A DNA stretch of 64,000 nucleotides from Streptomyces humicola (GTDB lineage Bacteria; Actinomycetota; Actinomycetes; Streptomycetales; Streptomycetaceae), in assembly GCF_024436035.1 (NCBI RefSeq), contig NZ_JANFNG010000012.1, positions 124,001 to 188,000 on the forward strand, written 5' to 3'. This document shows positions 1 to 64,000 of this stretch, in pieces. Each line of letters begins with the position of its first letter. Position 1 is the first letter of the stretch. Below the pieces are notes generated by a model, which made no database searches, was not told the origin of the DNA, and saw nothing but the letters and a program-made list of their open reading frames with translations. The position numbers were made by a program, and so were the translations under genes.

Positions 1-3000
1 AACTGGTGGTCCTCCGGTCCCGCGACCTACAACAACGTCACCCTCGGTGCTCCGGGCCTGTTCACCGGCAGCCCGGAGACCGCCGCCTCGTTCAACGGCA
101 CCAGCTCATACGTGTCGCTGCCGTCCACCACGATCTACAGCGGCCAGCTCTCGGCGAACTTCTCCGTCGAGCTGTGGTTCAAGACCTCCACAGCCGGTGA
201 GACGCTATTCAGCTACCAGTCCACCGCGATCGGCACCACACCCTCGGGGAGCTACACCCCGGCCCTGTACGTCGGCTCCGACGGCCACCTGTACGGGCAG
301 TGGTGGGATGACCTCCTCTCACCCATGAAGTCACCTGGCACGGTCAACGACGGCAACTGGCACCAGGTCGTGCTCACCGTAAACACCGACGGCGAGCAGA
401 CGCTGAATCTGGACGGCAAACAGGCCGACACCCGCACCGGGCAGCAGCTGGACTTCACCGGCCAGTCCTACGTCTCCATCGGCGCCGGCTATTTGTCCGG
501 GGCCTGGCCCGCACTGCCGTCGAACAACCCGCAGGGCTACTTCAACGGCGAGATAGCCGAGGTCTCCACCTTCAACCAGGCCCTCAACTCCACCACGGTG
601 GCGGCGCAGTACGCCGCCCGCGGCACCTCCAACGGCGCCACCCCGGTCACTGCCGTTACCGTGACCGACCCGACGGGCAAGACGCTCACTTACCGGTATG
701 ACCCGGACAACGACTCCCGGCTGATATCGGTCACCAACGCGCTCGGCTACACCACCTCCTACAGCTACGACACCGGCGGCTTCCAGAACACCGTCACCGA
801 CCCGGACGGCAACTACACCGCCACCACCTACAACGCGCGCGGGGACGTGCTGTCGCGCACCACGAGCGACATGCACGGCGACACCACCACCAGCTACTGG
901 AACTACCCGGCGTCCGGCACCTACAGCGTGACCGACCCGCGCAACGACGAGCCCACCTCCTACGCCGACCCGCGCTCGGCCAGCTCCACCGATACCACCT
1001 ACGCCACCACCTACACCTACTCCTCGACCGGAGACCCGCTCACCACGACCAACCCGGACGGGGATGTCACCACCAAGACCTACACGGCGGGAACCGAGTC
1101 CGCGATCGGCGGCGGCACCGAACCGCCAGGTCTGACGGCTTCCGCCAAGGACGCAAACGGCAATACCACCACCTACGCGTACGACAGCTCAGGCGACCTT
1201 GCCCAGGTGACCTCGCCCTCAGGGCTGAAGACCACCTACACCTTTGACAATCTCGGCCGCCGCCTCACCCAGACACAAGTCTCGGACACCTACCCGAACG
1301 GCGTCACCACGAGCTACACCTACGACGCCCAGGACCGCATGGTCACCCAGACGGGACCGGCCACCACGGACGCCGTCACCGGCACCACCCACACCCCGCA
1401 GACCACCTACACCTACGACGCCGACGGCAACACCACCTCCAAGGCCGTCGCCGACACCACCGGCAAGGACGCCACCCGCACCACGAGCTGGACGTACAAC
1501 GCCTACAACCAGGAGGCCTCGGTCACCGACCCCGCGGGCCGCGAGACCACCTACGGCTACGACGCCTACGGCAACCGCACCTCGGAGACCGACCCGAACG
1601 GCAACGCCTATACCTACGCCTACTCGCCGACCGGTGAGCTGCTCACCACGACGCTGACCAACTACACCGGCGACCCGGAAAACCCTTCCTCGCCCACCTC
1701 CTTGGTGGTGGACTCCAAGGCGTACGACCCGGCTGGCTGGGTGGCCTCTGACACCGACTCGATGGGGCGGACCACCGACTACTACTACAACTGGAACCAC
1801 CAGCTCATTCAGAGCTTCCTGGCCAACTTCCACAATCCGGGCGGCTCCACCACCAAGGTCCTCGAGCAGGACGGCTACGACGCGGCCGGTCACCTGATCG
1901 AGCAGCAGAAGACCGCCGCGCTGATCGAAACCGACTACACCGTCGACCCGGCCGGCCGCACCACGAAGGCCACTTTCGACCCCTACGGCCTGGACAAGAC
2001 CACCGCCAACAGCTACGACGCGGACGGCAACCTCACCTCGAAGGCCGTCACCGAAGGCAGCACCACCGAGCAGACCGACTACGCCTACGACTCCCTCGGC
2101 GATGTCACTTCCCAGACCGTCCACGACGGCTCCACCAACCTCGTCACCACCAACACCTACGACGAGCTCGGGCAGCTGACCTCCACCACCGACCCGCGCG
2201 GCAACGTCTCCGGCGGCACCCCGACGAACTACACCACCTCTTACGCCTACGACGCTGCCGGCCACCGGAGCCAGGTCACCGCGCCGACGGTGAACGCGGA
2301 GACCGACGGGGGCACCCCGCAGCAGGTCCACCCGATCACGCTGTACGGCTACGACACCTTCGGTGACCAGACTTCGGTCGACAATCCTGACGGCGACATC
2401 ACCACCTTCACCTACGACGCGGACAGCGAGAAGGTCGCCACCTCCGACCCGGCCTACACCCCGCCCGGGTCCAGCACCGCCATCACCCCCACCACCACGC
2501 AGCAGTACAACGTGGCCGGTCAGGTCAGCCAGGTCACCGACGGCAACGGCAACACCACCAGCTACACCTACGACCAGCTCGGCGACCTCGCCCAGGCGGT
2601 CCAGCCCGCGGTGAACGGCACCTCGCCGACCACCCACACCACCTACGACACCGACGGCGAGAAGCTGTCCGTCACCGACCCCACCGGCGCGCAGACGACC
2701 ACCACCTACGACGACCTCGGCCGCACCCTCACCGTCAGCCAAGTCGTCCGCCAGCCCTCCACCACCACCGACACCACCACCTACGGTTACGACGACGCGA
2801 ACAACCGCACCTCGATAACCCTGCCCGGCGGCGAGAAGTCCACCGCCACCTACGACACCGCCGGTGACCAGCTCACCACCACCGACCCGCTGAACAACAC
2901 CACCACCAACACCTACGACCTCGACGGTCGGCTGACCAAGACCACCCTCCCGGACGGCACCGCCACCACCGACACCTACGACCTCGCCGGACACCTCACC

Positions 3001-6000
3001 GCAACGGCAAACCTCGATGCCACCGGCAAGACCCTGGCCACCACCGGTTACGGCTACGACCCGGCAGGCAACAAGACCTCCGTCACCGACCCCAACGGCA
3101 ACACCACCACCTACACCTACGACGCCACCAACCTCCTGACCCAGCAGACCGAACCCGTTACGGCCACTGCCTCGATCACCACCACCTTCGGCTACGACGC
3201 CGCCGGCAACCGCACCCGCTACACCGACGGCAACGGCAACGCCACCATCGCCACCTACAACACCCTCGGCCTGCCCGAATCCACCATCCAGCCGAGCACT
3301 CCGACATACCCCAACGCCTCGGACCGCACCACCACCATCGCCTACGACGCCGACAGCAACCCCACGACCGTGACCCGCCCCGGCGGCGTCACCGTCGCAG
3401 CCAGCTACGACGCCGACGGCCGCCTGACCAGCCAGGCCGGCAGCGGAGCGGAAGCCGCCACGGCCACGCGCAGTTTCGGCTACGACGCCGACGGCCGCAC
3501 CACCTCCGTCAGCGCACCCAACGGCACCGACACCTTCACCTACGACGACCGCGGAAAGCTGCTCTCCGCCTCCGGCCCCTCCGGCACCGCCAGCTACGCC
3601 TACACCGCCGACGGCCAGATCGCCTCACGCACCGACAAGGCCGGAAGCACCAGCTACACCTACGACACCGACGGCCGCCTGGCCACCGCCACCGACCCGC
3701 TGACCAACGCCACCCTCACCTACAGCTACAACAACACCAGCCAGGTCACCGGCATCGCCTACGGCGGCAGCGCCGCCGGCCAGTCCTTCGGCTACGACCC
3801 GCAGCACCGGCTGACCAGCGACACTCTCACCGCCCCGGGCGGCACCACCGAAGCATCGATCGCCTACGGCTACGACGCCGATAGCCACGTCACCAACCAG
3901 ACCACCACCGGCACCGCCGCAGCCGCCGCCAACACCTATACCTACGACGACTCCGGTCGCCTCGCCTCCTGGAACAACGGCACCACCACCACCTACGGCT
4001 ACGACAACGCCGGCAACCGCACCAGCGTCACCACCGGCTCCACCACCACCAACTCCACCTACAACGCCCGTGACGAGCTGACCTCCAGCACCAACGGCGC
4101 CACGACCACCGACTACAGCTACACCGCCCGCGGCACCCTCTCCTCGGTCACAGGCGGCTCCACCACCGAAAACCTCACCTACGACGCCTTCGACCAACTC
4201 GCCACCGACGGCACCACCAGCTACACCCACGACGCCATCGGCCGCCTCGCCACCGCAGGCAGCAACACCTTCACCTACAACGACACCAGCAACACCGTCG
4301 TGTCCGACGGCACCGACACCTACGACCGAGGACCCGACGGGTCAATCCTCAGCGTCAGCAACGCAAGCGGCGCAGCCCTCGCCTTCACCGACCAGCACGA
4401 CGACCTGACCGCCACCTTCACCCCCACCGGCACCACCCTCGTCGGCTCGGTTGCCTACAACCCCTACGGCCAGAGCATCGCCACCACCGGCACCCAGCAC
4501 GACCTCGGCTACCAAGGCGGCTGGACCGATCCCACGACCAACCGCGTCGCCACCGCCAGCCGCTGGTACGACCCGGCCACCGGCAACTTCACCAGCCAAG
4601 ACCCCACCAACCAACCCCCCACCCCCTCCGTCAACGCCAACCCCTACACCTACGCCAACGACGACCCCACCGACGGCACGGACCCCACCGGACACGGCTT
4701 CTGGTCTTCGCTGGGAGGGCTGTTGGCGGATGCGGACCCGTTGTTCATACCGGGCGATCTCTACCAGCTATGGCAGGACGTCTCCGGAACTCCGGTGGAG
4801 GACGACTCCTGCACGGGCCTGTACGGAGTGGACTGCAGCCAGGCATTTGGAGTGCAGCAGGCGCCGGCCGTGACTGGCCTCGTCTACACCGGGGGCAACG
4901 ACTACTCCACCGGCGGTGACTCCTACGCAACACCGATCTCCGACGGCAGCGGCTACTACGGAGATGGATACGGCGACGGCTACGGGGACGGCTCCTCCGG
5001 ATACGGCAACGGTGGCGGTGGCTCCTACCAGCCGGTCGCCCCGCCCCCGCCTCCGCCGCCGACCGCGCTGATGGGCCTGGGCGAGTACCCAGGGGCTCGC
5101 CCCAGCGGCCAGGTTGACCACGCCAGTTCCTTGGTCAACCCCTGGGACGCGCTACGGCACGACGCGAAGCTGATCGGCACCCTCGGAAGCCTGTTCGACT
5201 CGAGCTATCAGCCCACCTCCAACGGCACCCCTGGCCAGAACGCAAACTCAGGCGGACTCGGCGGCGCCGGCGGCATCTTCGACTTCCTTTACCACGCATC
5301 CGGTGTATCGGACGTCGTCGACTGCGCCACCAACCCCACCTGGGGAAGCTGCGCTCAGGCCGCCGGCATGGTCGCCCTCACTATCGGCACCGGCGGCGAA
5401 GACGAAGTCGCCCTCCTCGGCGAAGGAGCACTAGAAGACGGCGCCGACCAAGGCGTGACCGACGCGATGGAAAGCGCATGCAGCTTCGCGCCGTCGACTC
5501 CCGTTCTGCTGGCCGATGGCAAGACCAAGCCCATCAGCAAGATCAAGCCAGGCGACCAAGTAGCGACCGGAAACCCCTCGACCGGCAAGCATCAAGGTTC
5601 ACAAACGGTAACGGCCCGAGTCGTCCACCACGACAACGACCTCGTCGACCTCACCATCCAAACCAGCTCCCACGACACGAGCGTCATCCACACCACCGCG
5701 AACCATCCCTTCTGGGATGACACCCTCCATGCGTGGGTCACGGCCGGAAACCTCAAGCCCGGTCAGAGCCTCGAGACCGCAAGCAACCACCACGTCCAGG
5801 TCATCGCCGTCCGCGCCCATCCTGGCGCTGCGGACATGGACAACCTGAGCGTCCAGCAACTGCACACGTACTATGTCCTCGCCGGCGCCACTCCGGTACT
5901 CGTACACAACGACGCATGCACTCTGCGGCCGGGTTTCGAACCGACTGAAGGTCGTGGTGGGGCCCCTGGTTCTCGGGCAGGAAAGAACTTCACGCCGGCG

Positions 6001-6252
6001 GGCAAGGATGAGGTGATTCAACGCAATGCTTACGATCAACCCGATGGAATCGCTCGATGCGCCAATCCGGAATGCAGCGTTGAGCTCCAAGTTCCGGTGA
6101 AATCTCAACGTGGGGTGACCCCTGACCCCAGAGAGGCGCAAGTGGATCACCAAGACCCCAGGTCGCTTGGTGGCTCAGGTGATCCCAGCAACGGGCAAGC
6201 GTTGTGTAGAGTGTGCAACAGGCAGAAGAGTGACGGCCCACAGCTTTGGTAG
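1..6252 (+). CDS. LamG-RHS polymorphic toxin with Hint domain and HNH nuclease tip (5' partial)
   Basis: The reading frame is open from the first base, so the N-terminus lies outside the window; at least 2083 residues remain. Counting from base 1, residues 1 to about 215 look like a LamG/concanavalin-type domain. From there to about 1560 are YD/RHS repeats (YTYDADGN-like), closing with an RHS-core signature ending DPTGH near 1561. A Gly/Tyr/Pro-rich linker follows. Residues 1827-1970 form a Hint (intein-like) pretoxin domain starting at a Cys (CSFAPSTPVLL) and ending VLVHN, the usual self-cleavage boundary. The last about 113 residues carry a CxxxxC pair (2020/2025), a DH pair (2049-2050) and a CRVCN...K segment near the end, typical of HNH nucleases. 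By family knowledge RHS proteins form a shell around a C-terminal toxin used against competitors. The nuclease activity is inferred. The next gene is its probable immunity protein. Confidence 0.93.
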   Translation, partial: NWWSSGPATYNNVTLGAPGLFTGSPETAASFNGTSSYVSLPSTTIYSGQLSANFSVELWFKTSTAGETLFSYQSTAIGTTPSGSYTPALYVGSDGHLYGQWWDDLLSPMKSPGTVNDGNWHQVVLTVNTDGEQTLNLDGKQADTRTGQQLDFTGQSYVSIGAGYLSGAWPALPSNNPQGYFNGEIAEVSTFNQALNSTTVAAQYAARGTSNGATPVTAVTVTDPTGKTLTYRYDPDNDSRLISVTNALGYTTSYSYDTGGFQNTVTDPDGNYTATTYNARGDVLSRTTSDMHGDTTTSYWNYPASGTYSVTDPRNDEPTSYADPRSASSTDTTYATTYTYSSTGDPLTTTNPDGDVTTKTYTAGTESAIGGGTEPPGLTASAKDANGNTTTYAYDSSGDLAQVTSPSGLKTTYTFDNLGRRLTQTQVSDTYPNGVTTSYTYDAQDRMVTQTGPATTDAVTGTTHTPQTTYTYDADGNTTSKAVADTTGKDATRTTSWTYNAYNQEASVTDPAGRETTYGYDAYGNRTSETDPNGNAYTYAYSPTGELLTTTLTNYTGDPENPSSPTSLVVDSKAYDPAGWVASDTDSMGRTTDYYYNWNHQLIQSFLANFHNPGGSTTKVLEQDGYDAAGHLIEQQKTAALIETDYTVDPAGRTTKATFDPYGLDKTTANSYDADGNLTSKAVTEGSTTEQTDYAYDSLGDVTSQTVHDGSTNLVTTNTYDELGQLTSTTDPRGNVSGGTPTNYTTSYAYDAAGHRSQVTAPTVNAETDGGTPQQVHPITLYGYDTFGDQTSVDNPDGDITTFTYDADSEKVATSDPAYTPPGSSTAITPTTTQQYNVAGQVSQVTDGNGNTTSYTYDQLGDLAQAVQPAVNGTSPTTHTTYDTDGEKLSVTDPTGAQTTTTYDDLGRTLTVSQVVRQPSTTTDTTTYGYDDANNRTSITLPGGEKSTATYDTAGDQLTTTDPLNNTTTNTYDLDGRLTKTTLPDGTATTDTYDLAGHLTATANLDATGKTLATTGYGYDPAGNKTSVTDPNGNTTTYTYDATNLLTQQTEPVTATASITTTFGYDAAGNRTRYTDGNGNATIATYNTLGLPESTIQPSTPTYPNASDRTTTIAYDADSNPTTVTRPGGVTVAASYDADGRLTSQAGSGAEAATATRSFGYDADGRTTSVSAPNGTDTFTYDDRGKLLSASGPSGTASYAYTADGQIASRTDKAGSTSYTYDTDGRLATATDPLTNATLTYSYNNTSQVTGIAYGGSAAGQSFGYDPQHRLTSDTLTAPGGTTEASIAYGYDADSHVTNQTTTGTAAAAANTYTYDDSGRLASWNNGTTTTYGYDNAGNRTSVTTGSTTTNSTYNARDELTSSTNGATTTDYSYTARGTLSSVTGGSTTENLTYDAFDQLATDGTTSYTHDAIGRLATAGSNTFTYNDTSNTVVSDGTDTYDRGPDGSILSVSNASGAALAFTDQHDDLTATFTPTGTTLVGSVAYNPYGQSIATTGTQHDLGYQGGWTDPTTNRVATASRWYDPATGNFTSQDPTNQPPTPSVNANPYTYANDDPTDGTDPTGHGFWSSLGGLLADADPLFIPGDLYQLWQDVSGTPVEDDSCTGLYGVDCSQAFGVQQAPAVTGLVYTGGNDYSTGGDSYATPISDGSGYYGDGYGDGYGDGSSGYGNGGGGSYQPVAPPPPPPPTALMGLGEYPGARPSGQVDHASSLVNPWDALRHDAKLIGTLGSLFDSSYQPTSNGTPGQNANSGGLGGAGGIFDFLYHASGVSDVVDCATNPTWGSCAQAAGMVALTIGTGGEDEVALLGEGALEDGADQGVTDAMESACSFAPSTPVLLADGKTKPISKIKPGDQVATGNPSTGKHQGSQTVTARVVHHDNDLVDLTIQTSSHDTSVIHTTANHPFWDDTLHAWVTAGNLKPGQSLETASNHHVQVIAVRAHPGAADMDNLSVQQLHTYYVLAGATPVLVHNDACTLRPGFEPTEGRGGAPGSRAGKNFTPAGKDEVIQRNAYDQPDGIARCANPECSVELQVPVKSQRGVTPDPREAQVDHQDPRSLGGSGDPSNGQALCRVCNRQKSDGPQLW

Positions 6253-6274
6253 GTGGGGACGGGAGCAGTGAGTA

Positions 6275-6754
6275 GTGACGCGGCGCGATTCGACTGTAAT
6301 TCACATTCGCTTGCATCGAGACGGAAATTGGCCCCCCTTTAATTCAGAGGAAGTGGAGGCAGTAGAAGTCGGAGACCACAAATACAGGCTCGAGTCTCCT
6401 CCTTCCTTCGCCCGACGGTTGGCAGTAGGTGATGTAGTTCGGGTGGCCCACCACGGTTCCTCGCAGGGTCTGTGGGTGGAAGAGGTGCTTGAGTGGGGCG
6501 GCCACTCAACAATCCAGGTCATCACCTTCAAGGTCGCCGGTCGCGATGTCGAGAAGGAGCTGAAGGACGGTGCTGCCTCATTGAACTGCTCAATAAAGCA
6601 GACGTCACTCGAAGGCCTGTTCTCGATCGACGTTCCCGGTGGCGTGGGCTATGCGCCTCTAAGGGAGTTCTTGGAACGTGGCACAAAGTGCGGACTGTGG
6701 GATTATCAGGAGGCCGCTATTTCCCGAATTCACGACGATGGATTTGGTCGGTAG
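6275..6754 (+). CDS. DUF4265 protein, probable immunity protein for the RHS nuclease
   Basis: A 159-residue soluble protein with a GTG start 22 bp after the toxin stop. It has features I associate with DUF4265: an early NWPPF segment, VEVGDHKYRLESPPSFAR, then GDVVRV, GHSTIQVI and a late VGYAPLREFLERG. No signal peptide or membrane segment is visible, so it should act in the cytoplasm. Position directly behind a toxin tip is the standard place for the cognate immunity gene, and DUF4265 genes are often found next to polymorphic toxins. That it neutralises this HNH tip is inferred from position. Its last bases overlap the start of the next, decayed gene. Confidence 0.8.
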   Translation: MTRRDSTVIHIRLHRDGNWPPFNSEEVEAVEVGDHKYRLESPPSFARRLAVGDVVRVAHHGSSQGLWVEEVLEWGGHSTIQVITFKVAGRDVEKELKDGAASLNCSIKQTSLEGLFSIDVPGGVGYAPLREFLERGTKCGLWDYQEAAISRIHDDGFGR

Positions 6755-7365
6755 AGATCTTCCTCGCCTCGCCAGCCAGATTGCAGACGTGGGCTCAACA
6801 GATAACGACGTCTCAGCCCGAGCTACTGCAGCGATTTATGCCAGTCGGTGGCGACAGCGAAGCCACCTGGAAGATCGCTGCACCGCCGACTGCCTGCGCT
6901 TGACTGTTCCGCACCTGGTCGCGTTCATCGAGGGCGGGGAGCTGCCCGAGCCTGCGGTGCCCGAGACCCGGTGGGAGTGGCGCGAGCGGCTGCCCATCCT
7001 GTCCACCCTGCTCGGCTACTTCCATCAGGACGCCGACGCTGATCATCCCGGCGCCGACGGTGGAGGGTACCCGGACTACGAGGCCATCGTCGCGGACTAC
7101 TTCGCCACCACTGGGAGTACCAGGCCGCCGCCGCGGTCGCCGAGATCAGCGAACTGCTGGAGATGTGCCTGCAGGAGGCCCAACTTGCCAAGGCCATGAC
7201 CGCACTCGGCGCTGGGCTGCTCCTGCCTCCGGGGTTGTCACAGGGGGCTGGCTGTCGGCGATGGCCGGATACCTGACCCGGCGTCTGATAGAGGCGGGCT
7301 ACCAGCGTCCGGAAGGGCCGAACCCCGCCTACCCGCTGGACGACAAGCGCGCGTTCACGCAGTGA
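6738..7365 (+). pseudogene. CdiI-type immunity protein, frameshifted
   Basis: From the ATG at 6738 one frame reads MDLVGRDLPRLASQ... and then SARATAAIYASRW, TADCLRLTVPHLVAFIEGG and LLGYFHQDADAD, a layout I recognise from contact-dependent-inhibition immunity proteins (the LxGxYFHQD core is characteristic). Near 7112 the family-like sequence moves to another frame (HWEYQAAAAVAEISELLEMC), and near 7240 it moves again (GGWLSAMAGYLTRRLIEAG), ending at 7365. Two frameshifts make it a likely pseudogene unless they are assembly errors. Its place behind the DUF4265 gene fits an array of spare immunity genes that often trails an RHS toxin. Family assignment is moderate, by pattern only. Confidence 0.55.
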
Positions 7366-7369
7366 CGCC

Positions 7370-7870
7370 ATGGCGAAGAAGCAAGCTCCGCTGAAGAACC
7401 GGCCTGGCCCGGCGCCTGACCACCCCAAATGTAGGCGTGGTGGCCGCGGCACTGCGACCGGCGGACGAAGACCGATCCTTGTTCGACGTCTGCTGGGAGG
7501 TCCTGAACCCGGTCTGCCCCTTGGCCCTCGCGGATGCTGACGAGCTGACCGAGCGCCTCACCGATCGGCCCCGTTCGGGTTGGACCAGGCCACTGGTTGG
7601 GTCGCCGGCATCCTCGGCACCGGACTCTCCTACCCATCCAGCAGTGACCCGCCCACCGACCCGAGGCTGCGGGCCCTGCAAGACGAGGTGATCGCGGCAC
7701 TCGGGCCGGAGACGGTGTGGTACGCCAACGGCGACCATCCGCTGTCGTCTCTCCGCCCGTGCCGGTCGGAGCGTTGCTGGAGCCCGATCACCCGCGCGAC
7801 GATCGACCTCGTGGTCGCCGCGCGGGGCAACGGGTTCGACCTCGTACTGGCGCGGGTCGACGAGGCCTGA
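7370..7870 (+). pseudogene. decayed gene of unknown function
   Basis: An ATG at 7370 opens MAKKQAPLKNRPG..., and protein-like sequence then continues in a second frame (VVAAALRPADEDRSLFDVCWE..., ending about 7575) and a third (GWVAGILGTGLSYPSS, RLRALQDEVIAALGPETVW, and a final ATIDLVVAARGNGFDLVLARVDEA to 7870). Third-position GC and protein-like composition follow these segments through two frame changes, which suggests a single degenerated gene. I do not recognise the family. Being downstream of toxin and immunity genes it may be another cargo gene of that locus, but that is only positional. Confidence 0.4.
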
Positions 7871-8758
7871 GGCCCGGCCGCGGACACATGGTCGTGCTCT
7901 TCGAGCCGTTTCCGGTGTCTACACCGCCGAGTCGGGATACGTGACGACGACGTAGCTGGTCAGGGATGGGACGGGGGCTGGCGGGCGGTCCGTCCGCATG
8001 CTGGATCCGTGCTGGATCGTGTCCCGATACGGCCGATGGATGCAGGTCGTAGCGGAGTCGTTGATGTTCCGCTTCAACGTTTAATGCCTGTCCGGCGTCC
8101 CTCGATAGGGAGAAGTCGCAGGTCAAGGGCGGTGGGTGGAGGCGTCATGGACGGTATTCGCTGCGTTCCGCAGAACGTTGTGGCTGGATTCTGCGGGATG
8201 ATCTGACGTCACGTCAGTCAAATTTGCGCAGGTCGGGACGTTGTTGTTGGTGCCGCTACGGCATGTTCGGAATACGGACGCTGGATTCTTGCTGGATGGG
8301 CGTGATCTCCAAAAGGTCCACTTTCGGGCCGCTCTCCGGGGCAAGGGCGCTGGAGGGGGTCGGTCTGGAATGACCAGCCGTCGTAGGTCTGGGAACCGCC
8401 CAGCGGCTGCGGCTGCGCGGTTTGCCCCGGGAGCGGGTCCTCGACCTGCTCCCGGGGAGGGGACGTTGCGCTCACACGTGCGTGAGTTGCCTTTTCCTAT
8501 AGGTAGGGGCGGCTTCGTTGCCGTGGGTTGTCTGAGCTCGCTCGCCGCCCTGCAGCCGCAGGCCGCCCGGTTTACGTAGTGCGTTTTTGTGACCGGACAC
8601 CGGGAGGCTGGCCGTTCCATTGCTGGCGCCGCCGGGTCTGGCCGGTAGGGCAGGCCGCAGAGGTCTTCGGACGTTCTCGATGCCCTCGTCGGCGAGCGCG
8701 GTGTGGAAGTCGGCCGGGTAGACACGTTGCGGTCCCGGAGGGGTGGATCCGGTTCCCG
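7871..8758. other. long gene-free stretch carrying short repeat elements
   Basis: No frame here gives a convincing protein; the open frames are GC-rich by-products. The stretch holds three copies or partial copies of a GCTGGAT...GCTGGAT motif (about 8000, 8183 and 8279). The middle one is followed by the palindrome CTGACG-TCA-CGTCAG. The part nearest 8758 lies downstream of the minus-strand CHAT gene and shows no clear T-rich terminator. Confidence 0.5.
8183..8217. repeat. GCTGGAT + CTGACG-N3-CGTCAG element, copy 1
   Basis: GCTGGATTCTGCGGGAT is followed after a few bases by a perfect 15-base dyad with 6-bp arms and a 3-base centre at 8203-8217. The same arrangement, diverged, is found twice near 37.65-37.76 kb. 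It lies outside any gene. It could be a repressor or activator site, or a small dispersed repeat. Confidence 0.5.
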
Positions 8759-11032
8759 TCATCCGCCGACGTGCACGTGCGGAGCCCATAGGCTGGGCAG
8801 TTCGGGGTACATCCGCCGCAGTTGCATCACCGCGCGGCGCAGTGCGGCCGCGCTGCGCTCGGGGTCGATCGCGCCGGAGTCCTCGTCGCTCCGCATCTGC
8901 GCATACACCGTTCGTACCAGCCGGACCGCGACCAGGTCGTTAACCGTCCACTGCGATCCGATGACGTTATGGAAGCCGGCGAGATGTATCGCCGTCGACA
9001 AGGTCAGCGGCTCGTCCATCAGCGCGGAGATGGGACGGAACGCCGTGCTGCACGCCGACAGATAGGCGAGGCGCGAACGCGGCAGCCTCAACGCGGTCAG
9101 GTCACGGACCGTCAGTCCGCCGCCGGGGTCGGTCGGCAGCAGCAACCGGCTTTCGCCGGGGTTGTCCAGGTCCAGTACCCCGTGGCAGGCGAAGTGCACC
9201 ACCGGGTGGTGAGCCAGGTGCTCCTTCACCGCCTGCGCGGTGGCGTCCTCGCCCACCAGCGGCTTGGTCGCCACCAGCCGGCGGAGCACATCGATCTCCC
9301 GGTCGATTCCGGGGAGTCCGTCCTGCGGTGCGGCGACCAGCAGGAGCGGGGCCTGCGCCTCGCCGGGTGAAGCGGGGGCCGGTTCCCGCAGCAGACTGCG
9401 GAGGGTCGGGGCATAGGACGGGACGACGTGGTCGAGCACGGATTCGCCCGTGGCTCCGGGGCTTCCTGCGGCGTGCAGCGGCAGATGACCGGTGAACCCG
9501 CAGGGTATCCACCACAGCCGCGGGAGCTCTCGTCCCTCCCTGTCGGCGGCCGGGGCGCCGGTGAGAAATCCGGCCGCTTCGAGCGCGGGCCGGGCCACAC
9601 GAGTCCACAGCCATTCCAGGAACTCGCGCAGATCTTCCTCACCGGTCCGGCGCGCCTCCTGGCCTCTGCCGCCGATGGCGAACGCGACCGCTTTGAGCAT
9701 GCGGCTCGCCTGGTTGGTGAACTCCTCACGCGTCACTTCAGGGAGGGGTACGACGGTGATGGTGCCGCTCCGCAGAACGATGCAATCGCTGCGGTAGGCA
9801 CTGGTGTTGACGAACACCACAGTGCGCTCGCCGAGCCCCGCGATCAGCTCCCGTATCGGAGGCGGCTCGAGGAACCCGGGGAGGATGTCGCGTATGGCGC
9901 GGAGCGTCTCATTCCAGGAGATCACCGTGGACTGGTGGCGGGTCGCCGGACGTTGCCCGTCGAACCCGTCCCGAAGGTGCTCGAATCTCTCCGCCAGCGC
10001 GGGGTCGAGTGTGCGCAGCCGGACCAGATCGTCGTCGGCACCGGTCAACTGCTCCGCCAGTACGGCTCGTCCGTACTCCAGCAGCTCCAGCGCCTTCTCC
10101 GGCTGCCCCGCCTGCAGCGCGCAGCCGGCGCCCTCGGCGGCGAGTGCCCACAGGCGGTTCAGCAGGGCGGCCTGATCCGCGGGGCCCAGCCGTACCAGGG
10201 CCAGCAGCGGCAGTAACTCAACCGCCTGGGTGAAGCCCTGCAACGCGCGGTCCCACTCGCCGAGTTCGGCACGCGCCCTGCCCCATGCATAGGCCGCCGT
10301 GACCCGGCTCTCCGGTTTTGCGTTGGGCTGGGCGGCCGCCTGCTCGTAGAGGGTGCAGGCGCCGGGCGCGAGCGGGCTGTCGGCCCTGCCGTCGAGCAGT
10401 CCTCGTCCCACCTTGATCGCCTCGGTGAGATAGGGGTCGGAATCGTCCCCGGACCGCTCGGCGCGCAGCCGCAGCGCATGGATTAGCCCGGACAGGTACA
10501 GTCTGCGGTCCTTGTCCTCGACGGCGGCCGGATCCGTGTCGTGGACCGTCCGCCATCCCTCGACAGCCGCCCGCCGGTGTGCCACGGACTCATCGAGATC
10601 CGCGGTGTCCCCGGTGCGCAGATACCGGTCGGTGAGCAGCACCGCCAGCTTGTGCAGAGCGAGCGGTCGGTCCGGATCCTCCGCCGGTATCTCCTCGACG
10701 CAGTCCCGTGCCATCGCGGCGGCCTCGTCCAGCAGAGCGTCATCGCCGGTCACCCGGCCGAGACGGGCGAGGTCCGTGGCGACGTTGAGCCGGTACTTGG
10801 CGTGGAAGGGGTCGTCTTCCGGGACGATCGTCACGACGGTACGGCTGGCGTCGAGCGCCGCAAGCAGATCGTCGATGTCGCCGGCGCGCACGAATCGGCG
10901 CACGAGCGCCGCGCTGAGCGTCGACAGCAGGTGATGGCGGTCGGGATCGCCGTCCGGGATCAGTCCATCCAGGTCCTGGAGCCTATCGATGGTCTCGTCG
11001 AGCGCGGCGCCGTCCGGCTCCTCGATCTCCAG
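8759..11032 (-). CDS. TPR-CHAT caspase-like protease (CATRA-type conflict protein)
   Basis: A protein of about 757 residues: an alpha-helical, TPR-like N-terminal two thirds (repeated ALHKLAVLLTDRYLRTGD-type helices) and a C-terminal CHAT peptidase domain. The CHAT catalytic pair is visible as VVHFACHG (His) and YLSACSTA (Cys), with the family's later HLAGFHNVIGSQW segment. CHAT proteases are clostripain/caspase-like enzymes used in bacterial conflict and programmed death. The start is unresolved. The frame stays open to 11293 but has no good start before there and would then overlap the divergent gene deeply. A better start (MDEQARAMHRR, preceded by a GAAGGAAGAG ribosome site) lies in another frame near 11098. 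I therefore place the 5' edge where family-like sequence begins. A frameshift at the 5' end is possible. Confidence 0.75.
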   Translation of the reverse strand: MEIEEPDGAALDETIDRLQDLDGLIPDGDPDRHHLLSTLSAALVRRFVRAGDIDDLLAALDASRTVVTIVPEDDPFHAKYRLNVATDLARLGRVTGDDALLDEAAAMARDCVEEIPAEDPDRPLALHKLAVLLTDRYLRTGDTADLDESVAHRRAAVEGWRTVHDTDPAAVEDKDRRLYLSGLIHALRLRAERSGDDSDPYLTEAIKVGRGLLDGRADSPLAPGACTLYEQAAAQPNAKPESRVTAAYAWGRARAELGEWDRALQGFTQAVELLPLLALVRLGPADQAALLNRLWALAAEGAGCALQAGQPEKALELLEYGRAVLAEQLTGADDDLVRLRTLDPALAERFEHLRDGFDGQRPATRHQSTVISWNETLRAIRDILPGFLEPPPIRELIAGLGERTVVFVNTSAYRSDCIVLRSGTITVVPLPEVTREEFTNQASRMLKAVAFAIGGRGQEARRTGEEDLREFLEWLWTRVARPALEAAGFLTGAPAADREGRELPRLWWIPCGFTGHLPLHAAGSPGATGESVLDHVVPSYAPTLRSLLREPAPASPGEAQAPLLLVAAPQDGLPGIDREIDVLRRLVATKPLVGEDATAQAVKEHLAHHPVVHFACHGVLDLDNPGESRLLLPTDPGGGLTVRDLTALRLPRSRLAYLSACSTAFRPISALMDEPLTLSTAIHLAGFHNVIGSQWTVNDLVAVRLVRTVYAQMRSDEDSGAIDPERSAAALRRAVMQLRRMYPELPSLWAPHVHVGG

Positions 11033-11034
11033 AA

Positions 11035-12321
11035 ATGACGACGCCGGTGCGCGGGAGCCCGGGGGAGCCGGCGGTGCATAGCCCGAGCCTGCTCGTCCAT
11101 CTCTTCCTTCGTGCCGACCGTGTCGAGCACCGAGACGCGCCGGACCGCTCCTACCTGGAGGCGGTATGGGAGGGCTGCGGACGGCTCGGGATGGAGCGCG
11201 CGATCCCTGGCCGGTTGGAGCCGCTCGAGCTGCCCGCGGCGCTGCCGCCCGGCCGCGGGAGCACGGTACGGGTCCTGGCGGCGAGGGAGGCACCCGGCGC
11301 GGGGGTCCGGCAGGCCTTCGTCTTCCGCTCTCATGACGTCGTCGGTCTCACCGCGCTGCTCGCGCCCTCTGACGGGCGCGGCTGGCGGGAGTTGGAGGCG
11401 ATATGGGACCGGCACTGCCCGGCGCCGGGGGACGATGTGGTGCCGCTGGGCGGCGTACGGCTGTACCGGGCGCTGGGCGGCTCGCGATCGCTGCGCGGCG
11501 GCGGAGCGCGTCGGCTGACCGCGGACCTGCGCGGGTCGGCGCCGCCGCACCCGGCCGGCACCCGGGCGGGATGGAGCGGGCCCTGCGCTGCGGCGCACGA
11601 CGGAATCCTGCTGTGGGAGCAGCGCATCGGTCCGGAGGCCCGACTGCAGGGTGACCGCCGGCTGGTGGTCGTCGGTCACCGCAGCAGCGAGGCGCGTCTC
11701 GACGGCTGGACATGGATCGAAGGAGAGCCCGGGCTCACCGCGCTCGGCCGCTATCTGCTGCATGCCGCCAAACTCCGCTATGAAGCGCGGGTGTACGCCG
11801 CGGGCGCTGGGTTCAGGGGGCTGCGTGCCGAGGCCGAGGAGGTGCTCGACGATCTGATGCGGCTGCACAGCCGGCCGCCGGAGCGGATCGAGGAGTTCCT
11901 CGCCGCCGCACGCGGTCTCGCCCGGCTGCAGGCGGGCGGGGAAGGCCTGATCACCGCGGCCACCCGGCTGCGTGCACTGCGCAGGACAGCGGAGATCGCC
12001 GCCGCGAACATGACTGCCGCGGTGGGGGAGGAGTGGTTCCGTGATCCGGCCGGACCCTTCGCGCAGGACCGGCGCACAGCGCAGTGGCTCACGGCACAGC
12101 TTGACGACGACGTGCTCTATCTGCAGGCGACGAGCGACCGGGCTCGGGACCGACGGCTGCAGCGGCCCCGCCTACCGCAACTACGAGAGCTTCATCCGCA
12201 TCCACCTGCTCCCCCCGCTTGGGCAGCAAGACGGCGGCGGGTGTGGAGCGAAAAGACATCGAAGCCCTCGTCGCGGAACTGTCCAGGCGGCTCGCACCCA
12301 GCACCGTGTGCGACCGGATGA
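11035..12321 (+). CDS. CATRA system CHAT/TPR-associated protein with chimeric 3' end
   Basis: The frame gives 428 residues. To about residue 372 it matches what I remember of the CASPASE/TPR-repeat-associated (BN6_48550-type) family: SLLVHLFLRADR near the start, LTALLAPSDGRGWRELE, LDGWTWIEGEPGLTALGRYLLHAAKLRYE and a closing AQWLTAQLDDDVLYLQA. After DRARDRRL (about 12157) the frame becomes Pro/Arg-rich nonsense because the DNA there encodes an integrase fragment in other frames. The natural C-terminus was therefore replaced or trimmed by a few residues. The gene is divergent from, and abuts, the CHAT gene, leaving almost no room for promoters. The function of this family is not established; a role as partner or regulator of the CHAT protease is inferred from linkage. 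Confidence 0.65.
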   Translation: MTTPVRGSPGEPAVHSPSLLVHLFLRADRVEHRDAPDRSYLEAVWEGCGRLGMERAIPGRLEPLELPAALPPGRGSTVRVLAAREAPGAGVRQAFVFRSHDVVGLTALLAPSDGRGWRELEAIWDRHCPAPGDDVVPLGGVRLYRALGGSRSLRGGGARRLTADLRGSAPPHPAGTRAGWSGPCAAAHDGILLWEQRIGPEARLQGDRRLVVVGHRSSEARLDGWTWIEGEPGLTALGRYLLHAAKLRYEARVYAAGAGFRGLRAEAEEVLDDLMRLHSRPPERIEEFLAAARGLARLQAGGEGLITAATRLRALRRTAEIAAANMTAAVGEEWFRDPAGPFAQDRRTAQWLTAQLDDDVLYLQATSDRARDRRLQRPRLPQLRELHPHPPAPPAWAARRRRVWSEKTSKPSSRNCPGGSHPAPCATG

Positions 12322-12375
12322 AAACGGTCAAACACCTCTTCCAGAACCATGGTGGAAGAGAGGCGGCGGGCGGAT
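12164..12375 (+). pseudogene. tyrosine-recombinase (integrase) core-binding-domain remnant
   Basis: Starting at 12164, GPAYRNYESFIRIHLLPP is read in one frame and, after a one-base shift near 12213, LGSKTAAGVERKDIEALVAE, LSRRLAPSTVCDRMKTVKHLFQ follow in another. This is the SAM-like N-terminal core-binding domain of phage/ICE tyrosine integrases. The catalytic domain is absent. It sits exactly where the CATRA partner loses its own coding sequence, so this is the scar of an old insertion or recombination. It overlaps the chimeric 3' end of the preceding frame. Confidence 0.6.
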
Positions 12376-12395
12376 GACCTCGCCGCACTGAACGC

Positions 12396-12815
12396 ATGGA
12401 CCCGCGCAGGGTGATCGCCGTGGGCCTGGTGCTGCTAGGTCTCGGCATGGGCCTGACGGGAGCCGCGCACGGCGCAGTTCTGATCGGCTTGACAGTCGTG
12501 CTGTGGACTTTCGCGGAGATCACCTACGCCTCGATCGCCAACGCCTATCCTGGCGAATTCTCGCCCCCGCACCTGCGGGGTCGGTATCGGGGAGCGGATG
12601 GCATCGCCCACACTCTCGCCGGAGCCCTGGGACCCGCCGTGGGCGGATTCCTGTACTCCTTCTCCGCCCCTGTTCACTGGTTGACCTGTGCTGCTGCGGC
12701 CGTATTGGGTGCCCTGCTCATCCTCGGAGCGAAACCCGGTAGACAGCATACGGTCCTTGCCGGAATGCCCGCATCGACGGGTGCCGCAGAGCCCGTCTCC
12801 GAGCTGGGCAGCTAG
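12396..12815 (+). pseudogene. MFS transporter C-terminal fragment
   Basis: The 139-residue frame MDPRRVIAVGLVLLG... has about four hydrophobic helices, including VLLGLGMGLTGAAHG and LTVVLWTFAEITYASIANAY, and the segment HLRGRYRGADGIAHTLAGALGPAVGGFLYS, which corresponds to helices 9-12 of drug-efflux MFS transporters. The N-terminal two thirds are missing, replaced upstream by integrase debris. A third of a transporter is unlikely to function, so I call it a remnant although the frame itself is intact. Confidence 0.65.
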
Positions 12816-12928
12816 CGGCCGAGACCGCTGGCTGCCGAAAGACCACTGGAATCGGCGCCGCATTGACGAGAAAGTTCGTCCGCGGCGCCACCGTTTCCGC
12901 CTCCAATGTGAAGTGAGTTGAAACAGTC

Positions 12929-13235
12929 ATGACGATCGAGTCGACCAGCATTTCCGCAGCACACCGGATCGACATCCCGTCAGCCACCGATGAACCGGCC
13001 GCGTATGTCACCGCGCTGCTCGACGTCGCATCCGTTCGATGTGATCGCCCAAACCCCGGTCCGTGCGAAGGCGCTGTGCCTGGACACGCCGACGGAACTG
13101 CTGGAGCGGGAGCCGGAGCCCGGTGAGTGGCCAGCTGCCTACGGCATCGGGCACCTCTTCGACGTCGACGTGGTGTGCGGCTTCCGCTGGCGCCTGGTGG
13201 CCACGGAAGACGACCCCGTCTACCCCCGCCGATAG
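12929..13235 (+). pseudogene. DinB-family protein remnant, frameshifted and 3'-truncated
   Basis: MTIESTSISAAHRIDIPS... ALLD is read from the ATG at 12929. After a frame change near 13023 the text continues HPFDVIAQTP, TELLEREPEPGEWPAAYGIG, HLFDVDVVCGFRWRLVATED and stops at 13235. This is the beginning of a DinB/DUF664-type four-helix protein (PxPGxWSxxEVxxHLxDxE pattern with the metal-site His kept in HLFD). The second half of the family fold is absent. The frameshift and truncation make it a pseudogene. Confidence 0.5.
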
Positions 13236-13459
13236 TCAGCCGAAGCACACATAGCTGGGGGTGACACCTGAAACAGCTGACACTCCCCGCAACGACTGAC
13301 TCGAGGACTCACCATCATCAAAGGCCCTGGACAACATAAAACGGATCCCATTCAACAACATTGAGTCATTCAGTGAGCTGAGAGACAATCGATTCTGATC
13401 GAATACGAACCGATCGAGCCCGTGAAGACGGACATGCTTCTCTGTGGTGGCACACCGAC

Positions 13460-13493
13460 GTGAAGGGAGACCCTTGCTGGGGCCTCCCTTCAC
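13460..13493. terminator. hairpin terminator downstream of small secreted protein gene
   Basis: GTGAAGGGAGACC and GGCCTCCCTTCAC form a 13-bp stem with one mismatch and a short loop. It lies 41 bp downstream (minus strand) of the small secreted protein gene, so it probably ends that transcript. No long T-run follows, as is common in high-GC actinobacteria. Confidence 0.55.
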
Positions 13494-13533
13494 GCTTACC
13501 CGATCACGGCACTATGCAGTGACGACTAGAAAG

Positions 13534-13797
13534 TCACCGGCTGCACACCCGGTGAGCCGGATGCCAGGTCCGGGTCCAGTAACCGGCGTGGTTGTGTCCC
13601 TTCCTGTCGCGGTATGCCGGGTGCCAGGTGCGGGTCCAGTAGCCACCAACTTCGTGGCAGCGCTCACTCTTTACCACCACACGCTCCCCGTGGACAGGGG
13701 CGGCAGACGCCACCCCTGCTGAGGTAATGGCCGCGCCTCCCGCAAGCGCTACGGAAGCCGTACCCATCGCAATCCACCGCTTAAGACCAGTTCCCAT
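13534..13797 (-). CDS. small secreted protein with duplicated WTRTWHPA motif
   Basis: The start at 13797 is chosen because GGAAAGGA lies about 10 bases upstream; the longer open frame has no such support. The 87-residue product has a clear signal peptide (basic MGTGLKRW, hydrophobic Ala/Gly/Val core, cleavage after GVASAA). The mature peptide of about 55 residues contains two near-identical units, GYWTRTWHPAYR and GYWTRTWHPAHR, separated by a His/Lys/Arg-rich spacer. The mature part is Trp-, His- and Arg-rich and ends CSR, with a second Cys near its start (SERCHEVG) that could form a disulfide. I do not recognise the family. An extracellular role, perhaps metal or surface binding, is only a guess. 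It is an intact gene among remnants. Confidence 0.7.
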   Translation of the reverse strand: MGTGLKRWIAMGTASVALAGGAAITSAGVASAAPVHGERVVVKSERCHEVGGYWTRTWHPAYRDRKGHNHAGYWTRTWHPAHRVCSR

Positions 13798-14346
13798 TTC
13801 CGAACATCCTTTCCAGCTGCTGGGGTGATGAACCCGGTCACGACAGCGAGTGCTGTCGTCGCACCGTGCATTCGACATACTGCCCGTCTCGGAGAGCCAT
13901 TTCCCGTGAATCGCCCAGCTGTTACACAACCCCAACAATCTAACTTTCTCTCAGCTAATTCTCAGATTTCTCAGATTTCTTAGGCGCTACACTGAGCTGA
14001 GCTCTTCAGATCGTCACCGGACCGGGGAATGGTGCGGCCCGTGAGCGCGAAGCTTTTTTGTCGTTGCGATGGTGTCAACTTCCGCTTAGCTTCTTCCTTA
14101 ACGTCGAGCGCTTGATCGCGTTCGATCAGCCTTTCGGGTCGTTTGACGGTCTTGCCCACGACGTCGTAGCGGGTGGCTAGGACGGCAATTCCGGCTTCTC
14201 GGTGGCCGTCCTAGCCCTGGCCGGGAGGGTTTGGGTGCACGCGCCGGACAGCCCAGGTGGGGGATGTTTCCGGAACCCGCGTCGGACTCGTGCCGGTGTC
14301 AGTGTTCCGGAGCGGTCCGGCTCCTCCTAGCCCTCACCTCTGACGA
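13798..14346. other. gene-poor spacer of about 550 bp
   Basis: The part up to about 13990 is unusually AT-rich for this window (stretches such as CTAACTTTCTCTCAGCTAATTC) and probably holds the promoter of the minus-strand small secreted protein. The remainder has no frame with recognisable protein. It borders transposase debris at 14347. Confidence 0.4.
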
Positions 14347-14553
14347 TCACCCAATCGAGTGACCACGTCGGACCCGGTCTTCCTTGGCCAGGCCCGGGCT
14401 CCACCCACGACCTGACCACCGCATCATCGAGGCGCGGAGGTGGAGGCCGGCGAGGTAGCTCTCGGGCGTCTTGTCATATCGAGTCGTGCTGCCACGCCAG
14501 GCCTTCAGATTGTTGATCAGGCGCTCGACGGTGTTCTGCTCCTTGTAGGCCAA
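14347..14553 (-). pseudogene. IS5-type DDE transposase C-terminal fragment
   Basis: The minus frame reads AYKEQNTVERLINNLKAWRG, TTRYDKTPESYLAGLHLRAS: the conserved end of IS5-family transposases, including the catalytic-region ERxxNxLK signature. Everything upstream of the glutamate region is missing. The open frame begins at the junction with the resolvase fragment that follows on the plus strand, so two mobile-element scraps are joined near 14549. Confidence 0.65.
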
Positions 14554-14733
14554 CGACGGACTCGCCGCCGCCCGCGCCCCGCGGACGCGTCGGCGGGCGC
14601 CGCCCCAAGCTCACCGCCGACCAGGTCGCGCTCGCGCAGCAGCTGTACGACGTCCCCGAGAAAACCGTCCAGCAAATCGCCGACCTGTTCGGGGTGCCCC
14701 GCTCCACGGTCTACGGACACCTCAACAGAGATA
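14549..14733 (+). pseudogene. serine recombinase (resolvase/invertase) C-terminal HTH fragment
   Basis: NDGLAAARA in one frame, then GRVGGRRPKLTADQVALAQQ, LYDVPEKTVQQIADLFGVPR and STVYGHL in the next, match the C-terminal DNA-binding helix-turn-helix of Hin/Tn3-resolvase-type recombinases. The catalytic domain is absent and a frameshift separates the first nine residues. It abuts the transposase fragment, which suggests recombination between mobile elements. Confidence 0.6.
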
Positions 14734-14820
14734 CCACCGTGCCTCGCCAGCCGAAGAAGAACGCCGCGAAGAGCGAAGACCTGACGCTCGACTCGCAGGT
14801 CGGCTTGCTACCGGCTGGCT

Positions 14821-14942
14821 ACTTTGCCCCTGGGGACAAAGGTAGGAGTCCGGGGCCATCCAGGGCGGGCGTAGCCCGTCGCCCGCGACGCCGAAGGCGC
14901 CCTTGACGAGCGGAGTGGCCCCGAACCCTGCGCTGGCGAGCG
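14821..14942. other. cluster of short hairpins (foldback-rich DNA)
   Basis: Four small palindromes lie in 80 bases: CGGGC-GTA-GCCCG (14866-14878), GTCG-CCCG-CGAC (14878-14889), CGCC-GAA-GGCG (14889-14899) and CGCT-GGCG-AGCG (14931-14942). They are preceded by TTTGCCCC/GGGGACAAA around 14823-14840. No protein-coding pattern is visible. Close-set mini-hairpins with three-base loops recall Streptomyces telomere or replication-origin DNA, but no known telomere sequence is recognised. Confidence 0.35.
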
Positions 14943-14954
14943 AATCCGGGCTCG

Positions 14955-14997
14955 TACTCCAGCCGAAGATCATGTGACGTGGTCTTCGGCTGGAGTA
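14955..14997. terminator. perfect 15-bp inverted repeat, probable terminator
   Basis: TACTCCAGCCGAAGA and TCTTCGGCTGGAGTA are perfectly complementary across a 13-base loop. The repeat ends one base before the stop of the minus-strand gene at 14998, so it is well placed to terminate that gene. Confidence 0.6.
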
Positions 14998-15195
14998 TTA
15001 GGTGCTGTGGTGTTCGGTGAGTGGGCCAACGCCGAGATCTTCGCGCATGAGCTTGCGCATCTTGGCGGCTGCATTGCCGCGTCCCTCCCAGCGCGCGTGA
15101 TCCTCGCGCTTCCACCGATTCCAATCCGCGATGAGCGTAGCGACGATGCCGATCGCGGCCCCGGCCAGGGTGGAGAGCAGTGGCAACCAATCCAT
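14998..15195 (-). CDS. short membrane-anchored protein, probably truncated
   Basis: The start at 15195 (MDWLPLLSTLAGAAIGIVAT) matches the usual N-terminus of a common actinobacterial single-helix membrane protein: one N-terminal membrane helix, then a basic WNRWKRED segment. Such proteins normally continue for 150 residues or more. Here only 65 residues remain and the tail (KMRKLMREDLGVGPLTEHHS) is unlike that family. It may be a truncated gene. Function unknown. Confidence 0.4.
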   Translation of the reverse strand: MDWLPLLSTLAGAAIGIVATLIADWNRWKREDHARWEGRGNAAAKMRKLMREDLGVGPLTEHHST

Positions 15196-15440
15196 GGGGG
15201 CCAGCGTGCGCCATACGGTGGCGGCGGCACCAGGTGGGCTTCGAGGCCGGACCTGTACAGCCGGGCTGCGGCACTCGACGACGAGCAGCGCGGCGGCCAC
15301 GACACCGTGCGGGCAGGTCGCCGCAGCGCTGCGGGCGGAACGGCGCGTGATCGGAGGTGGGCGCGGTGCGACGGTATTGCCGCGGCGGCGACCCCGCGAC
15401 CGTTGGCGCCCCGGAAGGACTCCACGGCGCCGGCGTCCGA

Positions 15441-16007
15441 TTAGGGTTCGGAGCGGGGCGTCGGCTCGGCCACGTCGAACTCGATCCGGACTTCGTCCGC
15501 CAGCCGCAGTGCGCCGAGGAACGCCGTGTACGGCTTGATCCCCCAGGTGGATTGCAGAATGGTCGCGGCGCCGCGAAGGCGCCCATCGCCCGCCTGACCA
15601 TGCACCGTCACCGGATGAGTCCGGCCCTTGATCGTGAGGTCACCGGTGATGTCGAACGACTGCAACGTGCCCGTGATCCGGGTGGAGCGGAAGGTGATCG
15701 AGGGATGCTCGGCGGTGTCGAGCAGCGCCTTGCCCTGAAGCGTTCGCTTGATCTCGGCACGGTCGCCGTCGGTGAGGGGCTTCAGTCCACCGGTCCCTTC
15801 CCGCACTTCGAGCGATGCGGTCTCCACCGTCACGGTTACCGAGCACTTCGCCGGATCGCTGAGCACCACCGTGGCGTCGCCCGACCAGTGTGTGGCCTCG
15901 ATCGTGAGGTCGTGTCCGGCCTTGCGGCCGAGTCCGGCACGGCTGGTCTTGACACGCAGGCTGCCGATCGACGATCCGATGCGATATCTGCCGTCTGTCA
16001 ATGTCAC
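15441..16007 (-). CDS. YceI-family lipocalin-like protein
   Basis: A 188-residue protein with the YceI layout: DGRYRIGSSIGSLRVKTSRA at the start, an internal GKALLDTAEHPSITFRSTRI, then GDLTIKGRTHPVTV and a final LADEVRIEFDVAE. The family forms a beta-barrel that binds polyisoprenoid-like amphiphiles. There is no signal peptide, which is usual for the actinobacterial cytoplasmic form. The start is GTG at 16007, just below the AACGTTTACTGTACG stretch. No partner gene is adjacent; neighbours are remnants. The gene looks complete. Confidence 0.88.
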   Translation of the reverse strand: MTLTDGRYRIGSSIGSLRVKTSRAGLGRKAGHDLTIEATHWSGDATVVLSDPAKCSVTVTVETASLEVREGTGGLKPLTDGDRAEIKRTLQGKALLDTAEHPSITFRSTRITGTLQSFDITGDLTIKGRTHPVTVHGQAGDGRLRGAATILQSTWGIKPYTAFLGALRLADEVRIEFDVAEPTPRSEP

Positions 16008-16429
16008 AACGTTTACTGTACGTATCCGCGGTGGCGGCTGCAGGCCGAGTTCGGGTCGTCGAGCTCGGCCCCACCGACCTTGAACCGGGGTGGATCACCG
16101 AAGGTGATCCGCATCGGGACGCTGCCCACTCGCCGGCGGCCGCCTATCCCGCCCGCTGTAGGGTCCCCTTCGCCAGGCGCCACGAGCCGATGTCGCCTGC
16201 TGGGATCTCGTGGCAGGTGATGTCGCAACCGTGCACGCCGGGTGGGCGCGCCGCGGCATCCGTGGCCGGACGGGCCCGCTGTGGGCGCCCGGGCCGGGAT
16301 GGGGCTGTGGCGTCATTGCCCCGGAACGCCGGTCCGGGGCGACGGTACGGCCCGCCGCAAGGGCGGTCGGCGGCTGCCAGGGAACCGACCTGCGGCCCGG
16401 CGTGGGCCTGGGGCACACGTCCCTGTCTT

Positions 16430-16955
16430 CCGCCAGGGACACGGCGACTTCACCGGCCTGTTCACCGCCGCCCTGAAACGGCTCGACGGCCAGACCGTCC
16501 CCCAGCCGCCCGGAGGCCTGCAGCGGTGGCTGGCGCAGACCTTCCCAGACGCCCGTTGCATCTGCTCGGCGGTCCCCGAAGTGCCGGGAACAGTAACCCC
16601 GGCCGACTTCCCCCACTGGGCCGCCCCGGCCGACGTGGACGTCACGGTTGTCCGGACGCCGCTGGGCGTGGCCGAGACCGGCTCGATCCTCCTCACCGAG
16701 GCCGAGCTCGGCATCACCACCGCCGGCGTGCTGGCCCAGCACCTGGTCGTGCTCCTCGATCCGACCGACTTGGTCGAGAACATCCACCTCGCCTACCAGC
16801 ATCCCGCCTTCCAGGAGGCCGCCTACGCGCTCCTGCAGTCGGGACCATCCGGGTCCGCCGACATCGGCGGCAACACCGTCCATCCGGCCCAGGGCGTCAC
16901 CACCCTGACCGTCATCCTGGCGCCCCGCGCTACCACGGGTCGAGGTGAGCCATGA
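16430..16955 (+). pseudogene. LUD-domain (LutC-like) protein, 5'-truncated
   Basis: The plus frame contains VDVTVVRTPLGVAETGSILL, TEAELGITTAGVLAQHLVVL, LDPTDLVENIHLAYQHPAF, SGPSGSADIGGNTVHPAQG and TTLTVILAPR: the C-terminal half of the LUD fold (LutC/YkgG) used in lactate oxidation. Family resemblance begins only around 16430; the sequence before that is Arg/Pro-rich without homology pattern and has no credible start. No lutA/lutB genes accompany it. I read it as a 5'-truncated remnant, although the C-terminal half is well kept. Confidence 0.6.
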
Positions 16956-17028
16956 CCCAGGTCCGCTGCTCGGCAACGTCCACGGCCGCGCACAGATCCA
17001 GCAGAACTGGACGAAAATGACAGACCGT

Positions 17029-17585
17029 TCAGAAAGCTCGCCGGACAGATTGCCGAGAAGTCCTGAAGAGGCACAGGCTGCGTGAGAAAGGCGCCCAGGA
17101 GAGGTCGGTGCGCTGCGGCGAGGGGTCGATCCCAGCCTCCTTCAAGATCTCCCACACGGTGGAAGCCGCGACCTTGCGCCCCAGGCACAGCAGTTCGCCC
17201 GGATCCGGCGGCATCCCCAGCCGGGTCTCCCGCGCCAGACGGACGACCAACACCGTAACGCCTCCGGTTTCGGTGGTCGGCCCGGACCTCGACGCGGATA
17301 CGTCCACTTTCGGGCGACGAGCTGGGCATGCCATCTCAGCACCGACCGCGGGCTGACCGGCAACGTCAGTTGCGCATGCTGCTTCTTGCTCAACAGTCGC
17401 AGCAGCGCCGCCGTGACGGCCGATCGCTCCAGGCGAACCAGGTGCGCGCATGGGTGCGTTGCAGGACAGAGAGCCGGTGGCGAAGCATCAAGATCTCGAT
17501 GTCCTTCCGCCGCACCTGAGCGCGCCAACAGCGCAAGCCACAGGAAGATCTGGCCTACGAGCCGGTAGATCAGACGTATTGCCAC
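17029..17585 (-). pseudogene. rve-type integrase/transposase remnant, multiple frameshifts
   Basis: Minus-strand pieces in two or more frames read IFLWLALLARS, LLRLLSKKQHAQLTLPVSPR, SVLRWHAQLVARKWTYPRR, GPGRPP and then, in another frame, LGMPPDPGELLCLGRKVAAS, TVWEILKEAGIDPSPQRTDL. This is the N-terminal half of the actinobacterial rve-integrase-type transposase (RKWTYP...GRPP). The DDE catalytic core beyond the SW...FL segment is missing. It is decayed. Confidence 0.6.
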
Positions 17586-17775
17586 GACCTCAGATCATGC
17601 CCCCAGCCCGCCACCAGTTCGCCTGTCTTACGGCACATCGTGACGCCGAACCTCCACGTCAGTGTGGGTGACGCAGTTTCCGGCACGCACAGGCCAAGCA
17701 CCTCCTGCGGCGCAGAGCCGAGCAGCTTCCTCGGCCCGCTCGCGCCACCCGGCGATCCTCCCTGCCGCGGCGTCC

Positions 17776-20445
17776 TCATGCGCCCGCAGGGAGCGTTTGC
17801 TCACACCAGATGATCTTGCCGATCGAGGTCTGCCGCGCACCCCAGCGCTGCGTGAGCTGCGCGACGAGCAGCAGGCCCCGGCCGCCCTCGTCGAACACGC
17901 GGGCCCGGCGCAGGTGCGGTGCTGTGCTGCTGCCGTCGGTCACTTCGCAGATCAGCGTTCGGTCGTGGATCAGCCGCAGCCGTATGGGAGCGGCGCCGTA
18001 CCGCAGGGCGTTGGTGACGAGTTCGCTGACGACCAGTTCGGTGACGTAAGCGACCTCCTCCAAGCCCCATGCTGACAGTTGGCGGACGGCGTCTGCACGG
18101 ACGCCGGCCACTGCTGCGGGATCGGCGGGCACGTCCCAGGTCGCGACCTGCCCGCTGTCGAGACGCTGGACGCGGGCCAGCAGCAGGGCGGCGTCATCGG
18201 CGGGTTGGTCTGGAAGTAGGGTCCCGACAGCCTTGTCGCACAGGGTGTCCAGCGAGAGGCCCGGGACCGTCAGCGCCTGTTGCAGCGCTTCGAGCCCGGC
18301 GTCCATCCCCCGTTGTCGGGACCCGACCAGGCCGTCGGTGTAGAGGGCGAGCAGGCTTCCCTCGGGCAGTGCGATCTCAACCGCTTCGAAGGGAAGCCCG
18401 CCGAGGCCGAGTGGAGGTCCGGCAGGCAGGTCCAGGATGGCTGCGGTGCCGTCCGGACGGGCCACGGCGGGTGCCGGGTGTCCGGCGCGGGCGAGCCAGC
18501 AGAGGCCCGACACCGGGTCGTAGATTGCATACAGGCAGGTGGCGCCGACGTCTCCCGGTGCGGCGAAGTCCGCGTCCGTCTCGGATTCGTCGGCCAGCCC
18601 GATGACGATGTCGTCGAGCTGCGTGAGCAGCTCGTCCGGAGCGAGGTCGACGTCTGCGAGGGTCCGTACAGCGGAGCGCAGTCGGCCCATGGTCGCGCAG
18701 GCGTGAATGCCGCGTCCGACCACGTCGCCGATGACGAGCGCCACCCGTGCGCCGGACAGCGGAATCACGTCGAACCAGTCGCCGCCCACCCCCAGCCGGG
18801 GATCAGCCGGCAGGTACCGGAAGGCCGCCTCCACCGCGGACTGCTCCGGCAGCCGGCGCGGCAGCAGGCTGTGCTGCAACGTGAGAGCCGCCGTGTGCTC
18901 GCGGTTGAAGCGCCAGGCGTTGTCCAGACAGACGGCCGTCCGGGTGACCAGTTCCTCGGCCAGGGCCAGATCATCGGTCGCGAACGGCTCGGGGTGCCGG
19001 CACCGGACGAAGCCCACCACTCCCAGCGTCGTCCCCCGCGCGATCACTGGTACCCCGATCCATGAGTGGAACCCGTATTCGCGGCCCTTGGCGAGACGCG
19101 CGGGGTCTTCTGCCAGCCAGGCGCCGACGGCCGGGTCCGCCAGCTGGTGCAGTTCCGACCGCCCGGTCGCCAGGCAGCGGGCCTGCGGCGATTTCTCCGG
19201 GTAGAACGCGACCTCGCCCACTTCGACCAGGGCCTCCGGCGTGCCCTCCAGGACGGACTGGTGCGCCACCCGGCGCAGCACTGCGCCGGTGATCGGCCCC
19301 TGGGGCAGCTCGTCCCCGCTCAGCAGCGTCTCCAGTACATCGACGCTGACGAAGTCGGCGAGCCGGGGTACCGCCACCTCGGCCAGTTCCTGCGCCGTAC
19401 GCACAATGTCGAGTGTGCTGCCGATGCGCGTGCTGCCCTCGTTCAGCAGGTTCAGGCGTTCCCGGGCCTCCTCGGCCCGGCCGGCCAGCGCAAGCAGCTC
19501 GGTAGTGTCCCGCAGCGTCGCCACGCACCCGGCGGGCCCGCCGTGGACAGCCGTGGGCCGGAGATTGACAGCCAGCAGCCGGCTACCGGCCGGATGCACC
19601 TCGTCGGTGACGGTGCGCCCGGATGCCAGCAGCTTGGCCATTCCCGGGTCCAGGCCCAAGTCGTCCAGAGGCAGTTCCTCCGCGGTCGCACGTATGCCGA
19701 GCAGCTGCCGGGCCTCGTCGTTGGCCAGCACGACCCGCCGGGCCGCGTCCAGGATCAGCACACCTTCACGGACCGAGTGCAGGACAGCGTCGTGGTGCTC
19801 GTACATCCGGGTCATCTCGACCGGTCCCAGGCCATGCGTCTGGCGTCGCAGCCGCCTGCTCACCAGCGCCGCTCCGCCCGCAGCGAGGGCCAGCGAACAG
19901 GCCGCGGCGCCGAAGATGACCGGCAACTGGCGGCTCACCGTGGCGCCGACATCGACTGTCTGAACGCCCGCGGAGACGATTCCGATCACCGTGCCATGCG
20001 CGTCGGTGACGGGGACCAGGGCCCGGACTGCGTTCTGCGGCTTGCCCTTGAAGATCTCGGTGAAGGATTGCCCAGCCGCCGCCCGGCCGGAGACGAAATC
20101 AACGCCGGAACCCTTTTGCGCTTCTACGGCGAGCGGCTCGAGCAGCACTGTGGGATTGGGCGATCGCAGCGCCTGCACGACGCCCGGGGAGTGCGCGAAG
20201 CCCTCCGCGACAGCGAGTGAGCGGTGGCGGGCATCGGTCTGGGTGTCGTTTGTGGTCTTGAGCACCAGGGCCACCATCGCGGCGGCTGCGAGCAGGACGA
20301 GGACCGCCAGCTGCCAGATGAACGCCTGGCCTGCGACGCTCCGCAAGCTGAAAAACGAGGTCAGGCATGCCTTCCAAGACGGGTCGCCGGCGCGACGCGG
20401 AGCGGGGGCGTGTCTTCCGGCTTCACGCCCAGGGGCGGAGTCCAC
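17776..20445 (-). CDS. membrane sensor SpoIIE-family phosphatase with C-terminal kinase-type ATPase (paralogue A)
   Basis: From the GTG at 20445 (GGGCGAGG just upstream) the product is 889 residues; the frame is open to 20706, so the start is not certain. Order: membrane helix 42-63, short extracytoplasmic Cache-like sensor, second helix (about 155-178), PAS-like region (EHHDAVLHSVREGVLILD), GAF, SpoIIE/PP2C phosphatase (GVGGDWFDVIPL, GDVVGRGIHA, LYTDGLV), and a HATPase_c_2 anti-sigma-kinase-like domain (SELVTNALRYG, DEGGRGLLLVAQL). Such proteins dephosphorylate anti-anti-sigma factors and may also phosphorylate them, tuning stress sigma factors. Against paralogue B (29849-32743) the sensor lacks about 25 residues after GSGVDFV. 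It is divergent from the next SpoIIE gene. Confidence 0.88.
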   Translation of the reverse strand: MDSAPGREAGRHAPAPRRAGDPSWKACLTSFFSLRSVAGQAFIWQLAVLVLLAAAAMVALVLKTTNDTQTDARHRSLAVAEGFAHSPGVVQALRSPNPTVLLEPLAVEAQKGSGVDFVSGRAAAGQSFTEIFKGKPQNAVRALVPVTDAHGTVIGIVSAGVQTVDVGATVSRQLPVIFGAAACSLALAAGGAALVSRRLRRQTHGLGPVEMTRMYEHHDAVLHSVREGVLILDAARRVVLANDEARQLLGIRATAEELPLDDLGLDPGMAKLLASGRTVTDEVHPAGSRLLAVNLRPTAVHGGPAGCVATLRDTTELLALAGRAEEARERLNLLNEGSTRIGSTLDIVRTAQELAEVAVPRLADFVSVDVLETLLSGDELPQGPITGAVLRRVAHQSVLEGTPEALVEVGEVAFYPEKSPQARCLATGRSELHQLADPAVGAWLAEDPARLAKGREYGFHSWIGVPVIARGTTLGVVGFVRCRHPEPFATDDLALAEELVTRTAVCLDNAWRFNREHTAALTLQHSLLPRRLPEQSAVEAAFRYLPADPRLGVGGDWFDVIPLSGARVALVIGDVVGRGIHACATMGRLRSAVRTLADVDLAPDELLTQLDDIVIGLADESETDADFAAPGDVGATCLYAIYDPVSGLCWLARAGHPAPAVARPDGTAAILDLPAGPPLGLGGLPFEAVEIALPEGSLLALYTDGLVGSRQRGMDAGLEALQQALTVPGLSLDTLCDKAVGTLLPDQPADDAALLLARVQRLDSGQVATWDVPADPAAVAGVRADAVRQLSAWGLEEVAYVTELVVSELVTNALRYGAAPIRLRLIHDRTLICEVTDGSSTAPHLRRARVFDEGGRGLLLVAQLTQRWGARQTSIGKIIWCEQTLPAGA

Positions 20446-20706
20446 ATGACCTCGCCCATGGCTTCGGCGTATGTCGGCCAACGGGCGGCGAGATGCGGGC
20501 CAGGGAGGGCGATCCAATGCCCAAAACCGGCCAAACCTGCACACGTAATCATTTCTAGCACTCCGTGCTGTCGCGAACCGTACGTCTCCGGTCGCGCACC
20601 GCTCCTCGCTGCGGCGGGCACCGCGGCCCAGGTGTAGCCGGTGGACCTCGGCGGTGTCGGTCGCAAGGGGCAGGTCTCGTGCGTCTTGCGGGCGTATGGT
20701 GCGCAT

Positions 20707-23253
20707 ATGGGTGACGTTCGGTGCGGCTGGTGTGATGCGCCGCTACCGGACCAGGCCAGCCGCAACCGACGGTATTGCTGTTCGGCGCATCGGCAAGCGG
20801 CCTGGCGGTCGCGGCGCCGATGGTGGGCCGCGGCGGAGGAACGGCAGGCGATGGTGCTCGCCGGTGCGGATCTATCGGCCCGGGTTCAGGCGATAGCGCA
20901 GCGGGCGGATGATCTGTCCCCGGGGCGGTGGTCTGACGCAGGCTATCTCTGTGCCGCGGCGGCGGAGGTTCCCGGGCTGGCCGAGCAGTTGGTGCGGCAC
21001 GCGGTGCTGGCCGATCGGCGGGCCGGTGCCAGCTGGGCGCGGATCGGTGTCAGCTTGGGGATCAGTGGTGAGGCGGCCAGGCGGCACTTCGAGCGCGTAG
21101 GTGCCCCCGGGGAAGAGGAGCGGGTGGTGCGGGACCGTGCCACGCCGGCTGTCGTCGGGCCGGGGCTGCTGGACCCGATCCTGCTCCAGGCGGTGCGGCA
21201 GACAGGCGCGTCCGCGGGCTTGGTCTACCTGCTGCCGGCGGGCGAGGAGGTACTGCGGCTGGCCGTGATGACCGGGGTTCCGAAGATCGCCGCGTTCTGG
21301 GAACGGGTGGCACTGACGGCCCCGGAGCCGTTGGCCGAGGCGGTTCGCGAGCGGCGCCTGGTGTGGCTCGGCAGTCAGGCAGAGCTGGCGCGCCGCTACC
21401 CGAGGGCCGCGCTCGCGCTGCCCTACCACGTGACGCTGGCCGCCGCCCCGCTCACGGCCGGCGCAACTGCATGGGGCGGACTGGTGCTGCTGTGGCCCGG
21501 CTCGCACCCGCCGCGACTGAGCGCACGCGAACACCACGTGGTCCGTACTGCCTGCGACCGCATGGGCGGGGTCCTGCAGCATGCCGCCGAAGGCGGGCAC
21601 CCGGTACTGCCCAGAGGTGAGCCGCACGTGCCGACCGCGCCGCATGCCCGTACGGCCGGGCCGGATGAGGCCCTGGCCTCGATGGACTTCGTCGACCGCC
21701 TACCCGAGGGCTGTTGCGCGCTGGACCTGGAGGGCCGGATCACCTTCATCAGCGCCACCGTTGCCGATCTGGTCGGTGGCAGCGCTGCGGAGTTGCTCGG
21801 TGCCCTGCTGTGGGAGGCGCTGCCGTGGCTGGACGAGCCGGTCTTCGAGGACCACTTCCGGGCTGCGGTGATCAGCCGCCAGCCCATCTCCTTCATCGCC
21901 CGGCGCCCACCAGACCGGTGGCTGTACTTCCAGCTCTACCCGGACGCCTCCGGTATCAGCGTCCGTATCACCCCCACCGACGGCACCAGCCCCGCGGACC
22001 GCCCGGAGCCGGGACCCAGGGAGAGCGTCCCCAGGCCGACGCGGGCAGGCGCCCTGTACGAGCTGATGCACCTGGCCGCGAGGCTCACCGAGGCCGTCAC
22101 CGTGCGGGACGTCGTGGAACTGGCCGCCGACCAGATCATGCCCGCCTTCGACGCACAGGGCTTCGTCCTGTCCGTCGCTGAGGGCGGCCGGCTGCGGATC
22201 GTCGGCTCCCGCGGGTACCGGCCCGAGGTCCTCGACCCCCTCGACCTCCCCGCGCTCAGGGACCGATCAGCCCCCACCGTGCACGCTCTGACCACGGGAG
22301 TTCCCCTCTTTTTCGCCTCCCCCCGTGAAATGGAACAGTTTCACCCCGACATCCCGCGCCTGACCAAACGGGGCTCCTGGGCCTTCCTACCGCTGATCGT
22401 CTCCGGCCGCCCGGTCGGCTGTTGGGTGCTCTCCTTCGACCGGTCCCGCCCCTTCACCCCCGACGAACGCGCCGTCCTGACCTCTCTCGCCGGACTGATC
22501 GCCCAAGCCCTGGACCGCGCCCGCCTGTACGACGCCGAACACCAGCTCGCCCACGACCTGCAGACCGGCCTGCTCCCGGCCATCCTCCCGACGGTGCCCG
22601 GGCTGGAGGTAGTCGCCCGCTACCTGCCCGCGGCTCGCGGCATGGACATCGGCGGCGACTTCTACGACCTCATCCGCTGCGACGACAGCACCGCCGCCGC
22701 TGCCATCGGCGACGTTCAAGGCCACAATGTGAACGCCGCCGCCCTCATGGGACAGGTCCGCACCGCCGTCCACGCCACCGCCGGCCCACCTCCTGGCGAA
22801 GTCCTCGCACGCGTCAACCGCCTGCTCACCGACTTCGACCCCGGACTTTTCACCAGTTGCCTGTACGCCCACCTCGACCTCGCGCACCACCGCGCCCACC
22901 TGGCCACCGCCGGCCATCCACCCCCGCTCCTGCGCCACCCCGACGGACACACCGAGGTCCTCGACCTGCCGCCCGGCCTCCTGCTCGGCATCGACCCCGC
23001 CGCCGACTACCAGACCACCGAGATCCCCCTGCGGCCCGGCGCCGTGCTCGCTCTGTACACCGATGGCCTCATCGAGACCCCCGGCATCGAACTCGATGAC
23101 GCCACCGCTGACCTCGCCGATCACCTCGCACGAGCCCACCACCAGCCCATGGAAACCCTCGCAGACACCCTCATCCGCCGCACCCCGCACACCGATCCAC
23201 GCAGCGATGACATCGCCCTGCTCCTGCTGCATCCGCAACATGCCCGCGCGTGA
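20707..23253 (+). CDS. zinc-finger/HTH-GAF-PAS-GAF-SpoIIE phosphatase fusion
   Basis: The ATG at 20707 is preferred over the upstream in-frame start at 20641. The 848-residue protein begins with a compact Cys/His cluster (C6, C9, C24, C25, H28: CGWCDAPL...YCCSAH) in a basic context, then a helix-turn-helix-like stretch (SWARIGVSLGISGEAARRHF, about 110-130). GAF (about 150-280), PAS (about 315-420) and a second GAF (about 440-600) follow, then a SpoIIE phosphatase (LQTGLLPAILP, GGDFYDLIRCDDS, GDVQGHNVNAAALMGQ, LYTDGLIETPG, SDDIALLLL). It has no membrane helix and no HATPase domain. The phosphatase part should act on an anti-anti-sigma-like phosphoprotein. The DNA- or protein-binding head is the unusual part. 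Confidence 0.87.
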   Translation: MGDVRCGWCDAPLPDQASRNRRYCCSAHRQAAWRSRRRWWAAAEERQAMVLAGADLSARVQAIAQRADDLSPGRWSDAGYLCAAAAEVPGLAEQLVRHAVLADRRAGASWARIGVSLGISGEAARRHFERVGAPGEEERVVRDRATPAVVGPGLLDPILLQAVRQTGASAGLVYLLPAGEEVLRLAVMTGVPKIAAFWERVALTAPEPLAEAVRERRLVWLGSQAELARRYPRAALALPYHVTLAAAPLTAGATAWGGLVLLWPGSHPPRLSAREHHVVRTACDRMGGVLQHAAEGGHPVLPRGEPHVPTAPHARTAGPDEALASMDFVDRLPEGCCALDLEGRITFISATVADLVGGSAAELLGALLWEALPWLDEPVFEDHFRAAVISRQPISFIARRPPDRWLYFQLYPDASGISVRITPTDGTSPADRPEPGPRESVPRPTRAGALYELMHLAARLTEAVTVRDVVELAADQIMPAFDAQGFVLSVAEGGRLRIVGSRGYRPEVLDPLDLPALRDRSAPTVHALTTGVPLFFASPREMEQFHPDIPRLTKRGSWAFLPLIVSGRPVGCWVLSFDRSRPFTPDERAVLTSLAGLIAQALDRARLYDAEHQLAHDLQTGLLPAILPTVPGLEVVARYLPAARGMDIGGDFYDLIRCDDSTAAAAIGDVQGHNVNAAALMGQVRTAVHATAGPPPGEVLARVNRLLTDFDPGLFTSCLYAHLDLAHHRAHLATAGHPPPLLRHPDGHTEVLDLPPGLLLGIDPAADYQTTEIPLRPGAVLALYTDGLIETPGIELDDATADLADHLARAHHQPMETLADTLIRRTPHTDPRSDDIALLLLHPQHARA

Positions 23254-23282
23254 GGCTGACGGGCCACACGCGGACTTTTTTC
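23247..23282 (+). terminator. stem-loop with T-run after the SpoIIE fusion gene
   Basis: CGCGTG (23247-23252) pairs with CACGCG (23267-23272) and is followed by GAC and seven Ts, a classic intrinsic terminator shape. The stem begins in the last codons of the gene. Confidence 0.6.
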
Positions 23283-23298
23283 AGCCATACAGCATGTC

Positions 23299-23507
23299 TC
23301 ATGCATCCAGATAACCCTGGCGGATTCGCTCTCCGGTCGTGCTGTCGGTGTGAACGGGGATCTGCGGGAGGCGGCTACTGGCCAGCGCAGCGGCTCCGGG
23401 GTGCCGGTCAGAGCCCAGGCCGCTTGGCGGGCGGCGCCCAGGGCGACGTATTCCTCGGGTTCGGGGACGGTGACTGCCGTGCCGAAGACCAGAGCCGCGA
23501 CTGCACG
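23299..23507 (-). pseudogene. xylulokinase-type FGGY kinase C-terminal fragment
   Basis: The minus strand reads AVAALVFGTAVTVPEPEEYV, ALGAARQAAWALTGTPEPLR WP, the conserved last segment of XylB-like FGGY sugar kinases, followed after a frame change by a tail ending ERIRQGYLDA. The kinase domains upstream are gone. A scrap only, without any function of its own. Confidence 0.5.
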
Positions 23508-23580
23508 CTGCGGTGTTGCGGGGGGACCTGCCCGAAGTCGGGCGGCTAATTGCGGCCGGAGCGGATCCGATTGCCAGTGA

Positions 23581-23730
23581 TGGAAATTCTGGTCCACCCG
23601 CACCAACGGTCACACGGGTGCCTACGCCATCGTGCAGAACGACGGGAACTTCGTCATCTACCGCAGCGGCGGCGGGCCCACCACCGGTGGCTCCCTCTGG
23701 GCGACCGGCACTAACACCCAAGTGCCCTGA
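23581..23730 (+). pseudogene. bulb-type lectin (B_lectin) C-terminal fragment
   Basis: The frame ending with TGA at 23728 reads WKFWSTRTNGHTGAYAIVQN, DGNFVIYRSGGG and GGSLWATGT. The QNDGNFVIY...LWATGT pattern is that of bulb-type mannose-binding lectin repeats. An in-frame stop lies immediately upstream, so there is no start codon and only the last repeat survives. Confidence 0.5.
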
Positions 23731-23876
23731 CCCCGCCCGACCCACCGACTGCCCTGCCCGGCCCGCCAACGCCAGGCAGGGCAGTCGCCGTGGCTCTGCC
23801 TCGCCACCGACGGCGCGTTCATCGTCGTCGGCCTGATCTCGATCAAGCACGAACCCGAAAGCTGAGAAAACTCCGT

Positions 23877-24070
23877 CGGTGCCCGGCGCGGTGCCGCCCG
23901 ACCTGCGTGGCCATCGCGTCGAGCACTGTCACGGGGTGACGGTGCTCCGGGACGGCGCTTACATCAACTCTGGCCTGGTCGTCCCACGGCGCAAACGCCC
24001 CGGACGGCCGCTGCTGAAGAGCGAGGAGGAAGACAACGCCGAGCACCGGCGGGTCCGAGCCCCCCTCCGC
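23877..24070 (+). pseudogene. IS-type transposase fragment
   Basis: The text GVTVLRDGAYINSGLVVPRR KRPGRP, then EEEDNAEHRRVRAPL, resembles the DxxYxG...PxR...N..H...RA.VE region of IS5-type transposases used in Streptomyces. No other part of the enzyme is present. The assignment rests on a short motif and is tentative. Nothing recognisable is seen from 24070 to the response-regulator stop at 24318. Confidence 0.35.
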
Positions 24071-24317
24071 GTCGACCGCCGCACCTACAAGGCCACCGTC
24101 AGCATTGACATCCTGGTTGACGGGGCTCATCAGCCCGTAACTTGGCGGCCTTGCGCTTTAGGCAGCATGCGTGGCTCGCTTCGGACGGGCGCTCGGGCAT
24201 GCGCGCAAGGGAGATGAAGACCGCGATATTGCTTCACGCCGAGCCAGATCTTCTACGGTAGGGGTAGGAGCGGCGGAGTCGGGCATTGCCCTCTGCGCCA
24301 GCTCGAGCGCCCTGCCC

Positions 24318-25022
24318 TCAGGGCAGGAGACCGCGTTTCAGTGCTGCCATGACGGCGGCGGTTCGGTCCGACACACCGAGTTTTCGGTAGGCGCGCAGCA
24401 GGTGGGTTTTTACCGTCGCCTCGCCGATGAACAACTTCTCGCCGATCGCCGCGTTGGTCAGCCCCTGGCTGACCAAGCGCAGGACTTCGACCTCCCGTTC
24501 GGAAAGCGGCGGCAGGTCCACCGCCCGCGCCCGGAACAGCTTGGGGGCGAGCGACGGAGTCAGTACGGTCTCGCCCCGTGCCGCCGCCCGCACCGCGTTG
24601 ATGAGCTCCGCACGGGAGCTTCCCTTGAGCAGATACCCGGCTGCGCCCGCCTCCACGGCGCGCAGGATGTCCGAGTCACTCTCGTACGTCGTGACGATGA
24701 CGACTTTGCTGCCGGGCGAATGACTCAGGATGTGCCCGGTGGCGTCGACGCCGTCCATGGCGCCCATCCGCAGGTCGAGCAGGACGATGTCAGGCTTGAG
24801 GCGCATCGCCAGCGTCACGGCCTCCTCGCCGGAGCCGGCCTGCCCGACGACGGTGATGGCTTCGACGGACTCCAGCATCGCGCACAGGCCTTCCCGGACC
24901 ACCGGGTGATCGTCGGCCAGCAAGACGCTGATCGCCTTGTCCGCCGCCGTGACCTCTTCCGTGATCTGGCGTGTCACCTCGTACGTCACCTCTCCGTCCG
25001 TCCTGTTCGGTTCATCGCTCAC
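24318..25022 (-). CDS. NarL/LuxR-family response regulator
   Basis: A 234-residue two-domain regulator. The receiver domain starts ISVLLADDHPVVREGLCAML and has the phospho-acceptor Asp in IVLLDLRMG, the conserved Thr in IVTTYESD and the Lys in YLLKGSS. The C-terminal LuxR-type helix-turn-helix reads LSEREVEVLRLVSQGLTNAA, IGEKLFIGEATVKTHL. The protein has a slightly long N-terminal extension. Its start overlaps the end of the upstream histidine kinase gene by 11 bp, so the pair is translationally coupled and should form a two-component system. Confidence 0.93.
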   Translation of the reverse strand: MSDEPNRTDGEVTYEVTRQITEEVTAADKAISVLLADDHPVVREGLCAMLESVEAITVVGQAGSGEEAVTLAMRLKPDIVLLDLRMGAMDGVDATGHILSHSPGSKVVIVTTYESDSDILRAVEAGAAGYLLKGSSRAELINAVRAAARGETVLTPSLAPKLFRARAVDLPPLSEREVEVLRLVSQGLTNAAIGEKLFIGEATVKTHLLRAYRKLGVSDRTAAVMAALKRGLLP

Positions 25023-26247
25023 CGGCGGGCTCCCCGACTGCAGGCTTCACGGGCACCATGACCTCGATCGTCGTTCCGTGGCCGGGGCGGCTGCTGACAG
25101 TAGCGCTTCCGTTGACCTCCCTGGCTCGGGCTTGCAGTCCACGCAGGCCGAACCCCTCCCGGTCCTGGCTCGCGTCGAAGCCGTCACCGTCGTCCCGCAC
25201 GGTCAGGCGGACTGCCTCCCCCTCGAACGCCACGTCCACGTCCACGTTGCGGGCACGCCCGGCGTGCTTGCGCACGTTCGCGACGGACTCCTGCACCGAC
25301 CGCAGCAGCACCACGCTGACCGCCATCGGCAGTGGCCGCTCAGTGCCTTGGACCGAGCACCGCACGTTGAGCCCGGTCTGCTGCGCCAGGCCGTCCGTCT
25401 GTCGCTGTACCGCCTCGACCAGCGAGCTCTCCCGCAGCGCCGGAGGGGTGAGCGCAGCGACAAATCCGCGGGCCTCGGACAAGCTCTCCCTCGCCATCCG
25501 TCCGGCCAGCCCCAAGTGCCGGCGAACCGCATCGGGCGCGTCCGCCAGTTGCGAATCGGCCGCCTGCACAAGGCCGATGATGCTGATCAGGCTCTGTGCC
25601 AAGGTGTCGTGGATCTCCCGGGCCAGCCGTTCACGTTCTGCGGAGATCCCGGCCTGGTGGGAGAGCCGGGCGAGTTGGTCCTGGCTGCGCCGCAACTCCC
25701 CGATCAGTTCGGCGCGCTCCCTGCTCTGCCGCATGACCTTGGTGATCCATAGCCCGAGCAGCACGGAAAGCGCGATGCCGAGCAATGACAGCGGCAGTAC
25801 GGCCCGGGTGTCCCCTCCGGCCAACCATACGACCGTCAGCGGTATGAGGTTGGCCAGGGACGACATCGCGATCGCGACCGGGGTGGGCAGCGCCATCATC
25901 AGCATCGGCACCGCAGCGAACAGGGCGAAGGAACTCGCGATGTCGCTGGCCGCGGCGACGGTGAACAGCAGGAAGAGACCGGTCGCAAAGACGATGTTCC
26001 GGCGGCCGGTGGTTCGATGGGCCATCAGGCCGCGGCCGAGCGCCGCGTACCACGGCACGGCCAGCGTCAACGCACCGATGGCGACGGCACGCCGCGTCTG
26101 GTCGCCGCCGGTGGTGAAGAGCAGAGCGGTGGTGACCGCGTAGCCGATCGCGAAGTACCCATCCCACAGGCCGAACCAGCGATTCCGCTCCTCGGTGGCA
26201 TGGCCCTCGTCGTGTTCCGCCACGTCCACCTGGGTGTGAGTGCGCAC
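25012..26247 (-). CDS. membrane sensor histidine kinase (HisKA_3 type)
   Basis: A 411-residue protein: about six hydrophobic segments in residues 25-180, then a HisKA_3 dimerisation helix with the phospho-acceptor His in ERLAREIHDTLAQSLISI, and an HATPase domain (SVQESVANVRKHA N-box, DDGDGF, GFGLRGLQARAREVNG, PGHGTTIEV). It should autophosphorylate on sensing an unknown signal through the membrane domain, which has no separate extracytoplasmic sensor, and pass the phosphate to the overlapping response regulator. It starts with GTG at 26247 and is divergent from the small membrane protein at 26403, a plausible target of the system. Confidence 0.92.
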   Translation of the reverse strand: MRTHTQVDVAEHDEGHATEERNRWFGLWDGYFAIGYAVTTALLFTTGGDQTRRAVAIGALTLAVPWYAALGRGLMAHRTTGRRNIVFATGLFLLFTVAAASDIASSFALFAAVPMLMMALPTPVAIAMSSLANLIPLTVVWLAGGDTRAVLPLSLLGIALSVLLGLWITKVMRQSRERAELIGELRRSQDQLARLSHQAGISAERERLAREIHDTLAQSLISIIGLVQAADSQLADAPDAVRRHLGLAGRMARESLSEARGFVAALTPPALRESSLVEAVQRQTDGLAQQTGLNVRCSVQGTERPLPMAVSVVLLRSVQESVANVRKHAGRARNVDVDVAFEGEAVRLTVRDDGDGFDASQDREGFGLRGLQARAREVNGSATVSSRPGHGTTIEVMVPVKPAVGEPAGER

Positions 26248-26402
26248 CCACCAGTCCTACCACCCCGCGATCTGCCGCTGTCCACCGGTCAGTGGACAGC
26301 CAGACCCACTGATCAGTCGTCCCGGCACGGCAGTTCACATCAATAGCGTCGAACACAACGGCGCAGGGAACTGCGCGTGATACCGGGAAGGCCATCACTC
26401 AC

Positions 26403-26963
26403 ATGAGTTCGTTCTTGACCGCAGTTGTCGCCAGCGTGACGATACTCGGCATTGTTCTGGCGACCGACCTCGGGCGCCGACGCCTGACCAACGTGCGGAT
26501 GCTGCGGTCACTGCTGGCGGTCGCCATCGTCATCGCGCTTTTCGTGCACTCTCTGCCGACCAGCGGGAATGACGTGTCGATGCAACTCGCCGGCATCGGC
26601 CTGGGCGCTATCTGCGGCCTGACGGCGGGCGCGCTGCTCCCCGCCCGCCGCGGACTCAACGGCGACATCTGGACATCGGGCGGAGTCGGATACGCATTGC
26701 TCTGGTTCGTCGTTTCCGGCTCGCGCGTCCTGTTTGCCTATGGGACCGAGCACTGGTTCAGCCACGCGATCATCACGTTCAGCATCGATTACAAACTCAG
26801 CGGCCCGGACGTCTACGCGAACGCCTTTGTCTTCATGTCACTGGCCATGGTCCTGGCTCGCACCGCGGTCCTGTTGGCGAAGCGCCGCAGGCTCCGCGCC
26901 ACGGGAACGGAACCCGCGCGGCAGACGGAGGAGGAGCCGCAGGCCACCCGCGGCGCCGTCTGA
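26403..26963 (+). CDS. multi-pass membrane protein of unknown function
   Basis: 186 residues with five or six hydrophobic segments: residues 5-22, 33-51, 60-85, 93-115 and 140-162. It ends in a basic/acidic cytoplasmic-looking tail (KRRRLRATGTEPARQTEEEP). A DUF1453/CcdC-like fold is possible from the helix spacing and the RxxRRxLTNVRMLRSL segment, but I do not firmly recognise it. It is divergently transcribed from the histidine kinase/response regulator pair with about 155 bp between them, so autoregulated control by that system is an attractive inference. A strong terminator follows. Confidence 0.75.
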   Translation: MSSFLTAVVASVTILGIVLATDLGRRRLTNVRMLRSLLAVAIVIALFVHSLPTSGNDVSMQLAGIGLGAICGLTAGALLPARRGLNGDIWTSGGVGYALLWFVVSGSRVLFAYGTEHWFSHAIITFSIDYKLSGPDVYANAFVFMSLAMVLARTAVLLAKRRRLRATGTEPARQTEEEPQATRGAV

Positions 26964-26987
26964 CCAACTGCCCGCAGTCCGAGACGG

Positions 26988-27024
26988 CTTGGGCGGATCC
27001 GCGCAGGGGACGGATCCGCCCAAG
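26988..27024 (+). terminator. perfect 14-bp hairpin terminator
   Basis: CTTGGGCGGATCCG and CGGATCCGCCCAAG pair perfectly across a 9-base loop, 25 bp after the stop of the membrane protein gene. It is followed by no T-run, which is common for actinobacterial terminators. Confidence 0.75.
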
Positions 27025-27170
27025 CGCATCAACCGGGGGCGCGTAGGACTTGGGAATCAGCAGCACTGCCAGGTGAACATGATGCGGTCCAAGCGCCGGC
27101 GGCAGGGTGATCGGGGCGTTTCAACCAGTACAGGGCCCCGCAGTCGCCCCACCGGAGCCTTCCCACCAGC

Positions 27171-27740
27171 CTACTTGAGGGCGTAGGTGAGCCCGATGTG
27201 AGCCCGGACGCCTTCGGATGACGCGTGACGACCTGTCCTCATGGGTGCCCGGTCGGCGTCGGCGAAGTCGATTTCGGGGTCGTTGGTGCGGGTCCAGTAG
27301 CCGCCGAGGGCGTGGGTGCCGGCCGGGAGGCGGTCGTCGGTGAGTCTCCAGAGGGCTTCGCGGATCACAGGTTCGATGGCGCGGCCGCGCCAGGCTGTCC
27401 AGTGGGTGCGGATGGTGTCGAGGACGCGGTCTCCTCGACCGCGTTCGACGGCGGGGATGCCGGGTCCGATGAAGGAGAGCCAGAACCGGAGATAGGGGGC
27501 GTCGATGCGGTAGCGCGACTCGCGGCTGGGCCGTGTGGACAGGGAGAGGTCGATGGCCACCATGCGGCGGGTGGTGAGCAGTTCGAGGGAGCAGGTCAGT
27601 GAGCCGGGGTTCAGGCCGTCGGCGGCGCGTCCGATGAGGGAGAAGGTGCGCTCGCCGTGGCCAATCGCGCTCAGCACGGTGCGGGCCTGGGCCTCGGTGG
27701 GCAACTCCGCGGCCAGGGTGCGTTCCCTAGCCCGGGCGCA
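27171..27740 (-). pseudogene. DUF234-type ATPase C-terminal fragment
   Basis: The minus frame contains LPTEAQARTVLSAIGHGERT, RYRIDAPYLRFWLSFIGPG, GRAIEPVIREALWRL, GGYWTRTNDPEIDFADADR. The DPYLRFWxxF...GxxxEExxRE...WW...EID pattern is the DUF234 nuclease-like tail of ExeA/archaeal-type AAA ATPases. The N-terminal Walker domain is missing; upstream residues are out-of-frame noise. The sequence after EIDFADADR also lacks the expected ending. Truncated on both sides. Confidence 0.5.
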
Positions 27741-27899
27741 GATTGGCGAGGCCGCGCTTGTCCAAGCGGACATGCCGTCCGGGTGGACGTCGCAGCCGTC
27801 GAACAGCGCCGAGTCGGCGTTCGGCTCGGCGAGTCCGACGAAGCCTTCGACTTGCCAGCCGATCAGTGAGATCGGTGCCCAGGATGCGTCGATCAAGCC

Positions 27900-28200
27900 G
27901 AGGGTGGTTGCAGACGGGATGCTCACGAAGGGGTCGGAACGGATCTCGGTTCGCATCGCTGCCTACGAGCCCGGCGATGCGGCGCAGGTGTTCGACGCGG
28001 TGAAGGAGACTCTGCCGCACTGCTCTTCGCTCACCGCAAGCACTGACGGTGGCACGTCCCACGTGAGGTTGATCATGGAGCCCGCTCCGGCGCTCGGTGA
28101 TGACACGTTGCTTTTGAAGTCCGAGGTGACTGAGGGAGGGGCGACCGCGGTGATCCCTGGTTACCCGTACCGTTGCTGGATCGGCGTTGGATTCACGTGA
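27900..28200 (+). pseudogene. C-terminal fragment of a sensor-domain-like secreted protein
   Basis: The frame reads LTKGSERISVRIAAYEPGDA, AQVFDAVKETLPHCSSLTAS, then VRLIMEPAPALGDDTLLLKS and PYRCWIGVG before a stop at 28198. The pattern (charged beta strand, AxxxxxVxxxLxxC, GDDTLLL) is that of actinobacterial secreted or lipid-anchored sensor domains such as PknH-like extracellular domains. The beginning is lost. Its last 40 bases closely resemble non-coding DNA at 37703-37750. Confidence 0.4.
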
Positions 28201-28206
28201 CGGCGC
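28159..28206. repeat. copy of a 48-bp repeat shared with 37703-37750
   Basis: GGTTACCCGTACCGTTGCTGG here and GGTTATCCGTACCGCTGCTGG at 37703 are nearly identical. The match continues through the GNGNTGGATNCA part to a TGACGG. Here it coincides with the end of a decayed coding frame; there it is intergenic. Confidence 0.45.
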
Positions 28207-28214
28207 GTTCAGTG

Positions 28215-29354
28215 TCACCCGCCGATGGCCTTCGCCCAGCCCCGGGCGACCGTGTCCCTCGCCTTCCCCGTCTGTGCGTCTGTCGGGAATTCCGGCGTTC
28301 CCTCAACCGTCGGCAGCTTTGCGGCGGCGGCCTCGTCGAGAGTGCCGTTCTTCTTCATGACGTCCGCCAGCACCGGGCGGGCGTAGCCGTAGAGCCGGAG
28401 GTTTTGGCCCTCGGTGCTGAAGAGGTACTCCTGCCACAGGCGGGCAACCGCCGGGTGCGGGGCGTTCTTGTTGATCGCCAGTGCGTAGTACTGGGCGAAG
28501 CTGCCGTCGAAAGGGATCGCGACCTGCAAGTTCACACCCTTGTTGCGGAACTGGTCGGCGTAGTTGAGGTTGACGTAGTCCCAGTCGATGTTGATGGGCG
28601 TCTGACCGCTTTCGACCGTGGCCGAGGTGGACGCGACGGGGTTGAAGTTGCCTTTCCTTTTGAGCTCGGCGAAGAAGTCGAGACCGGGCTGGATGTTGTC
28701 GAACGAACCGTTGTTCGCCAGGGCGGCCGCGTACACGCTGGCAAAGGCGGTACCGGACCGGGTGGGGTTTCCTTCGAGCGCGACCTTGCCCTTGTACTCG
28801 GGCTTCAGCAGATCGGCGAACGTCTGGGGACAGGTCTGGACGCGGTTGGCATCGCAGCCGATGGAGATGTAGCCCCCGTAGTTGTTGTACCAGCGGGCCT
28901 GCGGGTCCTTCTGGCTGCTCGGGATCGAGTCGTAGGCGGCGACCTTGTACGGCGCGAGCAGGTTCTGGGCAGCTGCTGCCCGCGCGAACGTATCCCCCAC
29001 GTCGATCACGTCGGGGGCATTCCGCCGGTCCCTGCTCTTCTTGACGGCGTCGACCTCGTCCTCGCTGTGGCCCTGCGGATTGGCGACCGTCACCTTGATG
29101 CCGTACTTCTTCTCGAAGCCCTCGATCAGGCCGCCGTAGTTGGCCCAGTCGCGGGGAAGCGCGATCGCGTTGAGCTTGCCTTCGTGCTTCGCAGCGGCGA
29201 TCAGTGCGCTCATGCCGCCCACGTCCTCGGCAGAGGTGGCCACCGACGGCTTCTGGGGCGTGACGGGCGGTGTGTGGCCACAGGCGTTCAGACCCAGCGC
29301 GACGAGGGCGAGGCAGCCGGACACGGCCACTGCTCGGGCACGGGGCACAGTCAC
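28215..29354 (-). CDS. ABC-type solute-binding lipoprotein (family 1), orphan
   Basis: The start is GTG at 29354, with TGGAG seven bases upstream, preferred over the longer frame to 29387. The 379-residue protein has a lipoprotein signal with the lipobox LGLNAC (Cys about 25). The mature part has the family-1 binding-protein look: GKLNAIALPRDWANYGGLIE, FEKKYGIKVTV, DVIDVGDTFARAAAAQNLLA, WYNNYGGYISIGCD, NIDWDYVNLNYADQ, and a C-terminal HPAVARLWQEYLFSTEGQN. These resemble binding proteins for polyamines, iron or phosphonates; the ligand cannot be read. No permease or ATPase gene lies next to it, so it must share a distant importer or be left over from a broken operon. Confidence 0.88.
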   Translation of the reverse strand: MTVPRARAVAVSGCLALVALGLNACGHTPPVTPQKPSVATSAEDVGGMSALIAAAKHEGKLNAIALPRDWANYGGLIEGFEKKYGIKVTVANPQGHSEDEVDAVKKSRDRRNAPDVIDVGDTFARAAAAQNLLAPYKVAAYDSIPSSQKDPQARWYNNYGGYISIGCDANRVQTCPQTFADLLKPEYKGKVALEGNPTRSGTAFASVYAAALANNGSFDNIQPGLDFFAELKRKGNFNPVASTSATVESGQTPINIDWDYVNLNYADQFRNKGVNLQVAIPFDGSFAQYYALAINKNAPHPAVARLWQEYLFSTEGQNLRLYGYARPVLADVMKKNGTLDEAAAAKLPTVEGTPEFPTDAQTGKARDTVARGWAKAIGG

Positions 29355-29848
29355 GATGGCTCCAGAAGGCGAGGAATACCGGAACAATCATCACCGATGG
29401 ATATCTGGTTGTTGCAGGGCGGGTGGTGCCATCGGAGCGGACGACTGGTGACGCTGTGTTCTTTGGCGGGTTTTTTTGGCGGCAAGCTCGCGGGGCGAGC
29501 CACTATTCCTTGCCACGCACGGGTGGGCCGCGCGGTCCCCGAAGCGGGCGAGGCCGACGCGGTACCCCAGCCTGCGCCCATCCGGTACCGGCCGCCAGCA
29601 GTACCGGGTAGCCCGAGGTGGCGGGGCCTGCGCTGTACCGCCTTGGTCTACCGGGTCGATGACGCGGTCATCGAGGCCACAGTACTCGGCCACCTCGATC
29701 GCGGAAGCCAGCCGATGAACCGCGAGATCCGCGCCCTGCCGGGCCGCAACGACCGGGGGGAACGACGCCCGCGGGCAAGAAGCCGTAACCGCGCCTGTGA
29801 GGCGCCCCGGACAGCTGTGGCCGGTCGTGGGCGACCGCACGATCGCCC
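29355..29848. other. gene-free spacer of about 490 bp
   Basis: This stretch lies upstream of the binding-lipoprotein gene and downstream of the next minus-strand gene. No frame gives a convincing protein. One short plus-frame phrase (ALVYRVDDAVIEATVLGHLD at about 29640-29700) is protein-like but too short to assign. A GTTTTTTTGGC tract at about 29467 is the only T-rich run. Confidence 0.35.
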
Positions 29849-32743
29849 TCACAATGCCGTGTCGTCCCTCCCCCAGCTGCCGCTGGGAGGTGCTCCCTCG
29901 CCGAGAAACATCTCGCCGAGGCCTTCCGCCGCTGGCGTGGCACCGTTGGGGAGGGATTGTTCGGCCCAGATGACTTTGCCGACGGGGGTGTAACGAGTCC
30001 CCCAGCGGTCGACCAACTGGGCGACCAGGAAGAGTCCGCGGCCGCCCTCATCGGTGACTTTGGCCCGGCGCAGGCGGGGCCCGGTGCTGCTGCCGTCGGA
30101 GACCTCGCAGATCAGGGTGCGGTCGCGGAGCAGCCGGACGGTGACGGGCTCGGTGCCGTAGCGGATGGCGTTGGTGATCAGCTCGCTGAGGACGAGCTCG
30201 GCGGCGAAGGCGATCTGCCCCAGGCCCCACTCTGTCAGCCGGCGGACGCAGGCCGTGCGAACCGGGGCCACCGCCGCAGGGTCGCGGGGCACGTCCCACT
30301 CGGCGACCTGCTCGGGGTCGAGCCGGCGCGTGCGGGCCACCAGCAACGCGATGTCATCGCTGGGCCGGGCGGGCAGCATGGCCTCGAGCACCGCCGCGCA
30401 GGTGGCCTCCGGGGTGCGGTCAGGTCCGGCCAGGGCACGACGCAGGGCCTCCAGACCGGCGTCCAGGTCGCGATCGCGGTCCTCGATCAGCCCGTCGGTG
30501 TAGAGCACCAGCCGGGAGCCTTCGGGCACCGTCAGCTCGGCGCTCTCGAACGGCAGCCCGGCGCCCAGGCCCAGCGGAGGGGAGATCGGCACAGAGAAGA
30601 AGACCACGGTGCCATCGGGGTGGACCAGCGCCGGCGTCGGATGGCCGGCGGTAGCAACGGCCACCTGCCCAGAGGCGGGATCGTAAACGGTGTACAGGCA
30701 GGTGGCCCCGGCGATCCCCTGCGCGTCCTCCCCGGCGGAGTCCTCCCCGGCGGCGGTCTCTTCGGCATCGATGTGCGCCACCAGGTCGTCCAGGCGGCCC
30801 AGCAGTTCGTCCGGAGGCATGTCCAGGGCGGAGAAGTTGTGAACGGCTGTGCGCAGCCGGCCCATGGTGGCTGCGGCGTGCAGGCCGTGCCCGACGACAT
30901 CGCCGACCACCAGGGCCACCCGGGCGCCGGACAGGGGGATGACGTCGAACCAGTCCCCGCCGACCCCGGCTCGGGCCGGAAGGTAGCGGTAGGCAGCCTC
31001 AAGGGCGCTCTGCTCGGGCAGGCCGCGGGGCAGCAGGCTGTGCTGCAGGGTGACGGCCATGGCGTGCTCGCGGGTGTAGCGGCGGGCGTTGTCGATACAC
31101 ACCGCTGCCCGGGCGGCCAGCTCTTGGGCGACGGACACATCCTCTTCGTCAAACGGCGCGGAGGCATTCGCCCGCCAGAAGTGCGCCGCCCCCAGCACAA
31201 TCCCCCGAGCCCGCAGGGGGACGACGATCAGGGAGTGGATACCGTCGTCCAGGACGTGCTGGGCACGTTCGGGGTCCTGAGCCCGCCAGTCATCAGAGGT
31301 GCTCAGGTTCCTCTCGAGGACCGCTCGGCCGTTGGCCACCGCCGCTGAGGTGGGGTGGGTGGCAACGAATCGGATCAGCTCGCCAACGGGATACAGACAG
31401 TGACGCCCCTCCCGGCCGACGGCGGCGGTGCGGCGCATCTCGGCGCCCACACCGGGCGGCTCTTCGCCGCGCAGGACCGGGTCCACGAGGTCGACGGTGA
31501 CGACGTCCGCGAACCGGGGGACCGCCACCTCCGCCAGTTCCTCAGCGGTGCGCCTTACATCCAGCGTGGTCCCGATCCGCATCCCTGCGTCGTAGAGCAG
31601 CTTCAACCGTTCGCGGGCCACCTTGGCCTTGCCGGAGAGAGCCCGCAGGTCGGTGGTGTCCCGGAGCGTCACCACACTGCCGGCCGGCCCGTGGGGGGCG
31701 ATGAGCCGCTTGTTGACCGCCAGTAGTCGGTCGGCCGCCAGGTGTACCTCGTCGGTGGTCGGCCGATCGGAGGTGAGCAGCTCGGCGAGGTCCGGCTCCA
31801 GCCCCAGACCGGTGACGTGGCGCCCCTCCGCGTCCGCCGGCAGGTCCAGCAGCCGCCGTGCCTCGTCGTTGGCCAGCATCAGCCGGCCGTCGCCGCCGAT
31901 GACCAGCACTCCCTCCCGCACCGTGTGCAGGACCGAGTCGTGGTGTTCGTACATCCGGGTCATCTCGGCCAGGCCCAGGCCGTGGGTCTGGCGCCGCAAC
32001 CGACGGCCCACCAGGCCCGACCCGGCCGCGGCGATGGCGAGAGCCGCGGCTGCGCCCCCGTACAGGACCGGCAGCTGCCGGTCCACCCGGTGCCGCACTC
32101 TCTCGACCGTGACGGGGACCGAGACGATGGCGACGACCGAGCCGTGGGCGTCCTTGACGGGGACCGCCGAGATCACGGAAAGGCCCAGGGCCCCTTGAAA
32201 GGTGCTGGTGAAGGCCTTGCCGACCGCCGCCTGCGCGTAGGGGCCGATGACGTGTTTCCCGATCAGACTCGGGTTGCTGTGGGTGAGGGCGATCCCGTCC
32301 AGCCTGTACACAATGACGGCATCGACGCCGGCGGCCTTGCGGGCCGCCTCGGCGCGCGGCTGCAGCACCGCGGTCGGGTCGGGGCTGGCCAGTGCCGTCA
32401 GGATCCCCGGGGAGTTCGCGAACGCTTGAGCCACGGCAAGCGTCCGGTGCTGGGCATCCACCATGGTGTCGCGCCGGGCCTGCAGCACGAGAGGCACCAG
32501 CGCGGCGGCGACGAGCAGCACCACGATCGCCAGCTGCAGCAGCAGCACCCGGCCGGCGAGGCTGCGCACGCTCAGTAGGGAGCGCAAGCGCCGCAGCAGC
32601 CGCCACGACTTTCCCTGAGGGGGCTGGTTGTGCTCCTGGTGCCCTTGATGGCCGCGTCCCGGACGAGGAAGCCGACCGGGCACACGGGTACTCGTGGACG
32701 GATGGAACAACCGACGCCCAGAATGACCCGAAACTCCCCGCAT
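29849..32743 (-). CDS. membrane sensor SpoIIE-family phosphatase with C-terminal kinase-type ATPase (paralogue B)
   Basis: A 964-residue paralogue of the gene at 17776-20445. It has a basic N-terminal arm, membrane helix (about 66-88), a complete CitA/DcuS-like single Cache domain (LAVAQAFANSPGIL, VIVYRLDGIALTHSNPSLIG, AVPVKDAHGSVVAIVS), a second helix, PAS (EHHDSVLHTVREGVLVIG), GAF, SpoIIE phosphatase (GVGGDWFDVIPLSGARVALV, GDVVGHGLHA, LYTDGLIEDRD) and HATPase_c_2 (SELITNAIRYG, DEGGRGLFLVAQL). The Cache domain suggests sensing of a small extracellular molecule, possibly a carboxylate, that controls dephosphorylation or phosphorylation of anti-anti-sigma factors. The ATG at 32743 lacks a strong ribosome site and a shorter start is possible. 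The 45 bases around the start resemble those upstream of paralogue A. Confidence 0.88.
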   Translation of the reverse strand: MRGVSGHSGRRLFHPSTSTRVPGRLPRPGRGHQGHQEHNQPPQGKSWRLLRRLRSLLSVRSLAGRVLLLQLAIVVLLVAAALVPLVLQARRDTMVDAQHRTLAVAQAFANSPGILTALASPDPTAVLQPRAEAARKAAGVDAVIVYRLDGIALTHSNPSLIGKHVIGPYAQAAVGKAFTSTFQGALGLSVISAVPVKDAHGSVVAIVSVPVTVERVRHRVDRQLPVLYGGAAAALAIAAAGSGLVGRRLRRQTHGLGLAEMTRMYEHHDSVLHTVREGVLVIGGDGRLMLANDEARRLLDLPADAEGRHVTGLGLEPDLAELLTSDRPTTDEVHLAADRLLAVNKRLIAPHGPAGSVVTLRDTTDLRALSGKAKVARERLKLLYDAGMRIGTTLDVRRTAEELAEVAVPRFADVVTVDLVDPVLRGEEPPGVGAEMRRTAAVGREGRHCLYPVGELIRFVATHPTSAAVANGRAVLERNLSTSDDWRAQDPERAQHVLDDGIHSLIVVPLRARGIVLGAAHFWRANASAPFDEEDVSVAQELAARAAVCIDNARRYTREHAMAVTLQHSLLPRGLPEQSALEAAYRYLPARAGVGGDWFDVIPLSGARVALVVGDVVGHGLHAAATMGRLRTAVHNFSALDMPPDELLGRLDDLVAHIDAEETAAGEDSAGEDAQGIAGATCLYTVYDPASGQVAVATAGHPTPALVHPDGTVVFFSVPISPPLGLGAGLPFESAELTVPEGSRLVLYTDGLIEDRDRDLDAGLEALRRALAGPDRTPEATCAAVLEAMLPARPSDDIALLVARTRRLDPEQVAEWDVPRDPAAVAPVRTACVRRLTEWGLGQIAFAAELVLSELITNAIRYGTEPVTVRLLRDRTLICEVSDGSSTGPRLRRAKVTDEGGRGLFLVAQLVDRWGTRYTPVGKVIWAEQSLPNGATPAAEGLGEMFLGEGAPPSGSWGRDDTAL

Positions 32744-33109
32744 AGTCCATTTCTATCGCTTCTGGGCTGGCGATCACGGGGCGACGGGAGTGGGGAGGGT
32801 GTCGGGCGGCTCGGCTTGGTGGTCCGCGCTCGAAATCCTTCGGGGGGTGGCGGGAGCCGATGGTGTGTGTGCCTGCTGGTCGGAGGTCGGCGACGGCTCG
32901 TGGACCGGCGAGGAGATCACCGACGCCTCGGTTGCCGCCAAGCTGTGCACCGAAGTCTTCGAGGCGGCGTGGACCCGGGGGCCGTACCGCATGACCAGTA
33001 CGAGATGCGCTGAAGCCGAGCACGCGGACCACTGCGAATGCACTAAACAGGGCCCCCGCCCGCCTCGCCCGCCGGCGGGCGGGGGTTCTGGTGATTCTGG
33101 CCTGAGTGG
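32744..33109. other. spacer with a possible decayed frame
   Basis: Around 32815-33013 one plus frame reads EEITDASVAAKLCTEVFEAA WTRG and, after a shift, VPHDQYEMR-stop. That looks like the C-terminal end of a small actinobacterial regulator-associated protein (DUF6879-like), but the evidence is thin. The remainder up to 33109 contains a CCCGCCCGCC...GGCGGGCGGG hairpin at about 33056-33081, probably a terminator between convergent fragments. Confidence 0.3.
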
Positions 33110-33346
33110 TCAGGGACCGGCCGGTTCGCGCGCACCGGCTCGGTGCTGGTCGTGGGTGAGCGTGGGGTAGTCGGTGTAGCCGGTTTCGCCACCGACGTAC
33201 ATCAGGTACTTCTCGCGCATCGGGTTGAGCGGTGCGTCGATGCGAAGCCGTTCGACGAGGTCGGGGTTGGCCAGGAACGGTCGGCCCAGCGCGATCAGGC
33301 CGGCTCCCGCGTGCAGCAACCGTTCGCCCGCCTGCCTGACTCCGTC
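33110..33346 (-). pseudogene. Old Yellow Enzyme (alkene reductase) C-terminal fragment
   Basis: The minus frame reads AGAGLIALGRPFLANPDLVE, RLRIDAPLNPMREKYLMYVG, GETGYTDYPTL. This is the conserved last third of NemA-type NADH:flavin oxidoreductases (FGRPFLANPDLVERL...YTDYP). The TIM-barrel core and flavin site are missing. The break abuts the MerR remnant. Confidence 0.65.
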
Positions 33347-33360
33347 GGCGGGCAGCGACG

Positions 33361-33542
33361 GCGAATGGGCCATCGACCGAGTCATCCGCATTCAGGCGCT
33401 CTACGCCGCCGGTCTGTGCAGCAGAAAGATCGCGCGGCTGCTCCCCTGCATGCGGGACGCGGACGGCGGCCCGAACGAGATCGCCACTCCACAGCTGGTC
33501 GAAGAACTCGCCAAGGAGCGCAGCCGCATCAGCTCAGTGTGA
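33361..33542 (+). pseudogene. MerR-family regulator middle fragment
   Basis: The frame reads AIDRVIRIQALYAAGLCSRK, IARLLPCMRDADGGPN, TPQLVEELAKERSRI and stops at 33540. It corresponds to the second helix pair of the MerR DNA-binding domain and the start of its coiled coil; both the N-terminal helix-turn-helix and the effector part are gone. MerR regulators of this type often sit beside alkene reductases, so this and the previous fragment probably come from one ancestral locus that collapsed here. Confidence 0.55.
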
Positions 33543-33595
33543 CCAGCGCTCGCCCCCGAGCATCCAAATCCGCCCACAGAAAGCAGAATTCAGTA

Positions 33596-34537
33596 CTAGA
33601 GGCGCTGCAGGCGGACGTTGAGGGAGTCGTGGATGGCATCGCCGATCAGGTTGAACGCCACGACCGTGGCGACCAGGACGATCGCCGGAGGATACACCAG
33701 CCACCAGTAGCCATCGAAGAGGTAGTTGAGACCGCCGGAGAGCATGGTTCCCCAGTCGGCGTGCGGTGGTGGCAGCCCGAGGCCGAGGAAGCTCAGCGTT
33801 GACAGGGTGAGGATGGCGTCGGCGATGGTGAACGTGGCGTTCACGATGATGACACCGATGGCGTTCGGTACCAGGTGCCGCATCACGATGCGCCATCTGG
33901 TGCCCCCCATCATCCTTGCCGCGTGCACGAAATCCCGTGTCCTGAGGGTCAGTACCTCGCCCCTCACCAGCCGGGCCACCCCGAGCCAGGACAGTAGCGA
34001 CAGCAGGATGATGATCAGCCACAGGTTCGGCGTGAACAGGTTCACCAGGATCAGCAGCAGCACCAGGCCGGGGATGGCGAGGAAGGTGTCGATGACACGC
34101 ATCATGACGGCGTCGATGATCCCGCCGACAAAGCCCGAGACGGCGCCGTACAACGTGCCGATGACCGTCGTGACGACGGCCACGGCGAAGCCGAGTTCCA
34201 GCGACGACCTGCCGCCCTCCATCAGCCGCCCCAGAACGTCGTAGCCAGAGGCATCAGTGCCCAGCGGATGCTGCCCACTGGGCGGGAGCTCGGCGAGGTC
34301 CAGCCGAACCGTGACCTGGTTGGTCTGGTAGAACAGCGGCCCGAGGACGCAGAACAGCAGGATCACGGCGACCAACCCCAGGCCTGCGAGGGCCCGCCGG
34401 TTCTTGACGAACGCCGACAGGACCAGCCGCCCAGGACTGCGCTGTCCTGCTCCGCGGGCAACCGGCTCCGGCGGGCCGGCCGGGCCGTCCGACGCGGGGA
34501 TCTGGGCCGCACCCAGCCCTGGTTCACGCGCTGACAT
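33596..34537 (-). CDS. peptide-type ABC importer permease (DppC/OppC-like)
   Basis: 313 residues, about six membrane helices, with the OppC N-terminal domain (LVLSAFVKNRRALAGLGLVA) and the BPD_transp_1 permease domain. The EAA loop that docks the ATPase reads HAARMMGGTRWRIVMRHLVP, and GTDASGYDVLGRLMEGGRSS is typical of OppC/DppC. Its ATG overlaps the stop of the upstream permease (34524-34537), so the two are coupled. It is the last surviving gene of the operon. The usual DppD/DppF ATPase genes do not follow; only intergenic DNA and the MerR remnant do. Confidence 0.92.
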   Translation of the reverse strand: MSAREPGLGAAQIPASDGPAGPPEPVARGAGQRSPGRLVLSAFVKNRRALAGLGLVAVILLFCVLGPLFYQTNQVTVRLDLAELPPSGQHPLGTDASGYDVLGRLMEGGRSSLELGFAVAVVTTVIGTLYGAVSGFVGGIIDAVMMRVIDTFLAIPGLVLLLILVNLFTPNLWLIIILLSLLSWLGVARLVRGEVLTLRTRDFVHAARMMGGTRWRIVMRHLVPNAIGVIIVNATFTIADAILTLSTLSFLGLGLPPPHADWGTMLSGGLNYLFDGYWWLVYPPAIVLVATVVAFNLIGDAIHDSLNVRLQRL

Positions 34538-35477
34538 ACCGTATCCGTGGGTCTAGGAGGCTGTAGGCGATGTCGGTGGCCAGGCTCCCGAGCACCGTGG
34601 CGACTCCGACCACGAGGGTGGACGCGAGCAGTATCGGGTAGTCGTGGCTGGTGGCGGCCTGGAAGAACAGCAGCCCCATGCCCGGATAGTTGAAAACCTC
34701 TTCGGCGATGACTGCGCCTGCGACGATCCCTGGAGCCGACAGGCCCAGGATGGTGATGATCGGCAGCAGGGAGTTGCGCAGGACGTGCCTGAGGAGGACC
34801 AACCGCTCCGACAGGCCCTTGGACCGCGCAACGAGGATGTACTCCTGGGCGAGGGCATCGATGGCCGACGACCGCATGTACCTGCTGTAACCGGCCACGC
34901 TGACCAGGGTCAGGGTCACAACGGGGAGGACCAGGGCACGCGGGTCGGCCAGGATCCCGCCCACCGTTGTGGCCTGGGGTGCCTCGGGAGGAAGGAGGTG
35001 GAACTGCACGCAGAAGACGGCGATCAGCAGGAGCGCGAAGAAGAAGTCCGGCATCGCGTACAGGATGAAGGCCGCCACTGTGAACACGTTGTCCCCGACG
35101 CCGTTGCGTCGCACCGCCTGGTAGATCCCGAGAGGCAGGGCGACGACCAGCGAGAGGGTCGTCGACAGGCCGAGCAGGAGGGCGTCGCGCGGTAGCCGCT
35201 GCGCGATCAGCGTCGACACCGGCTGGTGCAGGGAGTACGAGGTGCCGAAGTTGCCGCGCATCACTTGATCCACGTAGGTGACGAACTGCTCGGCCAGCGG
35301 CTGGTTCAGACCGTTGGTGCTGTTGAAGATGGCGATCCTGCTGGCCGTGGCCTTCACTCCGAGGGTGGCCTGAGCCGCATTGCCGGGTTCGAGGTGGATC
35401 ATGATGAACGTCAGGACCATGATGCCGATCACGACCACGATGGCTTGACCGACCCGGCGAACAAGGTAATGAGTCAC
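34524..35477 (-). CDS. peptide-type ABC importer permease (DppB/OppB-like)
   Basis: Start GTG at 35477 (VTHYLVRRVGQAIVVVIGIM), the typical DppB beginning; the frame is open farther upstream but without homology. 317 residues, six helices, with LIAQRLPRDALLLGLSTTLS in the middle and an EAA loop LVARSKGLSERLVLLRHVLR followed by NSLLPIITILGLS and EEVFNYPGMGLLFFQA, all standard for the family. It starts seven bases after the binding-protein stop and overlaps the next permease, so the three genes form one operon. It supplies half of the membrane channel for an oligopeptide-like substrate. Confidence 0.93.
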   Translation of the reverse strand: MTHYLVRRVGQAIVVVIGIMVLTFIMIHLEPGNAAQATLGVKATASRIAIFNSTNGLNQPLAEQFVTYVDQVMRGNFGTSYSLHQPVSTLIAQRLPRDALLLGLSTTLSLVVALPLGIYQAVRRNGVGDNVFTVAAFILYAMPDFFFALLLIAVFCVQFHLLPPEAPQATTVGGILADPRALVLPVVTLTLVSVAGYSRYMRSSAIDALAQEYILVARSKGLSERLVLLRHVLRNSLLPIITILGLSAPGIVAGAVIAEEVFNYPGMGLLFFQAATSHDYPILLASTLVVGVATVLGSLATDIAYSLLDPRIRYVSA

Positions 35478-35484
35478 GATTGGC

Positions 35485-37317
35485 TCACCGCGTGTAGTAC
35501 CAGACTTCCGGGTTGAGTCCGCCCGAGAACGGGTTGAGCGGGGTGATGCCTTGGAGGTTCTTCCTGTACACGAGGATGCTGGCCTGGTTCGGGAGCCAAA
35601 GCCATGGCAGTTGCCGTGCCGCGTAGTCCTCGTAGGCGAAGAACGCCGAGGTCCCGGTTCCGTATTCGGTGGCGTTGATGAGCTTGTCCGTCTGGGGGTC
35701 TGAATAGCCACCGGAGTTGTTGTAGCCGCCGGTGTTGAAGAATCCGTCACCGGCCGGGTAGAGGGGGTACGGGTCGTAGCCGAAGTCCACCAGCTGCCAG
35801 CCGCATGAGGATGCCGGGTGCGTGCTGGCGCTGCACGAGCCCACCGTCCCGATCAGCGTGTTGAACGGCTCCGACTTCAGGTTGATCGTGATGCCCGCCT
35901 GGGCCTCCGACGACTGGATTGCGGCGTTCTGCTCGTCGGTGGCGGTGGTGCCGGACGAGTAGGCGAGCTGGAAAGTCAGCGGCTCGCCGGCGGTGATCCC
36001 GTCCCCGCACTCGGACGGCCCGGTGCCTGGGCGCCGGCAGGTCGACGTGCCGCCCGGCACCACCTTCCAGCCGTGTGCCTGCAACAGCACAGTCGCCTTT
36101 GACGGCGAGTACGGATACGGTCCCCCGGACTTCTCCAGTGGCGAGACCCACTGTCCGCCCGCCTGGAGCGGTACGGGTCCGTTGCCGGGGTCGGCGTAGC
36201 CGGAAAAGACCTTGGAGACGATCTGGGGACGGTTTATCAGATATTCCAGAGCCTGGCGGATGTAGAGCTGGCGGAGCACCGGCCCTACCTGGGTGTTGTA
36301 GAGATTCGGGATGATCATGGCTACGCCCGGAATGGGCACGCTGGCGATGGAGTATCCGCTTGCCTCGAGGGCGCCCGCTTGCTTGATGTCATTGAGCGGC
36401 AGGGTGCCCACGTCCAAGGAATCGCCGGACCGCAGGGCATTGAGTTCGGCCGCGTCGGTGGTGAAGGGCGTCTCGACGACCTTCGAGACGATCGGCTTGT
36501 CGGGGCCGGAGTAGTGCTTGTTGGGAACGTAGCTGTAATAGCCGTTGCTCTGGAAAGCCGACAGGGTCCACGGCCCGTCGACGACCTTCCACAACGGGTT
36601 GGTCGCGAACGTGCTCATGTCACCGCCCTGCTTCTGCAGGAAGGCGTACACGGCCTTCGCGCCCGAGGTGGTTTCGTCGTAGGTTCCGACCGCCGCATTG
36701 GTGGAGGTCTTGTCCCAGGCATGCTGGGGCAGCAGAGGGATGGTGCTGAGCACGTCGTCGGTGTAGAAGTCCGGGTTGTAGGACCGGGTGAGGTCGAGCA
36801 CGACGGTGTGGTCGTCGGGCGTGGACACCTTGGCCACATCGTCAGGGAACAGTCCGGCGATGTAGCCGGACCAGTTCGAGGCGTTCGCCTTGAGCAGGTT
36901 GTAGACGAAGGTGAAGTCACGACTGGTGATCGGCTGGCCGTCCGACCAGTTCCCGTGCTTCAAGTCGATCGTGACCTGCTTGTCGCCGTCTCCGTAGGTG
37001 ATCGAGGTGAACAGGCTCTCCTGCGGGTTCACGGCGGACTGGGCTCCGTTGCCGGAGTACACCAGAAACGGCCACAACCCCTGGGTGAGGTTGACGTTGA
37101 AGCCATCCTGATTTGTGGCCGGACTGAGCGGAAAGATGAAGTCCGGTGACGCGGCCACCTCGGCGACGGTCACTGTTCCGCCGCGTTGCACGGGGCCCTT
37201 GGGTGCCGTGGCGTTGGAGTTGCCGCCAATCGTCCCGCTGCTGCCCGTACAGGCCGCTGCAGCGACCGCCAAGGTCATGGTGACCGCAGCAACAGCCAAC
37301 CGACGGGTGATGCCCAT
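35485..37317 (-). CDS. peptide-type solute-binding lipoprotein (SBP family 5)
   Basis: 610 residues with a lipoprotein signal peptide and a lipobox-like AAAACTG (Cys 23). Family-5 hallmarks are GGTVTVAEVAASPDFIFPLS at the start of the mature chain, WSDGQPITSRDFTFVYNLLK, YYSYVPNKHYSGPDKPIVSK, VRQ-type QLYIRQALEYLINRPQIVSK and the closing LPWLWLPNQASILVYRKNLQ. It captures peptides or similar molecules outside the membrane and delivers them to the two permeases immediately downstream. A Cys-rich insertion (residues about 435-450, CRRPGTGPSEC) may form a disulfide, as in other actinobacterial homologues. Confidence 0.93.
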   Translation of the reverse strand: MGITRRLAVAAVTMTLAVAAAACTGSSGTIGGNSNATAPKGPVQRGGTVTVAEVAASPDFIFPLSPATNQDGFNVNLTQGLWPFLVYSGNGAQSAVNPQESLFTSITYGDGDKQVTIDLKHGNWSDGQPITSRDFTFVYNLLKANASNWSGYIAGLFPDDVAKVSTPDDHTVVLDLTRSYNPDFYTDDVLSTIPLLPQHAWDKTSTNAAVGTYDETTSGAKAVYAFLQKQGGDMSTFATNPLWKVVDGPWTLSAFQSNGYYSYVPNKHYSGPDKPIVSKVVETPFTTDAAELNALRSGDSLDVGTLPLNDIKQAGALEASGYSIASVPIPGVAMIIPNLYNTQVGPVLRQLYIRQALEYLINRPQIVSKVFSGYADPGNGPVPLQAGGQWVSPLEKSGGPYPYSPSKATVLLQAHGWKVVPGGTSTCRRPGTGPSECGDGITAGEPLTFQLAYSSGTTATDEQNAAIQSSEAQAGITINLKSEPFNTLIGTVGSCSASTHPASSCGWQLVDFGYDPYPLYPAGDGFFNTGGYNNSGGYSDPQTDKLINATEYGTGTSAFFAYEDYAARQLPWLWLPNQASILVYRKNLQGITPLNPFSGGLNPEVWYYTR

Positions 37318-37649
37318 GCGCGACCTCGCCTTCCAGTCCTCGTGGGATGAAATGACCGGCTGCTTACCTTACGGGCCTTGCATGAACACGACATTGCATG
37401 ATGGCATGCCCCGCCGATGTACGCGCGAATCCTGCGACTCCTGGTTCGCTGATGTAACTGATCCAGCCATGATGTGGCCACATCGTCTGCGCCCAGCGCC
37501 CAGCGCACAGCTCGGCCAGGCCGGCAGCGCGGTGTGGTCTGCGTCGAGACCGCGCGGCCGTCCAGCATTGGCGCGGTGACTTAGTAAACGCGCACGTCAA
37601 ACGGGGTCGACTCCGTCGGGGGCCGGGGCCGACCCCGGCATCGTTACCG

Positions 37650-37686
37650 ATGCTGGATCCGCGCTGGATATCCTGACATCTTGTCA
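37650..37686. repeat. GCTGGAT + TGACA-N3-TGTCA element, copy 2
   Basis: GATGCTGGATCCGCGCTGGAT is followed by TGACA-TCT-TGTCA (37674-37686). The order of parts is the same as at 8183-8217, with one substitution in each palindrome arm. Confidence 0.5.
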
Positions 37687-37702
37687 TCCGTCATAACCCC
37701 CT

Positions 37703-37756
37703 GGTTATCCGTACCGCTGCTGGGCCGGTGCTGGATCAGCTGACGGTTCGTCAGCT
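37703..37756. repeat. GCTGGAT + CTGACG-N3-CGTCAG element, copy 3
   Basis: GCTGCTGGGCCGGTGCTGGAT is followed by the perfect dyad AGCTGACG-GTT-CGTCAGCT (37738-37756, 8-bp arms). The first 48 bases also match 28159-28206. It is the best-formed copy of the element in the window. Confidence 0.55.
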
Positions 37757-37944
37757 AGATCGGGCGGCATCCGGATACGGAATCCGTGGCCGATGGTCCG
37801 CTGCAGGGCGCCCGGCGGTGGGCCGCTCGGGCACGGCCCTCCGCACGGACGGGAGCCCACTCGCCATCGTGACCCGCGCGGCACGGCTCCCACCGTGCCG
37901 CATCTGTGCCACGGAATCCGCGGGCGCCGCGCCGCCTGCTCGCG

Positions 37945-38880
37945 TCAGAGCCGGTCCAGGATGAGCGCGAGTGACCCGTACAGCGCGGAGTCCTGGACGA
38001 AGTGCGCCGGGACGAGCGACGGCGGGAACGGGACCGACTCGTTCAGGCGCCGCTTCAGGGCCGCGAGCACGCGGTCGGCGGAGGTCATCATGCCCCCGCC
38101 GACCGCGATGCGTTCGGGGTCGAGGGTGACCGCGAGGTTTGCCACGTGGACGGCCAGGTGGTCGAGTGCGTCGTCGACGAGTGTGCGCACGCGGGGGTCG
38201 GCGGAGGCGAAGAGAGCGGCGGCGGTGGGACGACCGCCCAGCACTTCCGCACCCCTGCGGGCCAGGCCGATCCCGGAGGCGTACTCCTCGAGCGGGGCCC
38301 GTCCGGACCGGACGCCGGCCGTATCCAGTGCATCGCGTAGCAGATAGCCGATCTCCCCGGCCGCGCCGTTCGCGCCGAGCAGCACCTGCCCGCCGACGAT
38401 CAGCGCTGCGCCGATCCCTGTGCCGAGGCTGAGGAATATCCCCGGATCGGCATTGCGCAGGGCGCCCCAGCGGGCCTCTGCGATTCCGCCGGCCTTGACG
38501 TCGTTGACGCAGGCGACGGCGTCCAGGCCGAGCCCGTCGCGGAGCAGCCGGGGCAGGGCGAGCTTCTCCCAGCCGGGCACGTTGGGCGCGAAGGCGATGC
38601 ACTCGTCCTGCACGATGCCGGGACTGACGGCTCCGGCCCCGAGGCAGCGCCCGCCCTGTGCCGCCTCGGTCGCCGCACGCAATCGCTCGGCGGCCGCCAG
38701 CGCTCGCCGAACGGCCTGCTCGGCCCCTTCCGGTGCCAATGTCTCCAGCCGTTCGGAGCGCAGGATCCGGCCGCCGAGGGTGGCCGTCGCGACCGCGATC
38801 TTCGTACCGCCGAAGTCGATCCCGAGGACGAAGTCGCGCTCCGCAGCGGGGTCCTGCGGCTGTGTCAGCTGCGGGGTCAC
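37945..38880 (-). CDS. ROK-family sugar kinase
   Basis: 311 residues with ROK/glucokinase motifs: phosphate loop VLGIDFGGTKIAVATA, AGAVSPGIV, catalytic-region NDVKAGGIAEARWG and SLGTGIGAALIVGGQV LLGANGAAGEIGY. The Cys cluster that binds zinc in many ROK kinases (CGxxGCxE) is replaced by AGVRSGRAPLEEYASG, so this member should lack the structural zinc. It probably phosphorylates a hexose or amino sugar; the substrate is not readable. The GTG start overlaps the stop of the upstream permease (GTGA), so the two genes are coupled and both likely answer to the divergent ROK repressor. Confidence 0.9.
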   Translation of the reverse strand: MTPQLTQPQDPAAERDFVLGIDFGGTKIAVATATLGGRILRSERLETLAPEGAEQAVRRALAAAERLRAATEAAQGGRCLGAGAVSPGIVQDECIAFAPNVPGWEKLALPRLLRDGLGLDAVACVNDVKAGGIAEARWGALRNADPGIFLSLGTGIGAALIVGGQVLLGANGAAGEIGYLLRDALDTAGVRSGRAPLEEYASGIGLARRGAEVLGGRPTAAALFASADPRVRTLVDDALDHLAVHVANLAVTLDPERIAVGGGMMTSADRVLAALKRRLNESVPFPPSLVPAHFVQDSALYGSLALILDRL

Positions 38881-40394
38881 CCGTTCTCCTTCGTCCCCGT
38901 GGCGTCGTCCGGGCCGTCGGCAGCCCCGGTGGCCACCGCCACCGCGAGGAAGTCCTCACGGATCTTTTTCGGGCCGAACGGCCATGTCCGCTCCGTCCGG
39001 GCCCAGACGACGAACGCCACGCAGCCCAGCGCAACCCAGGCAAGCGACCACTCGATGGGGTGCAGGCCGGGGTTGTTGCGGTCGGCGAAGACATAGACGG
39101 TCAGCCAGCCCGCGAGCGCGATGATGCTCGGCAGCGGGTAGAGCCACATTCGGTAGGGGCGTTCGAGGTGCGGCTGCCGCCTGCGCAGCACGCTGACGGA
39201 CGCGACCTGTGCGAAGGCCTGCACGATCACCATCACTGTGGTAAGGAACGTGATCAGAACGGTGAGCGGTGGCGTCTTGGCCGAAGTGCCGACATGACGG
39301 CTGAGGTAGAAGGCGAGCGCCGTGATGGCGCCCATCGTCAGCAGGCTCAGGGTCGGGAAGCGGTGCCGGGGGTGCAGGCGGCCGAACTGCCGGAAGAAGA
39401 CCTTGTCCCGTGCCGCGTCGAACGGCACGCGGGAGCCGCCGAGCAGCCCCGCGAAGACCGAGGCGAAGGCGGTGATGAGGATCAGTACGGTGACGACGTC
39501 GGCAACCCCCTTGCCCCAGACCTTCTGCAGGACCACGGCCGCCACCGACTGCGAGGCGGGGTTGTTGGGGTCGGTCATGTCCTTCCAGTTGACCACGCCC
39601 AACACACCGACCTGCATCAGCAGATAGATGGCCATAACCCCGAAGATCGCGTAGATGATGGAGCGCGGCAGGACCCGGCCCGGGTTCTTGACCTCGGCGC
39701 CCACATAGGCGCTGGTGTTGTAGCCGAGGTAGTCGTAGATCCCGATCGTCAGGCCGCCGGCGAATCCGAGCCAGAACTTCGTGGTTCCGAGCGCGAAGGC
39801 GTTGGCCGGGTAGGTGAAGGCCTGGTGGGCGGAGAAGTGGCTGAAGGCGGCGAAGATGACCGCCGCCACGCTGACGATCATGATGGCCCACAGGACGGCG
39901 GAGAGCTTGCCGATCGACTCGATGCGCCGCCAGAGCAGGACCACCACCGCGACGCACATCGCCAGACCTACCAGATCGCCCTGCCCCTTGGTCATGGACG
40001 GCCACAGGTAGGTGAGGTACTGGACGAAGCCGGCCACCCCGGTCGACATGATCAGCGGGATGAACAGCATCGCCGTCCAGGTGAACAGGAACGGCATCAG
40101 CCGTCCTGTCCGGTACTGGAACGCCTCGCGCAGGTAGATGTACGAGCCTCCGGCGCCCGGCAGGGAGGCTCCGAGCTCGGCCCAGACCAGCCCGTCGGCG
40201 AGGGCGAGGACGGCCCCGGCGATCCATCCGATGATCGCTTGCGGTCCGCCGAAGGCGATCACCATGGCCGGGATGGTGATGAACGGGCCGATCCCGACCA
40301 TCTGACTCATGTTGATCGCACTCGCCTGGAACAGGCCGATGCGGCGGACGAATCCGCCCTCGACTGCTGGGGCTGCGTGGTCGGCGGCGACCAT
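38877..40394 (-). CDS. APC-superfamily amino acid/polyamine-type permease
   Basis: 505 residues and about 12 membrane helices. The first helix carries the APC substrate-backbone motif (SAINMSQMVGIGPFITIPAM), followed by GASLPGAGGSYIYLREAFQ and, in helix 6, FAGGLTIGIYDYLGYNTSAY with VGAEVKNPGRVLPRSI. These place it in the LAT/amino-acid-transporter branch. An excellent ribosome site (GAGGAGGT) precedes the ATG at 40394. Pairing of an amino-acid-type permease with a ROK sugar kinase and a ROK repressor is unusual and hints at an amino sugar or glycosylated substrate, but this is inference. Confidence 0.92.
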   Translation of the reverse strand: MVAADHAAPAVEGGFVRRIGLFQASAINMSQMVGIGPFITIPAMVIAFGGPQAIIGWIAGAVLALADGLVWAELGASLPGAGGSYIYLREAFQYRTGRLMPFLFTWTAMLFIPLIMSTGVAGFVQYLTYLWPSMTKGQGDLVGLAMCVAVVVLLWRRIESIGKLSAVLWAIMIVSVAAVIFAAFSHFSAHQAFTYPANAFALGTTKFWLGFAGGLTIGIYDYLGYNTSAYVGAEVKNPGRVLPRSIIYAIFGVMAIYLLMQVGVLGVVNWKDMTDPNNPASQSVAAVVLQKVWGKGVADVVTVLILITAFASVFAGLLGGSRVPFDAARDKVFFRQFGRLHPRHRFPTLSLLTMGAITALAFYLSRHVGTSAKTPPLTVLITFLTTVMVIVQAFAQVASVSVLRRRQPHLERPYRMWLYPLPSIIALAGWLTVYVFADRNNPGLHPIEWSLAWVALGCVAFVVWARTERTWPFGPKKIREDFLAVAVATGAADGPDDATGTKENG

Positions 40395-40433
40395 CCGCCC
40401 ACCTCCTCTTTTGGGTGCGTTAAGCCTCCGTCA

Positions 40434-40450
40434 AGTTAGATTCCTTAACT
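40434..40450. promoter_or_regulatory. candidate ROK-repressor operator
   Basis: AGTTA-GATTCCT-TAACT is a 17-base dyad in an AT-rich island of the 200-bp divergent region between the permease operon and the ROK regulator gene. Further TTAA and CCGTCAA half-sites flank it (40419-40462). Position and AT content fit an operator controlling both directions. Confidence 0.45.
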
Positions 40451-40598
40451 AAATCCGTCAAGGGGCCGGACAACCAACGGATACGCTGGTCGCATTCATG
40501 GCGAACAACCGCAGATCAACCGCAGATCACAAGCAGGGAGACGACCTGAACGGTGGCATCGTGGTGACCGGATCGACCGGATCGACCGGACGAGCGGC

Positions 40599-41843
40599 GT
40601 GAACGGAGCGATGGGCGCGGACGAGCCGGGCCCGGGCACGCAGCCGTGGAACCATGGCGTACTGCGAAGTTTCAACGAGCGGACGCTGCTGGAGGCGCTG
40701 CGTGCCGCCGGCACCTCCTCGCGTGCCGAGCTCGCCCGCACCACCGGCCTGTCCAAGCCGACCGTCTCCGCTGCCCTGGCCAATCTCGAACGCGCCGGCC
40801 TGGTCCGGCAGACCGGCGAGGTCTCCCGCTCCCAGGGCCGCGGCCGGGCGGCCGTGCTCTACGAGGCCAACCCCGCCGCCGGCTTCGTCGTCGGGGTCGA
40901 TGTCGGACGGGAGTGGATCCGGGCGGCCGCCGCCGATCTCGACGGCACCATCGTGGGCCGCAGGGACGCACCGAACACCGCGCGCACCGCCAGTGCGATG
41001 GTTCGCGGGGCCGCACGACTCGCCCGCACGGTCGTCGAGGAGACCGGGCTCGACTGGGCCCAGGTTGTCCACACCGTCGTGGGCAGCCCCGGAGTCACCG
41101 ATCCCGGTACCCATCGCGTGCGGTACGCGGCGAACCTGCCCGGTTGGGGGCGCAGCGGGCTCTTCGAGCGGCTGCGTGACGAGCTGGGCACAGGGCTCGA
41201 CGTGGTGAACGACGCGAATCTGGCCGCGCTGGGGGAGTACGCCGTCGGCGCCGGCCAGGGCTCGCGGCTGTTCGCTTATCTGTGGATCGGCACGGGCCTC
41301 GGGGCGGGCCTGGTCGCCGACGGCAAGCTCTTCCGGGGCGGGCACGGCGCGGCAGGCGAGATCGGCTACCTACCGATGTCACCGCTGCCGGTCGAGAACG
41401 AGGCCTCGGCCGACCGCGGTACACAGGCCGAGGCCGCCGCCCGGCGCGGCACTCTGGAGGGCGCGGTCTCCGCCGATGCGGTGGTCCGGCTGGCCCACGC
41501 CATGGGCATGACGGGCGCCAGGTCCGCCAAGGACGTCTTCGCCGCCGCGCGGGCAGCGGATGCGGTGGCCTGCCGGGTGGTCGAGCACGAGGCGGGCCGC
41601 CTCGCCCATGCCGTCGCCGCGCTGGCCGCAGTCGTCGACCCCGAACTCGTCGTGCTCGGCGGCGGCATCGGTCGCAACACCGATCTGCTGCTGGGCCCGC
41701 TGCGGAGCACGCTGCGCGACCTCACCCCGCTGCGGCCGCGCGTCGTGCCGTCGGCCCTCGGCGATGACGCCGTGCTGCTCGGCGCCGTCGCCACTGCCGC
41801 CGACGTCGCCCGTGATCGGGTTTTCAACAGCCGCGTACGCTGA
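40599..41843 (+). CDS. ROK-family transcriptional regulator
   Basis: 414 residues. The N-terminal winged helix-turn-helix reads LLEALRAAGTSSRAELARTT, GLSKPTVSAALANLERAGLV; the C-terminal ROK sugar-binding domain has VVGVDVGREWIRAAAADLDG, VVGSPGVTDPG, NDANLAALGEYAVGAG, WIGTGLGAGLVADGKLFRGG and HGAAGEIGYLPM. The zinc-binding Cys motif is absent here as well. NagC/Mlc/XylR-type proteins repress sugar operons until a sugar or its phosphate binds. It is divergent from the permease/kinase operon, with a dyad in between, so control of that operon is likely. Confidence 0.93.
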   Translation: MNGAMGADEPGPGTQPWNHGVLRSFNERTLLEALRAAGTSSRAELARTTGLSKPTVSAALANLERAGLVRQTGEVSRSQGRGRAAVLYEANPAAGFVVGVDVGREWIRAAAADLDGTIVGRRDAPNTARTASAMVRGAARLARTVVEETGLDWAQVVHTVVGSPGVTDPGTHRVRYAANLPGWGRSGLFERLRDELGTGLDVVNDANLAALGEYAVGAGQGSRLFAYLWIGTGLGAGLVADGKLFRGGHGAAGEIGYLPMSPLPVENEASADRGTQAEAAARRGTLEGAVSADAVVRLAHAMGMTGARSAKDVFAAARAADAVACRVVEHEAGRLAHAVAALAAVVDPELVVLGGGIGRNTDLLLGPLRSTLRDLTPLRPRVVPSALGDDAVLLGAVATAADVARDRVFNSRVR

Positions 41844-41886
41844 GACACGTTCGTTGCCGTGATTGCCGTGATTGCCGCGGGTGCGG

Positions 41887-42000
41887 TCAGCCGGCCGGCA
41901 CGTCGATCTTCGGCACATTCCACCCGGAGACGCTGACGGCCGGGGTCGCGCCCTGCAGATCGGCGGAGTTGTAGGAGCCGCGCCCCGGGAGGCGGACCAT
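41887..42000 (-). other. possible 3' remnant of an unrecognised gene
   Basis: A 37-residue minus frame ends RGSYNSADLQGATPAVSVSG WNVPKIDVPAG. The Ser/Val/Pro composition looks like the tail of a secreted protein. No ribosome site precedes the ATG at 42000. I cannot name a family. Confidence 0.2.
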
Positions 42001-42187
42001 GAATCGGGATGATGACCGCCACTGGAAAGGCGGGATTTTCTATTTCAACCCTGATGATCCGGACCTCGTGGTGCCCAAGCGGGGCATCGGCGGCCGGACG
42101 CTGAACTACGCCCGCCCGATGGCCTGGCTCATCACGGTGGGCGGTCCCGTCGTCATGGCGGCGATTGCCTACGTGGCCAAGCACTGA
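41999..42187 (+). CDS. DUF5808 small membrane protein
   Basis: 62 residues: a soluble head DRHWKGGIFYFNPDDPDLVV PKRGIGGRTLNYARPMAW and one C-terminal membrane helix (LITVGGPVVMAAIAYVA). The WKGGxFYxNPDDPxLxVPKR motif is the DUF5808 signature, also found at the end of larger membrane proteins. A GGGAGGCGG ribosome site lies just upstream. Function unknown. It is a short but convincing stand-alone gene. Confidence 0.82.
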   Translation: MNRDDDRHWKGGIFYFNPDDPDLVVPKRGIGGRTLNYARPMAWLITVGGPVVMAAIAYVAKH

Positions 42188-42213
42188 CGCCGACGCGACG
42201 GGGCGGCGGGCGT

Positions 42214-42429
42214 CTACTGACGCCCGCCGCCCGTGCGGGCTCCTGCCGAGCAGGAGGCCGGTGGCGTGGTGGCGTGTGCGGGGTCGGCGTGGCCGGCCAG
42301 GGGGTGGGTGCCGATCCACAGTCCGGCCACCACTCCGGCGACGAGCAGCACCTTGTGCCGGCTCTTCTTCCACCACGACGGAGGCGGAGGCTGGATTATG
42401 TGGTACTGCGTTTTCGGCGTGCGAGGCAC
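42214..42429 (-). CDS. small single-helix membrane or secreted protein
   Basis: 71 residues beginning with GTG at 42429, with a strong AAGGGAGGAG ribosome site immediately upstream. A Pro/Trp-rich start (PQYHxxQPPPPSWWKK-like) is followed by one hydrophobic stretch (KVLLVAGVVAGLWIGTHPLA) and an Ala/Thr/Gly-rich tail with one Cys. It could be a membrane anchor or a signal peptide. No family recognised. It is convergent with the DUF5808 gene. Confidence 0.55.
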   Translation of the reverse strand: MPRTPKTQYHIIQPPPPSWWKKSRHKVLLVAGVVAGLWIGTHPLAGHADPAHATTPPASCSAGARTGGGRQ

Positions 42430-42620
42430 AACTCCTCCCTTCCGTCGAATTGGTGAGAAGACTTTTTGAGCGGTGGTTCCAGCGTCGCGTGAGCGCCTCC
42501 GCCGGGCAACTCAATTAAGGGCACACGGAGTTGTATACGCTCAGTTGCCCGTCGCGGCGAGCAGCAGCCGGAGCAGGCGGTTGAGCCCGGCGGCCTCGTC
42601 GGACGCCTGAGCCGTGCGTG

Positions 42621-43580
42621 TCAGCATTTGCCGGCGAGGGCGAGCGCCGCCGCGCGGTCGTGGCTGGGGATCACCTCGACGGCGGACGGGAGGGCGTGCA
42701 GGCGGTGGAGCGTGGCGAAGGCCGCGTCGCGGTCGGCGTCGACGAGCCGGCCCGGGAAGGGCGCCTTCTCGCGCAGCAGGTCGATCTGCAGCCGGTGCCA
42801 GGCGGCGTCACCGGCGAGCAGAATACGAGGGCTGTCCGCCACCGCGAGCAGGACACCGACGCTGCCCGGGGTGTGCCCGGCCAGATCGACGATCACCACC
42901 GACCCATCCCCGAAGAGGTCGTGGCTGCGCGTGAACGTCATCAGCGCAGGCCCGTCGAGCTCGTACGGGACGAACGTCCGGCCGGTCAGCGGACCGTGGG
43001 CGCAGCCCAGCGGCGGACGACCGGTGGCCGGGTCGGCGGCGAGAGCGAAGGAGCGCTCGGCCTCCAGGACGCGCACAGGCAGATCGGCCGGGAGGTCGGC
43101 GAGGCCCGAGACGTGGTCCCAGTGCATGTGCGTCGGCAGTGCGAAGTCGATGTCCGAGGGAGCGATCCCGGCCTGCCGGAGGGCCTCGGCGAGCCCGATC
43201 ACCGGACGGTCCGGGGCCACCACCGTACGGAAGAGCGGCGGGAGTTCGGGCAGCACGCGGCGGTGCACGTCGGCGCACATCGCCGGATCGACGAGGAACC
43301 GGGCGCTGGGATGCTCCACGAGGAACGTTGTCATCCCCAGCGTAAGCAGCGGCGGCCGCATCGCGCCCTCGGCGATCGCCAACGTCGGCGCGGTCTGCCG
43401 TGCCTGCACCAGCGGGGTCAGCGTCACCGTCGCGCGCGGCGCGGGCGCGGGGGCATCGGATGCGGCGCCCGCGAGGTGCGCGAGCAGCCGCTTGTCGGGG
43501 CGGCGGGGACGGGCGAGGCGCGGCGGCGTGGCGGCTAGCGCGCCGCAGCAGTCCAGAAGGGTACGAAAGTTCGCGTTCAC
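42621..43580 (-). CDS. MBL-fold metallo-hydrolase
   Basis: 319 residues with the metallo-beta-lactamase metal motif LPTHMHWDHVSGLADLP (HxHxDH) and later LAGHTPGSVG, LLAGDAAW and IPSHD, giving the second-site His and bridging Asp. The about 80-residue N-terminal extension is longer than usual. No signal peptide is visible, so it is probably cytoplasmic. The HxHxDH class includes lactonases and many broad hydrolases; the substrate cannot be inferred. The GTG start lies directly after the LysR stop (TAG at 43581-43583), so the two genes form a coupled operon divergent from the EamA transporter. Confidence 0.88.
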   Translation of the reverse strand: MNANFRTLLDCCGALAATPPRLARPRRPDKRLLAHLAGAASDAPAPAPRATVTLTPLVQARQTAPTLAIAEGAMRPPLLTLGMTTFLVEHPSARFLVDPAMCADVHRRVLPELPPLFRTVVAPDRPVIGLAEALRQAGIAPSDIDFALPTHMHWDHVSGLADLPADLPVRVLEAERSFALAADPATGRPPLGCAHGPLTGRTFVPYELDGPALMTFTRSHDLFGDGSVVIVDLAGHTPGSVGVLLAVADSPRILLAGDAAWHRLQIDLLREKAPFPGRLVDADRDAAFATLHRLHALPSAVEVIPSHDRAAALALAGKC

Positions 43581-44498
43581 CTATTCAGTCCTTCCCTCGG
43601 CGACCGCGGGCCAATGATCGCGCAGGGCGCGGACCGCTTCGATAATGGCGGGACGGCGGGAGGTGCCGCTGCGCCATACTGCGAACAGGCCACGGACCGG
43701 GGCGGGTTCGAGCGGCCGGACGACCACCTCTTGCGGTAGCGGTCCCCGGCCGAGCCGGGGCACCAGCGCGATCCCGAGACCGGCCGCAACCAGGGCCACC
43801 TGCGTCTGGTACTCAGCCACGTGGCAGACCACATCGGGTTCGCACCCGCAGGCACGCAGCGTACGCATCAGCCAGTCATGGCAGACGGAACCAGGCGGCT
43901 GGCAGATCCACCGCTGCGTGGTGAGCTCCTCGCGGACAAGTGCGTCGCGTGCCGCAAGGGGATGGCGCGCGGGCAGCAGGATGTCGCACCGGTCGGCGCC
44001 GATCGCCGCGCGCCGCAACCCTTCGGGTGCGGGCAGCGGTGCGATGTCCCAGTCGTGCGCGACCGCGAGATCCACCACCCCGCGGGCCACCAGATCCACT
44101 GAGCGGTGCGGGTCCTCCTCGACCAGGCGCAGGTCCAACGCCTTGTGTGCCGCGGTGAGTCCGGCGAGCACGGCGGGGAGCAGGCCGCGGGCCGCAGTGG
44201 GGAAGGCGGCCACCGTGAGCCGTCCGGCGGGGCGGCCGCGCCGTTCCTCCAGGGCGACTTCGGCCTCCTCGACGATCGACAGCAGCTGCTGAGCAGTGTC
44301 GGCGAGCAGTTTCGCCGCGTCGGTGAGGGCCACGCCGCGCCCCTGACGTTCCAACAGCGCCGTGCCCGTTTCGCGTTCCAGTTTGGCGATCTGCTGGGAG
44401 ACGGCGGACGGGGTGTAGCCGAGTGCGGCGGCCGCGCCGCCGACCGATCCGTGGATGTGCACCGCGTGCAGCGCCCGAAGACGGGCCAGGTCGAGCAT
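43581..44498 (-). CDS. LysR-family transcriptional regulator
   Basis: The start at 44498 is preferred because GGAGG lies five bases upstream and LDLARLRALHAVHIHGSVGG is the natural LysR N-terminus; the frame is open 54 bases farther. 305 residues: winged helix-turn-helix with AAALGYTPSAVSQQIAKLER, linker helix, and a substrate-binding domain (RLTVAAFPTAARGLLPAVLA, CHVAEYQTQVALVAAGLGIA, LVPRLGR). It should regulate the divergent EamA gene and its own operon with the MBL hydrolase, through a site in the 120-bp gap. Confidence 0.92.
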   Translation of the reverse strand: MLDLARLRALHAVHIHGSVGGAAAALGYTPSAVSQQIAKLERETGTALLERQGRGVALTDAAKLLADTAQQLLSIVEEAEVALEERRGRPAGRLTVAAFPTAARGLLPAVLAGLTAAHKALDLRLVEEDPHRSVDLVARGVVDLAVAHDWDIAPLPAPEGLRRAAIGADRCDILLPARHPLAARDALVREELTTQRWICQPPGSVCHDWLMRTLRACGCEPDVVCHVAEYQTQVALVAAGLGIALVPRLGRGPLPQEVVVRPLEPAPVRGLFAVWRSGTSRRPAIIEAVRALRDHWPAVAEGRTE

Positions 44499-44618
44499 GT
44501 GCGCCTCCTGCCGGGCTCTCTCCCGCTGCCCTCTCTCGCAACTCTTCAGCATTGCTGTATGCGATCATGAAGGAAGCTTCGCTGGTGCTACATCGTAGCC
44601 GCGGGCGACGATCGAGGC

Positions 44619-45590
44619 ATGCGTCCGCTGCCCACCGCTCATGTCCTTCTCGCCGTTCTCATCGCCGCCGTATGGGGCGTCAACTTCGTCGTCATCGACG
44701 TCGGGCTCGCCCACTTCCCACCGCTGCTCTTCTCCGCGCTGCGGTTCGCCGTCGCCGCCGTGCCCGCGGTCTTGTTCGTGCGGCGGCCCGGGGTCGGCGC
44801 CCGGTGGATCATTTCGTGCGGCTTCGTGCTGGGCGTGGCCTACTTCGGACTGCTGTTCATCGGCATGCACACGGGGATGCCCGCCGGGCTCTCCTCCCTC
44901 GTCCTCCAGGTCCAGGCGGTGTTCACAGCGCTACTCGCCATGGTGCTGCTCGGTGAGCGCCCCGGGCCCGTGCGGCTGACCGGCATGGCCATCGCGCTCG
45001 CCGGGATCGCCGTCGCCGCTGCAGACCAGGGCCGCTCCGGGCCGCTGGGCGCATTCGCGCTGGTGGTGGCGTCTGCCGCGTTCTGGGGGCTGTCGAACGT
45101 CATGACCCGTAAGGCCGCGCCGCCGGACGCACTGAGCTGGATGGCATGGGTGAGCCTGGTGCCGCCGCTGCCGCTGCTCGCGCTGTCCCTCGCGTTCGAA
45201 GGCCCTGCGGCCGATCTCCACGCGCTGCGCACCATCGACCCCGCCGGCATCGGTGCGACGCTCTACGTCGCCTGGCTCTCCACGCTCTTCGGCTTCGGGG
45301 CCTGGGGATTTCTGCTGCGCCGTCACCACGCCTCGACCGTTGCCCCGTTCTCGCTTCTGGTCCCGGTCTTCGGCATGACGTCGGCCGCGGTGCTGACCGG
45401 CGAACGCATCACCGCACTGGGGTGGGTTGCGGCCGTCCTGCTGATCAGCGGCGTCGCCATCACCTCGCTCGGCGGCCGGCGCCCCCAGCCCGTCGCCGGC
45501 ACGGCCCCCGACGAGCAGTCCCCGGACGATCAGGCCTGCGACGATCCGGCCGGGCACAATTGGCTCGCGCGCCCCGCGGGCCGCTCGTAG
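44619..45590 (+). CDS. EamA/DMT-superfamily exporter
   Basis: 323 residues, about ten membrane helices in two EamA halves. Typical are LLAVLIAAVWGVNFVVIDVG at the start, LSSLVLQVQAVFTALLAMVL and LGERP closing half one, and FSLLVPVFGMTSAAVLTGER closing half two. It ends in an acidic cytoplasmic tail. By family it exports amino acids or other small metabolites; YdeD/RhaT-like members are the nearest I recall. It is divergent from the LysR regulator. The MOSC gene follows after 10 bp. Confidence 0.9.
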   Translation: MRPLPTAHVLLAVLIAAVWGVNFVVIDVGLAHFPPLLFSALRFAVAAVPAVLFVRRPGVGARWIISCGFVLGVAYFGLLFIGMHTGMPAGLSSLVLQVQAVFTALLAMVLLGERPGPVRLTGMAIALAGIAVAAADQGRSGPLGAFALVVASAAFWGLSNVMTRKAAPPDALSWMAWVSLVPPLPLLALSLAFEGPAADLHALRTIDPAGIGATLYVAWLSTLFGFGAWGFLLRRHHASTVAPFSLLVPVFGMTSAAVLTGERITALGWVAAVLLISGVAITSLGGRRPQPVAGTAPDEQSPDDQACDDPAGHNWLARPAGRS

Positions 45591-45600
45591 GGCGCGGGCA

Positions 45601-46276
45601 TGGCCACCATCATCTCCGTGAACCTCGCTCACCCGTTTCCCGCCGACTACACCGACGCCGAGCTCACCGGGATCGACAAGCGGCCGACGGACGGGCCGGT
45701 CGCCGTCTGCGCGCCGGGGCCCATGGGGACGGCGGGCAGCGGTGTCGCGGGGGACGGGGTGTTCGACCTGCGGGCGCACGGAGGCGACGACCGGTCTACG
45801 CCTACGCCCGCGAGGACCTCGACCACTGGGAGGGAGAGCTGGGGCACGAGCTGCCCGGCGGCGTCTTCGGCGAGAACCTCACCACCAGCGGTCTCGACGT
45901 CAGCGGTGCACGGATCGGGGAGCGCTGGCGCATCGGGCAGGAGCTGGTCCTGGAGGTGACCTCGCCACGCATCCCGTGCCGTACGTCCGCCGGCTGGCTG
46001 GGGGAGGAGCGCTGGGTGAAGCGGTTCACGCGAGCGGTACGCCCCGGCGCGTACCTGCGGGTGATCGAGCCCGGAGAGATCCGCGGAGGCGACCCGGTCG
46101 AGATCCTCTCGCGGCCCGCCCACGAGGTGACGATCGAGTTCCTCTTCCGGGCCATGACGACCGAGGCCGAGCTGCTGCCGCGCACACTCGCCGCAGGCGA
46201 TGCACTCAACGCGTACTACGCCCAGACCATCCGCACGCGCCTGGCCAAGGGCGTCAGGCCGTCGGGCGCCGCCTGA
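45601..46276 (+). pseudogene. MOSC-domain protein with a frameshift
   Basis: The ATG at 45601 reads IISVNLAHPFPADYTDAELT, GIDKRP...VFDLRAHGGDD. At about 45790 the family sequence jumps frame and continues VYAYAREDLDHWEGELGHEL, GGVFGENLTTSGLDVSGARI, GERWRIG, TSPRIPCRTSAGWLGE to 46276. MOSC domains resemble the molybdenum cofactor sulfurase tail and carry the conserved Cys seen in RIPCRT. All other parts are intact, so a one-base indel is the only damage: either a recent mutation or a sequencing error. If corrected the protein would have about 224 residues. It probably shares a transcript with the EamA gene. Confidence 0.75.
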
Positions 46277-46287
46277 GCAGGGTTACT

Positions 46288-47994
46288 TCAGCGCCCGCGC
46301 GCCGGCTCTCCCGTCGCCAGCGCGCGGGAGTCCGGGATGCTGCGGACGGCGGGCGGGAAGCTGCGCTCCAGGCCGAGCAGCTGCCTGACGACGTACTCGG
46401 CGGACATCATCGCTCCCTCCTGCCAGCCGGGCAGGGAGGAGACCTGGTCCCCGATGACGTGGAACCGGCCGTCGGCGGCGAGCAGGGTGCTGTAGGCGCC
46501 GACCTGATCGGGGTCCCTCGGGTCCCAGTCGGCCCAGCCGCCCGCCTGGTGGGGCACCTTGTGCCAGGCGATGGAGATGCCCGTCTCCTCGGGGACGAGG
46601 GAGCGGTCGGCGAACTCCGGGTGCAGCCGCACCGCCCCTTCCCGGACCCTGGCTAGCCGTTGCGCGAAGCTCATGTCGCCGAGGACGGCTGCGGCTTCGT
46701 CATAGTTGTAGCAGCCGGTGAGGGTGCCCTTGTCGCCGAAGCAGCCGTGCGAGGGGTACCAGAGCTGGTAGATGATGTCGTCGGTCCAGCTGATGCCGCC
46801 GTAGATCTGGTACTTGTCGGATTCCCAGAACCGCTGGTTCGCCTGCCACCCCACCTTGCACGCGGGCGCGAACGGGATCATGCCGATCGCCTCGCGGAAT
46901 CCGCGCGAGAAGCCGCGCAGCTCCAGCGCGTGCAGCAGCGGCAGCGGGATGTTGCTGAGGCAGTGGTCGGCCTGTTCGGTCGTGACCTTCCCGTTTCTGA
47001 CCGAGGTGACCCGCACGCCGTCCCGGACCAGCTCGATCCGGGTCACCTCGGCGCCCAGCACGATCGTGCCCCACAGCCGCCGGGTGAAGGCGTCGACGAT
47101 CCTGTCCATGCCGCCGACCGGCTGGAACATCGTGGCCTGCCACAGATGTTCGTCCGGCTGGTAGAAGCGGTGCCGCCAGAACTCGGAGGCGAGAAGCTCC
47201 GGGAGGGCGATCGGCGCCTCCGCCTCCGCCTGCTGACCGACGGCCAGCGGCTCCCGGTAGCCGGCCCTGGTCGAGCCCTCGTAGGCGTAGTCGTGCTCGC
47301 CGAGATCGCCGAACTTGACCAGCAGCATCAGCAGTGCCTCGCGCTCGGCCGGCTCGATCTCGGTGTCCAGCGCGCCCTTGTCGATCGCGCGGGCCAGCAG
47401 ATGGGCGAGGTGGCCGCGGGTGTCGGCCGCGATCCTGCGCCGGGGCTGTGCGCCGCCCATCACTCCGCCGCCCGCGTCGCGCAGGTCGCCGGGTCCGCCG
47501 ACGTAGAGATTGGCGGTGTTCTGCATGATGAACGGTTCGAGCCGGACCCCGAGGCGGCGGCAGGCGGCGAGGACCCGGCGGTGGTGGTACGGGATGCGGC
47601 CCGGTCCGAGGTTGAGGTATAGGCCCTCGTCGAAAGCGCAGGTCTGGCTCGCCGTGGCGCCGGACGACGTCACCTCGGTGATCACGGTGCCCCTGCGGGC
47701 CGTGAAATTGCGCCCGCCTGTCCGGTTCTGGGCCTCCAGCACCTTGACGGTGTAGCCGAGGCGGGTGAGCTGCTCCGCCGCGGTGAGACCGGCGATACCG
47801 GCGCCGAGGATCAGCACCGTCTTGCCGTTCGGCCGGCCGTGCCCCGCGTCCCAGGGCGGCGCCGCCTCGGCGGGAGCCGCACCGGTCATCGACAGCAGCA
47901 GCGCCGATGGCGCGCCGATCGCCCCTGCCATGCCGAGGAACCGGCGGCGGGAGGGGCTGTCGAGACGATCGTCCACCGGGATTCCACTCTCCAC
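46288..47994 (-). CDS. TAT-exported FAD-dependent amine/amino-acid oxidase
   Basis: 568 residues. The N-terminus has a twin-arginine signal (SPSRRRFLGMAGAIGAPSAL, then an Ala-rich core ending AEA). The FAD dinucleotide-binding motif follows at once: KTVLILGAGIAGLTAAEQLT, with GYTVKVLEAQNRTGGRNF. The C-terminal flavin motif reads GRFHVIGDQVSSLPGWQEGA MMSAEYVV. This is the flavin amine oxidase / L-amino-acid oxidase class, which deaminates amines or amino acids and makes hydrogen peroxide; export fits an extracellular oxidase. The gene stands alone, convergent with the MOSC gene and divergent from the next SpoIIE phosphatase. Confidence 0.9.
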   Translation of the reverse strand: MESGIPVDDRLDSPSRRRFLGMAGAIGAPSALLLSMTGAAPAEAAPPWDAGHGRPNGKTVLILGAGIAGLTAAEQLTRLGYTVKVLEAQNRTGGRNFTARRGTVITEVTSSGATASQTCAFDEGLYLNLGPGRIPYHHRRVLAACRRLGVRLEPFIMQNTANLYVGGPGDLRDAGGGVMGGAQPRRRIAADTRGHLAHLLARAIDKGALDTEIEPAEREALLMLLVKFGDLGEHDYAYEGSTRAGYREPLAVGQQAEAEAPIALPELLASEFWRHRFYQPDEHLWQATMFQPVGGMDRIVDAFTRRLWGTIVLGAEVTRIELVRDGVRVTSVRNGKVTTEQADHCLSNIPLPLLHALELRGFSRGFREAIGMIPFAPACKVGWQANQRFWESDKYQIYGGISWTDDIIYQLWYPSHGCFGDKGTLTGCYNYDEAAAVLGDMSFAQRLARVREGAVRLHPEFADRSLVPEETGISIAWHKVPHQAGGWADWDPRDPDQVGAYSTLLAADGRFHVIGDQVSSLPGWQEGAMMSAEYVVRQLLGLERSFPPAVRSIPDSRALATGEPARGR

Positions 47995-48125
47995 TCGTGA
48001 TCACACAGAGAGATACTTCTACCACATTGAGTGATATGTTCCGGTTGTATTCGTTGTGTTGAGCAGTTGTGCCGCTCTCCGTACGGCCCGATCATGGGAG
48101 GACGACCCCCTGGTGGGCAGGTCAG

Positions 48126-50717
48126 ATGAACGCATGGGACGTGGTCGGCGACGATGACTTCCGGGGGCCCCTCGATGTCACGAGAGCGGCCACCGTGATC
48201 GTCGACGCCCAGGGCGTGGTCATCGGGTGGAGCCCGGCCGCCGAGGAGCTGCTCGGATACCCGCCGCGGGAGGTGCTCGGCCGCCGCGCGGAGATGCTGC
48301 TCGCCACCTCCCCCGGCGAGAGCGCCGAGCCCGAACGGGCCAAGCCGTGGGCGCATACAAGTCAAGAGCCCGGCCGGGTGCGCAGCGGCGCGCTGGCCCT
48401 GCGGCACCGGGACGGCCACTCGGTCCGCATGGTGGCCGCCGTGTGTCCGGTCACCCACGCCCACGCGACGGTGACATCAGCTGCCGGCGCGGCAGGGGCG
48501 CCCGCGGTCGTGCTGGTCGCCGCGGAACTCGACCGGCTTCGGCAGTGGGAGGCCCACCAGGCCATGCTGCACGGCCTGGTCGCGCAGTCGCCGGTGGGGC
48601 TGACCATCTACGACACCGAGCTGCGGGTGTCGTGGGCGAATGCCACGGCGATGGAGGAGTTCGGCCAGCCCGTCTCCCAGTTCGCGGACCAGGGCGCGGA
48701 CGAGATCTTCCCGGCCGGCGAGGTGGTCTCCACCGGCCACCCGCCGTCGCTGGAACGCGTCATGCGGCAGGTGCTCGACAACGGCGAGCCCGTCGTCGAC
48801 CTGCACTACCGCGCCGGCACCCCGTCCGAGCCGGAGAACCTACGGGTCTGGTCGTGTTCGTACTACCGGCTGCTCGACGCGCGCGGCGAGCCGATCGGCG
48901 TGTGCGAGGAGTCGGTGGACATCACCGACCGCTACCGCGCCCAGCAGCGGCTCGCCCTGCTGGTGCGGGCGGGGGAGCGCATCGGCACCTCGCTCGACGT
49001 GGCGCGCACGGCGCGGGAGCTGGCCGAGGTGAGCGTCCCGCAGTTCGCGGACGAGGTCGCCGTCGACGTGCTCGAATCCGTCCTCGAGGGCGAGGAGCCC
49101 GTCACCGGGCCGGTGTTCGGGGCGTTCGCCGGGTGGCGCCTGGTCCGCGTGCAGGGCCGCACCGGGCCGCACGAGCCGCGCGAGCCGCATGCGCCGCGCG
49201 AGCCGCATGCGCCGCGCGGGCTGCACGAGCCGCGCAGGCCGCACGAGCCGCACGAGCCGCGCGGAGGAGCCGCACCGTACGTGGACTACCCGCCCGCCTC
49301 ACCGCAGGCCCGCGCCCTGTCCGCCGGCCGGCCGGTCGTGGACGGTCCCGACGGCGCGCGCTCGCATCTTTACGTGCCGCTGCGGGCCCGCGGTGCCACG
49401 ATGGGCCTGGTCACCCTGGTCCGCAACCGCAACCCTGAGCCCTTCGACGCCGGTGAACTCGCCCTCGCCGACGAGCTGGTGGCCCGTACCGCCGTGTGCG
49501 TCGACAACGCCCGCCGCTACACCCGCGAGCACCACACCGCCCTCACCCTCCAGCGCAGTCTGCTGCCGAGCGAGCTGCCACCGCAGACCGCGGTCGAGGT
49601 GGCGTTCCGCTATGTGCCGGCCGACAGCCGGATCGGCGTTGGCGGCGACTGGTTCGACGTCATCCCGCTCTCCAGCGCCCGCGTCGGACTCGTCGTCGGG
49701 GACGTCGTGGGGCACGGACTGCGCGCGGCGGTCGGGATGGGGCGCTTCCGCGCGACCGTGCGCGCGCTCGCCAACCTCGACCTCGCCCCCGACGAGCTGC
49801 TGGCGCGCCTCGACGACCTGATCGTCGCGCGCTCGGAGGAGGCGGCGGAGGCCACCGGCGACGCAGGCGAAGAAGCGGACGACGAAATCGTCGGCGCGAC
49901 CTGCCTGTACGCGGTGTACGACCCGGTCTCCCGTCGCTGCAGGCTGGCGCGCGCCGGGCATCTGCTGCCCGCGGTCGTCGACCCCGGCGGCTCGGTCACC
50001 TTCCCCGACCTGCCGCCGGGCCCTCCACTCGGCCTCGGCGGGCTGCCGTTCGAAAGCCGGGACCTCGAACTGGCCGAGGGCAGCCTGCTCGCGCTCTTCA
50101 CCGACGGGCTCGTCGAGACCCGTGACTCCGACGGCGGCACCGACATCGAGCGCGGCCTGGCCCGGCTCGTCGGCGTACTCGCCCAGCACCGGCGGCCGTT
50201 GGAGGAGCTGTGCGACGAGGCGCTCGGCATCGCCCCGCCGCGGCCTGCCGCGGACGACGCCGCGCTGCTGCTGGTAAGAACGCGGGTGCTCGGCGCGGCC
50301 CAGATCGGCGTGTGGGAACTGGACGCCGATCCAGCCGTCGTCGGCAGCGCCCGCACCAAGGCCATGGGACAGCTCGCCGACTGGGGGCTCGACGAACTGG
50401 CCTTCACCACCGAACTGATCGTCAGCGAGCTGGTGACCAATGCGATCCGGCACGCCGCGGGCCCGATCCACCTTCGGCTGATCCGCGACCGGACGCTGAT
50501 CTGCGAGGTGTCGGACACCCGCCACACCGCGCCGAATCTGCGCCACGCGGCAACCGACGACGAGGGCGGGCGCGGGCTCTTCCTCGTCGCGCAGATGACC
50601 CAGCGCTGGGGCACGCGCTACACCCCCACCGGCAAGACGATCTGGACCGAACAGGGCCTGCCGTCACCGCCGCCGGCCGTCGGGGCGCAGCCGGACTACG
50701 GCCGGGCCGCGGCCTGA
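48126..50717 (+). CDS. PAS-PAS-GAF-SpoIIE phosphatase with C-terminal kinase-type ATPase
   Basis: The start at 48126 (MNAWDVVGDDDFRGP) is preferred; the frame is open from 48069. The 863-residue protein is soluble: PAS (ATVIVDAQGVVIGWSPAAEE), second PAS (GLTIYDTELRVSWANATAME), GAF (GERIGTSLDVARTARELAEV), SpoIIE phosphatase (IGVGGDWFDVIPLSSARVGL, GDVVGHGLRAAVG, LFTDGLVETRD) and HATPase_c_2 (SELVTNAIRHA, DEGGRGLFLVAQM). It should adjust the phosphorylation of anti-anti-sigma factors in response to cytoplasmic redox, ligand or light cues sensed by PAS/GAF. An insertion of about 33 residues made of EPHAPR-like repeats (49169-49268) interrupts the GAF domain. Its last two domains are close to those of the two membrane-bound paralogues. 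Confidence 0.9.
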   Translation: MNAWDVVGDDDFRGPLDVTRAATVIVDAQGVVIGWSPAAEELLGYPPREVLGRRAEMLLATSPGESAEPERAKPWAHTSQEPGRVRSGALALRHRDGHSVRMVAAVCPVTHAHATVTSAAGAAGAPAVVLVAAELDRLRQWEAHQAMLHGLVAQSPVGLTIYDTELRVSWANATAMEEFGQPVSQFADQGADEIFPAGEVVSTGHPPSLERVMRQVLDNGEPVVDLHYRAGTPSEPENLRVWSCSYYRLLDARGEPIGVCEESVDITDRYRAQQRLALLVRAGERIGTSLDVARTARELAEVSVPQFADEVAVDVLESVLEGEEPVTGPVFGAFAGWRLVRVQGRTGPHEPREPHAPREPHAPRGLHEPRRPHEPHEPRGGAAPYVDYPPASPQARALSAGRPVVDGPDGARSHLYVPLRARGATMGLVTLVRNRNPEPFDAGELALADELVARTAVCVDNARRYTREHHTALTLQRSLLPSELPPQTAVEVAFRYVPADSRIGVGGDWFDVIPLSSARVGLVVGDVVGHGLRAAVGMGRFRATVRALANLDLAPDELLARLDDLIVARSEEAAEATGDAGEEADDEIVGATCLYAVYDPVSRRCRLARAGHLLPAVVDPGGSVTFPDLPPGPPLGLGGLPFESRDLELAEGSLLALFTDGLVETRDSDGGTDIERGLARLVGVLAQHRRPLEELCDEALGIAPPRPAADDAALLLVRTRVLGAAQIGVWELDADPAVVGSARTKAMGQLADWGLDELAFTTELIVSELVTNAIRHAAGPIHLRLIRDRTLICEVSDTRHTAPNLRHAATDDEGGRGLFLVAQMTQRWGTRYTPTGKTIWTEQGLPSPPPAVGAQPDYGRAAA

Positions 50718-50783
50718 TGGCCCAGGTGAACGGCTGCTGAGTGGACCATAGTGACGGTCCATTGGCGGCATAGGGTCGTAGCC

Positions 50784-51569
50784 ATGACAACCATCGCAAC
50801 CATCGACGACATCGGCGACATCGCGGACAAGGCCGCGGCGCTGCGCGCACTGCACCGGCCCGGCGAGCCGCTCGTGCTGCCCAACGTGTGGGACGCGGCC
50901 TCGGCCCGTACGGTCCAGGCCGCCGGATTCCCCGTCATCGCCACCGGCAGCGCCGCGGTGGCTCCGGCGCTCGGCTACCCGGACGGCGAGGCCGCGCCCG
51001 CCGCCGAGGTGCTCGGTGCCGTCGCCCGGATCGCGCGCGCCGTCGACCTGCCCGTCACCGCCGACATGGAGCGGGGCTACGGCATGCGCCCCGCGGAGCT
51101 GGTGGAGCGACTCGCCGCGGCCGGTGCCGTCGGCTGCAACCTGGAGGACAGCCACCCGCCGACCGGCGAGCTGATCGACGCGGACGAACAGGCCGAGTTC
51201 CTCGCCGCGGTCCGGGCCGCGGCCATCGAGGCCGGGACCGGGCTCGTGATCAACGCCCGCGTCGACCTCCCCGCCGACGAGCGGGAGGACCTGGTGCGCC
51301 GTGCGAGGCTGTACGCCGCTGCCGGGGCGGACTGCGTCTACCCGATCCGCGTCGGTGACCCGGAGCTGATCGGCGCGTTGGTCAAGGAGATCGAGGCCCC
51401 GGTGAACGTCCTGTTCCGGCCGGGTTCGCCGCCGCTCTCCGAACTGGCCGCGCTGGGAGTGGCCCGGGTGAGCTACGGGCACGGGCTGCACTCGGCCGTC
51501 CAGTCGTACCTGGGGCGCATGGCCGAGGTAATCCGGGAGGGGCGAAGCCCGTACGGCTCGGCGGAGTGA
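50784..51569 (+). CDS. isocitrate lyase/PEP mutase-family protein
   Basis: The start at 50784 is chosen over an in-frame GTG at 50751. 261 residues of the PEP mutase/ICL TIM-barrel: LVLPNVWDAASARTVQAAGF, VIATGSAAVA, DLPVTADMERGYG, VGCNLEDSHP and LVINARVDLP, with conserved metal-binding acidic residues. The KKCGH-type Cys loop of isocitrate lyase is absent, so it belongs to the oxaloacetate-hydrolase / carboxyvinyl-phosphonate / PEP-mutase-like branch; the exact reaction is unknown. It ends 46 bp before the iron-regulated operon and is probably not part of it. Confidence 0.88.
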   Translation: MTTIATIDDIGDIADKAAALRALHRPGEPLVLPNVWDAASARTVQAAGFPVIATGSAAVAPALGYPDGEAAPAAEVLGAVARIARAVDLPVTADMERGYGMRPAELVERLAAAGAVGCNLEDSHPPTGELIDADEQAEFLAAVRAAAIEAGTGLVINARVDLPADEREDLVRRARLYAAAGADCVYPIRVGDPELIGALVKEIEAPVNVLFRPGSPPLSELAALGVARVSYGHGLHSAVQSYLGRMAEVIREGRSPYGSAE

Positions 51570-51578
51570 CCCGCCGAC

Positions 51579-51609
51579 TTGACAAGCTTAGGTATGCCTA
51601 ACCTAAGTT
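51579..51609 (+). promoter_or_regulatory. sigma-70-type promoter of the siderophore operon
   Basis: TTGACA at 51579-51584 is a perfect -35 and TAAGTT at 51604-51609 fits the TAnnnT -10 consensus with a 19-base spacer. The expected transcription start, about seven bases after the -10, falls on or beside the GTG at 51616, so the first mRNA may be leaderless. The iron box fills the spacer. Confidence 0.6.
51588..51606. promoter_or_regulatory. iron box (DmdR1/IdeR-type operator)
   Basis: TTAGGTATGCCTAACCTAA differs at few positions from the 19-base actinobacterial iron-box consensus TTAGGTTAGGCTAACCTAA. It lies between the -35 and -10 elements, so iron-loaded DmdR/IdeR repressor would block RNA polymerase, giving expression only under iron starvation. 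Confidence 0.85.
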
Positions 51610-51615
51610 GATCGC

Positions 51616-52665
51616 GTGCTCACGGCCGAACCACCCTCGCGCACGGCGACACCGTCCCCGCCTCAAGTCCCCGTCGTACGACGGATGTTGCTGCTCCTCG
51701 CCGGAGTCTGCGGGCTCGTTGTCTGCGCCGCGCTGAGCCTTGCGCTCGGCGCACGGGCGGTTTCGCTGCCGTCGGTCCTCGATGCACTCTTCGGCATCGG
51801 CCACGGTCCCGACGCGGCAGTCGTCACCGGGCTGCGGCTGCCGCGTACCGCGGTCGGTCTCGTCGTCGGCGCCGCCCTAGGCGTGGCCGGAGCGGTCGCC
51901 CAGGGCATCACGCGCAACCCGCTCGCCTCGCCGACCACCCTCGGTGTCAACGCCGGTGCGGGCCTCGCCGTCGTCACCGCCATCTACGTGCTGCACTTGA
52001 CCCGACCCGTCGAGTACGTCTGGTTCGCCTGCGCGGGCGCGGCGCTCGCCGCGCTCGCCGCCCTCTCCATGGGGAGGGGGTCGTGGGGAGGCAGGAGCGA
52101 CCTCGACCCCGTACGGCTCGCGCTCGGCGGCACCGTGCTCGCCGCGGTCCTCACCTCCTGGACCTCGGCGGTGATGCTGCTCGACCAACGCACCCTGGAC
52201 GAAGCGCGTTTCTGGCTCGCCGGCTCGATCGAGGGGCGCGGTTTCGACGTCCTGCTGCCGATGCTGCCATTCATCGGCACCGGACTCGTCCTCGCCTTCG
52301 CCGTCTCCCCCGCGCTCAACGCCCTTGCGCTCGGCGACGAGACGGCGCAGGCGCTCGGCGTGCCCGTCGCTCGGGTCCGCACCGCGGGAGCGGTCGCCGT
52401 GGTGCTGCTCGCCGCCGGCGCGGTCGCCGTCGCCGGGCCGGTGTCGTTCGTCGGGCTCGCCGCCCCGCATCTGGTGCGGCTCGGGCTCGGCGCCGACCAC
52501 CGCCGGCTGGTGCCCGGCTGTCTCGTCGCCGGACCGCTGCTGCTGCTCGGCGCCGACGTGCTGGGCCGGGTCGTGATCCGGCCGTCGGAGCTCGAAGTCG
52601 GCATCGTCACCGCGTTCCTCGGCTCGCCGCTGCTCGCGCTCCTCGCCCGGAAGGCGGCCCGATGA
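51616..52665 (+). CDS. ferric-siderophore ABC permease 1 (FecCD family)
   Basis: 349 residues and about nine membrane helices. FecCD signatures are LRLPRTAVGLVVGAALGVAG, AVAQGITRNPLASPTTLGVN, FWLAGSIEGRGFD, ALGDETAQALGVPVARVRTA and VSFVGLAAPHLVRLGLGADH. It forms one half of the inner-membrane channel that imports the ferric siderophore. GTG start with no ribosome site, in keeping with a leaderless transcript from the promoter that carries the iron box. Its stop overlaps the next permease (ATGA). Confidence 0.94.
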   Translation: MLTAEPPSRTATPSPPQVPVVRRMLLLLAGVCGLVVCAALSLALGARAVSLPSVLDALFGIGHGPDAAVVTGLRLPRTAVGLVVGAALGVAGAVAQGITRNPLASPTTLGVNAGAGLAVVTAIYVLHLTRPVEYVWFACAGAALAALAALSMGRGSWGGRSDLDPVRLALGGTVLAAVLTSWTSAVMLLDQRTLDEARFWLAGSIEGRGFDVLLPMLPFIGTGLVLAFAVSPALNALALGDETAQALGVPVARVRTAGAVAVVLLAAGAVAVAGPVSFVGLAAPHLVRLGLGADHRRLVPGCLVAGPLLLLGADVLGRVVIRPSELEVGIVTAFLGSPLLALLARKAAR

Positions 52666-53696
52666 GCGGCCGGGCCGCCGGCCGGCGCAGGACGCAGGTG
52701 CTGTGCGCGGTGGCCGCCGCCGTCCTCCTCGCCCTCGCCACCGCCGGACTTGCGATCGGCGAGTATCCGATGTCCCCGCTCGCTGCGCTCCGCAGCCTGG
52801 CCGGGCTCGGCAACGCCGGTGACGTGCTCGTGGTCCAGCAGTTCCGCGCACCCCGGGCGGCCGCCGCGATCGTCGCGGGCGCCGGGCTCGCGGTGGCCGG
52901 AGCGCTGCTGCAGCGCCTCGCCCGCAACCCCCTCGCCTCGCCCGACGTCGTCGGGGTCACCGGCGGCGCCTCCTTCGGTGCGGTCGCCGTGCTCGCCACC
53001 GGGGCCGCCCAGCCGCTGATCCCGGTGGCCGCGCTCGGCGGCGGGCTCTTCGCCTCCCTGCTGCTCGGGCTGCTCGCCTGGCGCTCGGGCTTGTCGGTCA
53101 CGCGTCTGGTCCTGGTCGGACTCGCCGTGCAGGCCGGGCTCGCCGCCGCCGTCAACTTCATGGTCGTCACCTTCCCGACGGAGCTGGCCGACTCCGCGGT
53201 GCAATGGACCACCGGTTCGCTGTACGGGAGGACGTGGGCCGAGGTCTCCGTGGCCGGGGGAGCGGTCGCCGTGGCGCTCGCCGCCGCATTCCTCCTGCAT
53301 CGGCGCCTCGCCGTACTCGACCTCGGCGACGACTCCGCCGGCGGCCTCGGGCTGCGCCCCTCCGCAGCCCGCCTCCAACTCCTGCTCGTCGCCGTGGCAC
53401 TGGCGTCGCTCGCCGCCGCCATCACCGGACCGGTCGGCTTCGTCGCGCTGGCCGTGCCGCACCTCGTCCGCCACCTCGCAGGGCCGCCGACCCCTGGCAT
53501 GCTCGCGCTGTCCGCGCTCACCGGTGCCGTGCTGCTCACCGGTTCCGATCTGGTCGTGCAGCACCTGCTGCCGGTGCCGGGGCTTCCGGTGGGAGTCGTC
53601 ACGGCGACGCTCGGCGCGCCCTGGCTGCTGGTGTTGATGATCCGTCAGAGCAACTTGCCGTACCGGCACCGAACCAGCCGCAGGAGCACCGCATGA
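52662..53696 (+). CDS. ferric-siderophore ABC permease 2 (FecCD family)
   Basis: 344 residues, about nine helices. FecCD motifs: QQFRAPRAAAAIVAGAGLAV, ALLQRLARNPLASPDVVGVT, QWTTGSLYGRTWAEV, GDDSAGGLGLRPSAARLQLL and ITGPVGFVALAVPHLVRHLA. It pairs with permease 1 as the heterodimeric channel, as in FepD/FepG. Start and stop both overlap neighbouring genes by four bases, so translation is coupled throughout. Confidence 0.94.
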   Translation: MSGRAAGRRRTQVLCAVAAAVLLALATAGLAIGEYPMSPLAALRSLAGLGNAGDVLVVQQFRAPRAAAAIVAGAGLAVAGALLQRLARNPLASPDVVGVTGGASFGAVAVLATGAAQPLIPVAALGGGLFASLLLGLLAWRSGLSVTRLVLVGLAVQAGLAAAVNFMVVTFPTELADSAVQWTTGSLYGRTWAEVSVAGGAVAVALAAAFLLHRRLAVLDLGDDSAGGLGLRPSAARLQLLLVAVALASLAAAITGPVGFVALAVPHLVRHLAGPPTPGMLALSALTGAVLLTGSDLVVQHLLPVPGLPVGVVTATLGAPWLLVLMIRQSNLPYRHRTSRRSTA

Positions 53697-54511
53697 GCAC
53701 GACAGCCGACAACCAGCTGGCAGCGCACGGGCTCCAGTTGCGCTACGGGAGCCGGATCGTCGTCGACGGCCTCGACCTGGCCCTGCCCGGCGGCGCCGTC
53801 ACCGCGATCGTCGGCCCCAACGCCTGCGGCAAGTCCACCCTGCTGCGCGGTCTGACACGGCTACTCGACCCGTCCGAGGGAACGGTCACTCTCGACGGCG
53901 CCGACATCCACCGGATGCCCGCACGTGCCCTCGCCCGGCGCCTCGGTCTGCTCCCGCAGTCCCCCGTCACCCCGGAGGCGATCACCGTCGAGGCCCTCGT
54001 CCGCCTCGGCCGCCACCCCCACCAGCGGCTGCTCAGCCCCTGGTCGGCGACGGACCAGGCGGCCGTGGAGGAGGCACTCGCCCGCACTGGCACCGACCGG
54101 CTGCGCGACCAGCCCGTCGACCGGCTCTCCGGCGGCCAGCGCCAGCGCGCCTGGATCGCCCTAGCCCTCGCCCAGCAGACCGAGCTGCTGCTGCTCGACG
54201 AGCCGACCACCTTCCTCGACCTGCGTCATCAGCTCGACGTGCTCGACCTGGTCACCGAACTGCACGAACAGGCCGGCCGCACCGTCGTCATGGTGCTGCA
54301 CGACCTCGGACAGGCGGCCCGTTACGCCGACCACCTCGTGGTGCTCGACGGCGGCCGGCTCGCGGCCGCCGGACCTCCCGGCGACGTGCTCGACGCCGGA
54401 CTCGTCGAATCCGTCTTCAAGGTGCCCTGCCAAGTGGTGCCCGACCCCGAGACCGGCACCCCGCTGGTCATCCCGCGGGCCCGCGCCCGCCGCGCCGCCG
54501 CGCGCGCCTGA
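53693..54511 (+). CDS. ferric-siderophore ABC transporter ATPase (FepC-like)
   Basis: 272 residues with Walker A IVGPNACGKSTLL (residues 40-51), Q-loop LGLLPQSP, the ABC signature RLSGGQRQRAWIALALAQQ, Walker B LLLLDEPTTFLDL and the switch His in VLHDLGQAARYADH. This is the FecE/FepC subclass, which powers uptake of ferric siderophores through the two permeases encoded just upstream. The ATG overlaps the permease 2 stop. Confidence 0.95.
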   Translation: MSTTADNQLAAHGLQLRYGSRIVVDGLDLALPGGAVTAIVGPNACGKSTLLRGLTRLLDPSEGTVTLDGADIHRMPARALARRLGLLPQSPVTPEAITVEALVRLGRHPHQRLLSPWSATDQAAVEEALARTGTDRLRDQPVDRLSGGQRQRAWIALALAQQTELLLLDEPTTFLDLRHQLDVLDLVTELHEQAGRTVVMVLHDLGQAARYADHLVVLDGGRLAAAGPPGDVLDAGLVESVFKVPCQVVPDPETGTPLVIPRARARRAAARA

Positions 54512-54565
54512 TCCCCACCCCCCGAAAGAAACCTCCGTAAGAGAACGCCGAGAGAAAGCCACCCG

Positions 54566-55561
54566 ATGGTTCTGCGTCACACCGCACTGCGCATCCGGCG
54601 CGCGACCGCCGTCCTCCTCGCAACCGCCGTCTCCGCCACCCTGCTCGCCGCGTGCGGCAGCACCGACGGCGCATCCTCCGCCGACGCCGCACCCGGCTCC
54701 GGCTTCCCGGTCACCATCCGGCACGCCATCGGCAGCACCACCATCAAAAGCAGACCGCAGCGTGTCATCGCCCTCGACACCGGAGAGCTCGACGACGTCA
54801 CCGCGCTCGGCATCACCCCCGTCGGCGCCGTCGCCCCGCACATGAAGACCGAGGGCGGATTCCCCACCTACCTGAAGAACGAGGTGAAGGGCACCAAGGA
54901 CGTCGGCCCCATGATGGAGCCCAACCTGGAGCTGATCGCCTCGCTCCACCCCGACCTGATCATCTCCTCCAAGGTCCGGCACGAGAAGATCTACAACGAG
55001 CTCGACGCGATCGCCCCGACCGTCTTCGCCGAGACCACCGGCGAACCGTGGAAGGCCAACTTCCGCCTCTACGCCAAGGCGCTCGGCCGCGAGCACCAGG
55101 CCGACCAGCTGGTCGCCGGCTACGAGAAGCGGGCGCACGAACTCGGCGCGGAGATCAGGAAGAAGTACGGCGGCACCATGCCCACCGCCTCCGTAGTCCG
55201 CTTCAACAACGGCCCCACCCGCCTCTACCAGAAGGCGTCCTTCAGCGGCACCGTGCTCAGCGACATAGGCCTACGACGACCGCCCTCGCAGAACGTCGAC
55301 GACTCGATGACGAACGTCAGCCCGGAGGAGATCGACAAGGCCGACGCCGACCTCGTCTTCGTCACCGTCGCCGACGTCAAGGACGCGTCCGAGCAGCAGC
55401 AGGAGGAGTCCAATCCGGTCTGGCGCGGCATGAGCGCCGTGAAGAACCACAAGGTCTTCGACGTGCCCGACGAGACGTGGATGTCCGGCATCGGCGTCCA
55501 GGCGGCAGACGGGATGCTCGCCGACGTGGCCAGGGCGGCGGACGTGCCGCTGCCGCACTGA
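54566..55561 (+). CDS. ferric-siderophore-binding lipoprotein (FepB/FhuD-like)
   Basis: 331 residues with a lipoprotein signal and lipobox LLAAC (Cys 30). The fold markers of the periplasmic-binding-protein family 2 are RPQRVIALDTGELDDVTALG, KDVGPMMEPNLELIASLHPD, LIISSKVRHEKIYNELDAIA and a closing DVPDETWMSGIGVQAADGML. It binds the iron-loaded siderophore at the membrane surface and hands it to the permeases. Of the binding proteins I know, the set around it matches carboxylate siderophores. It begins 55 bp after the ATPase stop. Confidence 0.93.
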   Translation: MVLRHTALRIRRATAVLLATAVSATLLAACGSTDGASSADAAPGSGFPVTIRHAIGSTTIKSRPQRVIALDTGELDDVTALGITPVGAVAPHMKTEGGFPTYLKNEVKGTKDVGPMMEPNLELIASLHPDLIISSKVRHEKIYNELDAIAPTVFAETTGEPWKANFRLYAKALGREHQADQLVAGYEKRAHELGAEIRKKYGGTMPTASVVRFNNGPTRLYQKASFSGTVLSDIGLRRPPSQNVDDSMTNVSPEEIDKADADLVFVTVADVKDASEQQQEESNPVWRGMSAVKNHKVFDVPDETWMSGIGVQAADGMLADVARAADVPLPH

Positions 55562-55617
55562 CCGCCCTCCACACCGATATCAACCCCTCACCCTCCTGAC
55601 CGCAAAGGGGCTTGCCC

Positions 55618-56808
55618 GTGCGCCTCTACCTGCTCGCCCTCAACCCGACCGACTCCGTCACCGAAGGATTCCTGCCCGCCGCCGGCCGCCTCGGCCTCGA
55701 CGTCACCGTCCTCACCCACGACGCGCAACCGCACCGCGGCTGCGGAGCCGAGGTGGTCGAATGCGACGTCCGCGACCTGCGCGAGGTGATCGGCGAGATC
55801 TCCCGCCGCCCTGCGCCCGACGCGGTGTTCAGCAACAGCGACCACCTGCAGACTCAGACCGCCCTCGCCGCCGAGTACTTCGGGCTGCCCGGCAAGGACT
55901 GGAGGGCCGCACTGCGCACCAAGAACAAGGCGCAGCTGCGCCGCCACCTCGCGGCCTGCGGCGCCGACACGGTGTGGTCGGCGGAGCTCGCCCCCGGCGA
56001 GGACACCGCCCGGCTGCTCGCCCTCGACGTGCCCTATCCCTGCGTGGTCAAACCGCGCGAGGGCGTGGCCAGCGAGGACGTCGTGCTCGTCGCGGACGGC
56101 ACCGAACTCCGGCTGCGCTGCAAGGAGATCAGGCAGCGGCGCGAAGGGGCGCCACTGGTGGTGGAGGAGTTCCTCCAGGGCGAGCTCCACACCCTGGAAA
56201 CGCTCGGCGACGGCAGCTGGCGCCATATGCTCGGCGGCTTCCGTACCGAGCTGTCACCACCCCCGTACTTCATCGAGGAACGCCTCACCTTCGTGCCCGA
56301 ACCCGAGCTCCCGCACCCCGCCGTCGGCCAGGTGCTGCGGCAACTTGACGCGCTCGGCGTCGGTTTCGGCGCCTGCCACACCGAGTTCGTCGTCCACGAC
56401 GGCCGCGCGCGCATCATCGAGGTCAACTACCGTGCCATCGGCGACCACTGCGACCTGTTGCTCGCCCGGCTCCTCGGCATCCCGCTCTTCGAGCACGTCC
56501 TGCGCACCCACCTGGGCGAGCCCCTGCCCGCCGAGCTCGGCGCGCGCACCGACGGCAGGGCGCGCCTGGAGTACCCGTACGCCGACCGTGCGGGAACGCT
56601 CACGTCGGCTCCGCAGCGCCGTGATCTGACGGTCGACGGTGTCGAGTTGACCTACCGGCCGCTGAGGCCGGTCGGCGAGCGGCACGAGCTGCACCACACC
56701 AACCGCGACTATCTCGGGGTGCTGCGTGCCACCGGCCGCGACCAGGACGCGATCGACCGCGCGGTCGAGGGGTTCCTGGCTGCTGAGCGCTGGGAGATCA
56801 CGCCGTGA
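55618..56808 (+). CDS. ATP-grasp ligase of the siderophore operon (PvsA-like position)
   Basis: GTG at 55618 is chosen because AAAGGGG lies seven bases upstream; a TTG six bases earlier is possible. 396 residues with the ATP-grasp layout: substrate-binding N-terminal domain, NKAQLRRHLAACGADTV (central domain start), PYPCVVKPREGVASEDVVLV (nucleotide Lys), PLVVEEFLQGELHTLETLGD and the metal-binding RARIIEVNYRAIGDHCDLLL. Such enzymes join a carboxylate to an amine through an acyl phosphate. In vibrioferrin operons an enzyme of this class, PvsA, occupies the same place and is thought to act on the alanine part; the same role here is inferred. It overlaps the next gene by four bases. Confidence 0.85.
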   Translation: MRLYLLALNPTDSVTEGFLPAAGRLGLDVTVLTHDAQPHRGCGAEVVECDVRDLREVIGEISRRPAPDAVFSNSDHLQTQTALAAEYFGLPGKDWRAALRTKNKAQLRRHLAACGADTVWSAELAPGEDTARLLALDVPYPCVVKPREGVASEDVVLVADGTELRLRCKEIRQRREGAPLVVEEFLQGELHTLETLGDGSWRHMLGGFRTELSPPPYFIEERLTFVPEPELPHPAVGQVLRQLDALGVGFGACHTEFVVHDGRARIIEVNYRAIGDHCDLLLARLLGIPLFEHVLRTHLGEPLPAELGARTDGRARLEYPYADRAGTLTSAPQRRDLTVDGVELTYRPLRPVGERHELHHTNRDYLGVLRATGRDQDAIDRAVEGFLAAERWEITP

Positions 56809-58550
56809 GCGCCGAGCAGGAGCTGGTGCTGCGGGTGCTGGGCGCGTTGCTGCGCGAGGACGTCGTCGGACTGCGCAGCCGGACCACGCCGGAGCAGAGG
56901 CCGGACGGGCTGTGGCTGCGGCTCGCGGAAGGCGGGGGTGGGGCCCTGCTGCTGCCGGTGACCGAGGACGGCTTCCAGGCCGCGTACACCGCGCGGCTCC
57001 CGCTGCTGCGCCGCGAGCCCGCCGCCACCACCCTCACCACCTGCGACGACGTCCTCGACGCCCTGCGCGAGCACGCACCACCGCAGGACCGGCCAGGCTT
57101 CGCCGCCTTCGCCGAGGAGTGCCGCCAGACGCTGGCGACGATGCGGCTTCACGACCGGACCCGTGACGAGGTGCTCGTGCGGCTCGCCACCGCCTACGGG
57201 AGCGACACCTCCGCCTGGCGCGGCCACTGCGGCAGCCTCGCCCACGACGCGCTCGCCGCCCGCCTCGACCACCCCGTCTACCCCACGGCACGCGGCCGCA
57301 CCGGGCTGGTCCCGGAGCAACTGCGCTGCTACGCCCCGGAGTTCCACCCTCGCTACCGGCCGCGCTGGATCACCCTTCCCCGCCGGGCCGTGACCACGGC
57401 CGGTCAGTTCCCCGCCTGGTGGCCGCGGCCCGACGGCGAACGCTTCGCACTGCCCGTCCACCCGCTCACCGGTGACCGCGAGCTGGGGGAGGCACTGCGC
57501 GAAGCCGGACTCTACGGCCAGGACCGCCCCTGCGAGCAGCCGCACCTCGACCTCGTCCCTACCCTGTCGATGCGCACCGGCGCGCTCGCGGACGACCCGT
57601 GCGTCCACCTCAAACTGCCGCTCGCCACCGCCACCCTCGGGCTGCGGAACCGCCGCAGCATCAAACCCGGCACGCTCGTCGACGGCGCCGCATGTCACCG
57701 GCTGCTGGCAGCGGTCATCGACCGGGAGCCGCGGTTCAAGGGCAGCGTGCTGCTCGCCGACGAGACCACCTACGCCCACGCCGGCCACGAACTGCTCGCC
57801 GTGCTGCTGCGCGCCTTTCCGCCCGGTCTGGAGGAGTCCGCGATCGTCCCGATGGCCGCACTGCTCGCCCGGGCTCCGGACGGCCTGCTCGTCATCGACC
57901 ACCTCGCCGACCGCTTCTACGGCGGTGATCCGCTCGCCCTCCTCGATGCCGTCCTCACCCTGCTCTTCGACTGGCAGACGACGCTCTTCGGCTACGGCAT
58001 CGCCCTCGAATCCCACCAGCAGAACATCCAGCTCGCCTTCGACACCGTGACATCGGCCTCCCCCAGCCTTCGGCGGGAGGTGCCCTCTGCCGCGGCGGGG
58101 GGCGTACGCCTGGTACTCAAGGACAACGACGGTCCGCGGATCAACGCACGACGGCTGCACGAGCGGCTCGGCGAACCTACCCCCGACGGTGTGGAGTTCG
58201 ACGACGCCCGCATCTTCACCGAGGGCGACGCCCCGCTCGCTGACCTGTTCACCACCATCACCCTCCATCTGTGCGCCGGCGCGTACGCCTTCGGGCTCGA
58301 CCGGCACGGCCGGGCCCCGCTCGCCTCGGGTCTGCGCCTGGTACGGGAACGGCTCACCGAGGCCGTCGAACGGCTCGATCCGCAGCCGCGCGACGTGTTG
58401 CGCGAACGAGTGCTCGACGCCGAACGACTGCCCGTCAAGGCCATGGTGAGCGCCGGCTCCCTGCTCACCAAGGAGCGCTCCGGCGCGGCCGACATCAACA
58501 AGCACTACACGAACGGGCCCAACTACCTGCGGCCAGGCGGGGCGTCATGA
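56805..58550 (+). CDS. NIS siderophore synthetase 1 (IucA/IucC family)
   Basis: 581 residues. IucA/IucC motifs: LDHPVYPTARGRTGLVPEQL, CYAPEFHPRYRPRW, LPVHPLTGDRELGE, MRTGALADDPCVHLKLPLAT, LGLRNRRSIKPGTL, then the C-terminal FhuF-like part with FGYGIALESHQQNIQLAF and VLKDNDGPRIN. These enzymes adenylate a carboxylate such as citrate or 2-oxoglutarate and join it to an amine or alcohol. It stands where pvsB stands in vibrioferrin operons. Substrate choice cannot be read from sequence alone. Four-base overlaps link it to both neighbours. Confidence 0.92.
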   Translation: MSAEQELVLRVLGALLREDVVGLRSRTTPEQRPDGLWLRLAEGGGGALLLPVTEDGFQAAYTARLPLLRREPAATTLTTCDDVLDALREHAPPQDRPGFAAFAEECRQTLATMRLHDRTRDEVLVRLATAYGSDTSAWRGHCGSLAHDALAARLDHPVYPTARGRTGLVPEQLRCYAPEFHPRYRPRWITLPRRAVTTAGQFPAWWPRPDGERFALPVHPLTGDRELGEALREAGLYGQDRPCEQPHLDLVPTLSMRTGALADDPCVHLKLPLATATLGLRNRRSIKPGTLVDGAACHRLLAAVIDREPRFKGSVLLADETTYAHAGHELLAVLLRAFPPGLEESAIVPMAALLARAPDGLLVIDHLADRFYGGDPLALLDAVLTLLFDWQTTLFGYGIALESHQQNIQLAFDTVTSASPSLRREVPSAAAGGVRLVLKDNDGPRINARRLHERLGEPTPDGVEFDDARIFTEGDAPLADLFTTITLHLCAGAYAFGLDRHGRAPLASGLRLVRERLTEAVERLDPQPRDVLRERVLDAERLPVKAMVSAGSLLTKERSGAADINKHYTNGPNYLRPGGAS

Positions 58551-60136
58551 AGGCGCTCCCGCAGCTCCGTCCCCGCGCCCTGGTCCGCACCCGGGCCACC
58601 ACCGGGCTCGGCCGCCGTCAGGTGCATGTCGTGGCCGCGTGCTACTTCGTCGCGTCCTTCGCGGCCCTCGGCCTGCCGCCCTATCTCACGGTGATCCTGC
58701 CCGAGCTCGGCGACCCGCACGCACACTGGGCCGGGCTGCTCTATGTCGTCCCCACGGTCTTCGCCGCCCTCGGCGCGCCGCTGTGGGGACGCCTCGCCGA
58801 CCGGTTCGGCCGCAAACGGCTCCTGCTGCGCGCCCAACTCGGGCTGACCCTCTCCTTCCTGCTCGCCGGCGCCGCGGACAGCCTCCCCGCCTTCACCGCG
58901 GCGCTCATGCTCCAAGGGCTGCTCGGCGGTACCTTCGCCGCGTCCAACGGGTATCTGGCTGCGGCCCTCGCCGGCCAGCGCCTGTCCTGGGCGCTCACCC
59001 TCATGCAGGGCAGCGCACGGGCGGCGCTGGTCGCCGCGCCCGTCGTCGTCGGCGCGCTCTCGCCGTGGCTCTCGCCACACCGCCAGTACGCGCTGCTCGC
59101 CGTGCTGCCGCTCGCCGCCGCCGGGCTGCTCGCGCTGCTGCCCGAGACACAGGGGACGGCGCCCGGGGACGACACCGTGCACGACGCTGCGCCGGTACCG
59201 CGGTCGAAGCTGCTGACCCTCTACGCCCTGGAGTTCGCGTTCGTCTTCTCGACCGTGATCTCCTATCCGTACCTCATCGAACTGGTGCAGCAGCGCATCC
59301 CCGGGGTCTCCGGCGCCGTCTCCGGGAGCCTCTTCGCCCTGCCGCACCTGTGCTACCTGCTGCTCGCGGCGCCCGCGCACCGCGCGCTGCGCACCCGGCC
59401 GCGCACGGGCATGGTCCTCGGCTTCGCGCTGGTCGCCGCCGGACTCGCGGGGCACGACGTCGCCGGATCGCTGCCTGCCTTCACCGCCGCACGGCTGGTG
59501 CTCGGCGCCGGGATGACGCTCGGCCTCGTCGGCCTGTCGCTGCTCGCCTCCGAAGCGGCGCGCGGACGGCCGCCGGGCCGGATGTTCGGCTCGCTGGAGT
59601 TCGTCTCCAAGGGCGGAGCCGTCCTCGCCGGTCTCGTCGCCGCCGTCGGTGCCGACGCGACAGGGGCTGCCGCTCCGATAGCCGCCGGAGCAGCCGTGGC
59701 CCTCGCGGCCGCGCTCACGCACTCCTCACCCCCGTTCTCACCCCTGTACTCCACCGCATCCGCCGGAGCCGTTGATGCCGAATTCCCCGGCCACCGCCGT
59801 CCACCCCGTCACCCTCCCCACCGCCGACGAAGCCGTCGCGCACACCCTGCTCAACTGCCTGCTGCGCGAGATGTCCGGGCCCGAGCACCAGACCACCGTC
59901 GACGACGGCCATCTGCTGGTGCGCCTGCCACGCCGTGGTGTGCTGCTGCGCGTCGCCCTGCGCCGCACCTCGCTGCTGGGCGCTCACCGCTTCACCGGCC
60001 CGGTGGAGCAGGAAGGAACGCACGGCTGGGCCGAGATCGACTGGCGCCGCCTCGCCGACCATGTGCAGCAGGAGCTCACCCTGCGCACCGGCCGCAGCAA
60101 CGACGAGTTCGCCGGGCAACTCGCCTCCAGCCATGA
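58547..60136 (+). CDS. MFS siderophore exporter, 3' end apparently frameshifted
   Basis: The first 408 residues form a complete 12-helix MFS transporter: VHVVAACYFVASFAALGLPP in helix 1, APLWGRLADRFGRKRLLLRA as the helix 2-3 signature, and RMFGSLEFVSKGGAVLAGLV near the end. After about 59770 the frame does not stop. It runs 362 bases into the next gene as Arg/Pro-rich nonsense to 60136. In another frame, HALLTPVLTPVLHRIRRSR ends with a TGA at 59773 that overlaps the next ATG (TGATG), as expected for this tightly coupled operon. A one-base indel around 59700-59760 is therefore likely, changing only the tail. Position matches pvsC, the vibrioferrin exporter. Confidence 0.82.
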   Translation: MKALPQLRPRALVRTRATTGLGRRQVHVVAACYFVASFAALGLPPYLTVILPELGDPHAHWAGLLYVVPTVFAALGAPLWGRLADRFGRKRLLLRAQLGLTLSFLLAGAADSLPAFTAALMLQGLLGGTFAASNGYLAAALAGQRLSWALTLMQGSARAALVAAPVVVGALSPWLSPHRQYALLAVLPLAAAGLLALLPETQGTAPGDDTVHDAAPVPRSKLLTLYALEFAFVFSTVISYPYLIELVQQRIPGVSGAVSGSLFALPHLCYLLLAAPAHRALRTRPRTGMVLGFALVAAGLAGHDVAGSLPAFTAARLVLGAGMTLGLVGLSLLASEAARGRPPGRMFGSLEFVSKGGAVLAGLVAAVGADATGAAAPIAAGAAVALAAALTHSSPPFSPLYSTASAGAVDAEFPGHRRPPRHPPHRRRSRRAHPAQLPAARDVRARAPDHRRRRPSAGAPATPWCAAARRPAPHLAAGRSPLHRPGGAGRNARLGRDRLAPPRRPCAAGAHPAHRPQQRRVRRATRLQP

Positions 60137-61487
60137 CGGCGTCGCCACCGCGCTCGCCGCCCGCGCCGACGCGGACGCCTCCGTCGACCGTTATCTGGAA
60201 TCCGAGCAGTCGCTCGTCTTCGGCCACCGCTTCCACCCCACCCCCAAGGCGCGCTCCGCGGACCGCGACCTCTGGGCTGCCTACGCCCCTGAGACCCGCG
60301 CCGCCTTCCCGCTGCGTCACCTCGCCGTCCGCGCCCCGCTCGTCGCGGGCGAGACCGCGACCCCGGGAGCCGACGCCGTGCTCGACCGGCTCCGCCCGGT
60401 GCCCGACGGCTACCGACTGCTCCCGGCCCACCCCTGGCAGTACGCGCTGCTGCGCGACCATCCGCTGCTGCGCGCCGCCATCGCCCGACGTGACGTGCTC
60501 GACCTCGGCACAAGCGGTGTGCCCTTCACCCCGACCGCCTCCGTGCGCACCCTCCACGGCGACGACACCTTCCTCAAGTTCAGCCTGAATGTGCGCATCA
60601 CCAACTGCCTGCGCAAGAACGCCCGTTATGAACTGACCGGGGCCGTCGCCCTCACCCGCCTGCTCGCTCCCGCCCTCGACGAGCTGACCGCCCGCTTCCC
60701 CGGCAGCGCCATGCTCCGCGAACCCGCCTACCGCAGCCTCGCCGTCCCAGGATCCGACGGCCTGCTCGACACCTCGCTCCTCGAGGGCTTCGGCGTCATC
60801 GTCCGCGACGGGCTCGACAGCGCCGTGCACCCCGGCCTCACTCCGCTGCTCGCCGCCGCCGTCGCCGACGAGTACCCGACCGGCTCCGCCCACATCTCGC
60901 GCCTCCTCGGCGCCGCATCGGACGACCCGCAGGCCGCACTCGACTGGTGGGCCGCCTATCTGCGGCTGCTGCTCCCGCCCGTGCTCGATGCCCATGCCCG
61001 CCACGGCATCGTCCTCGAACCCCACCTGCAGAACGTGCTGATCGCCGTGGACGACGGCGGCATGCCGCGCCAGGTGCTCTTCCGCGATCTCGAAGGCACC
61101 AAGCTGCTCGCCGAGCGCCATGCCCGCACCCTCGCCGCGCTCCCCGCCGACGTGGCAGGCGCGATGACGTACGACGCGCAGCGCGGCTGGGACCGGGTCG
61201 TCTACTGCCTGCTCGTCAACAACGCCGCCGAAATGCTCGCCGCTCTCGCCGACCTCCACCCCCGGCTCGAACCCGCGCTGTGGGCCGAAGTACGGGACGT
61301 GCTGCGGGAGTTCGGCGACGAGCACGGCTACTCTCCCCGGCTGCGGGCCCTGCTCGCCGGTGTGCCGCTGCCCGCCAAGGCCAATCTGCTCACCCGCTGG
61401 GAGCGCCGCGCCGACCGCGAGGCGGGTTACGTCCTCCTGCCCTCCCCGCTGGCCCACGAGGTGATCACCGCTTGGAGCGTCCGATGA
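59775..61487 (+). CDS. NIS siderophore synthetase 2 (IucA/IucC family)
   Basis: 570 residues, start ATG at 59775. Stronger IucA/IucC signatures than the first enzyme: SEQSLVFGHRFHPTPKARSA, LLPAHPWQYALLRDHPLL, VPFTPTASVRTLHGDDTFLK, FSLNVRITNCLRKNARYELT, then the C-terminal HGIVLEPHLQNVLIAVDDGG and LFRDLEGTKLL. It should condense citrate, or its partly built product, with the amine side of the siderophore. It stands where pvsD stands. The ATGA overlap couples it to the decarboxylase gene. Confidence 0.94.
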   Translation: MPNSPATAVHPVTLPTADEAVAHTLLNCLLREMSGPEHQTTVDDGHLLVRLPRRGVLLRVALRRTSLLGAHRFTGPVEQEGTHGWAEIDWRRLADHVQQELTLRTGRSNDEFAGQLASSHDGVATALAARADADASVDRYLESEQSLVFGHRFHPTPKARSADRDLWAAYAPETRAAFPLRHLAVRAPLVAGETATPGADAVLDRLRPVPDGYRLLPAHPWQYALLRDHPLLRAAIARRDVLDLGTSGVPFTPTASVRTLHGDDTFLKFSLNVRITNCLRKNARYELTGAVALTRLLAPALDELTARFPGSAMLREPAYRSLAVPGSDGLLDTSLLEGFGVIVRDGLDSAVHPGLTPLLAAAVADEYPTGSAHISRLLGAASDDPQAALDWWAAYLRLLLPPVLDAHARHGIVLEPHLQNVLIAVDDGGMPRQVLFRDLEGTKLLAERHARTLAALPADVAGAMTYDAQRGWDRVVYCLLVNNAAEMLAALADLHPRLEPALWAEVRDVLREFGDEHGYSPRLRALLAGVPLPAKANLLTRWERRADREAGYVLLPSPLAHEVITAWSVR

Positions 61488-62674
61488 TGACACCGGCCGT
61501 CCGCAGCCTTGTCGCCGCCCTCGGCCCCGGCGAACTGCCCGTCTACGTCTACGACCTGGCCGCGCTGCGCGAGCACGCCGCCGCGGTGCGCGCCGCGCTC
61601 CCCGACGGCGTCGAGCTGTACTACGCGGCGAAGGCCAACCCGGAACCCGAGATCCTCACCGCGCTCGCCGGCCTCGTCTGCGGCTACGAGGTCTCATCGG
61701 GCGGCGAGCTCGCCCACGTTCGCAAGGCCGTACCGGGTGCGCCGCTCGCCTTCGGCGGCCCCGGCAAGACCGCGGACGAGATCGCGCGTGCCGTCGGACT
61801 CGACGCGGTGCGCGTCCACGTGGAGAGCGAGCACGAGCTGCGTCTGCTCGCCGCCGAGACCGCCCGCCAGGGCCAGGACGTCGACGTGCTCCTGCGCGTC
61901 AACCTGCCGCTCGTCGACGGGACGCTCGGCCCGGTTCCGCTCGCCATGGGCGGACGGCCGACCGCCTTCGGCCTCGACCCCGCCGGCATCGACGCCTGCC
62001 TTGCGCTCCTCGCCTCGCCCGAATGCCGCCGGCTGCGGCTGTGCGGCATCCACGCCCACCTGGCAAGCGGCCTGGACCCGACGGCCCAGCTCGCGGTGGC
62101 GGAACGCCTCGTGGACTGGACGACACGCCTCGCCGAGCGCCACCGCATCCGCCTCGACGAGGTGAACGTCGGCGGCGGCATGGCGGTCGACTACACCGAT
62201 CCGGCGGCCCGCTTCGACTGGACGGTCTTCGGCACCGGCCTCGCTCGCATCCTGTGCCGCCGCCCCGGCCTGCGGCTGCGCATCGAACCGGGCCGGGCGC
62301 TGACCGCGTACTGCGGCTGGTACGTGACGGTGGTGCTCGACGTGAAGCGCAGCCACGGTGAGGAGTTCGCGGTGGTGCGCGGCGGGACCCACCACATGCG
62401 CACGCCCGCCGCGCGGGGCCACGACCAGCCGTTCACGGTGCTGCCCGTCGAGACCTGGCCGCACCCCTGGCCCCGGCCCGCGGTCACCACGGACACCGTC
62501 ACCCTCGCCGGTCAGCTGTGCACGCCGAAGGACGTGCTGGCCCGGCGGGTCCCGGCGGCGGGGCTGCGCGCCGCCGATCGGGTGGTCTTCGCGATGGCGG
62601 GCGCCTACGCCTGGAACATCTCCCACCACTCATTCCTGATGCACCCCCGCCCAGGAGCGCAATTCCTTGCCTGA
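61484..62674 (+). CDS. PLP-dependent type III decarboxylase (PvsE/LysA-like)
   Basis: 396 residues of the alanine-racemase-fold Orn/DAP decarboxylase family. PLP Lys 50 lies in ELYYAAKANPEPEIL; CGYEVSSGGELAHVRK, GIHAHLASGLDP, EVNVGGGMAVDY and RIEPGRALTAYCGWYV follow, and LCTPKDVLARRV precedes the C-terminal active-site region. Siderophore operons use such enzymes to make ethanolamine from serine (PvsE) or diamines (SbnH, AcsE). By gene order the PvsE-like role is favoured, but substrate choice is inferred. Its last codons overlap one arm of a terminator-like inverted repeat. Confidence 0.92.
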   Translation: MMTPAVRSLVAALGPGELPVYVYDLAALREHAAAVRAALPDGVELYYAAKANPEPEILTALAGLVCGYEVSSGGELAHVRKAVPGAPLAFGGPGKTADEIARAVGLDAVRVHVESEHELRLLAAETARQGQDVDVLLRVNLPLVDGTLGPVPLAMGGRPTAFGLDPAGIDACLALLASPECRRLRLCGIHAHLASGLDPTAQLAVAERLVDWTTRLAERHRIRLDEVNVGGGMAVDYTDPAARFDWTVFGTGLARILCRRPGLRLRIEPGRALTAYCGWYVTVVLDVKRSHGEEFAVVRGGTHHMRTPAARGHDQPFTVLPVETWPHPWPRPAVTTDTVTLAGQLCTPKDVLARRVPAAGLRAADRVVFAMAGAYAWNISHHSFLMHPRPGAQFLA

Positions 62675-62698
62675 AGGCGTCGGCGGGGGTGCATCAGG
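62635..62698. terminator. 17-bp inverted repeat between convergent operons
   Basis: CCTGATGCACCCCCGCC (62635-62651, inside the decarboxylase C-terminal codons) pairs perfectly with GGCGGGGGTGCATCAGG (62682-62698). It can fold in both transcripts, so it is probably a bidirectional terminator for the siderophore operon and the convergent permease gene that ends at 62715. Confidence 0.65.
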
Positions 62699-62714
62699 GG
62701 CCCGGGATCCGGAA

Positions 62715-64000
62715 TCAGGAGGGGAGTTCTTCCTCCGGGACGGTGATCACCCAGTGCGTGGCCGAGCGCGGCCGCAGGTAGAAGAGCCAGTAGAGCGCGG
62801 CCACGGCCGTGATGGAGGCGGTGATCACCAGGTCGCTGCCGGTCTGCTGGGTCAGCACCCAGATCAGCGCGACGAGCAGCAGCGCCGGGACCACCGGCCA
62901 CAGCGGCATCCGCCACACGTCCGCGCGCTGCTTGTGGGGGCCACGGCGGGCGGCGAGCGCGGCCAGCGTCACGAAGGCGTAGAGCGCGGCGACGGCCACA
63001 CCGGTGACGCCGTTGAGGGTGTCGACGGGCACGAAGCAGAGCACCGCGCCGGGGACGCCGACGGCGAGGGTGGCGATCCAGGGGGAGCCGAAGCGCTTGC
63101 TGAGGCTGGACAGCGCCCGGTTGACCGGTGCCGGCCAGGTGTTGTCCCGGGCCGAGGCGTAGAGGACGCGGGAGTTCTGGATCACCATGACGATCGCCGC
63201 GTTGATGATCGCCAGCGCGATCGCGAGGCTGATGAAGGTGCCGACCGTGGAGTTGCTCCACTGCTGCACCATTCCGGCGATGTCGCCGCCGCCGAGCGTG
63301 TTAAGGCTGGGCGCGCCGAGGGTGATGGCCACGACCGGGACCATGATGACGGCGGCGCCGATGCCCAGCGTCCACAGCACGGTACGGGCGACCGTGCGGC
63401 GCGGGTTCTCCATCTCCTCCGAGAGGTACACGGCGGTGGAGAAGCCCTGGAGGATGAAGAGGGCCGCCGCGAGTCCGGTGATCATCACTCCGGCCGTCAC
63501 CGGTGCGCTGGTTCCGTGACCGCCGTCCATCACGGGATGCAGGAGCACGGACGCCGGGCGGTGGGCGTGGCTGAAGCCGAGGACGGAGACGACGGCGCAC
63601 GCCATCACTTCGAGGACGAGGAAGATGCCGGTGATCCAGGCGTTGGCGCGCAGATCGAGCAGGCCCATCACGGTGGCGAGCAGCATCACCGCGGCCCCCA
63701 TCACCTTCGGGTCGATATTGGCGATCGGGGCCAGGTACTGGGCCGTGCCGAGCGCGATGATCGGCGGGACGATCATGACGACGATCAGGGCCTGGATGAA
63801 GACCAGCCACCCGGAGAAGCGGCCGGTGAGGGTGCCGACCATGGCGTACTCGCCGCCGGCGCTCGGGATGAGGGTGCCGAGTTCGGAGTAACAGAAGGCC
63901 ACGGCGACACAGAGCACGACGGCGATCACGAGGGTCAGCGCGGTGCCGGTGCCCAGCGTGGCGAAGGAGCCCGGCACGATCACGAAGAGCGTGGAGGCCG
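62715..64000 (-). CDS. APC-superfamily amino acid permease (5' partial)
   Basis: The frame is open to the window end, so the first one or two helices are missing. At least 428 residues remain, with about ten membrane helices. APC markers: VAFCYSELGTLIPSAGGEYA, GFSTAVYLSEEMENPRRTVA, VIQNSRVLYASARDNTWPAP and VNRALSSLSKRFGSPWIATL. It is an amino-acid or amine transporter of the AAT/ACT type. It is convergent with the siderophore operon and has no visible functional link to it. The C-terminus ends HWVITVPEEELPS. Confidence 0.9.
   Translation of the reverse strand, partial: ASTLFVIVPGSFATLGTGTALTLVIAVVLCVAVAFCYSELGTLIPSAGGEYAMVGTLTGRFSGWLVFIQALIVVMIVPPIIALGTAQYLAPIANIDPKVMGAAVMLLATVMGLLDLRANAWITGIFLVLEVMACAVVSVLGFSHAHRPASVLLHPVMDGGHGTSAPVTAGVMITGLAAALFILQGFSTAVYLSEEMENPRRTVARTVLWTLGIGAAVIMVPVVAITLGAPSLNTLGGGDIAGMVQQWSNSTVGTFISLAIALAIINAAIVMVIQNSRVLYASARDNTWPAPVNRALSSLSKRFGSPWIATLAVGVPGAVLCFVPVDTLNGVTGVAVAALYAFVTLAALAARRGPHKQRADVWRMPLWPVVPALLLVALIWVLTQQTGSDLVITASITAVAALYWLFYLRPRSATHWVITVPEEELPS

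Follow-up and report, generated by a model that had tools for sequence, protein, structure and literature searches.

CATRA conflict systems, of which Burroughs and Aravind reportedly gave the main description in J Bacteriol in 2020, are the closest described systems to the locus analysed here. Intact relatives of the head-to-head subtype comprise a TPR-CHAT cysteine protease gene divergent from a CATASP–CATRA pair with overlapping reading frames (CATRA-N, PF20269; CATRA-C, PF20270; CATASP, PF20271). The CATRA protein is built from a fixed two-domain core and an exchangeable C-terminal module, which may be membrane-spanning, TIR-like, glycosyltransferase, phosphorylase or cyclase-like. GT4 domains are placed in the effector position of CATRA-type systems in a portion of one published account (PMC8195603), and the CATRA of one homologous locus (L089) bears a GT4-conflict domain at its C-terminus. 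The literature searched, which left most subscription journals outside it, contained no account of a CATRA system being tested experimentally. Csx29 of Craspase (type III-E CRISPR) is also composed of a TPR region and a CHAT protease.

The window, which is the whole stretch of 64,000 nucleotides of Streptomyces humicola DNA that was analysed, contains a TPR-CHAT protease gene abutting a CATRA gene on the opposite strand (Table 1). As called, the two ORFs overlap (8759–11293 and 11035–12321). The CHAT ORF is matched over positions 2–288 of the 289 in the Pfam CHAT profile (E 5.9e-45). The partner contains CATRA-N (E 8.3e-41, 2–203 of 203) and CATRA-C (E 9.3e-36, 2–137 of 137) in tandem, both far over the cut-off, and matches the NCBIfam entry BN6_48550_fam at full length (1–344 of 344, E 7.5e-92). 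An earlier note on this DNA had assigned the partner to the CATRA family, a placement that holds in both Pfam and NCBIfam, and the practically gapless head-to-head starts it described are a real abutment. The locus shares the full CATRA-N/CATRA-C core and the linked TPR-CHAT gene with CATRA conflict systems, and differs from them in having no CATRA effector, no CATASP and a CHAT gene without its 5′ end. It is very probably a head-to-head CATRA conflict locus (CATASP–CATRA–CHAT) that was disabled by at least two rearrangements, here called joints.

Table 1. Features of the CATRA locus, with positions counted from the first letter of the window
Feature	Position	Strand	Basis or remark
TPR-CHAT gene, 5′-truncated	8759..11026 (end approximate)	-	~755 codons with coding signature; Pfam CHAT, tblastn to L091, codon GC switch
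CHAT protease domain, nearly full profile	8765..9625	-	Residues 557–843, profile 2–288 of 289
Catalytic cysteine codon, C748 (YLSACSTA)	9050..9052	-	Sequence comparison
Catalytic histidine codon, H704 of the 844-aa ORF (HFACHG)	9182..9184	-	Aligns with CHG motif of Csx29
Remaining TPR-like repeats	10364..11023	-	By eye and similarity to L091; array cut on N-terminal side
Joint 1, CHAT coding meets CATRA start	11024..11037	.	Start codon scan, L091 comparison, codon GC
CATRA core (CATRA-N and CATRA-C), 372 residues	11035..12150	+	Pfam, NCBIfam, L091 similarity
CATRA-N domain	11089..11724	+	Pfam, residues 19–230
CATRA-C domain	11740..12144	+	Pfam, residues 236–370
Joint 2, CATRA homology ends and integrase DNA begins; effector module lost	12150..12160	.	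L091 and integrase comparison
Artefact tail on CATRA ORF, ~57 residues without homology	12151..12321	+	Sequence comparison
Phage-integrase N-terminal fragment, frame change near 12226	12160..12385	+	~225 bp; single copy in genome
MFS transporter fragment	12396..12815	+	Profile positions 61–180 of 347

The CHAT domain is complete and keeps the His and Cys dyad of a TPR-CHAT protease, and the C-terminus of the protein is natural (...LWAPHVHVGG). Its His/Cys motifs match those of Csx29, with homology to the solved Csx29 structure at E 1e-6, whereas its gene partner is CATRA; the match to NCBIfam NF041237 (E 2.5e-13, 49.8 bits) is far under the family cut-off of 300. The sole Pfam TPR match past E 1e-3 is to TPR_2 (E 2.6e-4, residues 333–362), under that model's own cut-off and deeper in the protein than the remaining TPR-like repeats. 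The start codon and N-terminal TPR array of a complete CHAT gene are missing from the window. There is no ATG, GTG or TTG in the CHAT frame between 11293 and 10903, and the only such codon that precedes the TPR homology, GTG 11293, lies within the antisense CATRA gene, so that the unclear start described in the earlier note is confirmed. Within the ORF, codon-position GC takes on a coding pattern near residue 90 (~11024), and the first ~86 codons are antisense CATRA without a coding signature. The better start in another frame suggested in that note was rejected because the coding signature and the homology both sit in the CHAT frame. GTG 10903 and ATG 10714 are internal candidate starts from which, judging by the sequence, a shorter CHAT protein could be made. 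TPR-CHAT proteins of ~738 aa occur in the tandem loci L029 and L030, therefore the shortness of the window CHAT by itself proves nothing.

The nearest intact relative is the locus L091 from an order-level relative (G787). In both gene trees the L091 genes are the sisters of the window genes, CATRA and CHAT (99/96 in a tree of 57 rows and 100/100 in a tree of 42 rows), which makes joint inheritance of the pair probable. Both genes and their head-to-head orientation are common to the two loci. In L091 a CATASP gene (6904–7236, Pfam E 1.3e-14) lies between CHAT and CATRA, and the 395 bp before its CATRA were rejected as a non-coding spacer because this gene sits there. The L091 CHAT N-terminus is longer by ~115 residues, as determined by tblastn and codon GC, and the 567-aa CATRA carries a 186-aa membrane tail with three hydrophobic segments, in contrast to the tail-less CATRA of the window. 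Relative to L091, joint 1 lacks the CHAT start with those ~115 residues, the spacer and CATASP in its entirety (~740 bp); identity between the two loci is just 40–46%, and the extent of these losses is thus approximate.

Of 60 homologous CATRA genes, 53 are immediately preceded by a CATASP-like gene, and no such gene is present within 10490–11038 of the window. CATASP is not universal; the seven exceptions without one at that place include three of the ten head-to-head loci (L089, L092 and L093), with a CATASP-like frame on the other strand. The window's genome contains no CATASP above the cut-off in a search that recovers the CATASP of both G365 and G787, and a weak CATASP-like stretch ~96 kb from the locus (E 0.007) reaches 19 bits against a cut-off of 29. 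The CATRA start codon, ATG 11035, overlaps a TGA at 11036–11038, the arrangement seen where CATRA is coupled to a preceding CATASP; an alternative start read from the sequence is GTG 11074, behind GGGGGAG at 11061–11067. A promoter consensus scan gave no match in the window or in L091, with about none expected by chance. The overlap of the ORFs as called would fit an ordinary compact head-to-head pair with a naturally tail-less partner, a reading that is scarcely credible given that the initial CHAT codons are antisense CATRA and lack a coding signature, that none of the ten head-to-head relatives is so compact (684 nt from CHAT core to CATRA start in the window versus 1794–4727 nt in the ten loci), and that the homologues carry C-terminal tails and, in most cases, an upstream CATASP. 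An overlapping head-to-head design as the native state was rejected on the start codons, the core distance, codon GC and the missing CATASP.

The second joint cuts off the C-terminal side of CATRA. The protein stops at the end of CATRA-C, its homology to L091 ending at residue 372, and no C-terminal effector or membrane module follows. Such a module follows the core in all 58 homologous frames that reach the core end, and the tails are 132 aa or longer except for one of 91 aa beside a contig end; none of the 58 ends where the window CATRA does. From this comparison the missing module is read as a secondary loss. The adjoining DNA is 77–80% identical to two ORFs matching phage-integrase families, and its identity rests on these longer ORFs in two other genomes; searches with the short pieces themselves were negative in Pfam and PHROGs and yielded no convincing plasmid match. 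The integrase debris that the earlier note saw at the CATRA end is therefore real, as is the truncation beside it, but the loss is not of the last residues, since the whole C-terminal module, which measures 130 aa or more in relatives, is gone. That note's reading of a disabled or rearranged CATRA-type locus is supported, and no intact locus with the same overlap and C-terminus, which would speak against it, occurs among the 10 loci and 58 frames.

A shortened working variant, in which the tail-less CATRA would serve as adaptor to an effector from another locus and translation of CHAT would begin at GTG 10903, ATG 10714 or CTG 11032, is unlikely. The cores and the CHAT dyad are intact, the coding composition of the open frames runs up to both joints and a GAGG is located 8 nt upstream of ATG 10714, but a tail-less CATRA is seen in none of the 58 frames and CATRA ends where foreign integrase DNA is joined to it rather than at an evolved stop. 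The genome also offers no CATASP above the cut-off and no membrane tail elsewhere; the membrane-tail profile gave nothing convincing, its best E of 0.138 among the 150 of 229 candidates scored being taken as chance.

It is very improbable that an intact locus exists in the genome and that the joints are mis-joined contig pieces, even though the assembly is a draft of 78 contigs, the two joints lie within 1.2 kb and the locus is absent from the only further genome of the genus that was sampled. As the integrase debris occurs just once in the genome, it is not the repeat type that makes assemblers jump. CATRA likewise occurs once, and neither a detached CATRA tail nor a CATASP above the cut-off was recovered. 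Beyond the window's own genome, a phylum-wide search gave matches in 4 genomes of 396, and these were uniformly weak (1.9e-5 to 7.6e-4). No match to plasmids or phages was obtained by tblastn, none to plasmids by blastn of 8400–13400, and none of the PADLOC-DB models matched either window protein at E 0.01. A structure search with the CATRA core gave Mrs2 (Z 10.8), CorA (10.3) and ZntB (10.1) over 105–114 aligned residues, values that ordinary helical bundles also reach. The possible CorA-like scaffold suggested by these matches was not confirmed with the N-domain folded and searched alone, for which the best Z was 5.4, to folds other than these three. By sequence, no convincing solved relative of CATRA was found, the best being Cdc37 (E 0.02).

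In an intact system, the TPR array would sense an invader or damage and the protease would then be switched on, releasing or activating the C-terminal module through CATASP and CATRA; this module would arrest or kill the cell, and an abortive-infection role may be supposed. In the disabled locus of the window, one joint took the CHAT start with its N-terminal residues, the spacer and CATASP, and the other, against the integrase fragment, the CATRA effector module. CATASP is gone entirely, CHAT has lost its front and CATRA its effector end, so that the locus most likely represents the defunct remains of a system of known type, not a new one, and presumably does nothing at present. Neither core is interrupted, their codon composition is of the coding type and the protease retains its dyad, therefore residual function is possible; the open frames also suggest that the damage is recent. 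It is very improbable that the tail-less CATRA core and the shortened CHAT persist in a functional role, such as that of a dominant-negative guard that would bind and block intact CATRA/CHAT complexes brought by mobile elements.

The broken locus is itself minor, and it is the comparison set that reveals the plan of CATRA systems, in which a CHAT protease is combined with a small CATASP gene that overlaps CATRA and with a constant CATRA core of 372 residues bearing exchangeable C-terminal effectors. For annotation, the overlapping ORFs and tail-less partner of the window are not to be read as natural design. L091 provides an intact head-to-head reference locus that is open to laboratory testing.

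The CHAT and CATRA genes of the window are very probably what is left of a CATASP-CATRA-CHAT conflict locus that has been disabled by at least two joints. The cores of both genes are retained. NCBIfam BN6_48550_fam matches the window CATRA over its full length, ending at residue 371. In alignment with Csx29, whose structure is solved, the His and Cys of the CHAT protease fall on the matching motifs. AlphaFold models the CATRA core with confidence (mean pLDDT 88.9, pTM 0.88) and predicts an alpha/beta N-domain followed by a helical bundle, with a last helix (343–371) that would reach the break. A CorA-type fold was also considered for this core, and the likeness in the fold comparison was too weak to claim.

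Features of the window locus, its surroundings and the sister locus L091 (L091 positions are those of that locus)
Feature	Position	Strand	Description
CHAT ORF	8759–11293	minus	C-terminal CHAT protease domain, E 5.9e-45, positions 2–288 of 289
CATRA ORF	11035–12321	plus	Full CATRA-N and CATRA-C domains
Phage-integrase DNA	12160–12385		Two successive frames; 77–80% DNA identity to ORFs of two other genomes
DinB-like fragment	12990–13235		Partial; E 9e-4, below cut-off
Transposase fragment	14347–14553		PHROG 4716, E 9.8e-6
Short overlapping frames	6678–8725		Weak coding signature; other side of the CHAT gene
YD-repeat region	112–6754		Large YD-repeat (Rhs-type) ORF, then DUF4265 protein
DUF4265 protein	6275–6754		E 3.7e-20
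L091 CATASP	6904–7236	opposite CHAT	Pfam E 1.3e-14

The nearest intact relative is locus L091, which is also head-to-head. The window CATRA is sister to the L091 CATRA (support 99/96, 57-row tree) and the window CHAT to the L091 CHAT (100/100, 42-row tree); the trees omit duplicated loci, the L106 CATRA, cores below about 230 aa and CHATs below about 380 aa. In L091 the coding signature of CHAT starts at an estimated GTG 6824, and the end of CATASP overlaps the CATRA start at ATG 7220. Identity to L091 is 42% for CATRA and 40% for CHAT by tblastn (43% and 46% over tree columns), and because it is only 40–46% the losses can be sized only approximately.

The similarity of the window CATRA to L091 ends at residue 372 (nt 12150, tblastn), and the 57 residues past the core are without homology. 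Among relatives, the C-terminal end of the core is present in 58 frames (56 with the whole core, and two with its later part only, in L118 and in the second half of frame-broken L106), and all 58 carry a tail beyond it. Classed by motifs and hydropathy, 27 tails have at least two hydrophobic segments, 23 a TIR-like motif, three a cyclase-like motif and five are other; the shortest (91 aa) lies at a contig end and the next is 132 aa. Five tails were given singly to Pfam, which confirmed CAP12-PCTIR_TIR in L034 and in L115 (classed as other), identified PNP_UDP_1 in L046 and GT4-conflict in L089 (E 2.1e-129), and left the cyclase-like L035 tail without a family. A profile built from twelve membrane tails found no convincing copy elsewhere in the window genome. 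The ORFs of two other genomes that resemble the DNA beyond the break match phage-integrase domains, and an MFS transporter fragment comes next.

Three frames were set aside from the tail count, namely the first half of L106 and those of L092 and L093. The CATRA gene of L106 (902–1926, Saccharothrix deserti) is split over two frames by real decay or sequencing error. In L092 and L093 the core match ends about two thirds along, yet the frames continue for about 500 aa of other sequence; both genes adjoin a CHAT gene and an opposite-strand CATASP-like frame, and they are perhaps a further CATRA architecture. The cyclase-like motif (DVERYSSR and the like) is found in the tails of L032, L035, L122 and L115, the last with a TIR domain behind it.

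At the other joint, the window CHAT aligns confidently to L091 from residue 116 (tblastn), extendable by eye to about residue 91 (L091 residue 256). A clear coding signature is present from residue 91 (GC 0.37 at second and 0.83 at third positions), and residues 1–90 have none (0.73–0.90 and 0.53–0.63) and are mostly antisense to CATRA. No ATG, GTG or TTG occurs in the CHAT frame between 11293 and 10903. With the alignment beginning near residue 91, approximately 740 bp are therefore unaccounted for, made up of CATASP, a short spacer and some 115 residues of the CHAT N-terminus. The distance from CHAT core to CATRA core start is 684 nt in the window versus 1794–4727 nt in 10 head-to-head loci. 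Since tandem loci include CHATs of about 738 aa, shortness by itself would be no sign of truncation; the case is built instead on the abutment, the comparison with the sister locus, and the absence of both a start and CATASP.

A profile that was started from the L091 and L046 CATASP found a CATASP-like frame on the same strand, no more than 800 nt upstream of CATRA, in 53 of 60 homologous genes (all but L034, L089, L092, L093, L111, L112 and L121), and none within that distance in the window. All seven such genes tested passed the Pfam CATASP cut-off, as did an eighth, L046; the window frame 10490–11038 has no Pfam CATASP match. CATASP lies upstream of CATRA in seven of the 10 head-to-head loci, and in the remaining three (L089, L092, L093) a CATASP-like frame runs on the opposite strand. 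The window CATRA ATG overlaps a TGA (ATGA), a hint, no more, that the end of the lost CATASP coding sequence may survive there. The CATASP result strengthens the odds that the locus is disabled.

The window source is a 7.07-Mb draft genome of 78 contigs in which a genome search found one CATRA gene; CATRA is absent from the one other sampled genome of the same genus. The family sample comprises 394 genomes, of which 27, counting that of the window, have CATRA-C (26 above the family cut-off); CATRA-N is present in 27 of 293 genomes of the overlapping order sample (22 above cut-off). One peptide pattern, built from seven aligned CATRA rows, was scanned against an 84,980-species collection and retrieved 31 loci. 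The 58 distinct loci analysed are 23 + 8 + 31 minus four fetched twice, with weak matches (L026–L028 from the CATRA-C sample, L079–L083 from the CATRA-N sample) outside the set.

Locus layout varies within the family, as CHAT is also found tandem upstream, tandem downstream or convergent to CATRA. The CHAT profile matches in 42 of the 58 loci, including the 10 head-to-head ones (L046, L086 and L090, with distant or fragmentary head-to-head matches, are uncounted), and these counts are lower bounds because divergent CHATs, for instance that of L033, escape the profile. For all layouts combined, changes numbered 12 against a shuffled mean of 18.6 on one tree and 11 against 19.8 on the other, with none of 200 shuffles on each as low, an effect partly inflated by near-copies; the tandem-upstream layout alone did not cluster. 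A NUDIX-domain gene lies near the TM-type CATRA loci L033 and L047, with a TPR-CHAT gene between CATRA and NUDIX in L033, and is possibly a further component of this subtype.

The DinB-like and transposase fragments lie near the locus, the latter being more mobile-element debris. The stretch of short overlapping frames at 6678–8725 gave no convincing match (four ORFs against Pfam, two against PHROGs) and looks like decayed sequence. Further out, the C-terminal end of the Rhs-type ORF may be an HNH nuclease, judging by its motif, and the DUF4265 protein stands at the place of an immunity gene.

In the loci compared, CATRA cores with interchangeable C-terminal modules repeatedly occur together with CATASP and a CHAT protease. 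In a working model, the TPR array would sense a trigger and the protease would be activated, after which the CATRA tail may bring about cell killing or arrest; a role of CATRA loci in abortive infection is putative. On this model the window locus, which lacks an effector, CATASP and a proper start for CHAT, cannot act. Its open frames and conserved dyad suggest that these losses may be recent.
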